64,000 nucleotides of DNA from Aphrocallistes beatrix (Eukaryota; Porifera; Hexactinellida; Sceptrulophora; Aphrocallistidae). Numbering within the stretch: position 1 is the stretch's first letter; the number at the start of each line of letters is the position of its first letter. Made by a program: the position numbers and the translations under genes. The stretch covers positions 3,038,001 through 3,102,000 of the forward strand of contig OY725491.1 of assembly GCA_963281255.1 (NCBI GenBank). Reading direction: 5' to 3'. The notes under the pieces were generated by a model. The model did not search any database and was not told where the DNA came from. It saw only the letters and a program-made list of their open reading frames with translations. Below, one piece after another: positions 1 through 64,000 of this stretch.

Positions 1-1610
1 CCGCTAAGTCTTACAATCCCGCTGAGTCTTACAATCTCGCTAGGTCAAGCAATCCCGCTAGGTCAAGCAATCCCGCTAGGTCCAGCAATCCCGCTAAGTC
101 CAGTAATCCCGCTAGGTCCAGTAATCTAGCTAGGTCCAGCAATCCCGCTAGGTCGTGCAATCCCGCTAAGTCTTACAACTCCGCTGAGTCTTACAATCCC
201 GCTGGGTCCAGCAATCCCGCTAGGTCCAGCAATCCCGCTAGGTCCAGTAATCCCGCTAGGTCAAGCAATCCCGCTAGGTCCAGCACTCCCGATAGGTCCA
301 GTAATCCCGCTAGGTCCAGTAATCCCGCTAGGTCCAGCAATCCCGCTAGGTCCAGCACTCCCGATAGGTCCAGTAATCCCGCCAGGTCCAGCAATCCCGC
401 TAGGTCCAGTAATCCCGCTAGGTCCAGCAATCCCGCTAGGTCCAGCAATCCCGTTATGTCCTGCATTCCCGCTAAGTCTTACAATCCTGCTGAGCCTTAA
501 AATCCCGCTAGCTCCAGCAATCCCGCTAAGTCTTACAATCCAGCTGAGTCTTACAATCCCGCTGGGTCCAGCAATCCCGCTATGTCTTGCATTCCCGCTA
601 AGTCTTACAATCCTGATGAGCCTTACAATCCCACTAGGTCCAGCAATCCCGCTAAGTCTTACAATCCTGCTGAATCTTACAATCCCGCTAGGTCCTTCAA
701 TCCCGCTAAGTCTTACAATCCTGCTGAGTCTTACAATCCCGCTAAGTTCAGCAATCCCGCTAGCTCCAGCAATCCCGCTAAGTCTTACAATCCAGCTGAG
801 TCTTACAATCCCGCTAGGTCCAGCAATCCCGCTAGGTCGTGCAATCCCGCTAAGTCTTACAACTCCGCTGAGTCTTACAATCCCGCTGGGTCCAGCAATC
901 CCGCTAGGTCCAGCAATCCCGATAGGTCCAGTAATCCCGCTAGGTCCAGTAATCCCGCTAGGTCCAGCAATCCCGCTTGGTCCAGCACTCCCGATAGGTC
1001 CAGTAATCCCGCTAGGTCCAGCAATCCCGCTAGGTCCAGTAATCCCGCTAGGTCCAGCAATCCCGCTAGGTCCAGCAATCCCGCTATGTCCTGCATTCCC
1101 GCTAAGTCTTACAATCCCGCTAAGTTCAGCAATCCCGCTAGCTCCAGCAATCCCGCTAAGTCTTACAATCCAGCTGAGTCTTACAATCCCGCTAGGTCCA
1201 GCAATCCCGCTAGGTCGTGCAATCGCGCTAAGTCTTACAACTCCGCTGAGTCTTACAATCCCGCTGGGTCCAGCAATCCCGCTAGGTCCAGCAATCCCGC
1301 TAGGTCCAGCAATCCCGCTAAGTCCAGTAATCCCGCTAGGTCCAGTAATCCCGCTAGGTCCAGCAATCCCGCTAGGTCCAGTAATCCCGCTAGGTCCAGC
1401 AATCCCGTAAGGTCCAGCAATCCTGCTAGTTCCTGCAATCCCGCTAAGTCTTACAATCCTGCTGAATCTCACAATCCCGCTAGGTTCTGCAATCCCGCTA
1501 AGTCTTACAATCCCGCTGAGTCTTACAATCCCGCTAGGTCCAGCAATCCCGCTAGGTACTGCAATCCCGCTAAGTCTTACAATCTCGCTAAGTCTTACAA
1601 TCCCGCTAAG
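1..1610. repeat. 18-bp minisatellite array, about 89 units, continues past the window edge
   Basis: Units of 18 bp (consensus AATCCCGCTAGGTCCAGC) run head to tail from the first base to about 1610. Variants such as AAGTCTTAC and GAGTCTTAC in place of GGTCCAGC occur in ordered blocks. The block containing GGTCGTGC recurs at 151, 835 and 1213, distances of 684 and 378 bp, which are exactly 38 and 21 units, so there is a higher-order repeat. Because 18 is a multiple of 3, several frames are open on both strands. The + frame at 582-1739 would encode six-residue repeats (S/Y-N-P-A-x-S), but a TAA interrupts that frame at 498-500, and the minus frames are equally open. I see no signal peptide or splice context and treat it as non-coding satellite DNA. 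Confidence 0.95.
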
Positions 1611-1852
1611 TTTGTTTACATTTTGCACCTTCATTTTTTCCTTTTTAAATTTTTCAGATTTGTTTTCTTTTTTCACGTTCATTGTCATCAGTTATCACCT
1701 ATAATTAATTTTATCAGTTATTACAACATCCATTTTTAAATCAAGTCCACAAATCCCGTTTCATGGTAGTTTACAATTCCAAACACTACATAAGCAACTA
1801 TCTTTCCACATGTCATTGTACTTCTCTGCAATAATACTCATAAATATATGTA

Positions 1853-2305
1853 CTAGCAAATTTCGGGATGGTCCGGAATAGAACTTTTTATCAAAGAATC
1901 ACACTTATTAATCTTTACAAAAACTTCATACAAGATAAAAATACATTCTACCACATGATGAGAAGGATATTTGAGGGAGCACCTATCAACTAAATCGATC
2001 AAGGTATATTCAGAGCCAACGTCGTTGTTAACTACAAGAGGTTTATTTGTTGTTAAGAAATCATGACAAGATAGGCAAGTTTTAGACTTTTTAAGGTAAG
2101 AAAAGACTGCATATCCCGCTATATATATGAGACATTCAGTGTGAGAAACCTCAAACTCAGGGAGTGAAATTTCATGTAATTTACTTAGATAAGGTTCAAT
2201 ATCTAAATTACAAGGTAGTTGTTCGTCGCTTATATAATCATAATTATCAACAAATTGACTAAGGTACTCTTTTAAGGAAATACTGTCTTCGGTAGAGGTA
2301 AAAGC
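1853..2305 (-). pseudogene. C-terminal exon of a THAP/P-type transposase
   Basis: On the minus strand an AG acceptor (CTTAG, 2306-2310) is followed by 150 uninterrupted codons ending in TAG at 1853-1855. The translation contains YIAGYAVFSYLKKS followed by C-x2-C and a long hydrophobic helix region. That order resembles the C-terminal domain of THAP9/P-element transposases (YIAGYV, then a C-x2-C pair). The exon starts in phase 0, as does the end of the THAP exon at 3141-3299 upstream on the same strand. They may once have been one gene, but the catalytic core that should lie between them is not visible in the 836 bp available. Probably an internally deleted P-type transposon. Confidence 0.6.
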
Positions 2306-2581
2306 CTAAGAAATAGGATGGTATTATTCTAAATATAACATAGCTATACACGTATTGTGGTGCTGGACAACATTGTAGTCCGATGGCAAATTCAAGAGAT
2401 ACTCAGCTAACACTGTTTGAATGTATTGATCAGGAACCAACAAATGAAGACAATCAGGACAAGATTGCAAAGAGATAAAGGTTAGAATCAGCGAAGGACA
2501 CATATACCTCAAATCCAGTTAGAATTCAGACGACTAACACAGATACTAAGCAGTTAAACCTGGAAAGTTTCCAAGTTCATT

Positions 2582-2990
2582 GTGTCTCCTACACTACACT
2601 ACCGAACGACATTGCATCAACGCCTGCATTTCCACCTGTTCAACCAACTAATGTGGTATTTCCCGTTAACAATTTTTCTCAATAAGCCGAGATCATTTAT
2701 TTCAGGGTGGTTTCTGATTTACACGTGGTTAGAGTATTCAATTCAACGGGATGTATGTTTCTGCTATCCATGTCGTTTATTCGGATCTAGCGGCTCGGGT
2801 AATACCAACAGACCTGAACAAACTTTTCTCTTACTGGTTTTAGGGAATAATTAATTAATCAAACTAAGTACCAAAATTCGAATTCAGGATTAAAAACTTT
2901 AACTGAACATGCAAAGACACATAAAATTATTCTTGGACCATGGAAACAGGCCAGGGCATCACAAACGCTCTGGCTTTGCCACTGGTCCCA
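2582..2990 (+). pseudogene. hAT (ZMYM1-like) transposase N-terminal fragment
   Basis: Around 2690-2810 the + strand encodes W-F-x3-YTWLEYS followed by C-Y-PCRLF. This is the TTF-type zinc finger found at the N-terminus of ZMYM1-like hAT transposases. The same motif (YTWLEYS, CKPCRHF) occurs in the hAT gene at 37457-39883. The frame stops at 2854. A weak continuation resembling the conserved LxEHxKTH stretch follows around 2885-2925 in another frame. No terminal repeats were found. It lies between, and in opposite orientation to, the two THAP/P-type exons, so it may be an insertion into them. Confidence 0.6.
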
Positions 2991-3140
2991 AGAGAGTCTT
3001 TGGGGCTTAATAGTTTCATCTGTCAGATAGGAAGGGAAGAAGATGTACAGAAACAAACCTTTGAATAAAATGGGATAAAACAACTAAATCAAATAATTTT
3101 AAATATAAATAATTCAAAATATATATACAAGGGTAATTAC

Positions 3141-3299
3141 CTTTAGATGTTTATTCATCTCATAATCTTCACTCGGCCTTGGTATTGCTCGGAACCACTT
3201 CTCACGTAAAATGTCATCGGTAGGGAAAGAAAAAACGGAGGTAAATTCACTTTGGCTGTGGTAGTTGAATTTACAACCAGGTACAGTACAAGTAGTCAT
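3141..3299 (-). pseudogene. THAP-domain first exon of a P-type transposase
   Basis: The ATG is at 3297-3299 (minus). The product begins MTTCTVPGCKFNYHS and continues with FSFPTDDILREKWFRAI, the start of a THAP zinc finger: C-x4-C, a Phe-Pro pair and a conserved Trp. The second half of the finger (C-x2-H and the AVPTIF-like end) is missing, because the sequence reaches a splice donor, AAG|GTAATT, at 3141/3140. The exon is 53 codons, phase 0. No exon completing the finger was recognised downstream. The partner C-terminal exon is probably 1853-2305. Confidence 0.6.
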
Positions 3300-3680
3300 G
3301 TCAGTCAGAAGTTGAAGTGAGTGAATAATCAATAATAACACATAATACAGTAAAATTCTGAATTTATACTACTATAATAGTGCCTATGAATTTGGCAATA
3401 AACTCGAGTCAATTTCTACTAGCATTACATTACAGTCCATGCTTTACAATTCCAACAGAGTGCCATTGCTTTGGTATATAGAATGCTATGTTGCACTCTA
3501 TAAACATACATACATGGACATGTGAAAACCGCAAAACGCACATATCAGAAATATTCGAGATAAGTCAGATAAGATCATTCGAGTCCCTACATATGACTTT
3601 CCATCTGATAATAATACATTTGTCGCCTCTAAATCTAACCATCACGAATTGTTCACAATATTACCATATGTGGAAGCAGG
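3300..3680. other. no recognisable feature
   Basis: AT-rich sequence between the THAP exon and the next MITE. I see no convincing coding signal, RNA gene or repeat end here. Confidence 0.5.
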
Positions 3681-3898
3681 CTTTCATCCAGGCGTACTGT
3701 GCGCGCCTAGAGGCGCGTATTTGATCACATGGATCATAAATAGGCGTATGATTTTTGGGTGCTAGGCGCGCGGCATACGCCTACTTAGGCGGGTGGCATA
3801 AAACATACATAAAAATGCTATATAAAAATGAGTCTAGGCGCGTCGAAAAATGGTGACGTCCATTTAGGCGCATGACTTTGGAAAGCTGGATGAAATCC
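3681..3898. mobile_element. short MITE with TTTCATCCAG termini, copy 1
   Basis: The segment opens TTTCATCCAGGCGTA and closes AGCTGGATGAAA, an imperfect short inverted repeat. Its interior is full of GGCGCG and AGGCGCAT blocks, unusual in this AT-rich window. A second, shorter copy in inverse arrangement lies at 11748-11875. Target duplications are not clear, so the class is undetermined. Confidence 0.45.
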
Positions 3899-5340
3899 TG
3901 TGTGGAAGTGTGAAACCGCAAAACTAAAATAAAATAAAAATAATTTAACATGGAAAAATGATCAATGGACACTCTCTATATGGCTTCCTATTCGATATTA
4001 ATACATTTGTCATGTCTAATTCAAACAGATTACGAATGATCAACAATATTACCAAATATGGCAACGCGTGAAAACCGCAAAAACAGATAAACCACGAATA
4101 TTTCAAGTATGCTAATATAACCAATGAAATCCTCATACATGACTTCCTCTTCAACAATAATATATTTAATATCAATAGAATCATGGTTTTCGAGATATCA
4201 CCTATAACAAACTGGCCTAACTTGGTATAGTGCAAATATGAGTTGAATATGAGTAGAATGTCCAGATAGTTTAGAAGTCCATGACTACGGGTACATCCTG
4301 CAAATTAAGGATTTCCTATGCACATGTATTGAACAAAACGGGCTTAACTGAAGACTGCAGGGAAATCTTTAATATATTTTGGAATTAACAATGCAGTGAA
4401 TTAACCATTTCCTTTAAGGTTTCCGTGCAATTTGATTCATAAACTTGGGCAGCATTCGGTCAAACCATCTTAGTATTTTTCTCAAGATTTGCCTGTTTCA
4501 ACCACCTTTCAGCACTTTCTTCGGTGTGTCATAATTTCAAAATAATACAACTGCGTCATGCGGGTATTTACATATTCCAAAAAAGGGTACCTAAATGAAT
4601 CGATGAATAGCATCTACTCGTTTAATCAAAAATGAGTGATCATAGGCGAGTTTAAAAAAAGATAAACTTATTTGTAGACCGTCTACAGAGTTTTTTCTCA
4701 GATTATTTGTATTAGCTCTATGGAAGAGAGTAGAGGGTTATTGTAGACGGTCTATAAAATTTAGTATTAGTTACTATTGAGTTTTATAGACGGTCTACAA
4801 ATAAGGATCCTCTTAAAAAAATCAAATACTACTACAAGTATATTTCAGTAAATTGGTAAAGGTTTTCAAGATTTTTGGAGCAGAAATGTTTCAAAAATAT
4901 ATGAAAAGAGAATTTTCATGTAAAAAGTTAATCAAAACCCGAAAAGGGTAAACACATAAAAAAACTAGATATCTCAGGCCGTTTCTTTAAAATTTGGCCA
5001 TATGAAATAAAAGACTACTATTCAAATTTTCAAAAAGTTTCATCAACAAAATTTTAACATCTAAGAAATGCCTTTATCCGGGAATTTTGTCAAATTTAAT
5101 GTAAAAACCTCTTGAGGGTAGTATCTCACAAAACTCAAAATTGGACAAAGTCCTATTTTGGAGCTAACTTTGAAAACGACTCTTTTAGCATAGACTTCCT
5201 CTCTGCTCCCCTTAAAAGTCTTGCAATTTTGAGCATAGAGCACGAGATTCCAAGAAAAATAGATTATGCTGAGTATAGATAGATTTGCATCGAAAAAGCT
5301 CCTAAGGGCTTTTTTAGTATCACGAGGAATCATTTATTAA
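3899..5340. other. AT-rich region with one small MITE
   Basis: Apart from the 139-bp inverted-repeat element at 4667-4805, I recognise nothing here. Short open stretches (for example 5061-5333 minus) lack any family signature. Confidence 0.45.
4667..4805. mobile_element. 139-bp MITE with CTTATTTGTAGACCGTCTA inverted repeats
   Basis: The left end reads CTTATTTGTAGACCGTCTA and the right end is its reverse complement with a single base change. A third copy of the motif (TTGTAGACGGTCTATAAA) lies inside at about 4741. No target duplication could be fixed. Too small to code. Confidence 0.6.
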
Positions 5341-5342
5341 TA

Positions 5343-5529
5343 CAGTAGAACTCTGTTAATACATACCCCTCCGGGAAGCGGAAATAGTACGTACTATCCG
5401 TAAGTACGTACTAACCGAGTTGATATTACATAGGAATCTATATAATAAATGAATTCTGGGAAAGAGAAATGAGCACGTACTAAGCCGAAGTGCGTTGTAT
5501 CCCGAGTACTTACTAACCGAGTTCTACTG
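5343..5529. mobile_element. pogo/Tigger-like MITE, 187 bp
   Basis: The termini are CAGTAGAACTCTGTTA and, inverted, AACCGAGTTCTACTG, each flanked by TA (5341-5342 and 5530-5531). CAGT-x-GAACC-type ends with TA duplication are known from pogo/Tigger elements. The interior contains repeated GTACGTACTA(A/T)CCG motifs. Non-coding. Confidence 0.7.
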
Positions 5530-5844
5530 TAGTTTTTTTAGTATTGTTTGTTGTCATTAAAAAAATTATAACTGTATTTATGATCAGAAAATGAATAATT
5601 ACAAAAAATTAATAGAATTCTGTTCAAATATCTCTCTATCAAAGATTTCTCGAGGGAGCTCGAGAGAACTATGCCCTTCGATCCGACAATATTCTTGGTA
5701 GCCTTGAGTCTATGCGTTTCCTGCCCAATGTAATCTCCCTTTAAACTGTTGGGTTTCCCATTTACCTGATACTGTCTCGTTGACCTATTTACTGTCGCTT
5801 TATAATGTTTATTGTACCTATGACCCCTTTGCGGTTCCATTAAC

Positions 5845-6844
5845 CTGATTTCTCTCCCAATTACCAGTTTGCTGTCTTTTTCACCTCTTTAAAGTCCGTT
5901 ATATTGTAGGATGTACCTTTAGACTGTTTACTGTTCGTTTAACCATAAGAAATATAGTGTATTTGTTCTAAGATTTGTATTATAAGCATGTAAATTAGCT
6001 GTTTTTAGAAGCATTGGACTAAATTACGTTTTAGCTGGGCACCCTCCTCAGGTATCCACACTTGAGGCATATGATTGCTTTTACTGATCATGGAAATTAA
6101 TTAATTGGCGAAAATAAAATTGAGTGACTGCCCCTAGGTCCACTCATCAGGACGCCCGTGCATTTTCGTTCACTCACCAACAGGTCTAGTCCTACATATT
6201 GATGGTTCTCTGGAAACAATCCGTCTGAAGAAAATACTATTACTTTCCGATTACTGCGCTATGGGATGCCAACAAACTAAGTTTAGTGGGACATACAATA
6301 ACTTTGTCTCCCCAGTAGTGTCTCTCCAGTAAGCATGCCCTCACAAGCGTTCTAATATTTTAGCATATCCTGATTGAGGTCGGCAGCTCTACTTACAAGC
6401 TGGCGTAACTTGTCTGACATTTATGGGTGTATACTTACTCACTTGAACAATAATAACATAATCCGCCCCCTGGCATATTTCACAACTGGATATTATCCGT
6501 GGAAAATTTAATGTAGCTACAGTAAGTAATTTAAAAAGAACTAAGATGGATTGATTGCTAGTTATATATTATAAATCAAAAAAGAATCAATTTAGAAGCG
6601 AACTGAAGTATTGGTTGCCTTGTATAAAGTCATGGACATTGGGCATAGGGGCTCAATTTTATTACACAATATATAAATACTCTATAATAACAGATACATA
6701 AGTTACTAGTTACAAAGTTGTCCAGCTCCAGGTAGTGATCAAATTAATACACATTAAAACATGCCAAAGATCACTAGTGTCATGGAACATACATCATCAC
6801 ACAGTTTCCCCTCAGTAAGAGAATAGTACATTATTATATGGTAA
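5845..6844. other. no recognisable gene; degenerate short repeats at 5720-5950
   Basis: From about 5720 to 5950 the motif TTTACTGTC/TTAACC recurs at irregular 15-30 bp spacing, suggesting an old degenerate minisatellite. The rest of the stretch shows no recognisable feature. Confidence 0.35.
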
Positions 6845-6910
6845 TGTTGCAGTGTAAATGCGAAACTGGTGTATTCGCGAATACACCAGTTTCGCATTTA
6901 CACTGCAACA
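6845..6910. repeat. 66-bp perfect spacerless palindrome
   Basis: Each arm is 33 bp (starting TGTTGCAGTGTAAATGCG) and the arms meet at TTCGCGAA with no spacer and no mismatch. Symmetry stops after one further base on each side. Such a sequence can extrude as a cruciform. A 33-bp perfect match implies a recent origin or active maintenance. No TA or longer target duplication is obvious. Confidence 0.95.
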
Positions 6911-7315
6911 GTAACACACGTATACTGGTAGACAAACCACTAGTTATCTCGTAAGTTATTCAATCGATTATGAGGAAAGCAAATGTGTTGGGAGTCTAGT
7001 TGGAACTGAAATTAAAATTGATCGAATTCTAACGCCAGAGAAATGGTTTATACGATATCAAATGCGTTTTGGACTGAAGCGTACAACATCAACTGTAAAG
7101 TAGACATTGCCACTCTATGCCTATTAGTTGGTAATAGTACATTCATTTCGAACATGGTCCAGTTTAGGAAATATCTCGGAGGTACAAATAATAAACGCTA
7201 ATAAATGTTGCCAGTTGGTGGACAATATGGTACTTCCTACTCAAAGAAAATACAATATACTAAAATATAGCTTTTTAGTTGTGGGGAAAATCCGACCTTT
7301 TAATGTGCTTCCTGT
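6911..7315. other. no recognisable feature
   Basis: AT-rich sequence without coding or repeat signature that I can support. Confidence 0.45.
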
Positions 7316-7323
7316 AACTAGAG

Positions 7324-7683
7324 CAGTGGTTCTCAACCGGGGTGCCGCGGCACCCTGGGGTGCCATTTGCTTCCTCTAGGGGTGCCGCAGGCCTTACCAT
7401 ACTTACATACTGCTTTATTTTATTTTCTATTGATACCATTGTCAATGTTGAATTTGATGATTGTCCTCTGACAATCCTCTGGAATAATTTATTACACAAT
7501 ATTCACAATAATTTCCTAGTTTATTAATTAGTTATTCTATAATAAAGTCGTAATAATTCAAATCAATCTCCACTTTTACTATCACTTGTTCATTGGCCTG
7601 CCCCTAAGTCAAATTAAAGGGTGCCGCTGAAAGGTATAAGTTTATAAAGGGTGCCGCGAGAAGAAAAAGGTTGAGAAACACTG
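7324..7683. mobile_element. hAT MITE, 360 bp, with exact 8-bp target duplication
   Basis: The element begins CAGTGGTTCTCAACC and ends GGTTGAGAAACACTG, the classic hAT terminal pattern. AACTAGAG is duplicated on both sides (7316-7323 and 7684-7691). The interior has GGGTGCCGC blocks near both ends. No transposase remains. The exact duplication suggests a fairly young insertion mobilised by a hAT transposase elsewhere. Confidence 0.92.
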
Positions 7684-7691
7684 AACTAGAG

Positions 7692-8236
7692 TATAGTAGC
7701 GAAGCTATCATACTATAGTATATAGGAGTGCACACTTCTAAAATGACTACTGATGTTTTGCCGACCGGCATTATCCACTGTACTGTTCAGACCATTTGAG
7801 ATGATGACTTAAAATTTCCACAGAAAGTGTAAACATATATGTAGCTGTGCACCTCGGTATACGATTTTTCATACGTATATGCTAAATTGCCACAATGACA
7901 GCATTTTGTGATATTTTTTGCTTACTGTACAAAATCTATAAATAGTAGACTTGATATTGGTACCAAAGGTGTGAAGTGATGTCTTCTAAAACTCTTTCAG
8001 TCGCAAACAAATTGGACCATGGATTTCAGAGATATTTGCGGTTTAATTATTTGTCGTGTCATCATCCTAATTAAATATTCATAACCATATACCTCGAGAA
8101 CGAAAACGGATAGAAATAAACTTATGATGGATGAAATGTTCAGTGTGAATCACTCTACAAAAAACATGACGTCATCAAAATTAAATTCGAACCTTTGGCG
8201 CTAAGTGCCGATTTGAATCGTCGAATCATCAAAGCT
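7692..8236 (+). repeat. dispersed repeat R1, copy 1 (truncated)
   Basis: Starts near ACTATAGTATATAGGAGTG and runs through GTAGCTGTGCACCTCGGTAT to the block TTTGGCGCTAAGTGCCGAT. The same order appears at 13685-15135 and, inverted, at 23065-24412. Copy 1 is shorter. Non-coding; class unknown. Confidence 0.75.
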
Positions 8237-9126
8237 TCTACTGTACTATAAAGTAAATAGCTCCTGCCTCAGTCTAAAGTAGACTATTCAGCTAAATTAA
8301 ACCAGAACCGGAGAATAGCTATTGCGTACCAGCAGGAAGGAAAAGCCTGCTTGAAGCACCACTATACCACCTCCAATTTTAATAATGAACAACAGTAGTG
8401 ATCAAGGGACTTATTGACCGTTTGCTTATAAATTTCTAAACTTTTTACTTTTTGAGACAACCTAATAGTCACTAACATACTTTTTGAGGGGCTCAGGCTT
8501 AAATCTTATATGTCTATGCACAATCTTTGAATTCAGGGGGGTTCGACACCCCACACCAGCACACCTGGGTCTTGCTCTTATGTTACTGTGCAGCATGAAA
8601 TATGACGACGTTTTTTTCTCCCAACTGGGTTACGTCACGGAAATTAAATTAACGTAACCGAATGACCTGTTAAGGATCCTCAGAGGGAACACTGCCTTTT
8701 ACTCAACTCTTTAGACTTCCAACATGAAAGGATCCTGACTAATCGCATACTTGCTCCAATGTCCAGTCGAAACTTGTCAAAGAGCGGGATTGTCCCGCAT
8801 TTCTGTGCCAGAATGATGTTAATATGCCACGTTCAGAAAATTGACCAACGTCCCGCTAAATTACAACCTTCTGTCCCGCTTAGTTCTTAACTCACATTGG
8901 CAACTATGCGTAGTGATGTGCCTCAGAATAAATGATAGTTATTTTAAGTTTATTCAATATCATGAATATTGTCTAGTATCTCTCTGATTTTTTTTGATGT
9001 ATATCTGTATATAGCCAATACAAGCAGTTTTTATCTAAGTTAGACTGTTATTCATCTATTAGAGGAATTTATACCTCATCTATTAAAGGAATTTCTACCT
9101 GTCCCTTTCTAAACTAGAGTTATTTA
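8237..9126. other. no recognisable gene
   Basis: Contains two TTGTCCCGC/GTCCCGCTTA motifs around 8785-8882 of unknown meaning. Otherwise nothing recognisable on either strand. Confidence 0.4.
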
Positions 9127-9134
9127 TTTTAGAA

Positions 9135-10298
9135 CAGGCTTATCCATTATTTTTTGTTCGCAGGCCAAATAGGGGCTTCTTTAGCTATTTCAGGACCGCA
9201 CGACCTTGAGAGTGCTACAAGATGACGGTTATTTATTTTGAGGATGGTGTTAACGCGGAATATTTTACAATTTAGATTTACTCTTCACAAAAAAAAAACA
9301 CTACATATTTCATTTAATTATAGAAACCTTTTATAATAATAAGATAACAATTCTAATTATAATATCTGACTTTGTTTTTTTGCACAACAAGGCCAGCGGA
9401 GCTAGTACGGCTGCTCTGGCCATGGCCGGACCTATATTTCGCCGTTTAGCATAATTTAACCGCTCTATCATACTATTATTAATCGGGAAAATTTGGACAT
9501 GACTCAGCATTAACCGGACCAATAATAATTTTATTACGCCGTTCATGCCAAAGAGTCAATATCTGTTCATATACTTGATGTCGCAATCCGTAATATTCCT
9601 GATAGATGAGTGTCTGTCAGGAGTGATCTAGACTTGCTTTTAACATTTTATCATTGAGAAAAGCTGTTCACAGCAATACGTGCAGCCAAACAAGGATAGA
9701 TTAGGAAATAGATCTGATGTAATATATTGACCATAAAATGTCAGAAAGTCATGCTCTGCAAAGGCTCTCTTTCTCTCTGAGTTATTTTGTATTTCAATTA
9801 GTTCCATTTGGAACATTTCTGGAGCATTAGTGACATCAGTTCCAAACGGATCTGCAAACAACTTTATTTCATTGAAGCTTTCACTAAATCTTAAAATCTT
9901 AGTTCAAATTTATTGATTAATTATTGTTCAGTGCAGAAATACTTAACATGGTTCACTGTCTCACTTTATCTTGTAGATAATGTTGAGAAATGTATAATTA
10001 TCCTTTTTATAAATAAATTGCTGATGAAGTAATTGTAATTTGTTAATGAACGCTTTGACATGCTTATATAGGTTGTTAACGAATTGTTTTCTTCCTTGTA
10101 GTTTCAGATTTCTAAATCACATCTTTGTGAAAATGGTTTCGTTCAATTTGGTTTCGCAAAATTGGGTTCGCTCAAATAGGTTTCACTCAATTAAGTATCG
10201 CCCGCAACTGGTAACAGTTATCGAGCATGTGTGCGGACCGGATGGAATCCTCTCGCGGGCCGGATAGTGGCCCGCGGACCGTAGGTTGGACAAGCCTG
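9135..10298 (-). mobile_element. hAT element relic, GTF2IRD2-like, 1.16 kb
   Basis: The left end CAGGCTTATCCA and right end TTGGACAAGCCTG are inverted repeats. The right subterminal region carries CCCGCGGACCGTAGG, a common subterminal motif of this hAT group. The flanking octamers TTTTAGAA and TTCTAGAG match at 6 of 8 positions, a decayed hAT target duplication. The interior keeps part of a minus-strand transposase (9640-9861). Confidence 0.75.
9640..9861 (-). pseudogene. hAT transposase C-terminal fragment (GTF2IRD2/ZBED-like)
   Basis: 73 codons on the minus strand. The translation reads ANPFGTDV-like at the start, QMELIEIQ in the middle, and LFGCTYCCEQLFSMIK at the end. That is the conserved C-terminal region of GTF2IRD2-like hAT transposases (NPF, LQMELIDLQ, FGSTYxCEQxFS). 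It is only a fragment: neither the DNA-binding finger nor the catalytic acidic residues are recognised. It sits inside the hAT terminal repeats at 9135-10298, which supports the assignment. Confidence 0.75.
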
Positions 10299-10789
10299 TT
10301 CTAGAGTATAAAATTGAAAAAACGAGAAAGAGGCGTTTTGGACACAAGGCCCTCAAATGTTATGAAGAAAACTCCTGTAGGGTTCAGAGAACCATATTGT
10401 GTCTGAATTTTCGTCATTTTACTGTCATGTCAAGTTCTTTGTGATGCATATATTGGTAGAAGAGGGAATTAACTACTCTATAAGTAAACTTGTTACAAAC
10501 AAGTATTAGTTGAATCTTGCAATGCTCGGGCATTCATGTCAAAACACATCTGTTTCGCTTTCAATAGTATCGATTGTACGCTCGACTAGTGAGCATTCTA
10601 AATAATGTAAGTCATATTCAAACGGATAGTTTGAAATGTCATCAAAAGTATGAACATGGTCGAGACAACTAATTTCTTGTTTGAACTCTAACATACAAAA
10701 GAAAGATTTGTTTTCTTTTTGTATTCCTTGATAAAAACCACTGACTGGGAAATATCCCACGGTTTGCATTAATTTTTCGAATCTAGAAG

Positions 10790-12306
10790 TATCTAATTTT
10801 GCTCGTTTTTTTATCTAAAATCATTCCGGCTACAGAAGTCCCTTCGGCATCAGCCGTAGGAGGCATGTTTGCATGCCCTTCGCAGTGTCAAATTAGCTAT
10901 ACATTGTTTTTCTCGCTTTTATGTTTAGCAAACCAATACTTGTTCATGTCAAAACTTAATTTTGTGAGAATTACATTTCAGGAGAGTTTCTACAGCGATT
11001 AACCTCTTGATGCAAGTAGACATCACTATAAGAACTATCTGATAACTATTTTGAATAATACTGATATCCATCTGAGATTCAAAAAGTTCTTGCTCAAGGA
11101 GATCATCAATGTCTATTGTATTTTGATTTTTTCTTCACTTTTTACCTCTTTCCGGGACATTATCATGCTTTTCAAGTCTTACTGCTTCTTTATTCAGTCT
11201 CGTCCAGGCTTCGTCTATTACATCAGAGGATACAAAAAGATGACAAATATCCTTCACTGTTGGATCTAGTAAGAAAGTCTCAATGTCAGAGATATCTAAA
11301 GAGCTATGGGAAAATGAAAATGAATTTCTTAAATAAGAAGTTCCTTAAACAAATTAACCTCAGGATGAAGTGATCCTAATTTAAGATTCAAATTTTCTGG
11401 TTTCCATATTCGCATAATTGATCTTTTTGTAAAACCCGTTTTAGCAAATACAAACGAAGATGCCACTGAGAAGCTGTTGTATGAGACATGCCCTGAATCC
11501 ATTTTTAGAATACTATATTACAATGATGTAAAGGTGCAGCCATGCTTGAGTTCTATTCCTATTTAAATCCTTGAATTCCCAATCTTAAGGAATTTGTCTG
11601 GTACTCCATTAAAGTCCAGTAGGGAGATTAAATTGTCGGTTGCTTTTGGAGAGTGTTTGAAATGAGTAATCACCTTTTTAACCCGTTTCGCAATATTTTT
11701 CATAAATGAATTCCGACTTTGCGGGTTTTTTTAATTGTAGCGACATGGGTTTCATCCAGCTTATATGAGCAATACCCCTAAAATGGGCTCCCGCATTTTT
11801 TTATGCGCCTAGATTAGTATTTGATGGAATTTATGCGCCTGTAGGCGCGCCCCATACGCCTGGATAACACCCTGGTAGCGACGGCAATGGTATTCACCTG
11901 AAGCTGTCTTAACGCACAGTGAAAATGTATGAGCGACACATATTTTGACTGGAAGGCCTGCAGATCTAAATGCCTTTTGAATATTTTTTGCTCCATCTGC
12001 AACTGCACTAACAATTTTAGAAAAACCGTAATTCTCTTAACATTCGTTTATCCATGATTCTAGTACATTTGAATAATGAGATCCATGGATGACAGTAAGC
12101 TCCAAACAAAAATGCTCAAAGTTACCTTCAGCTTCACAAAAATGAACATGGATAGTGGCAAAAGATTCTTGGGCGAACTTGCACGTCCATACATCTCCAG
12201 ATAGATGGAAACAACGTAGCTGATTGTAGAATTTAGAAGCTGAGACAATTAATAGTAATTTGTTCAATACATTTCTAGAGAGGTGGTGTATCTGCACCTG
12301 CACCAC
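10790..12306 (-). pseudogene. hAT transposase relic (ZBED-like), fragmented
   Basis: Read on the minus strand in several frames, in the order expected of a ZBED-like hAT transposase. First comes LSGDVWTCKFAQESFATI (catalytic-domain start, about 12200). Next is ADGAKNIQKAF with CVAHTFSLCVKTA (about 12010-11900), then VKKVITHFKHSP-like helices (about 11700), then LLDPTVKDICHLF (about 11260). Last is a dimerisation-domain remnant with SVAGMILDKK (about 10830). Stops and frameshifts separate these pieces, and a short MITE (11748-11875) interrupts the middle. No terminal repeats were found. Confidence 0.65.
11748..11875. mobile_element. short MITE with TTTCATCCAG termini, copy 2
   Basis: Shares TTTCATCCAG and CCATACGCCTGGATAA ends and ATGCGCCTAGA blocks with the element at 3681-3898. 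It lies inside the hAT relic, between the segment encoding CVKTASGEYHCR and the following helical region, so it inserted into a transposase gene. Confidence 0.5.
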
Positions 12307-12780
12307 GTGTTATACATAGGTAAAGAAGTGAGTTGAATCCTATTAGTCCGTTTATTTTATTTTGATTGAATTGATTCGTACTTGTGCAGTCATTGTAAGC
12401 GAAAGAAAAGTGACTTCTCAGCCTGATTGACCATTTTGGTCCGAATTCGAGTTACGAACCATGTTAATCACTTCAGCTGTTCGCTTCTTTGACCAACCAG
12501 AATGCGTTTATCGGTCATCTGATATTGATGTAGAGGTTTAGAACCGTCCCAAATTTCTAAACTTCTCCATCTAACGATAGATCAACGATTTATCGGGAGC
12601 AACTTCCGTCTGGAACGATGCACGAAATTGTGTTTTTACAGACTCGTATGAGGAGGTTCTAATGTAAAATTCGGGGCTGTAACACCAATTTGGCATTTTC
12701 TGACTCTCTAGATTCATACTGATAATAAAATATAAGAACAAATCGGATTAGTAGAGAAATACAAAGTGATTCAAAAACTT
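12307..12780. other. no recognisable feature
   Basis: Intergenic sequence between the hAT and mariner relics. No coding signature was seen. Confidence 0.45.
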
Positions 12781-12841
12781 TTGAGTTGCATATTTTTGGA
12801 ATCACCCTGCATATAACAAAAATATATGTCCTTCAAAACCA

Positions 12842-13620
12842 ATGGTGTACAAATGGATTGTGCGTTTTGTTGATGGATGTGACACTGTTGAAGAACCCAA
12901 GCGGACTGGCCGTCCCGTGAGCTCCACAACTGGAGGAAATGTTGACTTGGTCCTGAAAACAATGAATGAGGACAGAAGACTCACCATGAGACAACTAGAA
13001 AATGTACTATTAGGAATACCTAAAACAACCATTCATACTATTGTTACGAAGTATCTCTCGATGACACGAGTTGTGGCAAGATGGGCTATATCGTCGCAGG
13101 GGATGATCCTAGTTCCATTTTTATGAGCCAGTATCGGGATTCCAATCTTTCCAGTATAAACGCCCTGGTGAATGGGCACCAATCAAGGCAAAATCCGTAC
13201 CATCTGCTGGAAAAAGAATGGCAACTGTTTTCTGGGATATGAACGGGATCTTGCTTATTTCAATAGTGATTACTATATCAAAGTACTTCAGCAGCTGCGA
13301 GTGGTAATCAAGCGTCAGTGGAAAGTTGACAGCTGGCGTATGGTTGCTTTATGATAATGCAACTCCTCATACCAGCAAGAAAACAATGGATTCCATCCAG
13401 AAACTGGGCTTCTAAATCTTGCCTCATCCACACTACAGTCCTGATTTGGCCCCTAGCGAATAGTGTCTGTGTTTGGGGAAATGAAAAGGCCACTTAGAGG
13501 TAAGAGATTTCCGCTATGAAGGACCTCCAGGCCGCCGTAAAAAGCTGGAAAAAGGGACCCCGCAAAAATTCTATGCAACAGGGATTGTAAGGCTGCCAGA
13601 TCATTGGCGAAGTGTGTAAC
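12842..13620 (+). pseudogene. mariner transposase relic
   Basis: The first frame (12842-13126) encodes a helix-turn-helix followed by EPKRTGRPVSSTT, NEDRRLTMRQL and a second HTH ending MTRVVARWA, the mariner N-terminal DNA-binding region. Later frames encode APIKAKSVPSAGKRMATVFWD (about 13155-13225), LLYDNATPHTSKKT (the second catalytic Asp, about 13346-13385), LPHPHYSPDLAPS (third catalytic position, about 13420-13460) and a C-terminal tail to about 13620. Frameshifts and stops (for example after 13126 and near 13413) make it a pseudogene. The start codon is approximate, and some N-terminal sequence seems to be missing. Confidence 0.85.
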
Positions 13621-13684
13621 AATGGAAAGTTACATTGAAAAATACGATATTAATATTTGAGAACGGAGTATTTTAGTTTTCAGT

Positions 13685-15135
13685 GTGCTTCCTATATACC
13701 AAAGTATAGTGTACTATAGTATATAGGAGTGGACAGTTCTAAAATGACTAGTGATGTTCTGCCGGCCGGCCGCATCCACTGTACTGACCAGACCATTAGA
13801 GATGACTGAAAATTTTACTGAAAGTGTGAACATATATGTAGCTGTGAACCTCGGTATACGATTTTTCATATATGCTAAATTGCCACGATGATTGAGGATT
13901 TTGTGATATTTTTGTTTTTTTTTGCATACTGTATAAAAACTATAAACAGTATAGACTTGATATTGGCACCAAAGTTGTGAGATGATGTCTTCTAAAGCAT
14001 ATTTCAGTCCTAACCAAATCGGACAATGGAATTCAGAGAAATTTTCGGTTCAAATTTTTGTCATGTCATCATCCTAATTAGATATTAACAACTGAATAAC
14101 TCAAAAACGAGAAATAATAGGGATAGACTTAAGACGAGTGAAACGCTCAGTGTGAATAAATCTGCAAAATGAGCATGCATCATCATGATATTAAAATGCT
14201 AGGATTTTTTTAATTTGTGTGTTTGTCCGAATTGATTGAAGAACTGGGAAATCATAGAGGTGTGAAAATTGTCATGTAGGTGTCAAATGATATGACTACG
14301 ATTAAGTTCTAAGATCTAAGCGAAATTTTCACATCTCTGCAAAAAAAATGGAAAAAAATTTTTCACACCTTTTCTATACTACTTATGTAAATAAATGACT
14401 ACACTATCACGATAGAAATCATTGTACAAGTACGACACTACAATAGATCGTCTTTTCAGAGAGATATGATAAATTATTTGTTTACTTTTGTTTTCAATAG
14501 ATACATAAAGTATACAAATAACAAAAGTAAGCGAGAAACTAGTTTCCAACGGTTGACATGGGGTTTTTAGGGGTGTTGATTTCGAATATCATATTTTCAG
14601 ATTGATTTGATAAATTAGTTGTTTACTATGTATGTTTACAATAGATAGATATATCAAGAAAAAAATTCCAAAAATAGTTTAGATTGAATAACTCCAGGCG
14701 CCCGCAGGACGACTCTGCGGATACGAAGTGTCCGCAAGCCGCGCAGCGCAAGCAAGCGAAGCGCGCTTGTCATCATGATAAGGTGATGATGACACAGCAA
14801 AAATACGAGTCACTTAATTAAATATTCATAAATAGATAACTCGATAACAAAACAGTTGGGAATAAAGTTATGATGGATGAATTGTTTAGTTTGGATGAGT
14901 CTACAGAATTAGCATGACGTCATCATAATTAGGTAATGATGACGCAGTATAATTAGGAAAATTCGATTATGAAAATAGAATCCTGAAATTCAATTTTCCG
15001 AGGCCCGAAGGCGACGAGTATAGTTTTAAATTTGAACATTTGGCGCCAAGTGCCGATAAGGATCGTCAAATAACCGCTAAGTGACTGTTCGAAAAAAGTA
15101 GCACACTCCCATCCCGTATGTGAGCTTTTTTCTAT
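13685..15135 (+). repeat. dispersed repeat R1, copy 2 (longest)
   Basis: Begins CAGTGTGCTTCCTATATA and ends GTAGCACACTCCCATCCCG, so the extreme ends form a weak inverted pair (AGTGTGCT/AGCACACT). It shares the internal blocks GTAGCTGTGAACCTCGGTAT and GGCGCCAAGTGCCGATAAGG with copies 1 and 3. Non-coding. It carries a GC-hairpin fragment (14694-14770). Confidence 0.75.
14694..14770 (-). repeat. GC-hairpin repeat fragment
   Basis: Contains GTGTCCGCAAGCCGCGCAGC and AGCGAAGCGCGCTTGT, the GC-rich end of the GC-hairpin family that is full length at 30181-31729. Only this end is present. Confidence 0.8.
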
Positions 15136-15204
15136 AATGTATATGTAGTAATTCAAATAGAACTCCACTTTAGGATTCCCAGTGAAAAGATTCATTTTAG
15201 ATAG

Positions 15205-15231
15205 GGTCCCGCGGGAGGGACAGGTTGAGAA
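15205..15231. mobile_element. orphan hAT right end
   Basis: GGGACAGGTTGAGAACCACTG matches the right terminus of hAT MITEs such as the one at 7324-7683. No matching left end was found nearby, so the element is truncated. Confidence 0.5.
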
Positions 15232-15449
15232 CCACTGATTTAGACATTCTACGTTGTGATTTCGCTAAGTAGGATATTATGTATGCAACACATGTATGTT
15301 GGTCCAATATATACTAAATGTCCATGTACGCTTTACAAAAGAGCAAAATTGTTTCGTTATTAGCGTTGATTCTTAACTCACATTTAGCTTTAGAGATACA
15401 GTTGATTGATTGGGGTAAGGGTAGCGACCGCGGTAAGGGTAGCGACCAC
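15232..15449. other. spacer with a duplicated 16-bp motif
   Basis: GGTAAGGGTAGCGACC occurs twice, 18 bp apart, immediately before TTAA-family copy A and may have replaced its left end. Confidence 0.4.
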
Positions 15450-17325
15450 TTACAGCATATATTAAGAATAGAGCTATATAAGATGTTAAGCGTGGGCAGG
15501 TAGTACAATTAAAAATATTGAGGCATGCCAAATGGTTTTTGGTTCGCATTTCTAGTTTTTGAGTTACAGCATATCAAAGTCAGTTTTTTGGCCGCCTTTC
15601 GCTAGCACATCTTGATGTTAGAGCCTCCGTCACTCTGTATCAAATCCTTCGAAAATTTATTAATATATAGTTTATCAAATTTGCTATCGCATAGGAACAA
15701 AAGAAAGTTAAAATAACTAACATTTTTAATTTTATGGGGGTTTTTTGAAAAATGGCAAAAAAACGGCAAAAAAGCCCGTTTTTCATTGAAAAATCAGCAA
15801 TAATATCACAAATTTATAAGATATCGAAAATAGAGTGGTCTTATCCTTATCGTACAATGATATTGAACGACTAATGTAAATTTCAGCCTTCTATCTCAAC
15901 AAAACAAAATTTGACTTTTTTTATTTTAAAGACGGTAAATTTTGGGATTTTAAAGTCCCGAGATATGAGTATTCAAAGTTTTAATATCAAGAACGATGTA
16001 TAATGAGGTATTAAGGATAAATAAAAGCTTTCATGGGCATTTGATTGAATTTATACTGACGAATTAGATATATTTACAGCAAATTTTGGTGAAGATAACA
16101 AAAGCATAGTGAAAATTCACATATTTTCTTGAAGCCCCTAAACTCCGAATATTTTGGGCCAATTGGGAAATATAATTAATACTCCTAGCACTGTGAAGTA
16201 TAATTCATCGGTTTAGAATGAATAACGAACTTCTAAAAAGTATATTAAGAAGTAGGAGCGATAGTCTACGACTTTTAGTTTTAAAGTTAGGATTTTCGAA
16301 AAATGCTACGCCATCACGTTATAAAAATTTAAAACTTAGCATTCCATACAATATAGTACAATTATGATTAAAGAATTAGAAATTTACCGCCATGAAAAGT
16401 ATATTAGGAATTGAGAGCTAAGAATTTGGGTGTATATTTCCCGAGATATGGAGGAATCTATTTTTGGACCATTAATGGGAGCCTTTGACCGAATTTTGGT
16501 GATAAATGCTCTGAACTTCCAAAATAATCATGTTGAGTGCTTCAAAATTTATGTACACATTGCTAGTGACTATTGCATTGTTTTTTGAGTATAATAGATA
16601 CTTTTGGGAACTTATTTCATGACAAGATTCGCCATTTTCTAATATATTCAAAGTTCTCCATATAATTTGTATTACAATAAAATCGATGATAAGTCAAGAA
16701 ATATTTACTTTTTGACAAAGAGATGTTTGAGGAACCAATATATTATCATATACGTATATCCTTTCATTTAAGATTATAATATATTATACATCTTCAATAG
16801 TTTTCAACCATTGACATCGAGCACTTTCGGGGCCATAGGAGAGGTTTGATCTCCGAACATTACCTACAATATACTATAACTTACGAACTAATGGTCGGAT
16901 CTGAATAACTCTTTTTAATGTTCAGAATTCTTTTCTGTACACAATAACTAATATCACAACGGCCATTTCCCGAGCATTTTAGAAATGTAGTCCCTCATAA
17001 AGATATTTTTGATTAGATTTTAAGTCTCTTTTTCAAAATTCATCTGTTTTATAATATTTAAAGTGGCTAAAACCATTTTGACATTCATATAATTGAAAAA
17101 TAACAGATAAGTTAGAAAATAATTGATGAATGCGACACAAAACCACGAATAACTTTCCGATTTTTAGTACGACTGTGCTTTAGGTGCTCAGTTCATAAAT
17201 ATCAAAATAAATACCGTCCAACAAGTACGATTAGATGGTAGACTACTCAATAATCCGATGGAATTAACAATAAAAAATTTCACCATTTTTTTAATGTCAT
17301 GCGATGTTTTTCGATTGCGGTATCC
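15450..17325 (+). mobile_element. TTAA-family element, copy A (left end lost)
   Basis: From TACAGCATATATTAAG to the terminal GCGGTATCC followed by TTAA (17326-17329), this parallels copies B and C throughout. Shared internal blocks include GTTAAGCGTGGGCAGGTAG, TTCGAAAAATGCTACG and CCGTCCAACAAGTACGATTA. The left terminus GGATACCGCCC is absent. There is no open frame of useful length, so it is non-autonomous. Confidence 0.85.
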
Positions 17326-17330
17326 TTAAC

Positions 17331-19316
17331 TGACTAAAGCCGAAAATTCGAGCAAAATTCACACATTTTGAAAACTGGAATAAGGCCGAATTGCCTAAAG
17401 CCGAAAATGATCTAATACTGGAATAAGGCCGAAAATATTTGCTAATGTCATGAATCGAATTAAGTCCCAAAAACACCACAGCTCACTTGAAAGACCTTTG
17501 TCACTCAACCTAAAGTCACTTTTGGAACGTTTTAAAACACTTTTTGACCCTTTTCTAAATACTGGCTGCTTTCTGGGCCTTAGGCAATTCGGCCTTACTC
17601 CAGTAATGAATAAATTTCGGCCTTAGGCAATTCAGGCTTAAGGATACCGCCCGTGAAAAATCAATAGGTTTGGCTTACAGCATATATCAAGAATAGAGAT
17701 ATATAAGATGTTAAGCGTGGGCAGGTAGTGCAATTAAAAAATATTGAGACATGCCAAACAGTTTTTGGTTCGCATTTCTAGTTTTTGAGTTACAGCGTCT
17801 CAAAGTCCGTTTTTTTCCGTTTTTCCCTAGCACATCTTAATGGTAAGCCCTCCTCCACTCTGTGATTTTTTTGAAACACATGTTTGGATCAAATGCTTCC
17901 AAAATTTATTCATATATAGTCTATCAAATTCGCTATTTGCATAGGACCAGAAAAAAGTTAAAATAACCAAATTGATAATTTTATAGGGGTTTGAAAAAAA
18001 TTGCCAAAAAACGCCGAAAAAAGCTCGATTTTCTTTGAAAATCAGAAAAAAATCACAAATTTATAAGATATCGAAAATCGAGTGGTCCTACGCTCATCGC
18101 CTAATGATATGTTACAACTTCTGAAATTTTCAAACCTCTATCTCAAAGCAAATTTGAGTTAACATTTTTGAAAGACGGTCAATTTTAGAACTTTAAAGTC
18201 CTGAGATATAGGGTTTTGAAGTTTTAACGTTAAGAACGATGTAAAATGAGCTATAAACAATAAATAAAAGCATCCATGGGCATTTAATCGCATGTATACT
18301 AATGAATTAGATGTATTCCAACAGATTTTGGTGAAAATTGCAAAATTAACAGAAAATTCACAAATTACCTTGAGGCCTCTAACCCCGAATATTTTGAACC
18401 AATTAGGGAATATAATTCATATTATAGCACTATAATGTATAATTCATCGGTTTAGAATGAATAAAGAGCTTCTAAAAAGTATATTAGGAAGTTAGAGCGA
18501 GAGTCTACGACTTTTAATTTTCAAGTTAGGATTTTCGAAAAATGCTACGTCATCACGTGATAAAAATTTAAAACTTAGAATTCCATTCCATGTAGTACAC
18601 TTATTATTTAAGAATCAGATATATACCGTCTTGAAAAGTATATTAGGAATTGAGAGCTAAGAATTTGGTTGTATATTCCCCTAGATATGGAGGAATATGT
18701 TTTTGGACCATAAATGGGGGGCTTTGACCAAATTTTGGAGATAAATGCTTCTAAAAAAATCATGTTGAGGGCTTCAAAATTTCTGTATATATTGCTAGTG
18801 ACTATTGCATTGTTTTTTGAGTATAATAGCTACTTTTGGGAACTTATTTCATGACAAGATTCGCCATTTTCTAATATATTCAAAGTTCTCCATAGAATTT
18901 GTATTACAATAAAATCGATGATAAGTCAAGAAATATTTATTTTTTGACAAAGAGGTGTTTGAGGAACCTATATATTATCATATATATCCTTTCAGTTAGA
19001 TTATAATAGATTATATTTCTTCAATAGTTTTTAAGCATTGACATCGAGCACTTTCGGGGCCATAGAGAGGTTTGATGTCCGAACTTTAAAATAATTGATG
19101 AATGCGCCGCAAAACCACGAATAACTTTCCGATTTTTAATACGACTGAGCTTTAGGTGTTCAGTTCTAGAATATCAAAATAAATACCGTCCAACAAGTAC
19201 GATTAGATGGTAGACTACTCAATAATCCGATGGAATTAACAATAAAAAATTTCAGCATTTTTTTTATGTCAGGCGATGTTTTTCGAGGGCGGTATCCTTA
19301 ATCAATTCGGCCTTAG
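17331..19316. mobile_element. MITE with TGACTAARGCCGAA ends, split by a TTAA element
   Basis: The left end is TGACTAAAGCCGAAA (17331) and the right end TTCGGCCTTAGTCA (19303-19316), inverted. Inside lie further AAGGCCGAATTGCCTAA motifs and their inverse (about 17383 and 17578). TTAA copy B (17642-19297) sits at a TTAA inside it. The MITE's own target duplication is unclear. Confidence 0.6.
17642..19297 (+). mobile_element. TTAA-family element, copy B (both ends)
   Basis: Begins GGATACCGCCCGTGAAAAA and ends TTTTTCGAGGGCGGTATCC, with TTAA on each side (17638-17641, 19298-19301). Length 1656 bp; no coding capacity. TTAA duplication is the hallmark of piggyBac and Kolobok transposons. The terminal GG fits the 5'-RG ends reported for Kolobok better than the CCY ends of piggyBac; this assignment is inference. 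Confidence 0.9.
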
Positions 19317-19381
19317 TCAAGTTTCCTGATTCAATGTTGTTCTGTGTGAAGATGTATTCTTTTTCATTCAATTCCAACATA

Positions 19382-19850
19382 CACTTACCAGACAAAAGTA
19401 TTTGAAACGTGATAAATTTTCCACCAAAATAGTACTAAAATGAGTCTATTAATGTAAGGTCTTGCACATAAACTATAAGAGTTATTATTTGTTTGATTTC
19501 GGATTCGCATTCTACATAATTGAATTATCCATTTGGAAGTTTCCACCGAAATTACTCAAAACTAAGTTGAATATTCACAGCTCGTGTTAACTTGTGCCAC
19601 TTATCGCCATCATGTATGATGGTTAGGACTCGGGACAACTGGCACAAGGTGGCATATGTTGATAACTTCCAGCCTAGTTATGAAGCAAATTAGTTGAAGA
19701 CTTCCAAAATGGGTAATTCGAATACATAGAATATGAATCTGGAATCAAATGAACAATACCTCTTACTATTTATGTGCATTAATAGAACCATTCAGTACTA
19801 TTTTATTGGGAAATATTAAAACTTTCAAATACTTTTGTTCGGTTGGTGTG
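19382..19850. mobile_element. mariner/Tc1-type MITE (AAAAGTATTTG termini)
   Basis: The left end reads CACTTACCAGACAAAAGTATTTG after TA. The right end is the inverse of CACACCAACCGAACAAAAG plus TATTTG. The centre has CTTGTGCCAC and GGCACAAGGTGGCA around CCATCATGTATGATGG, a layout shared with the elements at 23774-24258 and 32737-33214. Non-coding. Confidence 0.75.
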
Positions 19851-20507
19851 TTTATAGTCTGAATATGTGGATATCTGAATCATGGTTTTAGTATCATTAT
19901 CAATCTCATCAACCAACTGATTCTTTATCGCTGTCCGCTTTAGTAATTTATTTTGCTTCAATTCTTCAGTTGTTGCTGTCTATTCACTCAATTCGATAGG
20001 TTCTAGGATCTGAGTCACATATGAGGATAGGGACAGACCACATCGAAAGGTCTCCCTCCTTTCGATGTGGTCTGTCTCATGCATATATTGATAGCACTGT
20101 TAATGCTAGCTATTATATCAGGTTGTATTTGAAGAATAGAAGTGGAATATTCACAGAACATCTGCGATAATATCTCGGAGATATAAAGTAGTTATTATAG
20201 TAAAGAGTAGACTCGTTAGACAAAGTGAATAAGATTTAAAGTAATATTATAGATTTGGATGATTATACTAACTGTATTGTTAATGCCTCGGTTTTTGTTT
20301 AAATCATAATTCTTAATGCTCACAATATGTCCGATTCAATGGAGTTTTAATGGTGTAATATAATTTGACTAGGAAAATATTTATATCAAATGAATTACAT
20401 ACCTCATGATATCAGACTGGCCTTTTCGCATGTGAAATATCTTCAGAAATATGTCACTTCTCTTCGCCGAATACACATGGCTACGCTAGTTCCCCTACAT
20501 GTTTATC
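19851..20507. other. AT-rich spacer with a hairpin
   Basis: Nothing recognised except the 19-bp-arm hairpin at 20032-20076. Confidence 0.4.
20032..20076. repeat. perfect hairpin, 19-bp arms, 7-base loop
   Basis: GACAGACCACATCGAAAGG, loop TCTCCCT, then the exact reverse complement. No poly-T tract follows and no gene ends here, so a terminator role is not supported. It may be a remnant of a short MITE. Confidence 0.85.
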
Positions 20508-21330
20508 CATGGTTTGCTTTTACCATCTCCTGGTGCTATCTTCATTAGTACATTATCTGTTGGAAGAAGAAGCATTGTGACTAGAGTTCCTGGATTAATT
20601 GAAAGGTGATTTTTCTCTTCGTCCCACTTGTCTAACTCATTTATCAACTTTCAATTTGATTTAGTAAGTCATCAGATTCATCTGATTGCTTATTCTGTTT
20701 AGAAATATTAAGTATAGTGTCCAAGTCTTAGGTTGTAAAGTGTCATTCATTTCTTCACCATAAATAGCTAAATCAGTCGTAGCTGAATGTTGCTTATCAC
20801 ATGGATTTACACTAAATTGCACTACTTCCTGTCCACCAGCACCAGCTCTTTAATCCAATCATTAGTTAGTTCAATTCCTTCTCGAAATAGTTCTGATACG
20901 AGTACCAGACAGTTTGTGGTTGTTACTGCAATCTGAGGTATAATAGTCTCGAATAGTCTCAAGGTGAGGTTTCTTGTAAGACATTTTACGGAATAATTGA
21001 AGATGAATAGTTTGAGATTGATTGAAGGTTTTGGGTAACTTCTTCACAGTTTCCTCTAGATCAATGGCAACATTTACTACAGTCCCATGGAGTCCGTGTT
21101 GTTTTCTGTGCCCAACGATCTGATGTTCATAAATTCATGTCTGGGAAGTACCAATCTCTACTCGACAATACTTAGTTTTACGGAGTTGATGAGAAATTTC
21201 TGGAAAGGTTAAGCAGCGACAGAGAGCAATCTTGGGATTGTTTCCTGCTTTAATATTCATATTACGGTTCTTACAGGTGTAGTATTCTGTTTTTGACAGT
21301 GAAGGAAAATATACAATTGTTACGGACAAT
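20508..21330 (-). pseudogene. Helitron replicase N-terminal relic
   Basis: Minus strand, several frames. The segment at about 21300-21150 encodes NNPKIALCRCLTFPEISHQL. It is followed by a GHRKQHGLHGTVVNVAIDLE-like stretch (about 21120-21050), LPKTFNQSQTIHL and a MSYKKPHLE-like end. Near 20620-20508 come SINPGTLVTMLLLP and NVLMKIAPGDGK. These blocks, in this order, match the region before and within the Helitron-like N-terminal domain of PIF1-type Helitron proteins (GxxGxVVNVPVDV, LPRxFDDTxTI, APGEG). Stops and indels are numerous. Rep catalytic motifs and the helicase are not seen. Confidence 0.65.
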
Positions 21331-22339
21331 TATGAGTATCCAATATAGGATGCGATCAAACTAGTGAACTTTAATATTACAATATAAAATGGAGTAAACA
21401 AACTAAATAACAAAAAACTATTTGTTACTAATTTATAGATATGGACTACCTAAACCTTACTAGGTGGTCCTATAACTCGAATCAACGTTCAATAAGACTA
21501 ACAGAACTACTAAGCTTTACTACTATGGATACTAAACATAACACAATTTACATTTAAATGATAAATACGTGCTAGTAAAATAGAAAATATCAATTCCGGT
21601 GTCTTGAAGGAGGATTCAAAATACATGTATTAGTTTATGATTAATATTAGTTTCAGGAGGCTGCAGCCATTTCTTTGTTACATATTATCGTAGTTATAAA
21701 AACGCTGTAATTATTAAGTAAACATATACGCGTACAGCAATGTTTTGTATAATTATATTAATTATAGATTTTCGTAGGTTCCAAACATTTCTTTCGCGTC
21801 TTTTCAACACTTACTCACCCCTAACAAACAATTCTTATTCTCGGAAATGTTCCCACTCCTACCAAAATCCCCGTCTCCCTTTCTTCATTAATCTTTATAA
21901 GCACTCAAACCATAACTAACCACCATCATGATGTTGGACTCGGGCACTGGACTCGCTGTTTTTGATCTGGAACGATTCGTGACCTGCGCTTAGACAGTTA
22001 ATACATAGGCGGATGGGGAAGGTGTATGGTGTTTGCCAGAATTAAGTACAACTCATGGATAATATTTTGCTCAAGTAATTCAGCTCTACAGAATTTAACT
22101 GGGAAAGTCGTCGAGGACGAATAGGATCGGTTTGGAAGGATACACGTGCGGTCCTGGAGGGCGGAGATCAACTGTTGCTGCATTTAAAGACTCTCGACGT
22201 TGTGGAAGCATACTAGAGGTATCTTACGGCAGTGACATACGAAATGTCTCAGTTAACCCGGACCTACCGGAAGACGCGAAGAAACAGTTCGTATCCCTTT
22301 GATGTGTTCACCAAAAATCCCAAGTCACCGACCATCATG
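21331..22339. other. no recognisable feature
   Basis: AT-rich until about 21900, then more balanced in composition. The stretch 21950-22339 may be upstream Gypsy sequence, but I cannot show it. Confidence 0.4.
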
Positions 22340-22990
22340 TCAAATGCAACTCCCTTCATCGACACGAAGGATGCCCTGCCGGTGAAACACAAGCAACTCG
22401 GGTATCACCTGCAACGCAGGCACAGGTAGACAACCAAGTAACCGAAATATGAAAGAACGGAATGTCGACCATCCGATTCGTCCTAAAGTAGTGTGATTAT
22501 ACTCAAGAAAAAGGATGGAGGGCCACGATTCGTTGTCGATTACCGAGCTCTCAATGACTAAACACGAAAGGGTGCCTACCCAATGTCCAATCCTCGCGAT
22601 ATTTTACACTGTCTACGGGATGGCAACTAGTATACCACTTTGGACTGCGTGAGTGCATATTAGGCTGTGCCCATTGAAAACCGAGACCAGCCAAAGAGTG
22701 CATTCTCGACGCCACGTGGGCACTATGAGATGACACAAATTGCCTTTGGCCTGCGCAATAGCCAGGAAACTGACCAACACTTGATGGATTGCACTTTATG
22801 TGGAGCCCCGCATGTACACACATACGTGGATGACATCCTGGTACACTCTCCCAACATCAACTCACATATCAACAGCTTAACAGCTTACATAAATTTCGTG
22901 TGCGGCTTCGCGATGCCAAAATTTAATTGCGCCCAGACAAGTGCAGAATTGGATACTAGTACACCGAATTCGTCGGGCAACTTGTTACTC
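22340..22990 (+). pseudogene. Ty3/Gypsy reverse transcriptase relic
   Basis: In order on the + strand: FIDTKDALPVKHK (the segment before RT), PSDSS near 22470, KKDGGPRFVVDYRALND (about 22506-22560), an AYPMSNPRDILHCL-like segment, FSTPRGHYEMTQIAFGLRN (about 22706-22760), and the catalytic YVDD at 22823-22834 followed by ILVHSPN. This is the palm and fingers of Ty3/Gypsy reverse transcriptase. Several stop codons interrupt it (for example TAA at 22559-22561 and TAG inside the palm). No LTRs, RNase H or integrase were recognised next to it. Confidence 0.85.
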
Positions 22991-23064
22991 CAGAGGGCCA
23001 TCGGCCACTGCCAAACAATGTGCAGAAGATAACGTCATACGAACCAAAAATGGCAAAACAAACT

Positions 23065-24412
23065 TTTTGAAAAATTTACATACGGGATGGGAATGTGCTT
23101 CGTTTGTCAAACAGCCGCTTTGCGGCTGTTTAACGATTCATATCGTCACTTCGCACCAAAGGTTCAAATTGTAAAACAATACTCGGGCCTTCGGCCATCG
23201 GAAAATTCAAATTCAGGATTCTATTTTTAAGATCGGGGGTTTCATTATTGTGCTGCGTCATCATTACCTTATCATGATAACGTCAGTGTAATTCTGTAGA
23301 GTCATCCACACTGAACATTTCATCCATCATAAGTTTATTTCTATCTTTATCGTTCTCGAGTTATTAAGTTAAGAATGATTAAATAGGTGTAATGTGATTA
23401 GCGTATTTTAGATGTGTCATCATCACTTTATCATGCATGCTAACTTTGTAGAATCAACAACACTGAACATTTCATTCATCATAAGTCTATTCCTATCTCC
23501 TCTCGTTCTTGAGTTATTCAGCTGTGTATATTTAATTAGGATGATGACACGACAAAAGATTAAACCGCAAATATCTCTGAAATCCATTGTCCGATTTGGT
23601 CGGGGCTGAAATAAGTTCTAGATGACATCACTTCGCACCTTTGGTACTAATAAGAAGTCTCTACTATTTATAGATATTGTACAGTAAGCAAAACAAAAAT
23701 ATCACAAAATGCTCAGTTATCGTGGCAATTTAGCGTATATAAAAAATAATATATCGAGGTGCACAGCTACATACAGTCCCAGGACAAAAGTATTCGATCA
23801 CCACAATATTGGCCATACAAATAATACAAAATTGTGTCTACTTATGATGGATTACTATACAATCGAACGGTGAGCGATATTGCTCACTTGATTCCATATT
23901 CGTATTCTACGAATTCGAATTACCTATCGTAGAAGCTTTCAACTCAATAGATTGTCAACAAGGTTGTAAATTCTCAGCCTGTGGCACCATGAGCAACTTG
24001 GCCCAAGTTGCCACCATTATACATGATGGAGATGAATGGCACATGGTGGCACATTGAAAATTATCAACTATTTGCGTCGTTAATTAAATTGAAAGCTTCT
24101 ATAATGAATGGGTAAGTCGAATACGTAGATTGCGAATATGAAAGCAAATTTACAATATCTCTCACAGTTCGAATGCATATTCCATAACAAATAGACACAG
24201 TTTAGTATTATTTGTATGGCCAATATTGTGGTGGTCGAATACTTTTGTCCTGGAAGTGTATATATTCATAGCTTCTATAAAAATTTCAAGTCATTATCTC
24301 TACTGGTCTGGGCTGTACAGTGGACACGGCCAGCGGCCGGCCGGACTTCATTTGCCATTTTAGAAGTGTGCACTCCTATATACTATAGTACTTATATATA
24401 GGAAGCACACTA
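23065..24412 (-). repeat. dispersed repeat R1, copy 3 (inverted), carrying a MITE
   Basis: The reverse complement of copy 2. It runs from AGTGTGCTTCCTATATATA at the right edge (24412) to ATTCCCATCCCGTATGTAA at the left. A mariner-type MITE (23774-24258) is inserted after GCACAGCTACATA. The uninterrupted copies 1 and 2 supply the empty site. Confidence 0.75.
23774..24258. mobile_element. mariner/Tc1-type MITE, 485 bp, TA-flanked
   Basis: Ends CAGTCCCAGGACAAAAGTAT and, inverted, CACTTCCAGGACAAAAGTAT, with TA at 23772-23773 and 24259-24260. The long terminal repeats extend into CAATATTGGCCATACAAATA. The centre shares the GTGGCACC/GGTGGCAC and CATTATACATGATGG layout with related MITEs here. Its insertion in R1 is confirmed by intact R1 copies. 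Confidence 0.88.
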
Positions 24413-24918
24413 AAAACGGTATCCTGCCGGGGTTTTGTAGAATTTGGGTATATGAAATAATTGTCATTTAATTTTTCAGAAACTTGTAATTAAATTTTAA
24501 CACCTTAAAAATGGCATCCTCAGAATTTTGTAAAATTAAATTAAAAACTTATCGATTAAATTTCTCATAAAACTCGAAAAAATGGACAAGGTGTGTTAGC
24601 GCAGGTAAGTAAAATATGCTATATTTAAGTACCTGGTTAAGAATCAGAATGAACAATGAGAAAAGTAACTTGTACACAGCAAAGTTCAATGAGTAAGCAA
24701 CTGCAAAATCCATAGTCCGATTTGATCAGTAGTGAAATATGTCATAGAGTGTACCATCATCACTTTAACCAGACGACATTATGCAAATTTTATCAGATAC
24801 CCACACTGATCACCCAAAAATCCATGATCGAATATGTTTTTGGGATATAGGGACATAATTTATCCAATTAAAAGGATATAGGGATTTGTCCCCATATCCC
24901 AAGGATTTGGGGACAAAT

Positions 24919-24919
<1 letters not shown>
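24413..24919. other. AT-rich spacer
   Basis: No gene signature. Around 24826-24910 GGGATATAGGGACA-like motifs occur in both orientations, a possible small palindromic remnant. Confidence 0.4.
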
Positions 24920-24971
<52 letters not shown>

Positions 24972-24998
24972 TATATATATATACTATATATATATATA
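24920..24998. repeat. (TA)n microsatellite
   Basis: Nearly pure TA dinucleotides with two CTA interruptions. It directly abuts the left terminal repeat of the GINGER-like element. The right terminal repeat is likewise followed by (TA)n at 30166-30180, so the element probably inserted into a TA tract. Confidence 0.95.
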
Positions 24999-25082
24999 TG
25001 TTGCAGTCAGAATTCGTTTCCAGTCGAAACGCGTTTCCACTGTTAATAGAATATCATGGGTTATTTTTAACTTCAGTGTACT
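24999..25082. repeat. left terminal inverted repeat of the GINGER-like element
   Basis: Starts TGTTGCAGTCAGAATTCG, continues through CCAGTCGAAACGCGTTTC and ends AACTTCAGTGTACT. It aligns with the inverse of 30062-30165. It lacks an internal segment of about 20 bp (a second AATGCGTTTC copy) that is present in the right repeat. Confidence 0.92.
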
Positions 25083-25404
25083 GATTTAAAGTAAATGATG
25101 TTGTTTTAAGCACGATAACGATCTAATTTTAGGATTCAAATTGTATTTATTCATTAAAATAAGTTATGCTCATTCCCAAACTTCGCAATCGAAACATATG
25201 ATAAAGAAGAAAATAATGGTATCAAAAATGGTCATATTCAATTGCGTGTCAAGCGAAGACGGTTTCGCAATAGCAACAAAGACAGCTGAAGGGATTAGTT
25301 TGAGCTGTCTAAATACGTCAATTGGATGGGCAATACTTGTAGGCATTTATTTCTTGAGAAGATAAATACAGAAAATTATAACAAAAGACAATACAATCAC
25401 AGTC

Positions 25405-26414
25405 ATGATATCCCCTCGGGAAAAGTTCAGCAATTCCAATGAATCCTATCACTCTGTCCTCAGTTCAGCTCAGATTACAGATATCATCCGCATTTATTCT
25501 GATCCTCACCCTGTCCAAAAAGGAGCTGATCGCCAAAGGTACTACAGGATTAGGAAGAAATATGTAGTAAAACAGTCACAATCTGTTAAATTCCTATATA
25601 GCCAAGTGCAAAACTCACAGGATCTATTGAGAGTCGTATCCAAAGAATCGCTCTTCGAAACACTTGAGGCTGTCCACACGGAGGGAGAAAAGCACCTTGG
25701 AAGAGACCGGATGTCAGTAGTGCTTAAACAGAAGTATTCCGGCATTTCCAAAGAAGTGGTCCAATTATTTATGAAATCGTGTAGTGAGTGCGAACTTCAG
25801 AAATGTAAAAAGCAACTGAAATCTACGGTCACAAAACCAATACGTAGTTCAGATTTTGCTTCGAGGAGTCAAATTGACTTAATCGACCTGCAAAATACAC
25901 CAGAAATTAACAGGCCATACAACTTCTTAATGGTATATCAGGACCACCTTACCAAATTTGTTATGCTCCATCCTTTGAGAAGAAAGTCAGCACAAGAAGT
26001 TGTTGATAATCTTCTAGACGTATTTTGTTTGTTGGGGCCACCGCACATTCTACAGAGCGATAACGGTAGGGAATTTAAAAACATCAATCTTGCAACCTTT
26101 ATTCGAGAACAATGGCCTGAATCTAAAGTGATTCATGGAAAGGCGAGATATCCTCAGTCACAAGGCTCTGTTGAAAGGGTAAACAAAGAGATAAAAAAGG
26201 TGTTAGGATCTTTTATGCGGAAATCAAAAGATCTATGTTGGGTTAAATATGTAAATAGAACCCAGTACTCAATCAATACTAGTCCACATTCAACACTAGA
26301 GTAGAAGACTCCTTACAGAATCCTCTTCGGTCGGGAGCATGTACAGGGGCTTGAAGTGTTTGGAATCCCAGATGAAATTGCTGCAGATGTCACTACAGAA
26401 GAAGAGATGAATCA
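25405..26414 (+). CDS. integrase of the GINGER-like element, exon 1 (KRBA2/SCAND3-type), one premature stop
   Basis: The ATG at 25405 is the first in a frame opened by a stop at 25363. Residues 91-129 form an HHCC zinc-binding domain (H91, H97, C126, C129). The catalytic core has D158 (in SQIDLI), D219 (in QSDNGREF) and E257 (in QGSVERVN), the D-D-E triad of integrases. The pattern resembles KRBA2 and SCAND3 integrases. After residue 299 a TAG at 26302-26304 interrupts the frame, and the same frame resumes with KTPYRILFGREH, typical of this family. The stop is therefore most simply a point mutation. The exon ends at a strong donor, CA|GTAAGT (26414/26415), in phase 2. The product would cut and join transposon ends in the nucleus. 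An upstream exon cannot be excluded. Confidence 0.88.
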
Positions 26415-27282
26415 GTAAGTTTCGATATTTTGTTTTGTGCAAGGTGGCAATTAAGTTTTGTTACCCGTCAGCGTCAACTAATAAGTCGTAAACTAATCAA
26501 CCGATTAGAGAGTCGTCAAATTATACTTTGTAGAAAATTTCCCTCATTTCTTAACCATATTTCCAGTATATCCTCATTGTTTCTCTGCCATTCCACACAT
26601 ACTCCCACATAATCATTTGATAATTTTTCCATCTTCTTTCCAAATTAGCCTTTTAGTGATGAGTTAACTACTAAATCGTAGAATTGTAGGCCCTCTCTTG
26701 AGATTGTTAGATTCTCTCTGCAATATTTGACTCTCAAATATAAAATAAATTATTCCGCGCAAGTCCTCTCCTTTTAATTGCCAAACAAATCAGATGAGTG
26801 GAATTTTTGAGGTCTATCTTAGAGATAAACCCGACATTCCAATTGCTAAGCCAGAATTTGTTTTGAGACATGAGGTGTAGTGAAGTTTGCTTGAATATCC
26901 ACTTCAAATATTGAATATTCTTCGATCAGCGTTCTTGAATTTCGTCTCGAAAATATATGTTCCCTTTGTTTCTGAATTCATTTCATCTTGGTGGGATATA
27001 AATCAATCTTAAAAGTATTTCAACATTTGTTGACTATTCATGAAAATATTAGTGAGACAAAGCTTGTCTCTTATCTCGATTCTTAATTATTGTAAAAAGT
27101 ATGCTGTATATTTTGGAAAACGCATATCTAGTAATACTAGATGATAAATTTCGAAATTTCGCACTGAAATACAGAAATCAAAGCTACTTGCGGCTCTATC
27201 AAAATGTAACAGAAAAATAATTGTCACCTTGTATTAGTAAGTTAACTATTTAAGATAATAACTGAAATCTAACTTCCCTCAG
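26415..27282 (+). other. intron of the integrase gene (868 bp)
   Basis: Donor GTAAGT at 26415 and acceptor CTTCCCTCAG ending at 27282. Joining the exons completes a CAG codon and continues the frame into FLHAHAKEMDGE with no shift, which supports the splice. The interior is AT-rich and without coding signal. Confidence 0.82.
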
Positions 27283-28285
27283 GTTCCTTGCACACGCTAA
27301 GGAGATGGACGGTGAACAGACCATGACCAACACAGATCCAGTGAATTCTGAAGTTGTCAACGTTCAAGAAACGTCCAGCTTTCTCTCTGACGATTCCTAC
27401 ATGCAAGACATAAATCAAGAAAATATTAGGTTTAATGTTAACATGGATTACAATTCTCCTAACTCACCAGCTCAAGAGCCCACCATTCCACTTGAACATT
27501 CTCCTCCGTACACACCAATTCCCACGATTACGCATTACGCTGCTCCTCTCCTGTTGGGCGACCAAGATGGGCAAGATATTGAGCTGGAATCACACTCTCC
27601 CAGTTTGTTTACCCAGATTCAAAACCTAGAAACAGAGAGCTGTGATTACGGGAATGAACCTAGTTGTGCTGTTTGCCAACAAAGTTGCAGTAGAGCTCAC
27701 CATTGTCCTGGCTGCGATCTTCCTGTCCATACCATTTGTGGTCAACCAGTTGCAGGTCTTGAAGGGTTTGGGAGTCCTGTGTGGTGTGTGAGTTGTTTCC
27801 TAAAAGAAAGAGAAGGTTCACACAATCAAGGCCGAACATCTGTAAAACGTGGACAAAAAAAGCAAATACAAAGAATGGAGAAGCAAACACTAAAGAAGGC
27901 GAAGCAACTTGACATCGGTGACAACATACTTGTTCATGTTCCTGAGGTTGATAAAAGGTCACCGTTTGATTCACCCAATATTTCAGGTGTTATAACGGAA
28001 CGGAACGAAGAAGGGTACCTAAAGATTGGTACTAGTGCAGGAACACTAGATAGATCTTATCTCCCTTCAGAAGTGAAATTTTCTTTTTCACATTTTCTCT
28101 CCCTTGAAGACGTTCCTAACGTGATCGTCACACTGCGAAAAGCAGTTTTGGCCTCTTCTCTCGGCAAAAGCAGACTCTTTTGCCATTGTACTAGCGGGTA
28201 TGGGTCTAATCGCTGTAGATGTAGACGATTAGGAAAGATATGCAACTCTAAGTGCCATAAGAAATTAGCGTGCCATAACAAGTAA
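27283..28285 (+). CDS. integrase of the GINGER-like element, exon 2: zinc finger and Cys-rich tail
   Basis: The open frame runs to TAA at 28283-28285. After an acidic, Pro-rich stretch, around 27655-27800, comes a Cys/His cluster: C-x2-C-x3-C, HHCPGC, VHTICG and WCVSC, a treble-clef or PHD-like finger. A basic segment rich in Lys follows. Next is a small beta-type domain beginning LDIGDNILVHVPEVDK and containing VITERNEEGYLKIGT, which is typical of the C-terminal part of KRBA2/SCAND3-type integrases. The end is a Cys-rich motif, CHCTSGYGSNRCRCRR, with three more cysteines. Two lines support membership in the same gene: phase match with exon 1 and the family's domain order. An internal ATG at 27305 could also start a shorter product. 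Confidence 0.85.
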
Positions 28286-29366
28286 TGTTGCAGTTTTACT
28301 CTTACTGTAATATCTTGTTATTGAATTGACATCAGTACGTGCCTAGAAAATGCAAATACGACTACAATAGGTAGGCTGTTTTGAGAAGGCTTAATATGGA
28401 TCGATTATCAACGAATATTGAAGTTGAGAACAATTAACAAGTAATCAGTGTCAATTTCATTGTTGTTAAGGAATATTGGAATAAGTGGATAAAATGGTAA
28501 TTATCTTGACTTCACCAAGACCACAGAAATTACAGGTTGCTCTTATCGCGTTTCTTCTCAACTGTCTGCATACGCGCATGAGCTCAATGCTTTCGGACTA
28601 ATGGCATGATTCCGATACTCTTCAAATATTAACCATGTCGGGACATAATCCCCTAGTCTTTTGGAGCAGGGAATTACGTATATTTATCTAGGTTCGTGAA
28701 AAGAACATAATATGGTCAGTATTGGTCACTGTTTGTTGGAAACTTGTTTCAGCCGCCCTGCCCGCATCTAAATTTTTGTACTGCATTTAACGTCAACTTT
28801 GTTTTTATTGCATCACTTTTTCATTCATTTACACTGTACTTCAATTGTAAAATACAGATGATTTCTACTAGAACAAGGTCTAACCTTTGGTCGCTCATAG
28901 AAAACATAAGATTAAGGATTGTGTTTCATATATGGAGGAAATTATCAATTTTCACCATCCATATTAATAAGGTTTTGAGATATGTTGCTAGCTATGTCTC
29001 TATTTCTCTTGAAAATTCCGAAAAGAATTTAATAGCAAAAATGAACGGAACAGGAGAAAGAGTTTCTACTACTGAAATTTTTCTCCACCTTTACCTTGCT
29101 ATAACTGACCCTGGGTCGAGATGTTGAACCTTTCTGTTGGATCTTAACTATTCAACGCATTTAATAATTTATCCATTTCATTCTTTAACGATGTTAAATT
29201 ATACTAATTCACTTGTATATAGGATGTCAGTAACAATATTTTTGCAAGGTAATTGATATAATTAAATATGAGATGATTATGAAATGCTGTCTGTGTCCTC
29301 ACAAGAGATATTTGAGGAGCTGAAACAGGTTTACTATTAACAGTAATGGCCCTACTATACTACTAG
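28286..29366. other. 3' non-coding part of the GINGER-like element
   Basis: AT-rich. A 127-codon open stretch at 28744-29127 has no family signature and is probably chance. Confidence 0.45.
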
Positions 29367-29525
29367 CAAGGCCGTAGGCGCCAGGTTTCAAGTGGTCCGG
29401 TTGGGACAAAAAGTGGTCCAGTTGAAACCAGTCCCGAATGTACCAAATAGTGCATTTGGCACATAAAATTCTTCAAAAGTGGTCAGATTGAAACCGGACC
29501 TACAGTACCGATGGCTACGGTCCTG
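29367..29525. mobile_element. 159-bp MITE with CARGRCCGTAG ends
   Basis: Starts CAAGGCCGTAGGCG and ends with the inverse of CAGGACCGTAGCC. ACTAG stands on both sides, a possible 5-bp duplication. GTGGTCCGGTTG and its relatives repeat inside (AGTGGTCCAGTTGAAACC, AGTGGTCAGATTGAAACC). Its left end resembles that of the insertion at 38705-38823, which also shows a 5-bp duplication. Confidence 0.5.
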
Positions 29526-30061
29526 CTGACTAGTATACAACCAACCTCTCGCTTCTGGCAATCAATAACAATTCCATGTTCATCATGAGTATCGGTTATA
29601 AAAATATTCATCCACATGCTATTATAAATAAAAAAAGGGTTTGAAATGTCAAATAAAATACTAGTATATCACCTTGAAAGATAAAATACTTATTTATCAC
29701 CTGCTTTCTTTATTGAACTCTGAAGTATTTATTGATTAATTTCTCATGTTTCCTAAACAGCCTATATTTCTCATCATGGGTGGGCGTGATTGTGGTAAAT
29801 GACTCTAGTTCCATATATGGATTCAGATCAATTAAGAAATAGAAATACATAGGGAGAATGCAGACTAAGAGATTATATTCTAGCATATAATGTTATCCTT
29901 CAAATATAATATCATTTATAAATACATACTGTTAACAATTCTCACAAATTACTTAAACACAGTGAATGGGCAAAAATTGTTTGGGATATATTTAACAGAT
30001 ATGTGGACAAGGAGCTAAATTCTGGTAAATAAAATGTAAAGTCATCATTCTAATTAAAATT
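29526..30061. other. right non-coding part of the GINGER-like element
   Basis: No gene signature recognised before the terminal repeat begins at 30062. Confidence 0.45.
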
Positions 30062-30165
30062 AGTACACTGAAGTTAAAAATAACCCATGATATCCTATTA
30101 ACAGTGGAAACGCATTTTGACTAGTCGAAACGCGTTTCGACTGGAAACGCATTCTGACTGCAACA
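30062..30165. repeat. right terminal inverted repeat of the GINGER-like element
   Basis: Inverse of the left repeat, with an extra GCATTTTGACTAGTCGAAAC-type segment. It ends CTGACTGCAACA and is followed by (TA)n. Confidence 0.92.
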
Positions 30166-30180
30166 TATATATATATATAT

Positions 30181-30678
30181 ACAAGCGCGCTTCGCTTGCT
30201 TGTGCTTCGCGGCTGGCGGACACTTCGTGTCCGCCTGAGGTTCCCTTCGGTCGCCTGAAGGTGACATTGGTTAATTAAACGGGATATATCATCTCTAAAT
30301 ATGTCCATCTTAGTTTTAAAATCGATATCACTCGAAAAAACACCAAATTTGTCAATTTTTAAAATTTTGATGAGTAATGATGACGTCATAGCAAATTGAT
30401 GAGTCATCATTTTTTGATAATAGTTTATTCATATGTGAGACGTGTTAGGATACAGATTCTATTAAAATTTCAGCCTTCTATCTCCTATAATGGCTGAGTT
30501 ATGCCCGAATAACTGTGTTGCTTAACTTTTAAAAATGTGACAATGACGTCATAATTCCATGATGAGTAGACATTTTGCTCTGAGCTCAGAACTTACTGGA
30601 GCCATAGCCAAAAGACTCCCACATGCCAAAAATCAGCCTTCTACACCGTGCAGTTTCTTCAATCAATTCGTTACAGAT
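30181..30678 (+). mobile_element. GC-hairpin/CRE repeat, unit 1 (full length)
   Basis: The left end is ACAAGCGCGCTTCGCTTGC with the hairpin GGCGGACACTTCGTGTCCGC. The body carries TGATGACGTCA, GTGATGAGTCA-like and AATGACGTCATAATTCC sites and GAGCTCAGAAC. The right end is AATCAATTCGTTACAGAT followed by (TA)n. About 500 bp and non-coding. Units of the same order recur at 30738-31234, 31252-31729 and elsewhere in the window. The class is unknown. Hairpin end, AT microsatellite and lack of long inverted repeats recall Helitron-derived non-autonomous elements (inference). Confidence 0.85.
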
Positions 30679-30737
30679 ATATATATACACACATACATAT
30701 AGATTAATCGAGATTTAATAGTAAGGATATATATATA

Positions 30738-31234
30738 TCTGTAACGAGTTGATTGAAGAAACTGCCAGGCAGAAAAAGCTGATTTTTGGGAAGTAGGAGT
30801 TTTTTGGCAATGACTCCACTAAGTTCTGAGCTCAGAGCAAAATGTCGACTCTTCATGAAATTATGACGTCATTGTCATATTTTTAAAAGTTAAGCATCAC
30901 AGTTATTCGAGCATAACTCAGTCATTATAGGAGATAGAAGGCTGAAATTTTAATAGAATCTGTATACTAACATATCTCACACATGACACAACTATCATCT
31001 AAAAATAATGACACATCACTTTGTTATGACGTCATCATTACACATCAAAAATTTTAAAAATTGATAATTTTCGTGATTTTTCGTGCGATATCGATCATAA
31101 CAGTAGAATAGACGTATTTAGAGTTGTTATTTAACTTATAATTTACCAATGTGACCCCAGGTGACCGAAGGGAGCCTCTGGCGGACAGAAAGTGTCCGCC
31201 AGCCGCGCAAAGCAAGCAAGCGAAGCGCGCTTGT
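30738..31234 (-). mobile_element. GC-hairpin/CRE repeat, unit 2 (inverted)
   Basis: The reverse-complement orientation of unit 1. It starts ATCTGTAACGAGTTGATTG and ends AAGCGAAGCGCGCTTGT, and keeps both TGACGTCA sites (30864, 31028). Confidence 0.85.
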
Positions 31235-31251
31235 ATATATATATCTATATA

Positions 31252-31729
31252 TCTGTAACGAATTGATTGAAGAAACTGCCGGAGACAGAAAGCTAATTTT
31301 TCGCTATGGCTCCACTAGGTTCTGAGCTCAGAGCAAAATGTCGACACATCATGGAATTATGACGTCATTCTCTCATTTTTAAAAGTTAAGCAATACAGTT
31401 ATTCGAGCATAACTCAGCCATTATAGGAGATAGAAGGCTGAAATTTTAATAGAATCTGTATGCTAACATACCTAACATATGATGCAACTATTATCAAAAA
31501 ATGATGACTCATCACTTTGTTATGACGTCATCATTAAGCATCAATTTTGAAAAATTGATAATTTTTGTGCTTTTTCGTGCGATATCGATTATAACAGTAG
31601 GACGGACGTATTTAGAGATGTTATCTCCCATATGATTAATCAATGGTCACCACAAGCGACCGAAGGGAGCCTCTGGCAGACACAAAGTGTCCCCCAGCCG
31701 CGCAGCGCAAGCAAGCGAAGCGCGCTTGT
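31252..31729 (-). mobile_element. GC-hairpin/CRE repeat, unit 3 (inverted)
   Basis: Same orientation as unit 2, in tandem with it after a short TA tract. TGACGTCA sites lie at about 31360 and 31524. At its GC end begins TTGATTTAAATCA repeated three times (31729-31768), which is not seen in the other units. Confidence 0.85.
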
Positions 31730-31839
31730 TGATTTAAATCATGATTTAAATCAATGATTTAAATCACTTCAAAACTACCTTCCAGTGCGAATGTTATTAT
31801 CTATGTTTAAAGTGTTACACATTTGAGTGTTCTGATCCC

Positions 31840-32110
31840 TTAGACGAAAAGTTGGCTCATCACGGAATAGTGACGTCATTGTCACCTTTTATATAATTAG
31901 AAATTTCAGTTTTCGCACATAACTAACATTTTAGGTGATAGATTCTTCAGAATTTAATTGAAAGTGTATATTAATCTGCCGCTCCAGCTGATCCCACCAT
32001 CCATCGAATATGATGATTCATCACTCCGCTATTACGCCATCGTTACCTATCCTGAATTTGAAAAATAAAAATTTTGCAATTTTTCAATAAGATAATTGAT
32101 GTCCCATTTT
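31840..32110 (-). repeat. GC-hairpin/CRE repeat, diverged unit 4
   Basis: Retains the body order (GTGACGTCATTGTCACC, a TTTTCGCACATAACTAACATT-like block, GATGATTCATCACTCCG) but lacks the GC end. An old copy. Confidence 0.55.
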
Positions 32111-32369
32111 TGGTGGGATGCTGTTACAAAGTTACTTGTCTCCCTAAGTAAAGTGTCGGAGGGGTAACTTTCTTCAAGTAAGTATCTCCCGAAGACACTT
32201 TACTCAGGGGGGTCTCAGTCCTCGGTTAGTTGGAGGGGGCTTCAGCTTGGGATACAGCTGCGTAGAAATCAGCGGTATTATGGAGTATAAACTGGGTATC
32301 TGGGTTTAATGATTAAATCTTTCGTAAAGTTGTGCGTTCAAGGAAGGTGTCCATTCTGTTGGGTCTAGT
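32111..32369. other. spacer with an imperfect inverted repeat
   Basis: AGTAAAGTGTCGGAGG and CTCCCGAAGACACTTTACT (about 32144-32210) are inverted. No other feature. Confidence 0.4.
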
Positions 32370-32736
32370 CATGGCCTACTTAATATACGGCTATATATGT
32401 CACCGAGAAGGCCATAAAACGAAGAGGGCAGTTTTAACAAAATCAAAATTTAATTAGACCGATAAATCAAAAACCGCTTCCGATAGACATTTGAAATGTA
32501 TTATTACCATATACAAACATTATATCAGAGTATCCAATTCCGCTGTCAAAAATGTTATATGTCATCAATGTGATTGCGCAATAGGTTCTTTTTACAGCGG
32601 AAAATGTTGCTGTTCCAGCTCATATTAAACATCGTTATCTGCATTTCTAATGCTTGATTTTTTGATGGAGCAACAATAGGAAGACCTCAAGCCAATAAAT
32701 CTGAAAATTTAGTCAGAATGTCGACAAAAAATTATA

Positions 32737-33214
32737 CACTGCCCCACCAAAAGTATTCGTACTCCTCAATAATTCCCATATAAATTGTATAAATCGTATC
32801 AATTTTTGGAGTCAATAGTAATAAATCAGTAACAGTTTGACTAAATTTGGCTTAAAATTTATATTCTACAAACTCGATTTACTCATTTTATAGTCTTTCA
32901 ACTCAATTACTCTATTTTAGGGTTAAATATTTTAACCTGTGACACCTGGTTCCACTAACGCCATCATCTATAGTGGCACTAATTTATGGTATGTAGCACA
33001 ATGAAGTAAATGTCCAAATATTTATGTTTGAAGGAGAGTAATTGAGTTGAGAGACTATACATACAATGAGTAAATCGAGTGTGTAGAATAAGGATTTTAA
33101 GCCAAATTTAGTCAAACTGTTACTGATTTATTACCATTGACTAAAAAATAGATACGATTTATACAATTTGTATGGGAGCTATTGGGGTGTACGAATACTT
33201 TTGGTAGGGCAGTG
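32737..33214. mobile_element. mariner/Tc1-type MITE in the left fold-back arm, 478 bp
   Basis: Ends CACTGCCCCACCAAAAGTAT and, inverted, CACTGCCCTACCAAAAGTAT, with TA on both sides (32735-32736, 33215-33216). The inverted repeats continue for about 200 bp towards the centre. The opposite fold-back arm lacks it, confirming insertion. Confidence 0.92.
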
Positions 33215-33474
33215 TATGTTTAAGCCATAGCTCGAAAAGTATAGATCGTAGACACTAAGAAATTATACCATTTAATCCGTAAACTATTACTTTCTATATG
33301 AGAATAATACTATTCACATGTCTATTTTCAATAAGTTCTGAGTTATCCATGATTTTATCATGATCTATAGAGAAGTAATGAGATGTGACAAAATCCTAGA
33401 TAACTCAGAACTTATTGAAAATAGACATGTGAGTAGTAGTATTCTCATATAGAAAGTAATAGTTTACGGATTAA

Positions 33475-36400
33475 GGATACCGCCCGTGAAAAATCCATAG
33501 GTTTGGCTTACAGCATATATCAAGAATAGAGATATATAAGGTGTTAAGGATACCGCCCGTGAAAAATCCATAGGTTTGGCTTACAGCATATATCAAGAAT
33601 ATAGATATATAAGATGTTAAGCGTGGGCAGGTAGTGCAATTAAAAAATATTGAGACATGCAAAACAGTTTTTGGCTCGCATTTCTAGTTTTTGAGTTACA
33701 GCGTCTCAAAGTCGTTTTTTTCCGTTTTTCCCTAGCACATCTTAATGGTAAGCCCTCCTGCACTCTGTGATTTTTTTAAAGCACATGTTTGGATCAAATG
33801 CTTCGAAAATTTATTCATAGATAGTCTATCATATTTGCCACTTCATAGGACCAAAAGAAAGTTAAAATTTTAAAAATTGTGCTTCAAAGTTTCTGTATAC
33901 ATTGCTAGTGACTATTGCATTGTTTTTTGAGTATAATAGCTACTTTGGGAACTTATTTCATGACAAGATTCACCATTTTCTAATATATTCATAGTTTTCC
34001 ATAGAATTTGTATTACAACAAAAACGATGATTACTCAAGAAATATTTACTTTTTGACAAAGAGATGTTTGAGGAACCTATATATTATCATATATATCCTT
34101 TCATTTAAGATTATTATTGAATATATATCTTCAATAGTTTTTAAGCATTGACATCGAGCACTTTGGGGGCCATAGAGTGGTTTGATGTCCGAACTTTACC
34201 TACAATATACTATAACTTACGAACTAATGGTCCGATCTGATCAAACTTTTTTTTAAAATGTTCAGAATTTTTTTCTATACACAATTGCTAATATCACAAC
34301 GGCCATATCCCGAGCATTTTAGAAATGAAGTCCCTCATAAAGATATTTTTGATTGGATTTCAGGTGCCTCTTTTTCTAAATTCATCTGTTTTATAATATT
34401 TAAAGGGGCCAAAACCATTTTGAGGTTCGTATAATTGAAAAAATATCAGATAAGTTAGAAAATAATTGATGAATGCGCCGCAAAATCACGAATAACTTTC
34501 CGATTTTTAGTACGCCTGAGCTTTTGGTGCCCAGTTCTAGAATATCAAAATAAATACCGTCCAACAAGTACGATTAGATGGTAGACTACTCAATAATCCG
34601 ATGGAATTGACAATAAAAAATTCCACAATTTTTTTTAATGTTTTGCGATGTTTTTCGAGGGCGGTATCCTTAAGCGTGGGCAGGTAGTGCAATTAAAAAA
34701 TATTGAGACATGCCAAACAGTTTTTGGTTCACATTTCTAGTTTTTGAATTACAGCGTCTCAAAGTCGGGTTTTTCCGTTTTTCCCTAGCACATCTTAATG
34801 GTAAGCCCTCCTGCACTCTGTGATTTTTTTAAAGCACATGTTTAGATCAAATGCTTCGAAAATTTATTCATAGATAGTCTATCATTTTTGCTACTTCATA
34901 GGACCAAAAGAAAGTTAAAATTTTAAAAATTGTAAATTTTATCGGTGTCCGAATAAAAAGGGCCAAAAAACGGCGAAAAAAGCCCGATTTTCTTTGCAAA
35001 TCAGCAATAAAATCACATATTTATAAAATATCAAAAATTGAGTGGTCCTACGCTCATCGCCTAATGATATGGAACAACTCCTGAAATTTTCAAACCTCTA
35101 TCTCAAAGCAATTTTGAGTTAAAATTTTTGAATTGCCGAGATATAGGGATTTGAAGTTTTGATGGTAAGAACGATGTAAAATGAGCTATTAACGAAAAAT
35201 AAAAGCATCCATGGACATTTAATCGCGTGTATACTAATGAATTAGATGTATTTCAACAGATTTTGGTGAAAATAGCAAAATTATACTGAAAATTCACAAA
35301 TTACCTTGAGGCCCCTAACCCCGAATATTTTGAACCAATTAGGGAATGTAAATCATATTCCTAGCAGTACAATGTATAATTCATCGGTTTAGAATGAATA
35401 AAGAGCTACCAAAAAGTATTTTAGGAAGTTAGAGCGAGAGTCTACGACTTTTAGTTTTAAAGTTAGGATTTTCGAAAAATGCTACGTCATAACGTGATAA
35501 AAATTTGAAACTTAGCATTCCATTCCATGCAGTACATTTATTATTTAAGAATCAGATATATACCGTATTGAAAAGTATATTAGGAATTGAGAGCTAAGAA
35601 TTTTGGTGTATATTTCACGAGATATGGAGGAATCTGTTTTTGGACCATAAATGGGGGGCTTTGACCGAAATTTGGAGATAAATGCTTTGAACTTCCAAAA
35701 TATTCATGTTCGGTGCTTCAAAGTTTCTGTATACATTGCTAGTGACTATTGCATTGTTTTTTAGTATAATAGCTACTTTTGGGAACTTATTTCATGACAA
35801 GATTCACCATTTTCTAATATATTCAAAGTTCTCCATAGAATTTGTATTACAACAAAAACGATGATTAGTCAAGAAATATTCACTTTTTGACAAAGAGATG
35901 TTTGAGGAACCTATATATTATCATATATATCCTTTCATTTAAGATTATTATAGATTATATATCTTCAATAGTTTTTAAGCATTGACATCGAGCACTTTGG
36001 GGGCCATAGAGTGGTTTGATGTCCGAACTTTACCTACAATATGCTATAACTTACGAACTAATGGTCCGATCTGAACAAACTTTTTTTTTAATTGTTCAGA
36101 ATTTTTTTCTATACACAATAGCTAATATCACAACGGCCATTTCCCGAGCATTTTAGAAATGAAGTCCCTCATAAAGATATTTTTGATTGGATTTCAGGTG
36201 CCTCTTTTTCTAAATTCATCTGTTTTATAATATTTAAAGGGGCCAAAACCATTTTGAGGTTCGTATAATTGGAAAAATATCAGATAAGTTAGAAAATAAT
36301 TGATGAATGCGCCGCAAAATCACGAATAACTTTCCGATTTTTAGTACGCCTGAGCTTTAGGTGCCCAGTTCTAGAATATCAAAATAAATACCGTCCAACA

Positions 36401-36503
36401 AGTACGATTAGATGGTAGATTACTCAATAATCCGATGGAATTGACAATAAAAAATTCCACAATTTTTTTTAATGTTTTGCGATGTTTTTCGAGGGCGGTA
36501 TCC
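33475..36503 (+). mobile_element. TTAA-family element, copy C (outer), in the right fold-back arm
   Basis: GGATACCGCCCGTGAAAAA at the left and TTTTTCGAGGGCGGTATCC at the right, with TTAA at 33471-33474 and 36504-36507. The uninterrupted left fold-back arm reads, in inverse, TTTACGGATTAAATGGT. The pre-insertion site therefore had a single TTAA, and insertion duplicated it. A second copy (33548-34669) sits inside. Without it, copy C is about 1.9 kb and non-coding. Confidence 0.93.
33548..34669 (+). mobile_element. TTAA-family element, copy D, nested inside copy C
   Basis: Both termini are present and TTAA lies at each side (33544-33547, 34670-34673). The insertion split the outer copy at its own ATGTTAAGCGTGGGC motif, 70 bp from its left end. 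Copy D is 1122 bp because it lacks about 0.8 kb of the middle: the sequence jumps from AAAGTTAAAATTTTAAAAAT to GTGCTTCAAAGTTTCTG. Confidence 0.92.
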
Positions 36504-37456
36504 TTAAATGGTATAATTTCTTAGTGTCTACTATACTTTTCCAGTTATGGGGCTTAAACATGTAATTTTTGTCTCCATAGCAACTGTGGAATGCATAGAC
36601 ATTCTAACTAAAATTTTCAGATTTTTGGCTTGAGGTCTTCCTATTGTTGCTCTATCCAAAAATCAAGCATTAGAAATGCCATAGACTCCTTAAATAGAAG
36701 GACTAGTATCTCCTATGCTCGGGTCCTGGAACTTGGGTCCCATCATAGATTGGATTGTACACATGCTAAAAGCTTCATCTTGGTGTTTAACATGGGGTTT
36801 TGAGGGATGTGGAATTCATTTTTTTTACTTTTGACCTTCTATAAGGTCACCTAAAAGTCATTTGAAGGTTAACGAGACAACCACAGTCAAAATAGTTTAC
36901 ATTGTGATTATATAAGTCAAAATGACAGTTTAAATGTTAACATTAGCACGGATGAATTAATAAGGTCAGTATAAAATGCAAACAAAAGGTAAAACATTGC
37001 AATTTGGCGCATAATCAACCATACACAATATTCCACATATAGGGATATCATTGTGAACAGGAATATTACTCTCTATTTAGTTTTGAGATGAGAGTTTTCC
37101 TTCCTTCTCAAGCAGCCAAGTTGCCTTTCTTTATCACTATTATCAAGCACAAAGGACTTCAAAAGTATGTTTGACAAAGTATACATGCTCCTTGAATAAT
37201 AGCCATTGGACTGTCAATACGAGATAAAGCTTGGCTGAGGTGAGCTCGACAGCAGTGTAAATTGCAATTAACAAACAGTTTGTACGCTGAATGAACGAAA
37301 TGAACAGTTGCAATTAGGGGTACAGTCATGGGCGTAGCGAACAAATATTATTTGGGGGGGCTGGATATATTTTAGGAGGGGCCATTATTTAGATCAAATT
37401 TCAAATTTCAAAGTGATTTATTTACTAAATTATAGAATTTTTGCAAATCTGAAAAT

Positions 37457-39883
37457 CTATGACGAATAAAGTTTCTTTAGTGCGGTGACCACTAGACCTG
37501 GGGCAGTCTGCATTCTCCTTGTAAGATCAGTCTCTAATGACAGAAAACACAACTGGTTTAGTCTCTCTGTCCCCATTGATCGACGATTTGGAGCATGAAT
37601 TCGCTTCAGTGTGGAGAATAGACGCTCAACTGATACTGAAGATATCGGACAGACTAGAATACTAGTTAACAACTGATAGACACTTGGAAATATATCTGGG
37701 TTGCATATATCTAAGTACATCATGAGATCAGAACTTTCTGGTAGTTTCCTCTTGCACAGTCCTTGAAATAACATCTGTTCTGAATCTGATATCGATAATC
37801 CTACCCTAATTGCGAAATTCGCACCCGAAAAGTCTTGCATCTGAGTAATTTGCCTAGAAACGTTGTAGAGGTCAAGAGCTTCGGGGTGGAATAGTAGGTC
37901 AAGCTCTCCCATTATGATATCGATCGCTTCATAGTATATTAGTTGTAAGTCCTCGTCACAGCTCACTCTCCTCCTTTGCCCTGTGGTCGAAGTAATATGA
38001 GTGTCTACTAATCTTTGAGGCGTTCTTTTAACCCGCTTGGAACATGAATCATACAATTCGATTTCGTAGGCTGTACAAACTTGGATACTCAGTGCAAGAA
38101 CACTTTGAAAATGTTCTTCAGAATGAAACAGTTTTAGGGTATCTTTCAATGCAAATACATGGTCACTCACATCACCTATTGTTTGGGATGGGGCCTGTAG
38201 AGCTTTGGTCGTTATTTCACAGGAATCTAATACTTTAGAGAGCATAAACAACACAAATATGAACTTTTTACATCGCATCAGATGGAGGATGCCTTCTGCC
38301 TCTACTCTCGCCTGCATCATTTCGCTCAGGTCTTCAAGCGCTGCAAATATAGATTCAAGTAACAAGGTCACTTTAGTTACAGATACTGCATATGATGACC
38401 AACGTGTATCACCTGCGTTTGTGAGTCCAACTGGTTGTTTATCTGGCCTATACTCAGCTTGTTTCTGCTTAAGTAAAGACAAACGTTTTGGATGACTGAA
38501 GAAAACAGACAGTTTATTACACATAGCAAGACAGTCGCCAACTTCAGTACAGAGTGATGAAACCTCTTGCAAGACTAGATTTAGCCGATGTGAATGGCAA
38601 TGAACAAATATAGCATTTTGGTAATACTTTTTCAAGATCGCCTGCACGCCCCCCTTAGGACCCGACATTACTGATGCTCCATCGAAAGAAAAACCAACAC
38701 ATTGCATTTTTTTTTGGAGGGGATAGCCCCACCAATGATGGGTTGTCTTGAAGAAACCCTAACTGATGGTAAAAAAACTGGGGGGGCTTAAGCCCCCCAA
38801 GCCCCCCCTTGTCTACGGCCCTGCATTGGGACGGGTTCAGTTCAATTGGTGACATAATTTCCTGTATCGCTATTGCTATCCCCTGAGCAGTCTGATCTTT
38901 AGATATGTCAACCATACCTACTGTCCTTTCGTATAAACACTTGTTATGTAGATAACGGAGTACCACTGCTTCAACTTCTTTGTGGGCCCCATTCCTTGTA
39001 GCATATGAGAGGATTGCGTACTTACCATCACCTAACTCATCTTTAATCATTTGAAGTCCCACATTTTCAGCAGCCATAAGGATTTTGTTCTGTACTGTAA
39101 GAGATAGCATTTTATATGTAGCTCTGTCATATGCAGACTTTACGAGGGGAGAATACTTTAATAGAAAGTCATGGAGCTCAAGGAAGTTCCCATGTTACTC
39201 TTTGAATCTTCATCTGGAAGTCCTTCATAATGTCCACGTAGGGGAAGATCTTGCCGTACATGAAGGAGAATAAGATCAATGACGAACTCCAAATGCCCTT
39301 GATCACCAGTTATTAGCTTTCGTAGCTCAATGTTTGTTTCACATGTGAGCTGTTCAGAGATTGTACCAGATATAACAAGTTTAGTGGTGTTATATGACAT
39401 TGATTTCACCACACTGTTCGCATGAACATTTGATCCTTGATGTTTCTCCAAATTCTCATTCATTTTCTTCCAATTCGAGAATCCAGCAAGTGTAAAGACA
39501 CCATCGTGATCTCCAGACTTTGGAGTACTGCTAAAGTGGCGACAAGGCTTACAGAAAACTGCATCCCTCTCTACGCTGTACTCCAACCAAGTATAATCCT
39601 GAAACCAATGATGAGCACAAGAGCGAAGTTTCCCTCCGATAGCTTTCGTTGGAAACTGGAACGCTTTATCTGGTACAACTTTGCTTTCATCTTTACCAGA
39701 CAAATCGCTCGGTAGTGAGGCATCACTTCCACTCAAATTTGAGCTAAATAAAGGTTGACATCCTTTCGCATTAGTTTTATTCATAGAACATGTCACATCA
39801 CTATGACGCTCATCATCAAAATGCTTTTGTCTTTTGAAAAAAGAGGTTATCGAATTATCACTCTCTCGTTTTCTCTCCATCAT
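37457..39883 (-). pseudogene. hAT transposase, ZMYM1-like, with a frameshift and a 119-bp insertion
   Basis: The start MMERKRESDNSITSFFKRQ (39883) matches the usual N-terminus of this group. A TTF-type zinc finger follows (DYTWLEYSVERDAVFCKPCR), then LRGHYEG. Near 39190 a frameshift leaves the first frame to stop at 39158, while the second continues with GNFLELHDFLLKYSPLV. Next come NKILMAAENVG and the catalytic-region block VGMVDISKDQTAQ. A 119-bp insertion with a 5-bp duplication (38700-38828) breaks the frame. The third frame resumes with QCVGFSFDGASVMSGPKGG, a catalytic Asp region. It ends in the hAT dimerisation domain, SVSVERLFSTLKRIHAPNRR, with the stop at 37457. Overall length and order are those of ZMYM1-like hAT transposases. 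Confidence 0.93.
38705..38823 (-). mobile_element. 119-bp insertion in the hAT transposase gene
   Basis: Flanked by CATTG at 38700-38704 and 38824-38828, a 5-bp duplication. On the minus strand it starts CAGGGCCGTAGACAAGGGG, contains GGGGGGCTTAAGCCCCCC and ends in nine A. Its start resembles the 159-bp element at 29367-29525. It could be a MITE or a short A-tailed retroposon. It adds 124 bp to the gene and shifts its frame. Confidence 0.8.
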
Positions 39884-42736
39884 AAATAAGCTAACAAGTA
39901 ATAATTATATATGTAAATCAATACGTATGTTATCAACATTGAATGGTAAGGATTTTCATCCTCGAAGATTGGTAAGTGATGGAATAACGTGTCTCTTTGT
40001 TCTCAACGAAAGACATTAGTCATTACAATGTTTAAGGTAGAAATTTTGGGGGGGCCGAGTGAAAGTTTTGGGGGGGCCAGGCCCCCCCAGGCCCCCCCAT
40101 GGCTACGCCCATGGGTACAGTTAGTCCACCCCTGTTTAAATGAGTGAGAAACTCCGAATCAGTCAGATTGTCATCATCATCTTCAGCTTCGGCCGTTGAA
40201 ATATTAGCTCGAAATTTGCGTTCCAAATATCCAGCGAGAAATATTACTTTATGTTTCATTGTGTCATTACTTTGAGCAAGACCTTCAGTCTCTGAAATAG
40301 TATTATCAAATTGATCTTCTTCTATGTGAATGCTACAAGTGCAAGATACTTCACTATGAGGCTGTGGGGTCGAATCATATTTCAAAAGAGTGTGAAGATT
40401 CTTGGTTTCTGCAGATGCCTTGATGTCAATGACGTCGATATAGAAATTTCTTGCACTACGTTGTCTAGCTTGGCCAAAAAACTTCTCTAGGGCCTCATCC
40501 GCGAACACACCAGGAACCAGTTAGTGATGAGTTTAACAAAAACAATGGTCCCTTCACTAATACGGAGCTTATCTTTAAAGTTGAAAGAGCAGCAACAGTT
40601 TTGTCATTGAATATCTGACAAACAAAAGGCACACTTTGTCTTTGCAAAGGCTTGGGATACACAGCTGTGTATGTAATCTTGGTCAAACGGATGCTGATCT
40701 TCCTGTCTTCAATATAAAGTGCGTCTATGTCTTTCCAACGTGCTATGTGTGATTTGCCATATTTTGTGAATGTGAGTTCCTTATGAGGCACAGCTATCCA
40801 GTTATTCCTAATGTTTTTGAATAAATGGACATAGTCATAAACGAGAAAAACATGAGAGTTTAAAATGTCTATAAACACTCTACCAGGTCCACCTAATTTA
40901 GCATAGACTAAGACATTAGTATTGCAATTGTCACATATACACGAAATTGTAGTGCCACCAGCATTGCTAACTGCTGCTAGAGCTTCGAGTAATATATCCT
41001 TGAGTTGATCTGAATTGAGTTTCGCGACAAGATGAATACGTAGAATATATTTAGGGCCACCAAAATGGCATACAACCTCGATCACTAAAGCATGTGTTGC
41101 GAGAACTTCAGCGTCACCAGACCCATTTTGAGCATACCCAACAACATGACCACCAGAGTACCTAAGAGTTTCTGTTAGCTTCACTTCATCAAATAAAATG
41201 TTTACAAGACGCTGCTGGGGTTGAAGCTCTTGAAGAGTTGCCTCAAGTTTTTATCATGTAGAGTCTACATGATGAAAACTTGAGGCAAAATAGTCTACAT
41301 AGTAGACTATTAGAAAGAAGTTTCTTCAACAGTTCTACTCGAGTTAATGCAATAGCACCAGATTTTCGTAACATTCTATACGCAGCTGGTGAAATGTTAT
41401 GAAGTTCAGCAGCAAGAATATAAAGATTTCTATCAAAACGACGGCCTTTTGGTGCAGTAAGTAACAAACCTAGCTGAGCATACAAAAATTGATAATGGGG
41501 AAGCTCAGAGCAACTCATACGACTCAATTCCTCAAGGGCACTTTTCAGGTAATCTGTGTCTTTGAATTCATACTCTGGAATACTATTTAAAATGCTTTTG
41601 AATTGTGACCATTTGCTGATGAGGCTGTTCTTATGTAGGAACCCAGCTTCGGAAAAATACGATTTAGGTATTTCCTTTCCATTTTTCTCAACACATTTAA
41701 GAAAAAAAAATCCAAATGGTGATTTCGCATGTTGTAAGTGTAGAAACTGGACGACTGAACGTCCTTGTGTATCAGTTTTGGAAATGTAAACATCATCACC
41801 ATCAAGAATAATAAGATGATTTTGGGAGAAACGCTGTCGGATGGCTGTGTAACAAAATGAATCAAAGTCACCAATTTAATCAAGAGCGTTAGTTCTAAGC
41901 TCTTCATTTCTGGCACGTGCTTCTGCCGAAGAACTTGTATTTCTAGGGGTTGAAGAGACTTGCTTTAAACATGACTGTGGGATACCAGGAAAAATGGATG
42001 GCGGTTGGCTAGGTCGTTTACCACTTTTAACTATGACCCATTCACAGTCAAAATGATAGACGCAAGCATAGATTTGTTTAAGTTGTAACAGACTGGAGTG
42101 CTCATTTGGCATAGCATCAATCCAACGATTTCGCTCCACTCCATCACTTGGAAATGGTACTACTTTTGTGTAAGGTTCACCCCTGTAATTTCTACGACAA
42201 CCATAGACGTTACACTTCTTAGGCATTATGAAGTTAAACCAACACCACCAAGCTACAAACCTGAAAAGAAAAATCATAATACAGCAGCATGAGGTAAGGA
42301 CAGCGTCAGTTGGCGCCAGGAACGGCAAAAAAAGCAAAAACTTTCCATGATCTGCCATTTTCGTGACACAACGACGTCGTTGCGTCACGAAACAATGGGA
42401 CCCAAGTTCCGTAATCCGAGATTGCCAGATACTAGTCCTTCTATTTAAGGAGTATATGAGAAATGCAGATAACGATGTTTCATATGAGCTGGAACAGCAA
42501 CATTTTCCGCTGTAAAAAGAGCCTATTGCGCAATCACATTGATGACATATAAAATTTTTGACAGTGGAATTGGATACTCTGATATAATGTTTGTATATGG
42601 TAATAATACATTTCAAATGTCTATCGGAAGCGGTTTTTGATTTATCGGTCTAATTAAATTTTTATTTTGTTAAAACTGGCCTCTTGTTTTATGGCCTTCT
42701 CGGTGACATATATAGCCGTATATTAAGTAGGCCATG

Positions 42737-43460
42737 GTGTAGTGTACTCAGGTGGGTAATTTTAAGTATCTGTCATCTGAGTTGGGGACAAGATAGTAGA
42801 TGCTGCCATATGCGGTGTGAACTGCGGGGTTGTCTAGTTACGTGCACTGTGGCACCGTTCTGTAGGAGATAAATGCAATATAGTTAAATGCACTACAGTA
42901 GGAGATAAATGGTGGTATATGAGATAAATGCAACGGAAATTTTTCGAATGGAAAATGGATAGCATAGTTGAATATCTGGTCATACGCTTCACATACGCGA
43001 CACCATTTTTGGCATGTGGTGAACGATGGATTTTATGAATAATTGGGTAGCTACGAGAGGTGGTAGCCTCAAGTGGTGCAAGGGAGATTTTAAGGACAAG
43101 ATGGGACGGGGATTTTGGTTAAGGAGCGAACTGTTGTTGGGTGGGTCGGGTTTGAGAGTATGAGTAGAGAATGGGGAATGCGTCCGGGAGTGGTTTCTTG
43201 TCGGTAATCTTTGGGAAGTAGAATAAATCTGTAATCGCTGCTACGATTTCAGAGGGGATGCGGCCTGCCCTAAGTAGTGCGTGGAGATAGCGCTGAAAGT
43301 AATTTTGGAGCGCATGCGGGGGTGTGAGGATAGTGTGGAGGAGCGGTGAAGGGGGCGGGGCATAGATTGACTTGAAGATTTGTTTTCGTGAGGGGTGGTT
43401 GGAAGAAAGGTGGATTGGGGTGGGCTGGCGGAAGGGTTGTGTTATTGGTACGATGGATAT
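42737..43460. other. G-rich region without recognised gene
   Basis: From about 43020 the + strand is strongly purine/G-rich (GGGGGCGGGGC, GGGGTGGTTGG), unlike the AT-rich surroundings. The minus strand has an 83-codon open stretch (43270-43521) rich in Pro, Thr and His. AGGAGATAAATG repeats at 42862 and 42899. I cannot assign it; a decayed retroelement is possible. Confidence 0.4.
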
Positions 43461-43588
43461 ATATACATACTCTAACGAATTGGTTGAAGAAACTGCTAGG
43501 CATAGAAGCTAATTTTGGCATGATCTATGTGTGTTAATGATAACAAGCGTGCTTCGCTTGCTTGCACTGCTCGCGCTATCGCTAGCAC
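43461..43588 (-). repeat. GC-hairpin/CRE repeat, internally deleted remnant
   Basis: Both ends are present (CTAACGAATTGGTTGAAGAA; ACAAGCGTGCTTCGCTTGC) but only about 130 bp apart, so the body is gone. Confidence 0.6.
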
Positions 43589-44440
43589 ATCTTAATGGTA
43601 GAAATCCGGCAACTCAAAAAATGATTTAGGACATACCAAGGAAACAAATGCATCCAAAATCGAATCATAGATAGTCTATCATATTTGGAAATTCATTGAG
43701 TAAAAGAAAGTTAAAATGACAAAAATTGTAAATTTTATCGGTGTCCGAAAAAAAGGACCATAAAACGACTAAAATGTTTATTTTTTCGGAAATCAGGAAT
43801 AAAAAACAATTTTGACTTAAAATACTGTAAAGACGGTCAATTTTGAAATTTTAAAGTCCTGAGATATAGAGATTTAAGGTTAGATGTTTAAGAATGTAAA
43901 ATGAGTTATTAATAATGAACAAAAGCATTCACAGACATTTATTCGCATTTATACTGCTGATTTAGGTATATTTGAACCAAATATTTACAAAAAATAGCAA
44001 TAGTACCCTGAAAATCCACACATTTCCTTGAGGCCCCTAACTCCTGATATTTGAGATAATTGTAAATATTTATTCATATTCCTACACTACGAAGTATAAT
44101 CTATCAGTTTAGAATGAATAAAGAGCTTCCAAAAAGTATATTAGGAAGTTAGAGCGAAAGACTTTTAGTTTCTAAGTTAGGATTTTCGAAAAATGCTACG
44201 ACAAAAATCTAAAACCTACATTCCATAGGATGTAGTGCAATTATTATCAATGAATCATATATGTACCCTAATAAAATGTATATTAGGAAGTGAGAACTAA
44301 GAATTTGGGCTTATATTTACAGAGATAGAGATATCTCGTTTTGGACCCTAAATGGGTTTTTTTAACCGAATCTAGGATGTCCAAGGCCAGAACTTTCAAA
44401 ATAATCATCACAGGTTCTCCAATTTTTCTGTACTAATAAT

Positions 44441-46182
44441 TAAGGTTGGCCTTTCCTATGGGCATTTTGTTTTTTATCAAAAAGTTGCAAAAAGACATTT
44501 AAAACATTTTTAGATCCCTAAAGGGGTTCTAAACATTAATTTCGATATTTAGAATTTCAATGCTAATATTTCTCCACTTAGAGCCACTTGTAGCACCTGG
44601 TGTTGCCCAAAAAAGGACACATTTTTGAACCGAAATGTCTCATATCCATAACTTCTTTGAACCATATCAGAATATCATTTTAATGCTAGATTCGTCCTCC
44701 GCACTAAATTTCCAGCAATTTGATATATATATTGGACACATTTGGAGAAATTATTTGGCTGCAGCTTCCTAGCAACGGCCAGGAATGTAAAAAATTCCTG
44801 GCCGTTGCTAGGCACGGACATCCAAAAAATTCTCCCAATATGGTCAATATATATATCAAATTGCTGGGAATTTAGTGCTGAGCACGAATTTAAAGTTAAA
44901 ATGATGATCTGACATGGTTCAAAGAAGTTATTGATCTGGGATCCCGGCGGATACGATCGAATGTGGTTATTTTTGGGTGGCCAGTCATCAATAACCAGTT
45001 TTTCACACTTTTGATGGTGATAACTTTGGATATACCATATTTTGAAGTCCAGTACTGCTACCAGTTGTCGAATAGGGATATTTGCATGTTATTTAATATT
45101 CCAAAGCAGTTAAAACTAATGGAAATTGAGGGACTTATATAAATATTTTTTAAATCCTATTTTCTGAGCCTTTTTTTCTGCAATTATAAAGGTGATAACT
45201 TTTTGTAAATTCTTCATAGGGACGAAAACTCAACGGTTTTTGATAGATCTCGAAGAGGAGAACATAATGAACAGACAGATTAATGATATTAGGAATAAAA
45301 AGAGAATTATGAAAAATATAGTGTCAAAATTAGTAAAATATAATTCCTCGGATGTTTTGGTGTGAATTTTTAACAATTTTCAAAATTTCAAAAATCTGTC
45401 TGTTCATTAGTTAGATCATCGATTTATGAATGAATTTGAAAAGTTTCTAAAGTATTGTAAGCATATTGTGTCCGATTTCTTTCTTGTAAAATGCCCAAAT
45501 TTTTTTAAAAATTTTTTTATCTGTTGCAATATTTCAAATATTTATTCAGTTTTGCAGATAACTCTGCGATTCAAATCTGCACTGAAAAAATTAAATGAAT
45601 CGGTCGAAAAAGTCAAAAGTTAGCTATTATAGGAAAGGCCAACGTTAATTAACACTTTGATTTTGGGGTTACACATGCAAATATTATTATTCGACAACAT
45701 ATAGCAGTACTTTAAAATATGGTATATCAGAAAATTTCACCATCAAAAGTGTTACGTAAAACCTGGTCGCCAAAAATAACCACTTTCGATAGTATCCGCC
45801 GGAATCCCAGATCAATAACTTCTTTGAACCATGTCCGATCATCATTTGAATTCTGAATTCGTGTCCCGCATTGAATTTCAGCCAATAATTTTTTCACATT
45901 CCTGGCCGTTACTAGGAACCCGCAGAAAATTTAGTGCTGTGCACGAATTTAGCACTAAAATAATGATCCGACATGGTTCAAGGAAGTTCTGGATATGAGA
46001 CATTTCTCTTCAAAAATGTGACCTTTTTTGAGTGACACCAGGTAAGTGGCGAAATATTAGCACTGAAATTCTAAAAATCGAAATTAATGTTTAGAACCCC
46101 TTTTGGGATCTATTAATTATTAAAAAGTACTTTTTGCAAATTTTTGATAAGAAACAAATGCCCAAAAGAAAGGCCAACCTTA
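44441..46182. mobile_element. fold-back element, 1.74 kb, palindromic almost throughout
   Basis: The ends TAAGGTTGGCCTTTC and its inverse continue as a long inverted repeat. Matched blocks include GGGGTTCTAAACATTAATTT, ACTTCTTTGAACCATG, CGGCGGATACGATCGAA with its inverse near 45790, and ATGAACAGACAGATT with its inverse near 45395; the centre is about 45340. The left arm also contains a local inverted duplication centred at 44796 (CCTAGCAACGGCCAGGAAT on both sides). A fragment of the family lies at about 49610-49730. No coding capacity. Confidence 0.85.
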
Positions 46183-46259
46183 TTTTTCTGTTGAGTTGAA
46201 ACTTGTGAAGTAAACTCATCAAAATCAAAATAGCTCTCGTCTAGCTATAACGTTTAGAT

Positions 46260-46569
46260 CAGTGATTCTCAAAGTGGGCCGTAGAGCCCCCCAGGGGGCG
46301 CTGAAAGGTTGTTGGGGGGCGCTAATGTGTTTTGTTAGCAATACATCTACGATATTTGAACCTCAAAAAAAATGTGTATTCCAGAACATTGATGGTCAAT
46401 CTTTGAAACAAATTTCAACATTCACTGTAGTTGTTAGAGCTAGAAAGTACAATAATCACACTGTCAATGGTTTCCCGTGACTAATTAATACAATAATTAC
46501 ACTGTTGATGGCTTACGGATCATGAGTAAGGGGAGGGGGCGGTGTGCTAAATTAGTTTGAGAAACACTG
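46260..46569. mobile_element. hAT MITE, 310 bp, with exact 8-bp target duplication
   Basis: Begins CAGTGATTCTCAAAGTGGGC and ends TTTGAGAAACACTG. GTTTAGAT is repeated at 46252-46259 and 46570-46577. GGGGGGCGCT blocks lie near the left end. It inserted into TTAA copy E about 120 bp upstream of ALG2. Confidence 0.92.
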
Positions 46570-46668
46570 GTTTAGATGGTTGATTACTCTGTAATATAGT
46601 GAAATCAATTATAATTTTTCCGGTATTTTACGTAAATTTTTCGGGGACGGCTTCCTTAATATTATATT

Positions 46669-46689
46669 TATCCTTTTAGTTTTATTCTA
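46669..46689 (+). promoter_or_regulatory. splice-acceptor-like site just before the ALG2 start
   Basis: TATCCTTTTAG ends about 10 bases before the ATG, a pyrimidine stretch followed by AG. It could be the acceptor of a 5' UTR intron, or of a spliced leader if the species trans-splices. Either would explain how a gene is expressed whose start codon directly follows a transposon. Confidence 0.35.
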
Positions 46690-47187
46690 ATGAAAATTGC
46701 AGTTATACATCCAGATTTGGGGATTGGAGGAGCTGAAAAATTAATTGTTGAAATTTGTGTTGCTCTTAAGTCCAAAGCGTATTCTGTCACAATATTTACT
46801 TCATATCATAATCCTCAACATTCATTTTTAGAAACGAATGATAAAAGATTTATTATTATCACAAGAGGGGGTTGGATACCACGCTCACTATTTGGCAAAT
46901 TCTATGCATTTTTTTCTTATATCCGTATGATTTATTTGGCTCTCTTCGTTTTAATATACTTTTACAACTACTTTCACAGCATATTTTGTGATCAAATATC
47001 AGTATATGTACCTATTCTAAAGCTATGTACTAAGAAGATAATTTTCTATTGTCATTTTCCAGATCAACTTCTCTCAAAAAAGTCTGGATTTTTGAAAAGA
47101 ATTTACAGATTTCCGATAAATTTCATAGAGGAATGGACTACTGGCCGCGCGGATATTGTTCTCGTTAATAGTGAGTATACAAAACAG
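46690..47187 (+). CDS. ALG2: ALG2 alpha-1,3/1,6-mannosyltransferase, exon 1
   Basis: ALG2 adds the second and third mannoses to the lipid-linked oligosaccharide on the cytosolic face of the ER. Exon 1 encodes residues 1-166, starting MKIAVIHPDLGIGGAEKL, the Gly-rich GT-B N-terminal loop of GT4 glycosyltransferases. A hydrophobic segment lies at about residues 72-100. The diagnostic blocks are FCDQISVYVPI, KIIFYCHFPDQLL and EEWTTGRADIVLVNS. The ATG opens at the point where the homologous proteins start. The donor CAG|GTATAA (47187/47188) leaves phase 0. No frame damage is seen. Confidence 0.96.
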
Positions 47188-47249
47188 GTATAAATAAATC
47201 TGATTATATTGATTTTAAATAACCTTTAATAATAACAGCGCTTTGATTA

Positions 47250-47690
47250 CTTATGATACGCGGCTGGCGTACACAAAGTGTCTGCCAGAGGAGCCTGCAC
47301 ACAATGTTTAATTGTAATTTGGATAACATTTCTAAATACGTCTGTCTTACTGATATAATCGTTTATCACTGAAATCGCCAAATTAGGCAATTTGTCAATG
47401 TTTGATTCGCAATGATGACGTCATAACATATTGATGAGACATCATTTCTGGATTTTGTATCATATTTGAGATATATTTGTTTAGACATCATATAAATTTT
47501 CAGCCTTTTATAATCTAAAATTGCTGAGTAATGCTAAGGTGACAATGGTGTCATATTTCCTTGTTGAGTTCTAGATTTTCGAGGTCAAAACTTGTGGAGC
47601 CTTGCCAAAAGATTCTCACATGCCAAAGATCAGTTTCTGCGCGCCTGGCAGTTTTTTCAATCAATTCGTTATAGAATATATTCTTGCTAT
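47250..47690 (+). mobile_element. GC-hairpin/CRE repeat, intronic unit 5
   Basis: Runs from CGCGGCTGGCGTACAC to CAATCAATTCGTTATAGAA with a TGATGACGTCATAAC site at about 47410. The GC end is partly lost. Confidence 0.75.
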
Positions 47691-47752
47691 TAAAACACGA
47701 TTAATGTTTTTGAACGATATCGATTATCTATATATACGTACTATAAATCTAT

Positions 47753-48166
47753 ATTCTGTAACGAATTGATTGAAAACCTGCAAAGCACAGAAACGGATTT
47801 TTGGCATGTTGGAATCTTTTGGATATGGCACCACTAAGTTTTGACCTCTGACGAAAATCTCGACTCATCATGGTATTATGACGTCATTGTCACCTTTTTT
47901 AAATCGCAACTTTGAGTTTTTCGACTATAGCTCAGCCATTTTAGGTTCCAACTCTCAACAAAAATGATACTATTACTCTGTTATGATATCATCATTACGC
48001 ATCTAAAATTTAAAAATCAACAAATTTTTCGAGCGATATCGATTACAACAATAAAAAGACAAACGTGTTAGGAATGTTATCTACCATATAATTAATCAAT
48101 TAACATAGGCGCCTCCGGCGGACACTAAATATCCGCTAGCCGCGCAGCGCAAGCGAGCGAAGCGTG

Positions 48167-48168
<2 letters not shown>
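47753..48168 (-). mobile_element. GC-hairpin/CRE repeat, intronic unit 6 (inverted)
   Basis: Starts TCTGTAACGAATTGATTG and ends AGCGAGCGAAGCGTGCTTA, followed by (TA)n. TTATGACGTCATTGTCACC is at about 47876. Units 5 and 6 face each other across about 60 bp, as units 1 and 2 do. Confidence 0.8.

Positions 48169-48211
<43 letters not shown>
48169..48211. repeat. (TA)n microsatellite
   Basis: A pure TA tract at the GC end of unit 6. Confidence 0.9.
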
Positions 48212-48535
48212 TTACCTTTGAAGTTTTAGTCATAAATACTCGTTCATATGTAGAAAATTATCAACCTGTACCACTTTGTGTCACTATTCTCCATATATTT
48301 AATGGAATTGATCTTGAGCAAGTAACATCCAGTATCAAAAGTAGAATATTTAAAACTTTATAGTTAATAATTGAATTGAAGCGCTCAATCATGAGTAATA
48401 TGAATACGTTGTTACGAATTTCAGATCAAAATATATTATTTCTCTTACAGTTAAGTGCATCTTTCTTAATGAATCGGCCCACTTTAATATTATTTGTATG
48501 GATGTTTTCGTGGTGGTTGAAAACTTTTGTCACAT
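48212..48535. mobile_element. mariner/Tc1-type MITE relic
   Basis: The right end GGTGGTTGAAAACTTTTGTC and the preceding AATATTATTTGTATGGATG match the MITE at 23774-24258. The central TACCACTTTGTGTCAC is also shared. The left end is lost against the TA tract. Confidence 0.55.
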
Positions 48536-48841
48536 ATATACATTGATGAGTTTTAATAGTGGGGATACTATATACCTTATTATAGGAAATTTACATCCCA
48601 TGAAATTTACGCGAATTGGAGGTTCAAATTATTTAATGCATGAAATTAAGTCAAATGATAGGAATCATTTTGCATCACGTTCTGAATTACTTAAGTATGA
48701 CTTTCTATCTAATAATATCACGAGTGTTAGCTTTGCAGCGGATTCGAAGTCATACTTCACCGTTTATAGCTTGAAAAGTATTCGTCCAGATCAAAAATCA
48801 TTATACCAATGGAAAGAAGAGAGTTGGTGTATTTCATTTTT

Positions 48842-49285
48842 ACAAGCGCGCTTCGCTTGCTTGCGCTGCGCGGCTGGCGGACACTTCGTGTCCGCCGGAG
48901 GCGCCCTTCGGTCGCCTGGAGGTGACATTGGTTAATTATAAGGGAGATAACATCTCTAAATATGTTCATCTTAGTGTTAAAACTGATTTCACTCGAAAAA
49001 TCACCAAATTAGTCAATTTTAAAATTTTTTGATGCGTAATGATGACGTCATAACAAAGTGATGAGTCATTTTTTGATGAAAGTCGCATCATATGTGAGGT
49101 ATGTTAGTATACAGATTCTATTAAAATTTCAGCCTTCTATCTCCTACAATGGCTGAGTTATGCCCGAATAACTGTGTTGCTTAACTTTTAAAAATGTGAC
49201 AATGACGTCATAATTCCATGATGAGTCGACATTTTGCTCTGAACTCAGAACTTACTGGAGCCATAGCCAAAAGACTTCGTTACAG
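48842..49285 (+). mobile_element. GC-hairpin/CRE repeat, intronic unit 7
   Basis: ACAAGCGCGCTTCGCTTGC, hairpin GCGGACACTTCGTGTCCGC, sites TGATGACGTCATAAC (about 49039) and AATGACGTCATAATTCC (about 49201), ending CGTTACAGATATA. Very close to unit 1, so probably recent. Confidence 0.88.
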
Positions 49286-49360
49286 ATATATATATATATA
49301 TATATATACAATAATCGAGTTTTAATAGTAAGGATGTTCAAATTTTGACAGAATGAGTTA

Positions 49361-49924
49361 GCAGTGGCACATCAAATTCAGTTTTTGGTTAATAACTCAT
49401 GAAATGTTTATGATACAATCTTTTACTTAAAATGCATTTACTTCTGGCTAGGTGTATTTTGAGTTTCAAATTTCAAATTTCTTATTAATACATATTATAT
49501 ATTGGAGCGTTCTAATTCGCATATACGTACTCGCTGGACCTACCCGAGAAAAACAAGCTGCCACTCCGTATGGCTACTCCAAAATTTGGAGATCGGAACT
49601 TTTCAACATTCCTGGCCGTTGCTAGGAACGGGTTACCGAAGTATTCTCCAAATATGGTCAATATATATATCAAATCGCTAGAAACTTAGCGCTGGACAAG
49701 TATTCAAAAGTCAAAATATGATCTGGTGTGATTAAAAAATATATTATTGATAGATACAATCCCGGTGATATCACGTTATTATATTGAAAAATTAAAATAT
49801 TAATAATTTGAAACACAAAATACATCAAGGCTGAAATAAATGTATTTTAAAGGAAGAATTTGTATCATAAATATTTCATAAGATATTTTCCGAAGACTGA
49901 GACCCAAACTTGATGTGCCACTGC
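49361..49924. mobile_element. TA-flanked MITE with GCAGTGGCACATCAA ends, 564 bp
   Basis: GCAGTGGCACATCAAATTC at the left and its inverse TTGATGTGCCACTGC at the right, with TA outside both (49359-49360, 49925-49926). It contains a fragment of the fold-back family (CATTCCTGGCCGTTGCTAGG, about 49611). Confidence 0.7.
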
Positions 49925-50511
49925 TAAATTCAAAAATTGGAAATAAATATGAAACATACTGCACATTGAAATGCAAGCAACCATAATTAATGTTTTTGGA
50001 GTGCAATTTTAGAATGCTGGTTATTTTAACCTTTAAACGATTTTATCTCATACCTCAACTTTGAAACCTCAGCTAAGTGATATTTTTTTTACTTTTTAAT
50101 GCTAGCCTCTAGATCTCTGAGAACCTAGGACAGTTAACGAAAATGGGAGAATTTTTGATACCATTGGCATAATAAATTTCTTCCAAATTCACTATAATGA
50201 AGAAATCGTAGTTTAGCGATTTGATAGAGTATCCATCCATTTCTTTTTAAGTCATATTCCAAATTCAATGTTAATCTCCTGTTCTGTTAAAACCGCCAAT
50301 ACATCGGGCATTTACCTTTATTAATTCCACGATAAGCATAATTATTTGTTTATACTACAAAATACAGGCAAATTTCCAGGCACAATTTTCTGAAAATATA
50401 TTAATAATCCTTACTATTAAAATTTCAGCCTTCTATCACTTAAAACGGCTGGGTTATGGTTAAAAACTGAAATTTCTCACTATAAAAAGGTGACTACGGT
50501 ATATATATATA
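49925..50511. other. intronic AT-rich sequence, no feature
   Basis: Nothing recognisable apart from a short (TA)n at 50501-50510. Confidence 0.45.
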
Positions 50512-52595
50512 CAGTCGAACCTGCTATAACGGCCACTCTATATAATGGTCACCTGTCTATTGCGGTAACCAATGAGCAGTCCCGTCCGAAATTCCATAAT
50601 ATTGAACCTGTGTACAGCGGTCACCTGCTCAACGCGGCCAGCGGCCACCAGTTTGTGGTCCCGTACTGACCCTAAACTGTGTATAACGGTCATCACCTGT
50701 CTATAACGGCCACTACCTATCTATAACGGTCACTACCTGTCCATAACGGCCATCACCTTTTTCACCTTTTATGTGTTTACTACAGGAAATGTTACGAATT
50801 ATAAACAAATTTCATGTAATTACTTCAAGTAGGGGATTTCTAAAAACTTTATATTTATTGCACTACGTTAAGGATACCGCCCTCGAAAAACCTTCCATGG
50901 CGTAAAAAAAAACAAAAAAAAAAAATTTTTATTGCTAATTTCATTGTATTACTGATCGGTGTACCATCTGATAGCACTATTTGGAAGGTATTTTTCTATT
51001 TTTTGTGGGATAACCCCCTAAAGTTTAGCGTTAAAAAAAATTGAAAATTATTGGAGGTTTTTAACTCATTTACCAATTAGTTTTTAACTTGATTGATATT
51101 TTTTAATGATATGGACCTTAACATTGTTTTGGCATCTTTGGAGATTATATAACACAAAAATTTAAAAGAATGGGCAAATAAAAATCCAAACAAAATAGCT
51201 CTATAAGGGAGTTCATTCATATAATGCTCGGGAAATCGCAAGTTTGATCTCAGATATTTAGCGATCACTGGGTCAGAAATAAAATTCTGATCGTTTGAAA
51301 AAAAAATTTGTTCGGATCCGACCATTTGTTCTTGTGATATCGCTTATTATAGGTAAAGTTCGGGCATAATATCCTCTAAGGTCGCGAAAGAGGCCGATGT
51401 CATAGCTTAAAAACTATTGTAGATATATAATATATTATATCCTTAAAGAAAAGGATATATGCGAAAATATATAGGTTCCTCGAACATTCCTTTGTCAAAA
51501 AATAAATAATTCTCTACTTATCATTGATTTAATTGTAATACAAATTCTATGGTGAACTTTGAATCTATTAGAAAATGGCGAATCTAATCATTAAATATGT
51601 GTCCAAATTTAGCTATTATGCTAAATAATGAATACAATTGTCGTTAATAATGTGTACAGAAAAATTGGAGAACTTTTGATAATTATTTTGAAAGTTCTGG
51701 CCTTGGACCTCGCAGATTCGGTCAAAAACCCCTATTTAGGGTCCAAAAACAGATATCTCTCAATCTCTGTAAAAATAAGTCCAATTTCTTAGTTCTCACT
51801 TCCTAATATACTTCTTATGAGTGTACATATATGATTCTTTGATAATAATTGCACTACACATTATGGAATGTTAAGTTCTAGATTTTTGTCATATGATGAC
51901 GTAGCATTTTTCGAAAATCCTAACTTCGAAACTAAAAATCGTAGACTTTTGCTCTCACTTCCTAATATACTTTTTGGAAGCATTTTATTCATTTTAAACT
52001 GATATATTATACTTCGCATTGCCAGGAATATGAATTATTATTTACAATTATCTCAAAATATTCGGAGTTAGGAGCCTCAAGGAAATTTGTGGATTTTCAG
52101 GGTACTTTTGCTAATTTTTGTAAATATTTGGTTCTAATATACCTAAATCAGCAGTATAAATGCGAATACATGTCTGTGAATGCTTTTGTTCATTATTAAT
52201 AACTCATTTTACATTCTTCTTCATATAATGGCTGTGACTTGGGACAAGTAGCATCAAGTTTCAAATGTTGTTATTTATTAACTTGGGAGTTAGTAATGAA
52301 GTTGAGGCTATCAATTTTAGAATGTATAGTTTACGAATTTAAAATAAAAAAAGAGTAACTACCTGTCCATAACGGCCATCACCTTTTCACCTTTTTGTAT
52401 ATTTATTACACTGCATGGTTACGAACGATAAACAAGTTTCATGTAATTACTTCAAGTAATGGAACTACATGTAGTGACTATTTTTCATTCTAGATAAGGC
52501 AAAGACAATCACTTGTATATAACATAACGATCACCTGTGTATAACAGCCAATTTTGTCCAGTCCCTTAGGTGGCCATTATATACAGGTTCCACTG
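50512..52595. mobile_element. pogo/Tigger-like element, split by a TTAA element
   Basis: Left end CAGTCGAACCTGCTATAACG, right end inverse of CAGTGGAACCTGTATATAAT, TA on both sides (50510-50511, 52596-52597). ACCTGTCCATAACGGCCATC and neighbouring repeats fill the interior. About 110 bp (50735-50850) recur in direct orientation after the inserted TTAA copy (52363-52470). No transposase was found. Confidence 0.75.
50872..52216 (-). mobile_element. TTAA-family element, copy F (inverted, truncated)
   Basis: Begins after TTAA (50868-50871) with GGATACCGCCCTCGAAAAA. It follows the reverse complement of copy G up to the block AACTCATTTTACATTCTT, then breaks off at a mariner-MITE fragment (52217-52350). 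The other terminus is missing. Confidence 0.85.
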
Positions 52596-52605
52596 TATAT
52601 ATATA

Positions 52606-52912
52606 CTAACCGGACAAAAGTATTTGCACACTTTATCTTACGTGCATTTAATACTAAAATGGGTCTATCCATGTAGATTAAAACTCCGAAACGGTAAGTG
52701 ATTCAACTAATCGGGTTTCAAATTCGAAATCTTCGCTTCAATTAGTTATTGCAGGAAATTTCTAATCAATTATTAATTCCCAATGTTTTCAAATCATCAA
52801 TCACTGCCACTTTGTGCCACATATGCCCATTTTTATCACTATACATGATGGTGATGTACTAGTACCTCTTGTGTCACAGGTTGATAATTTTACTACGTAC
52901 TACGTCTGTTTT
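52606..52912. mobile_element. mariner/Tc1-type MITE, right end lost
   Basis: The left end CTAACCGGACAAAAGTATTTG and the central GCCACTTTGTGCCAC and ATACATGATGGTGATG blocks match the MITE family. A GC-hairpin fragment follows directly at 52913. Confidence 0.6.
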
Positions 52913-53130
52913 ACTATTACAATCGATTTCGCTCGAATATTTACCAATTTGTCAATTTTTACATTTTCTGATGCGTAATGCTTGCATCATAACAGAGGGA
53001 TGAGTAATCATTTATTGCTGTGGGTTGCATCATATGTGAGAGATATATATTAATACACATTCTATTAAATTTTTAAAAACTGAAATTATATTCATAAAAA
53101 GGTGACAATAACGTCATAAATCCAGGATGC
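52913..53130 (+). repeat. GC-hairpin/CRE repeat fragment (body only)
   Basis: CGTCTGTTTTACTATTACAA through TCATATGTGAGAGATATA to AATAACGTCATAAATCC. Both ends are missing. Confidence 0.6.
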
Positions 53131-53136
53131 GTTGTA

Positions 53137-55022
53137 TAGGAAGTCCTCTCTAATTGTCCTATATGGACAATTAGAGAGGACTAAACTATAAGCAATATTT
53201 CTTATCGTTTCCATTGTAATTTTTCTCATTTTGACAATTTCGATATGTAATTATAGCTAATTGAAATGGTGTTGCTCTCATTATGTGTACAAATACCACT
53301 AGTACGCATAAGATACCTTTAGCAATGATTAGTAAACCTGCGAACCATCATTGTTTTCGAATTCGTCGATCACAATTCCATACAATTTCCAAAAAATGCT
53401 TGTAATGATAGTAAACTCACCATGTGGTGGTTCTAAGGAGTATTCCTATCGAGAATATAAAGGTGAACTTCTAGGCAAGTTGTTTAGATATCTGATAATT
53501 TTGGATAGCACAACATAACCGATCCTGCATTGCAAGACCTACAAATCAACTGGATTTTCTGCCACCCAATTGCACAGCTGTTTACCAGCCAATGGACCAG
53601 GGTACAACTATAAGAGTAAACTTCTTCGCATCATAATCAAATGAGAGCTATGAACAGCTACGGTAGCTTGATACAACTCTACCAGTGTGTGTAAGGGGAT
53701 GAGATCATGCATTTCCGCCTCACCTCCTCGAATCGTATTCGGAATACTAGTGCCTGAAGCATAAAATTCTTTGGATCGAACTGCTATCGCAAATTGTTGG
53801 CTAAAGTCTGAAATTTTACCCGAGTCCCAGAATGCCCTAATTATTTTATGCCGCCAGAAAACCAGTTGTAATGGACCCATAGGCCACGATCCTGGGGGGG
53901 CAGGGGGGTAATTGTCCCCCTAATAATGTCAAGAGGTGGCGAAGGTATCTTTTCGCCGCTCCAATAATATCGAAAGGAAGCGAGTACTTTTTGCCCCAAT
54001 ATTCATTATCTACACCAACTACTACCTAGGAAAAGTGAAGTAATGTTATAAACACAAATACACACATACCCAAACATTGATCGAATTTTAATAGTAAGGA
54101 TGATGATAGTGGATTAATTGTGTTAATCTTTGATGATGAAAAAATCTCCCCTCCCAATAATTTGCTCAAATCCCGCCTATGAATAGAACCCCTGTTATAG
54201 ATATATGTAATCTGTTGAGTAATATATCTTCTACCGACAATTTGTCAGAGGATCAACACACAGTAGGTGAGCTTGAAGCCATGTGGTTGCAATTTAGACT
54301 GGATCCTAGGAACATAGCAGATACAAGAGAGAAAGCAAGAGGCGGTTGAGATGATTTTAGTGAATAAATTGTCCTCCATTGATTACGAGTCCATTAGTAA
54401 ATGAATGCTAATTGCAACTCCTTTTGCTATTATCAAGATGCAGGTCCAGCTAATGAAATGGAGATTGTTCCCGATCAGAACAATTTGTAAACCTATCAAT
54501 AAGCGAACCAAGCCGTCGAGACATACTCAACAATATTGATTTGGAAGAATGCACATATATTTTGGGGAAGCTTTTGCATCTGACCTCAGATTTGAATATA
54601 GATGATGCCTCAAATATGTTCCCTAAAGTTTATCTGAGATGCATGGATTAGAAAAGAGGAAAACTCAACTCCACTCTTAGCAAACTTTTATTTTTGAGTA
54701 TTTTAATTCCTCCACCCATAATGTCTAGTTGTATTCTAGTGCTGGTACGTACTGAACCCCTTTTTATATCTTATGCACAATCAATCTGTTAATGTGTGAC
54801 CTACGTAGGGAATAGTAAAAAATATAGGACTTCGATTTACCTAAGTGCATACTAAATGTATAATGAAACCGGTTAATAGTGTTCCATATAATAAACAGCC
54901 CTGACTGCGTTAATATTAGTATACTTACCGGCATGCTCTAATTGGGATACTCTAATTGCCCAGGGTTCTAATTGTCTTCGGACCCCATTGCCCACTAGTG
55001 GACAATTAGGGAGGGCTTACTG
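53137..55022. mobile_element. TA-flanked element with AAGTCCTC(T/C)CTAATTGTCC ends, 1.89 kb, pogo-like
   Basis: The left end TAGGAAGTCCTCTCTAATTG and the inverse of the right end, CAGTAAGCCCTCCCTAATTG, lie just inside TA dinucleotides (53135-53136, 55023-55024). The left end is followed at once by its own inverse (GGACAATTAGAGAGGACT, 53166-53183). A decayed coding-like stretch at 54190-54660 may be a transposase relic, but I cannot assign it. A G-rich patch (53894-53930) lies inside. Confidence 0.5.
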
Positions 55023-55243
55023 TACTTGTTTGTTATGAATATAGCCATTTGATCTGTGGCTGTTTTAATTGTGGTTATTTTGATTTTATGTTTATTTTGC
55101 TTTGTTGTAGTTTTGATTTATGCTGTTTTGTTTCTTGGGCGTTTTACTGTTATTCTGTTGTCTGTTTCGTGGTTTTATACCAATTTTTTCTTTCGTAATT
55201 TGGGAAAACATTCTCTTTCATTTTAGTTTTATTATCTCCTTAG

Positions 55244-55963
55244 ATCTTTCATGAAACGTTCAAATCCCTAACTCATATAAAACCTGAGACATTATATCCT
55301 TCAGTTAGCTTTGATCAGTATATAAGTCCACCTTTTCCGGCATCCAATCTTGTTAATTTGACGTCATTTTCTTACATATTTTTAACAATAAATAGGTTTG
55401 AAAGGAAAAAAAAAATTGGCTTAGCTCTCAATGCTTTCAGTATTCTCTCTCCAAAAAGTGTTAGCGAAGTATCTCTTTCAGAAAATCAATGGGCGCAGTG
55501 TGGACTAATTGTTGCAGGTGGATATGATGAAAGAGTTCGTGAAAATATTGAATATTATAGTGAACTCGTTCGTTTAGCATGTTCATTAGATATTAGAGAC
55601 AAAGTATTTTTTCTTCGTTCTATATCTTCTGAAGATAAATACTATCTTTTAGCGAATAGTTTTGCCCTATTATATACGCCAGAATTTGAGCATTTTGGGA
55701 TTGTTCCAATAGAAGCAATGTATATGAAATTACCTGTGATAGCGCATAATAGTGGTGGACCAAAAGAAACAATAGTTCAAAGAAGAAGTGGTATTCTTTG
55801 CGAATCAGGAGCTCTCGAATTTTCTAAAGCAATGAAAAATCTTGTTGAAGGTCAAGAGGAGAATGGAATTAGAGATAGTTTAGGTGAATTCGGGAAGAAT
55901 CATGTATTAAATAATTTTTCGTATGATCTTTTTGCTGAAAAAATAGATATTCTTCTAAAGTAA
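55244..55963 (+). CDS. ALG2: ALG2 alpha-1,3/1,6-mannosyltransferase, exon 2
   Basis: Encodes residues 167-405 in phase 0, from IFHETFKSL to the TAA at 55961-55963. The family blocks are TLYPSVSFD, FLTINRFERKKKIGLAL (start of the GT-B C-terminal domain), IVAGGYDERVRENIEYY, and LYTPEFEHFGIVPIEAMYM. The last contains the EX7E motif (E315 and E323) that binds the nucleotide-sugar in GT4 enzymes. VIAHNSGGPKETI follows, which contacts the donor in related enzymes. The total of 405 residues is close to the 416 of human ALG2. The GDP-mannose donor and ER location are inferred from the family. Confidence 0.96.
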   Translation: MFHETFKSLTHIKPETLYPSVSFDQYISPPFPASNLVNLTSFSYIFLTINRFERKKKIGLALNAFSILSPKSVSEVSLSENQWAQCGLIVAGGYDERVRENIEYYSELVRLACSLDIRDKVFFLRSISSEDKYYLLANSFALLYTPEFEHFGIVPIEAMYMKLPVIAHNSGGPKETIVQRRSGILCESGALEFSKAMKNLVEGQEENGIRDSLGEFGKNHVLNNFSYDLFAEKIDILLK

Positions 55964-56323
55964 TGATTCTGATTTAAAGTTTTCTAGCTCTACGATTGAT
56001 TCAATATTTATAATTTTGTCTTTATTTTTATTGCAATTATTTATATTCGAACAGTAAATTTTTTTGATACTTATCTATTTTAGTTAGATACGTAGTATAC
56101 TGTTAGTGGGCACCCAACTATGTTTATTTGAAGTAAGTTAAAGCATTTTAGTATAGTTTCTTTTTTAACATTACACTGGTCAACAACATTTTGCTGCTTA
56201 CGATATTAAATTTTAAGGAGTATTTAGCATGATTAATTGAATTTGCCGAATTGGATCTAGTTTTTAAGAAAATGGCAATTTGTTTGCGAAAAATAGCTAA
56301 GAACATCGAAAGTTTTACTTTTA
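55964..56323. other. ALG2 3' flank, no clear polyadenylation signal
   Basis: AT-rich. I see no AATAAA in the first 350 bases after the stop, so the signal may be a variant hexamer or the transcript may run into the next element. Confidence 0.4.
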
Positions 56324-57070
56324 TACTAAGGGCATTCAATAAGTTCCAGGAATGACCGTGTATCTAAATGTAATAGAGATATCCATTTAATCCAATGAAC
56401 TCATTGAAACCTTGCCTCCCGATTCGTATATAGGCTTGTTCTGTTCTGAAAATTTTTTCTGTTACTCAACTCTATTTATAGACCTCAGTTTTGCCCACTT
56501 GATGCTAATTCCTGTTTTACAATTGAAAATCAATGTATTTATGTTTTCATATATAGATAGTTCTAGGAATTATATAAGAGTAAAGGTTTGAGTCAGATAT
56601 GTAAGAACCTACGGAATTAATCGAACGGGAACTAGTCATTTGAATCCAACGAGGCATATTCAAATAGTGCCGCTTCTTATGGGATTTTAACCACTTTTCG
56701 CAACTCAAAATGTGGCAAATAGGCGTGGTCTTAGAAAAATTGATATTGCTTCGCTTGGTAAAAAAGATAGGTTGCTGAAAATATTATTGTATAAGTTATT
56801 TTCCTTGTAGAATTCATTGCGATGATTTATTTTGCTGTAGAATTGATGATAGCAGCGATATTGATGAACAAAACAGCAAAATCTATTTTTATTAAGTGCC
56901 CAAAACTGAAGCGAGGAGTTGGGTAACAACAAATTTTTCAAGAGCTGAACAAACCTATATACGAATCGGGAGGCAAGGCTTCAATGAGTTCAGTGGATTA
57001 AATGAATATAGCCTATCTCTAATACATTTGATATACAGAGTCATCCCTGGAACTTATTGAATGCCCTTAG
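56324..57070. mobile_element. TA-flanked element with long inverted repeats, 747 bp
   Basis: The ends CTAAGGGCATTCAATAAGTT and its inverse extend for about 120 bp on each side (AACCTTGCCTCCCGATTCG and inverse). TA lies at 56322-56323 and 57071-57072. A Tc1/mariner-type non-autonomous element is likely. Confidence 0.85.
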
Positions 57071-57221
57071 TAGTTTTCTAATGCCATAATAGTGAGGTCG
57101 TGCAGTCTGTCACGCTATTATTTGCACTCATCAAGTAAAGCATAGCTCAATAAAAGAAAGAAATCTATAGATTTGATTGTACTATGTTAACACTTTCATT
57201 GTAGATATCCATTGGAGTTAA

Positions 57222-59161
57222 GGATACCGCCCTCGAAAAAACGTATGATTTGCATTACAGCATACGATGAAAGTAGAGCTATAAGAGATGTTAAGCGTGG
57301 GGAGGTATCTCCATCAAGAAATACTGGCACATTCCAAACCGTTTTTGATTCTCATTTCTAGATTTTGAGATACAGTGTCTCAAAGTCTGTTTTTTACATT
57401 TTCCGCTAGCACATCTTAATGGTAGAAATTTAGGCACTCAATGAATTGTTTAGGACATACCAAGGAATCAAACGCTTCCAAAACCGAATCATAGATAGTC
57501 TACCATATTTGCAACTTCATAGGACCAGAAGAAAGTTAAAATGACAAATATTGTAAATTTTATCGGTGTCCGAAAAAAAAGGGCCAAAAAACGGCGAAAA
57601 ATGTCTGTTTTTTTTGGGAAATCATGAATAAAATCACCGAGTTAGATGTATCCAAAAAATGGTGGTCCTACGTTCATCGCCTAATGATATGAAACAACTC
57701 TTGAAATTTTCAAACTTCTATCTCAAACCAAATTTGAGAAATAATTCTGTGAAGACGGTCAATTATGAAATTTTAAAGTCCCGAGATAGAGAGATTTTAA
57801 GTTTAGGTGTTAAGAAGAATGTAAAATGAGTTATTAATAATGCACATAAGCATCCACAGACATTTATTCGCATCTATACTGCTGATTTAGGTATATTAAA
57901 GCCAAATATTTACAAAAAATAGCAAATGTACCCTGAAAATCCACAAATTTCCATGAGGCCGCTAACTCCGAATATTTTAGGATAATTGTAGATAATATTT
58001 CATATTCCTGGCACTGCGAAGTATAATCTATCAGTTTAGAATGAATAAAAAGCTTCCAAAAAGTATATTAGGAAGTTAGAGCGAAAGTCTACGACTTTTA
58101 GTTTCGAAGTTAGGATTTTCGAAAAATGCTACGTCATCATCTGACAAAAATCAAAAACTTAACATTCTATAGGGTGTAGTGCAATTATTATCAAAGAATC
58201 TTATATGTACACTCATAAAAAGTATATTAGGGAGTGAGAACTAAGAATTTGGACTTGTATTTACAAAGTTAGAGAGATATCTCTTTTTGGATCCTAAATG
58301 GGGGTTTTTGACCGAATCTGCGAGGTCCAAGGCCAGAACTTTCAAAATAATTATCAAAAGTTCTCCAATTTTACTGTACATATTATTAGCGACAATTGTA
58401 TTCACTATTTAGCATAATAGCTAAATTTGGACACATGTTTAATGATTAGATTCGCTATTTTCTAATAGATTCAAAGTTCTCCATAGAATTTGTATTACAA
58501 TTAAATCAATGATAAGTCGAGAATTATTTATTTTTTGACAAAGGAATGGTCGAGGATCCTATATATTTTCGCATATATCCTTTTATTTAAGGATATAATA
58601 TATTATATATCTACAATAGTTTTTAAGATATGACATCAGCCTCTTTCGGGACCTTAGAGGGATATTATGGCCGTACTTTACCTATAATATGCGATATCTC
58701 AAGAACAAATGGTCGGATCCGAACAAACTTTTTTTTGAACCGATCAGAATTTTATTCCTGACCTAGTGATCGCTAAATATCTGAGATCAAACTTGCGATT
58801 TCCCGAGGATTATATAAATGAACTCCCTTATAGAGCTATTTTGTTTGGATTTTATTTGCCCATTCTTTTAAATCTTTGTGTTTTATAATCTCCAAAAGTG
58901 CTAAAACAATGTTAAGGTTCATATCATTAAAAAAATATCAAATAAGTTAAAAACTAATTGGTAAATGAGTTAAAATCCTCTAATAATTTTTCAATTTTTA
59001 TTAACGCTAATCTTTAGGGGGTTATTTCGCAAAAAACAAAAAAAAATGCCGTCCAAATAGTGCTATCAGATGGTAGACCGATCAGTAATACAATGAAATT
59101 AGCAATAAAAAATTTTGCAGTTTTTTTTTACGCCAGGCAAGATTTTTCGAGGGCGGTATCC
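57222..59161 (+). mobile_element. TTAA-family element, copy G (complete, 1.94 kb)
   Basis: GGATACCGCCCTCGAAAAA to TTTTTCGAGGGCGGTATCC, with TTAA at 57218-57221 and 59162-59165. It is the longest uninterrupted copy and represents a subfamily with E and F (GTGGGGAGGTATCTCC), distinct from A-D (GTGGGCAGGTAG). No long open frame. Conserved AATGCTACGTCATCA and AAGTATATTAGGAAGT blocks recur in all copies. Confidence 0.92.
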
Positions 59162-59199
59162 TTAAAATTTATTCAATGATTATTTTCTTCCCTTCCATA

Positions 59200-59404
59200 G
59201 TTGGTACCGAATAGCATTGATTCCGCGTAGAACTAGTAAAATTGCGGTAAAAAAGGGTGTCAAATGTTTACAACTCCTCTTTTGATCATGTTTTCCACTT
59301 CGCGAATGTTCCTTAGGACCTTAACTTGGATTATATGCTTAAGCACGGTCCATAAATTCTCGATTGAATTTAAATCAGAGTGGTTTGATGGCCAATCGAT
59401 AGTG
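59200..59404 (-). pseudogene. Tc1-like transposase C-terminal relic
   Basis: The minus strand encodes DWPSNHSDLNSIENLWTVLK followed by a helical segment to about 59261. WPxxSPDLNxIENLW is the third catalytic block of Tc1/mariner transposases, with the acidic residue in IENLW. Only this C-terminal part remains, and it is followed by stops. Confidence 0.8.
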
Positions 59405-59502
59405 CAGATGCCTTAAAATCCTTGTAGGCTGTAGATATTTTAGATTTGTAAATACTTGAATTGTTTACCTGAAGTTTCCTGTCATCTAGGCATAAAGTGT
59501 TT

Positions 59503-59591
59503 GCTTTCAATCGTAATCGTAATGAGCTTTCAATCGTAATCGTAATGAGCTTTCAATCGTAATCGTAATGATTCAATCGTAATCGTAATGA
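59503..59591. repeat. 23-bp tandem repeat, three full units plus a partial
   Basis: GCTTTCAATCGTAATCGTAATGA repeated, the last unit shortened. Short local duplication, no known role. Confidence 0.9.
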
Positions 59592-59592
59592 G

Positions 59593-60339
59593 AATCACAA
59601 AGAAATCCTATAGTTTCGAGTTAATTTACAAATTAATGAACTAAAGTACACTAAAACCTGAAAAATGCTTGGTAATAATATTCAATATAGTTTAAATAAT
59701 TGTTGTTGCAAACTGCAACAAACTTAATGGAATTGTACTTAATGCCTTTTCAAATGCTGATTTGAAACCTAAAAACCATTTTGCACTATTAGTTTGGATT
59801 TTTAGATAAGGTCAATTAGTGGTTGTTCAAAAAATAGCGAAAAAGCTTAACAATATATTGACACGCTTATTATATTATATAGACATCTACTATGGATATT
59901 ATATTACTGTGATTTGTTGACACGATTACTTATGAAGTTATTCTAATTGTAATATTGACATGTTTGCTATCTAAATACATGTAATATAGCATTGTGTTTG
60001 CTACTTGTTGCTTCAAATGGATTCTCATGAAATCAAAAATTAATTCGTTTGTGCGTAATGGTGAACTACCATTCGAAATTGAACAAACCTCCTCCAAAGC
60101 CAAAAGTATACCAGAAATAATTTAGACGTAAAGTGGCATCTTTTCGAATCACAAAAAACGCTTTTCAAAGTGAATAGTCATTAAATTACAAATGTTTAAT
60201 ATATCATACTTACAAAGTTTGTCACATTTTTCAAATATTTTGGATGGTTCAAAATCGATCTGGGAAAGTTGAGCAATTTGAATACCCCCAGATGTCTTAA
60301 GTCCCTGATATTCCTGAATTTTCCCACGCAAATCATCCT
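59593..60339. other. AT-rich spacer
   Basis: No gene or repeat recognised. Confidence 0.4.
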
Positions 60340-60735
60340 GGAATGAATTCAATGCTGTCTTCAATACTTAAGAAGTATTATTGGGTTGGAATGACGGATG
60401 AAATAAATAATGATGTCTCAAATTATTTACCTCTAATATTTCATCCTTATAATCAAAAACAGCTGTTCGGAGTGCCAGCCATCTTCTTGGGTGACTGCAT
60501 CCAGGATTCCAATCTTATTGTGAAATTTCCTTCACAAAATAGCATATTATGTATTTAATGCACGGTTGATCTCCACATGCAACAAATGTCAAGCTATATT
60601 TCAAAATTTATAGTCGCACGGCCACTTAAGACGAAAACATCGACAGAGGTTTTAGCTGATTTACGCAATATTTATCTGGCATTTGGCGTACCAACCATAA
60701 TTCAACATGATCAAGGCAGAGAATTTACTAGCAAC
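60340..60735 (+). pseudogene. second KRBA2-type integrase relic
   Basis: 60360-60440 encodes ILKKYYWVGMTDEINNDVSN, the region after the zinc-binding His pair in these integrases, but the expected C-x2-C is not present. 60595-60735 encodes SKFIVARPLKTKTSTEVLAD and then VPTIIQHDQGREFTS, containing the second catalytic Asp (H-D-Q-G-R-E-F). Compare S-D-N-G-R-E-F in the element at 24999. It ends at a donor-like AAC|GTAAGT (60735/60736). The segment between the two blocks is frameshifted. No terminal repeats were found. Confidence 0.65.
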
Positions 60736-60837
60736 GTAAGTAAACACACCAACTTATATTGAGATGAATGCTATAAATTGTCTATATTATTGAAATACAA
60801 TTGTTATAGAAGTATTTTTATTGTCAATATTTAATAA

Positions 60838-61255
60838 CAAGCGCGCTTCGCTTGCTTTCGCTGCGCGGCTGGCAGACACTTTGTGTCCGCCGGAGGCTCC
60901 CTTTGGGCCTCTGGGTCATATTCATTAATAATAAGGGAGATAACATCTGAATACATCTGTCCTACTGTTATAATCGATATCGCACAAAAAATCACCAAAT
61001 TTGTCAATTTTTAAAATTTTGATGCGTAATGATCATAACAGAGTGATGAGTCACCATTTTTTGATGATAATTGTATCATTCGTGAGATATATTAATATAC
61101 ACATTCTATTAAAATTCCAGTTTTCTATCACTTAAAATGAGTAATTGAGTTATGGTGGAAAACTAAATATTTATTTATAAAAATGTGACAATAAGATCAT
61201 AATTCCATGATGAGTCGACATTTTCGTCTGAGTTCAGTATTTAGTGGAACAAACA
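60838..61255 (+). mobile_element. GC-hairpin/CRE repeat, unit 8 (right end lost)
   Basis: ACAAGCGCGCTTCGCTTGC, hairpin GGCAGACACTTTGTGTCCGCC, body to TGATGAGTCGACATTTTCG. Both TGACGTCA sites are mutated in this copy. Confidence 0.8.
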
Positions 61256-62045
61256 TGTGGTTGTACAAGTAAGTATGTTCTCACATGTCAAATGTCTGTA
61301 ATCTTTCGTTGACTGTAATACAAAATTCAACGCATCATGTGACGTAATCTGTCTGATTATTTAACTTCGAACAAGCTAATGGTGAAGAATTGTTATGTCT
61401 CTTTAGAAATTTCCATCTACATCTTGGCGTCTATAGCAGGAATACAACGGCATTCAATCCATAAAGTAACTGATTAGTCGAATCACAAGATTCTTAAAAT
61501 GTACTTTCAAATTTATCATACTGTTGTAATACAGATTCTCAAATGGAATATCATGACCCATTCAGTCTTTCTCTAGATTTGATTCATGAACGGATAAATG
61601 ATTTCGAAAAGATCCGTACTTAATATGAAATGGAAGCACGTATGAATGTAAAAGTGGAACAGTTCAAGACAGAAAAAGATATACGACAAAAAAGTGATGG
61701 ATAACAAGTAAATCCAATCATGGAAATTTAAATTATTGCTTACATTGCATTGGGGTGAGCTAGAAGTAACGTTTAATTCATTTTGTACTTTTAGATTGAA
61801 TCTCCAAAAGGGTGACTTATTCTAGTAAGAATTATCTTCAAGGATAACGAAGTTTCAAGCACTGCAAAACAGTTGAAATATCTTGACCCTTTTGGAGCAG
61901 AAGATGTAGTTAAAAGTCACGTGTTAGCAGCTGCTAAAACACAAAAAAACAAAGTATCTGCACTTTGCTAAAATGTACTTTACTCGAATTTGTTTCTATA
62001 TCCAAGTGTTTGAATTGTTACCTAGTACTACTTGTTTATCTTTTA
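61256..62045. other. no recognised gene; short coding-like pieces
   Basis: 61558-61720 and 61800-61970 contain short open pieces with many Lys and Glu and with stops between them. They could be downstream exons of the integrase relic, but no family motif is seen. Confidence 0.35.
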
Positions 62046-62795
62046 TAGGGTGGCTTTTAAGTTCTGTTCCAAGCTTTATTAGGTATAAAATTTCTGAAAC
62101 TCAAACAATCTTAGTTATTATGGTCTTTAGATATTGTAATTCGAATATTCTCAATGATTTTATATAATTTTTCGAGTCTAAGAACTGGAACTGTGTTTTG
62201 TATGGTGAGTTTTGTGGAAAAATATGTGTCCTGGCTCGCAGCGAAAATCGAGAATCAGGGCTACTACTTCTGTATAAAATGACTCTAAAATCGATGTTCC
62301 ATGACGATTTCGTACCAGATACCTTTCATTCACCATTGAAATATTTTACAAATCCATTGAATTCATTATCAGAAACGATATAAAGTTATTATTTCACGAA
62401 TTCAAATTAAGCACGTTTTATAAAATCACCCAAAATGGCACTTTTTTCACATCACAAAAAAATCTCATCCAAATGGTCCTCAAAATGCCCTGACCTGAAC
62501 ATCATATATTTCTACAAATTCAAGGAAAATGTGTGAGGTAATTTTTCATAGAATTTGAAGACCCTGGGAAGATGGCCCTGGCCCCTGATTCACGATTTTC
62601 GCTGCGTGCCAGGACCATTTTTTTCTCAAAACTTGCCATACAAAACACAGTTCCAGTTCTTAGACTCGAAAAATCTTATAAAATCATTGAGAATATTCGA
62701 ATTACAATCTCTAAAGACCATAATAACTAAGATTGTTTGAGGTTCAGAAACTTTATACCTAATAAAGCTTGGGACAGAACTTAAAAGCCACCCTG
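62046..62795. mobile_element. TA-flanked element with inverted repeats of about 200 bp, 750 bp
   Basis: The ends TAGGGTGGCTTTTAAGTTCT and the inverse of CAGGGTGGCTTTTAAGTTCT have TA outside (62044-62045, 62796-62797). The inverted repeats run inward past CAGTTCCAGTTCTTAGACTCG to the CCTGGCTCGCAGCGAAAATC block. Non-coding; Tc1/mariner-type by ends and TA duplication. Confidence 0.85.
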
Positions 62796-64000
62796 TAATT
62801 ACAAATTATTGTTTAAATATCTGATGCAAAATCACCTCATCAGTGCTACCTCTCAGCATCTGTTTTGAGTATTCCAAAAGTCTAATCACTATGATGGAGC
62901 ACGTTCTCTCTCAAACGACACAAGGTACATTACAAAATAGATATGTGATTTATTTTCAAAATCAATTTGAAATCAACCACCAAATTCTATGTGGACGGAT
63001 TCGAGCACCATGCTATCATAAGTCATCTTAATTCCCTCCAGGTGAGAAACTATTGATCATTTGATGTGCAGACTAAATCCAAGAATTTGTTAACCTGTAT
63101 CTGTGTTATAATGTTCAATTTTTGAAAATAATCATTTTTTGGCATATTGTAACTTCATATTACATATAGCAAGTATTATTGGAATACCAAACACAGTATC
63201 TATTTTTGGACGAAATAATATAAAGCACAAGCACAGTGGTTTATTGACAGGGAGTTGGTCAATTTTTTCACCTCTTCTGACCTGCAAAAAAACTATAACA
63301 TAGGTAACCGTATTTGCAGTTAAAAATTCCGAGTAGAATTAGAAATATAATACAGATTATAGAGTTGAATGGCTTAATATAGTTCGAGAAATTTTGTGGT
63401 TTCAAAATTATGCATCATTTCAAACTCGTGTTACTCTTTTGATTAATATCAGAATGAGTTAAGACGTTCACAGTGTGTAATCATAATTTAAATCATTCTA
63501 AAACCATTGAATACGCCTTATATAATTGATTGACTTGCAATATAATATTCACTGAATTGTATGATTCGCTGAAAGTGTCCGAACTATTCTGTTCCTTGCA
63601 TTGGTAGTTCATAAACTTGTGGTGTCGTGTTAGTAGTCCTATTTTTATCTAAAGTTTAACCAATTAACTTGAATTTTAAACACTTTCCAGCCCCTCGCAA
63701 CCCCGCGCAAATGGAAATATTTCAGTTTATAAATGGCCGCCATCAATATTACATACAAATAAATGCAATTTATTTATTGAGACCAAAAGCTTTTCTCTAT
63801 ACCAAAATGAATAATCGAGATGTTTGAGATTACCTCACAACTAAGGAATGCATACATGATCCTGCTAAGGCATTATGGAATAATTTCAAATAGAAGAGAA
63901 TGAATATGAACCTATTCGGCAGAAATTCAATATTCTCTAATCGACCAGGGATTGTTAGAAAAAGCTAAATAAATTGGAAGAATGGGGAAACAAAACATTT
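62796..64000. other. no recognised feature to the window end
   Basis: AT-rich sequence on both strands. Short open stretches (for example 62843-63031) carry no family signature. Confidence 0.4.

Follow-up and report, generated by a model that had tools for sequence, protein, structure and literature searches.

The window analysed here is a stretch of 64,000 nucleotides (C4:3038001-3102000 of a 28-contig assembly of 100.5 Mb, which was used for the genome comparisons). Between positions 32370 and 42736 it contains a single palindromic element with three interruptions, and two of these inserts are themselves interrupted; the elements were recovered by self-BLAST and a repeat search. The arrangement is very probably a nest of seven DNA-transposon insertions at one place, the outer fold-back element included. 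Nested transposons are common, and this nest, a clean case of a known and ordinary kind, is unusually legible: the order of its layers can be worked out and tested on other genomic copies. Excision of the inserts leaves net lengths of 1067 bp for the fold-back, 2984 bp for the P element and 2663 bp for the hAT, the first two reproducing figures given in an earlier note on this DNA.

The fold-back (32370-42736) is a palindromic element from a large genomic family, with tips CATGGCCTACTTAA and an imperfect 7-bp target duplication (GTCTAGT at 32363-32369 and GTGTAGT at 42737-42743, 6/7). Exact 7-bp duplications are present in all four distinct copies examined (L002, L003, L004, L007); those recorded for other copies are GTTGAGA, GCGGGAC, CCCAAGC and AGTGGGG. 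By self-BLAST the arms pair at 32370-32651 with 42456-42736 (97%), at 32641-32722 with 36598-36679 (94%) and at 33216-33275 with 36504-36561 (87%); after in silico excision, the check that the earlier note had proposed, they align with 403 of 414 positions identical over three arm segments, with nine gap columns. The left arm is missing 24 bp beside the MITE that are present in the right arm and in other copies. A first look at the family gave 951 candidates, and among the 40 scored, copies with both arms span ~1.0-1.1 kb. The center is a 203-bp palindrome (33272-33474), also found between the arms in several fold-back copies (e.g., C19:889193-889395 inside 888747-889843); being TTAA-bounded it was considered as a third TTAA element, and this was rejected as its genomic copies are the centers of fold-backs.

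The fold-back is probably a Galileo-like member of the P superfamily, an assignment drawn from its 7-bp duplications, which fall within the 7-8 bp of that superfamily, and from its partly P-like tip. The tip agrees with the left tip of the P element described below at 11/14 positions, a score equalled by 2 unrelated sequences among 7988 CA-starting 14-mers; agreement with the right P tip is 10/14, which is less telling as 41 unrelated 14-mers equal it. A 26-nt stretch of the arm also matches the 5' region of P relatives L025 and L028 at 23/26 positions; both of these relatives, the two examined, have tips CATAGACTCC. Galileo of Drosophila is described as a P-superfamily element with fold-back-like long inverted repeats and 7-bp duplications, in one copy of which a P element was found, and in D. 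willistoni ~17% of copies have other elements inside (PMC4168063; PMC2775673). The fold-back here shares the long inverted repeats, the 7-bp duplications and the P element inside; it differs in that Galileo duplications follow GTANTAC, which those of this family do not match.

The left arm is interrupted by a 478-bp MITE (32737-33214) with TA at 32735 and 33215 and tips CACTGCCC...GGGCAGTG. It has the TA duplication and inverted repeats of a Tc1/mariner MITE and no long frame, and appears as a self-palindrome in self-BLAST; its best other copy is 94% identical (best 40 of 914 candidates). A probe made from the flanks of the MITE site aligned over only ~10 bases on the left, owing to the 24-bp loss in the left arm, while a probe from the right arm is unbroken across the corresponding place in four of four fold-back copies (L002, L003, L004, L007). 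These empty copies have CA where the window has TA; the TA of the window was therefore either produced by a C-to-T change or altered following one.

The second interruption is a TTAA element present as two plus-strand copies. Copy C (33475-36503, a span that includes copy D) is non-coding and lies between TTAA at 33471-33474 and 36504-36507; copy D (33548-34669) lies 73 bp inside C between TTAA at 33544 and 34670, and is shorter by ~0.8 kb, a part present in C (34934-35712) and in the full genomic copies. The two copies share 73-bp and body repeats in self-BLAST. A full copy elsewhere (L051) is 1938 bp long with tips GGATACC...GGTATCC beside TTAA, and the element tip reads TTAA-GGATACCGCC. Tips of piggyBac elements begin with CC; C and D begin with GG and were rejected as piggyBac. 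The TTAA duplication with RR...YY tips, here TTAA-GG...CC-TTAA, is reported for T2-MITEs and the Kolobok superfamily (PMC6004289; PMC9587614), where the tips set Kolobok apart from piggyBac (PMC9587614). The longest stop-free run in L051, the one full copy translated, is 68 codons, which does not provide a Kolobok transposase; with matching tips and no transposase, the element is called Kolobok-like and non-autonomous on its sequence features, rather than a proven member of Kolobok.

The third interruption is a P element on the minus strand (36680-42458, a span that includes the hAT) with imperfect 64-bp terminal inverted repeats (36680-36743 and 42395-42458) and the 8-bp target duplication AGAAATGC at 36672 and 42459, a length typical of the P superfamily. 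Two minus-strand domain matches above the Pfam cut-offs place it in this superfamily: PF05485 (THAP, E 4e-06) and PF21787 (TNP-like RNase H N-terminal, E 5.6e-11); no single open frame in the window copy spans the whole of the transposase. Other long copies lie on C9, C11, C14 and C19. By eye, flanking duplications are 8 bp in L020, L021 and the C14 copy (L015/L010), 9 bp in L022 and 7/8 in L013; none was seen by eye in the flanks of L011 and L012. A preference of the P element for fold-backs is unsupported, as no fold-back-arm match of at least 20 bp is seen around 11 other P loci, apart from matches that extend slightly beyond the tip of the P element.

Within the P element, a palindrome-forming insertion of 44 bp (41258-41301) is missing from L010 and L011, which are the two other P copies to extend over this position. 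It contains an inverted copy of the sequence directly before it, in the form found in L010 and L011, and the direct arm beside it in the window has lost that form; this looks like a snap-back or template-switch event, and since the insert keeps the lost form, the event would have preceded a later change. The C14 copy (C14:1601618-1612003; L015, L017, L010) seems to hold its own ~7.3-kb insertion: query segments 394-528 and 521-2339 lie 7.3 kb apart, with an 8-base overlap resembling a target duplication, and TATCCAGA is common to the outer flanks. Short P derivatives of ~0.6-1.0 kb are also present (C5:31360-32382, C19:892197-892794 and C4:5342207-5342973), in which two P tips flank sequence without match to the window P. 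Anopheles gambiae P elements and P-MITEs likewise have 8-bp duplications and short derivatives with the same ends (PMC1562414); the P element here differs from these in its genome and in being an interrupted copy.

The P element is interrupted by a hAT on the minus strand (37327-40113, a span that includes a further insert), which has a C-terminal dimerisation domain (PF05699, E 6.8e-11) and the 8-bp duplication GGTACAGT at 37319 and 40114, both typical of hAT elements. Two near relatives in the genome, 1.9% and 3.5% different, are without the further insert, and a protein search gives four relatives at 85-86% identity over ~63% of the query. Short hAT derivatives occur at 18 places that match the first ~98 bp of the window hAT (e.g., C4:1508623-1508786), and at 14 of these 18 the last ~40-68 bp of the hAT adjoin the first ~98 bp.

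The insert within the hAT is a 119-bp piece (38705-38823) with CATTG at 38700 and 38824. The earlier note had its position and duplication right; the piece, however, is a cut-down copy of a longer element and not an independent small element. Its sequence corresponds to one end of a family ~530 bp long with tips CAGGGCCGTAGAC; 15 loci of this family were fetched, and all 13 readable at both tips have 5-bp duplications. Since the CATTG duplication is kept and the left tip is reduced to CA, the piece was most likely shortened after landing. Some hAT groups make 5-bp duplications; the 8-bp duplication typical of hAT elements is not that of the 119-bp family, and the possibility that the piece is what remains of a hAT whose 8-bp duplication became shorter was rejected as this family makes 5-bp duplications.

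The order of the nest is read from its layout and from empty sites, for which both flanks of each insertion were used as probes and aligned to other genomic copies. The sites of P and C are uninterrupted in four of four fold-back copies (L002, L003, L004, L007), the hAT site is empty in four of four P copies (L011, L012, L013, L015), the D site in four of four TTAA copies (L051-L054), and the 119-bp site in two of two hAT copies (L030, L032). The duplications that the earlier note had listed for the six inner insertions are all present, each with insert-free genomic copies; the paired duplications and insert-free copies at every level make chance an unreasonable explanation of the nest. The nested order is the fold-back, then the MITE, C and P, then D and the hAT, then the 119-bp piece; the mutual order of MITE, C and P is unreadable, and the earlier note, whose nesting and relative order are upheld by layout and empty sites, had assigned none. 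The proposed course of events is that the palindromic, non-autonomous and probably P-superfamily fold-back would have been the first arrival; the Tc1/mariner-type MITE, the Kolobok-like non-coding copy C and the P element would then have entered it; D would have entered C and the hAT the P element; and a 5-bp-duplicating element would have entered the hAT, most of its length being lost afterwards. Each insertion is considered to be a cut-and-paste event by a transposase of its own family. No frame of at least 90 codons is found in the fold-back, MITE or TTAA copies, and for these the transposase must derive from other copies.

Divergence was measured as differences from family majority letters, and the figures are relative and are not dates. 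The comparison used the best-matching copies, namely four fold-backs, 16 copies of the TTAA element, five loci of P, two copies of the hAT and 15 small-family loci. The fold-back has 27 differences in 1034 positions (2.6%; four segments pooled), the body of C 20/1832 (1.09%), D 15/1122 (1.34%), and P 21/1542 at positions covered by at least three other copies, such that C, D and P span 1.1-1.4%; for the hAT, 24 of 2566 three-way sites are private differences (0.9%), and the 119-bp piece has 1/118. In uncorrected tests the fold-back differs from C (P = 0.003), D (P = 0.04), P (P = 0.03) and the hAT (P = 0.0003) and is not separated from the 119-bp piece (P = 0.35); pairwise uncorrected tests give no difference among C, D, P, the hAT and the 119-bp piece. 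Divergence, proposed in the earlier note as a means of dating the layers, is compatible with the order, but only the fold-back stands apart. D is nominally more diverged than C, contrary to the nesting, and the difference is not significant (P = 0.6).

The position of D within C, at the TTAA 73 bp from the left tip (site 73), recurs in the genome. The right junction of this D-type arrangement is found exactly at 18 places (window included), against 681 intact site-73 contexts, and a reversed control gives 0. The TTAA at position 198, 125 bp away and kept in at least 14 of 24 pieces compared, has 3 junctions against 639 intact contexts (Fisher P = 0.0017 for site 73 versus site 198, site 73 being a post hoc choice suggested by the window itself). 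Junction counts cover three of 16 internal TTAAs, with site 198 as the one control fully counted; position 556, a control by junction count alone without an intact-site total, has 0 junctions. The contrast is 17 versus 3 (P = 0.003) without the window locus, 12 versus 3 (P = 0.036) when loci with hosts about as alike as their inserts are merged, and 9 versus 3 (P = 0.15) when site 73 is restricted to loci with the left junction seen, the site-198 loci not being held to the same test. Under random landing on TTAA, ~0.5-2.2 events would be expected at site 73, a figure that assumes 700-3000 insertions, themselves an assumed number, and one TTAA per 110 bp.

At the 17 other junctions, read for 1.2 kb each, the insert is direct in nine and inverted in eight; it is direct in the window. 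These inserts belong to several subfamilies, several of them other than those of their hosts, and the hosts are 77-98% like a full copy. Six pairs of loci have inserts 97-99.7% alike in hosts that are 70-79% alike (300 bp on each side), which indicates separate events; in seven other pairs the hosts as well as the inserts are >90% alike, and the two loci may stem from a single event, so that grouping gives at least 12 independent events. The left junction, consisting of the 73-bp host piece followed by an insert tip, is found at 9 of the 17 loci; at one of them three successive tips (L092; stacked tips at C7:3.57 Mb) suggest a triple nest. One locus (L070/L087) has other sequence at the left end and no 73-bp host piece, and at 7 of 17 loci no left tip lies within the 801 bp fetched. 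By eye, fifteen young insertions share no clear consensus at their targets apart from TTAA. Both ends could be parsed for 16 of 19 young loci, among which the sole exact self-nest (L052) is near position 595 and not at site 73. Dense self-nests of the TTAA family, with insertions at other internal positions and stacked 73-bp ends among them, were also observed at C9:1363258-1371314 and C7:3571038-3576212, and one TTAA host (L069, C1:3911164-3912384) seems to carry inserts at both site 73 and site 198.

The pattern looks like recurrent self-insertion of the TTAA element at one internal site, with a contrast that weakens under strict counts (P 0.04-0.15); it is plausible, though not proven, that the placement of D is non-random and that the element re-inserts at its own site 73 above the neighboring internal TTAA. 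It is tentatively proposed, with a confidence just short of even, that this Kolobok-like element homes onto its own older, resident copies through the site-73 TTAA, in either orientation and recursively, building nested arrays of which D in C is one case. Transposase that occupies the subterminal region of such a copy may guide an incoming one to the nearest TTAA. Site-specific self-insertion, if true, would be new and is not visible from the window alone. If the bias is real, the junctions would document how a TTAA transposon selects its targets in nature; as a preferred and a neglected TTAA lie 125 bp apart in the same copies, target choice is separable from tolerance of insertion, and the bias would also be relevant to tethered target choice and to the ways in which transposons restrict or concentrate their spread.

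Other explanations concern the locus itself and the genome-wide pattern. A misassembly joining unrelated segments is hardly credible: contiguity of the segments rests on the assembly, but correct duplications and insert-free copies are found at every level. D likely landed after C was already here, although this order is not forced, as a C+D unit could have moved together. Such a composite, formed elsewhere and entering the fold-back as one TTAA-bounded unit, would have intact outer tips, as C+D does; composites are not rare, given the 18 junctions in the genome, and the divergence of D (1.34%) is nominally not below that of C (1.09%). Against this, three other junction loci with inserts at least 85% like D (L074, L075, L082) have hosts that are 86.2, 88.9 and 89.9% like C, so that no sister composite is seen among them; the composite move is considered unlikely.

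Recombination or slippage between repeats that contain TTAA could also give the succession of two 73-bp pieces and two bodies, with no self-insertion; for the multimers of KolobokP, circles or unequal crossing-over have been proposed (PMC9587614), and C and D have the same orientation in the window. Crossing-over between direct repeats cannot produce inverted or subfamily-mismatched inserts, and as the inverted orientation is seen at 8 of the other 17 junctions and several inserts differ from their hosts in subfamily, this explanation is very unlikely. A stronger contender, to which we give a probability somewhat below even, is that the hotspot is an effect of compartment or sampling, in which the family occupies transposon-rich regions where nests are common and site 73 was chosen post hoc. 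Among the first 100 of the 681 intact places, 70 of the 72 on C1 lie within 1.95-5.34 Mb of a 12.5-Mb contig, and significance is lost under the strict counts; the 3 junctions at site 198, 125 bp away in the same copies, against 18 at site 73 oppose it.

Among titles and abstract openings on self-insertion and nesting, none describes a DNA transposon that repeatedly inserts into the same internal site of its own copies. Precedents may be found in the study of nested MITEs by Jiang and Wessler (Plant Cell, 2001), which is cited in PMC3903597. Of known elements, the Kolobok superfamily, T2-MITEs and KolobokP share the TTAA duplication and RR...YY tips with the element here, and KolobokP forms multimers that share long terminal direct repeats (PMC9587614); unlike KolobokP, the element here is found as whole copies at one internal TTAA in either orientation. 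Autoinsertion is reported for plant LTR retrotransposons, some families of which prefer their own older copies and certain regions (PMC6911290); those are retrotransposons with a regional preference, whereas the present case concerns one internal site of a DNA transposon. In yeast, PIF/Harbinger is likewise a DNA transposon that inserts into itself, and self-insertion of the excised element has been proposed to explain the poor reinsertion of long elements (PMC10288884); in that proposal the excised element hits itself, while here an incoming copy enters a different copy, often a diverged one, at a site that recurs.

Scans of the 64,000-nt window for Rfam families and tRNAs gave no matches. 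A piece of a glycosyltransferase family 4 gene lies at 46690-47193, and by eye a frame downstream at 55358-55963 looks like the rest of the gene, which we take to be ALG2-like. Positions 14-1608 are an 18-bp tandem array of ~88 copies. Transposon-like frames are present at 12842-13126, 22667-23032, 25405-26304 and 27305-28285; these four regions include mariner-like and reverse-transcriptase-like frames (by eye), an integrase-core match below the Pfam cut-off and a SCAND3-type zinc finger.
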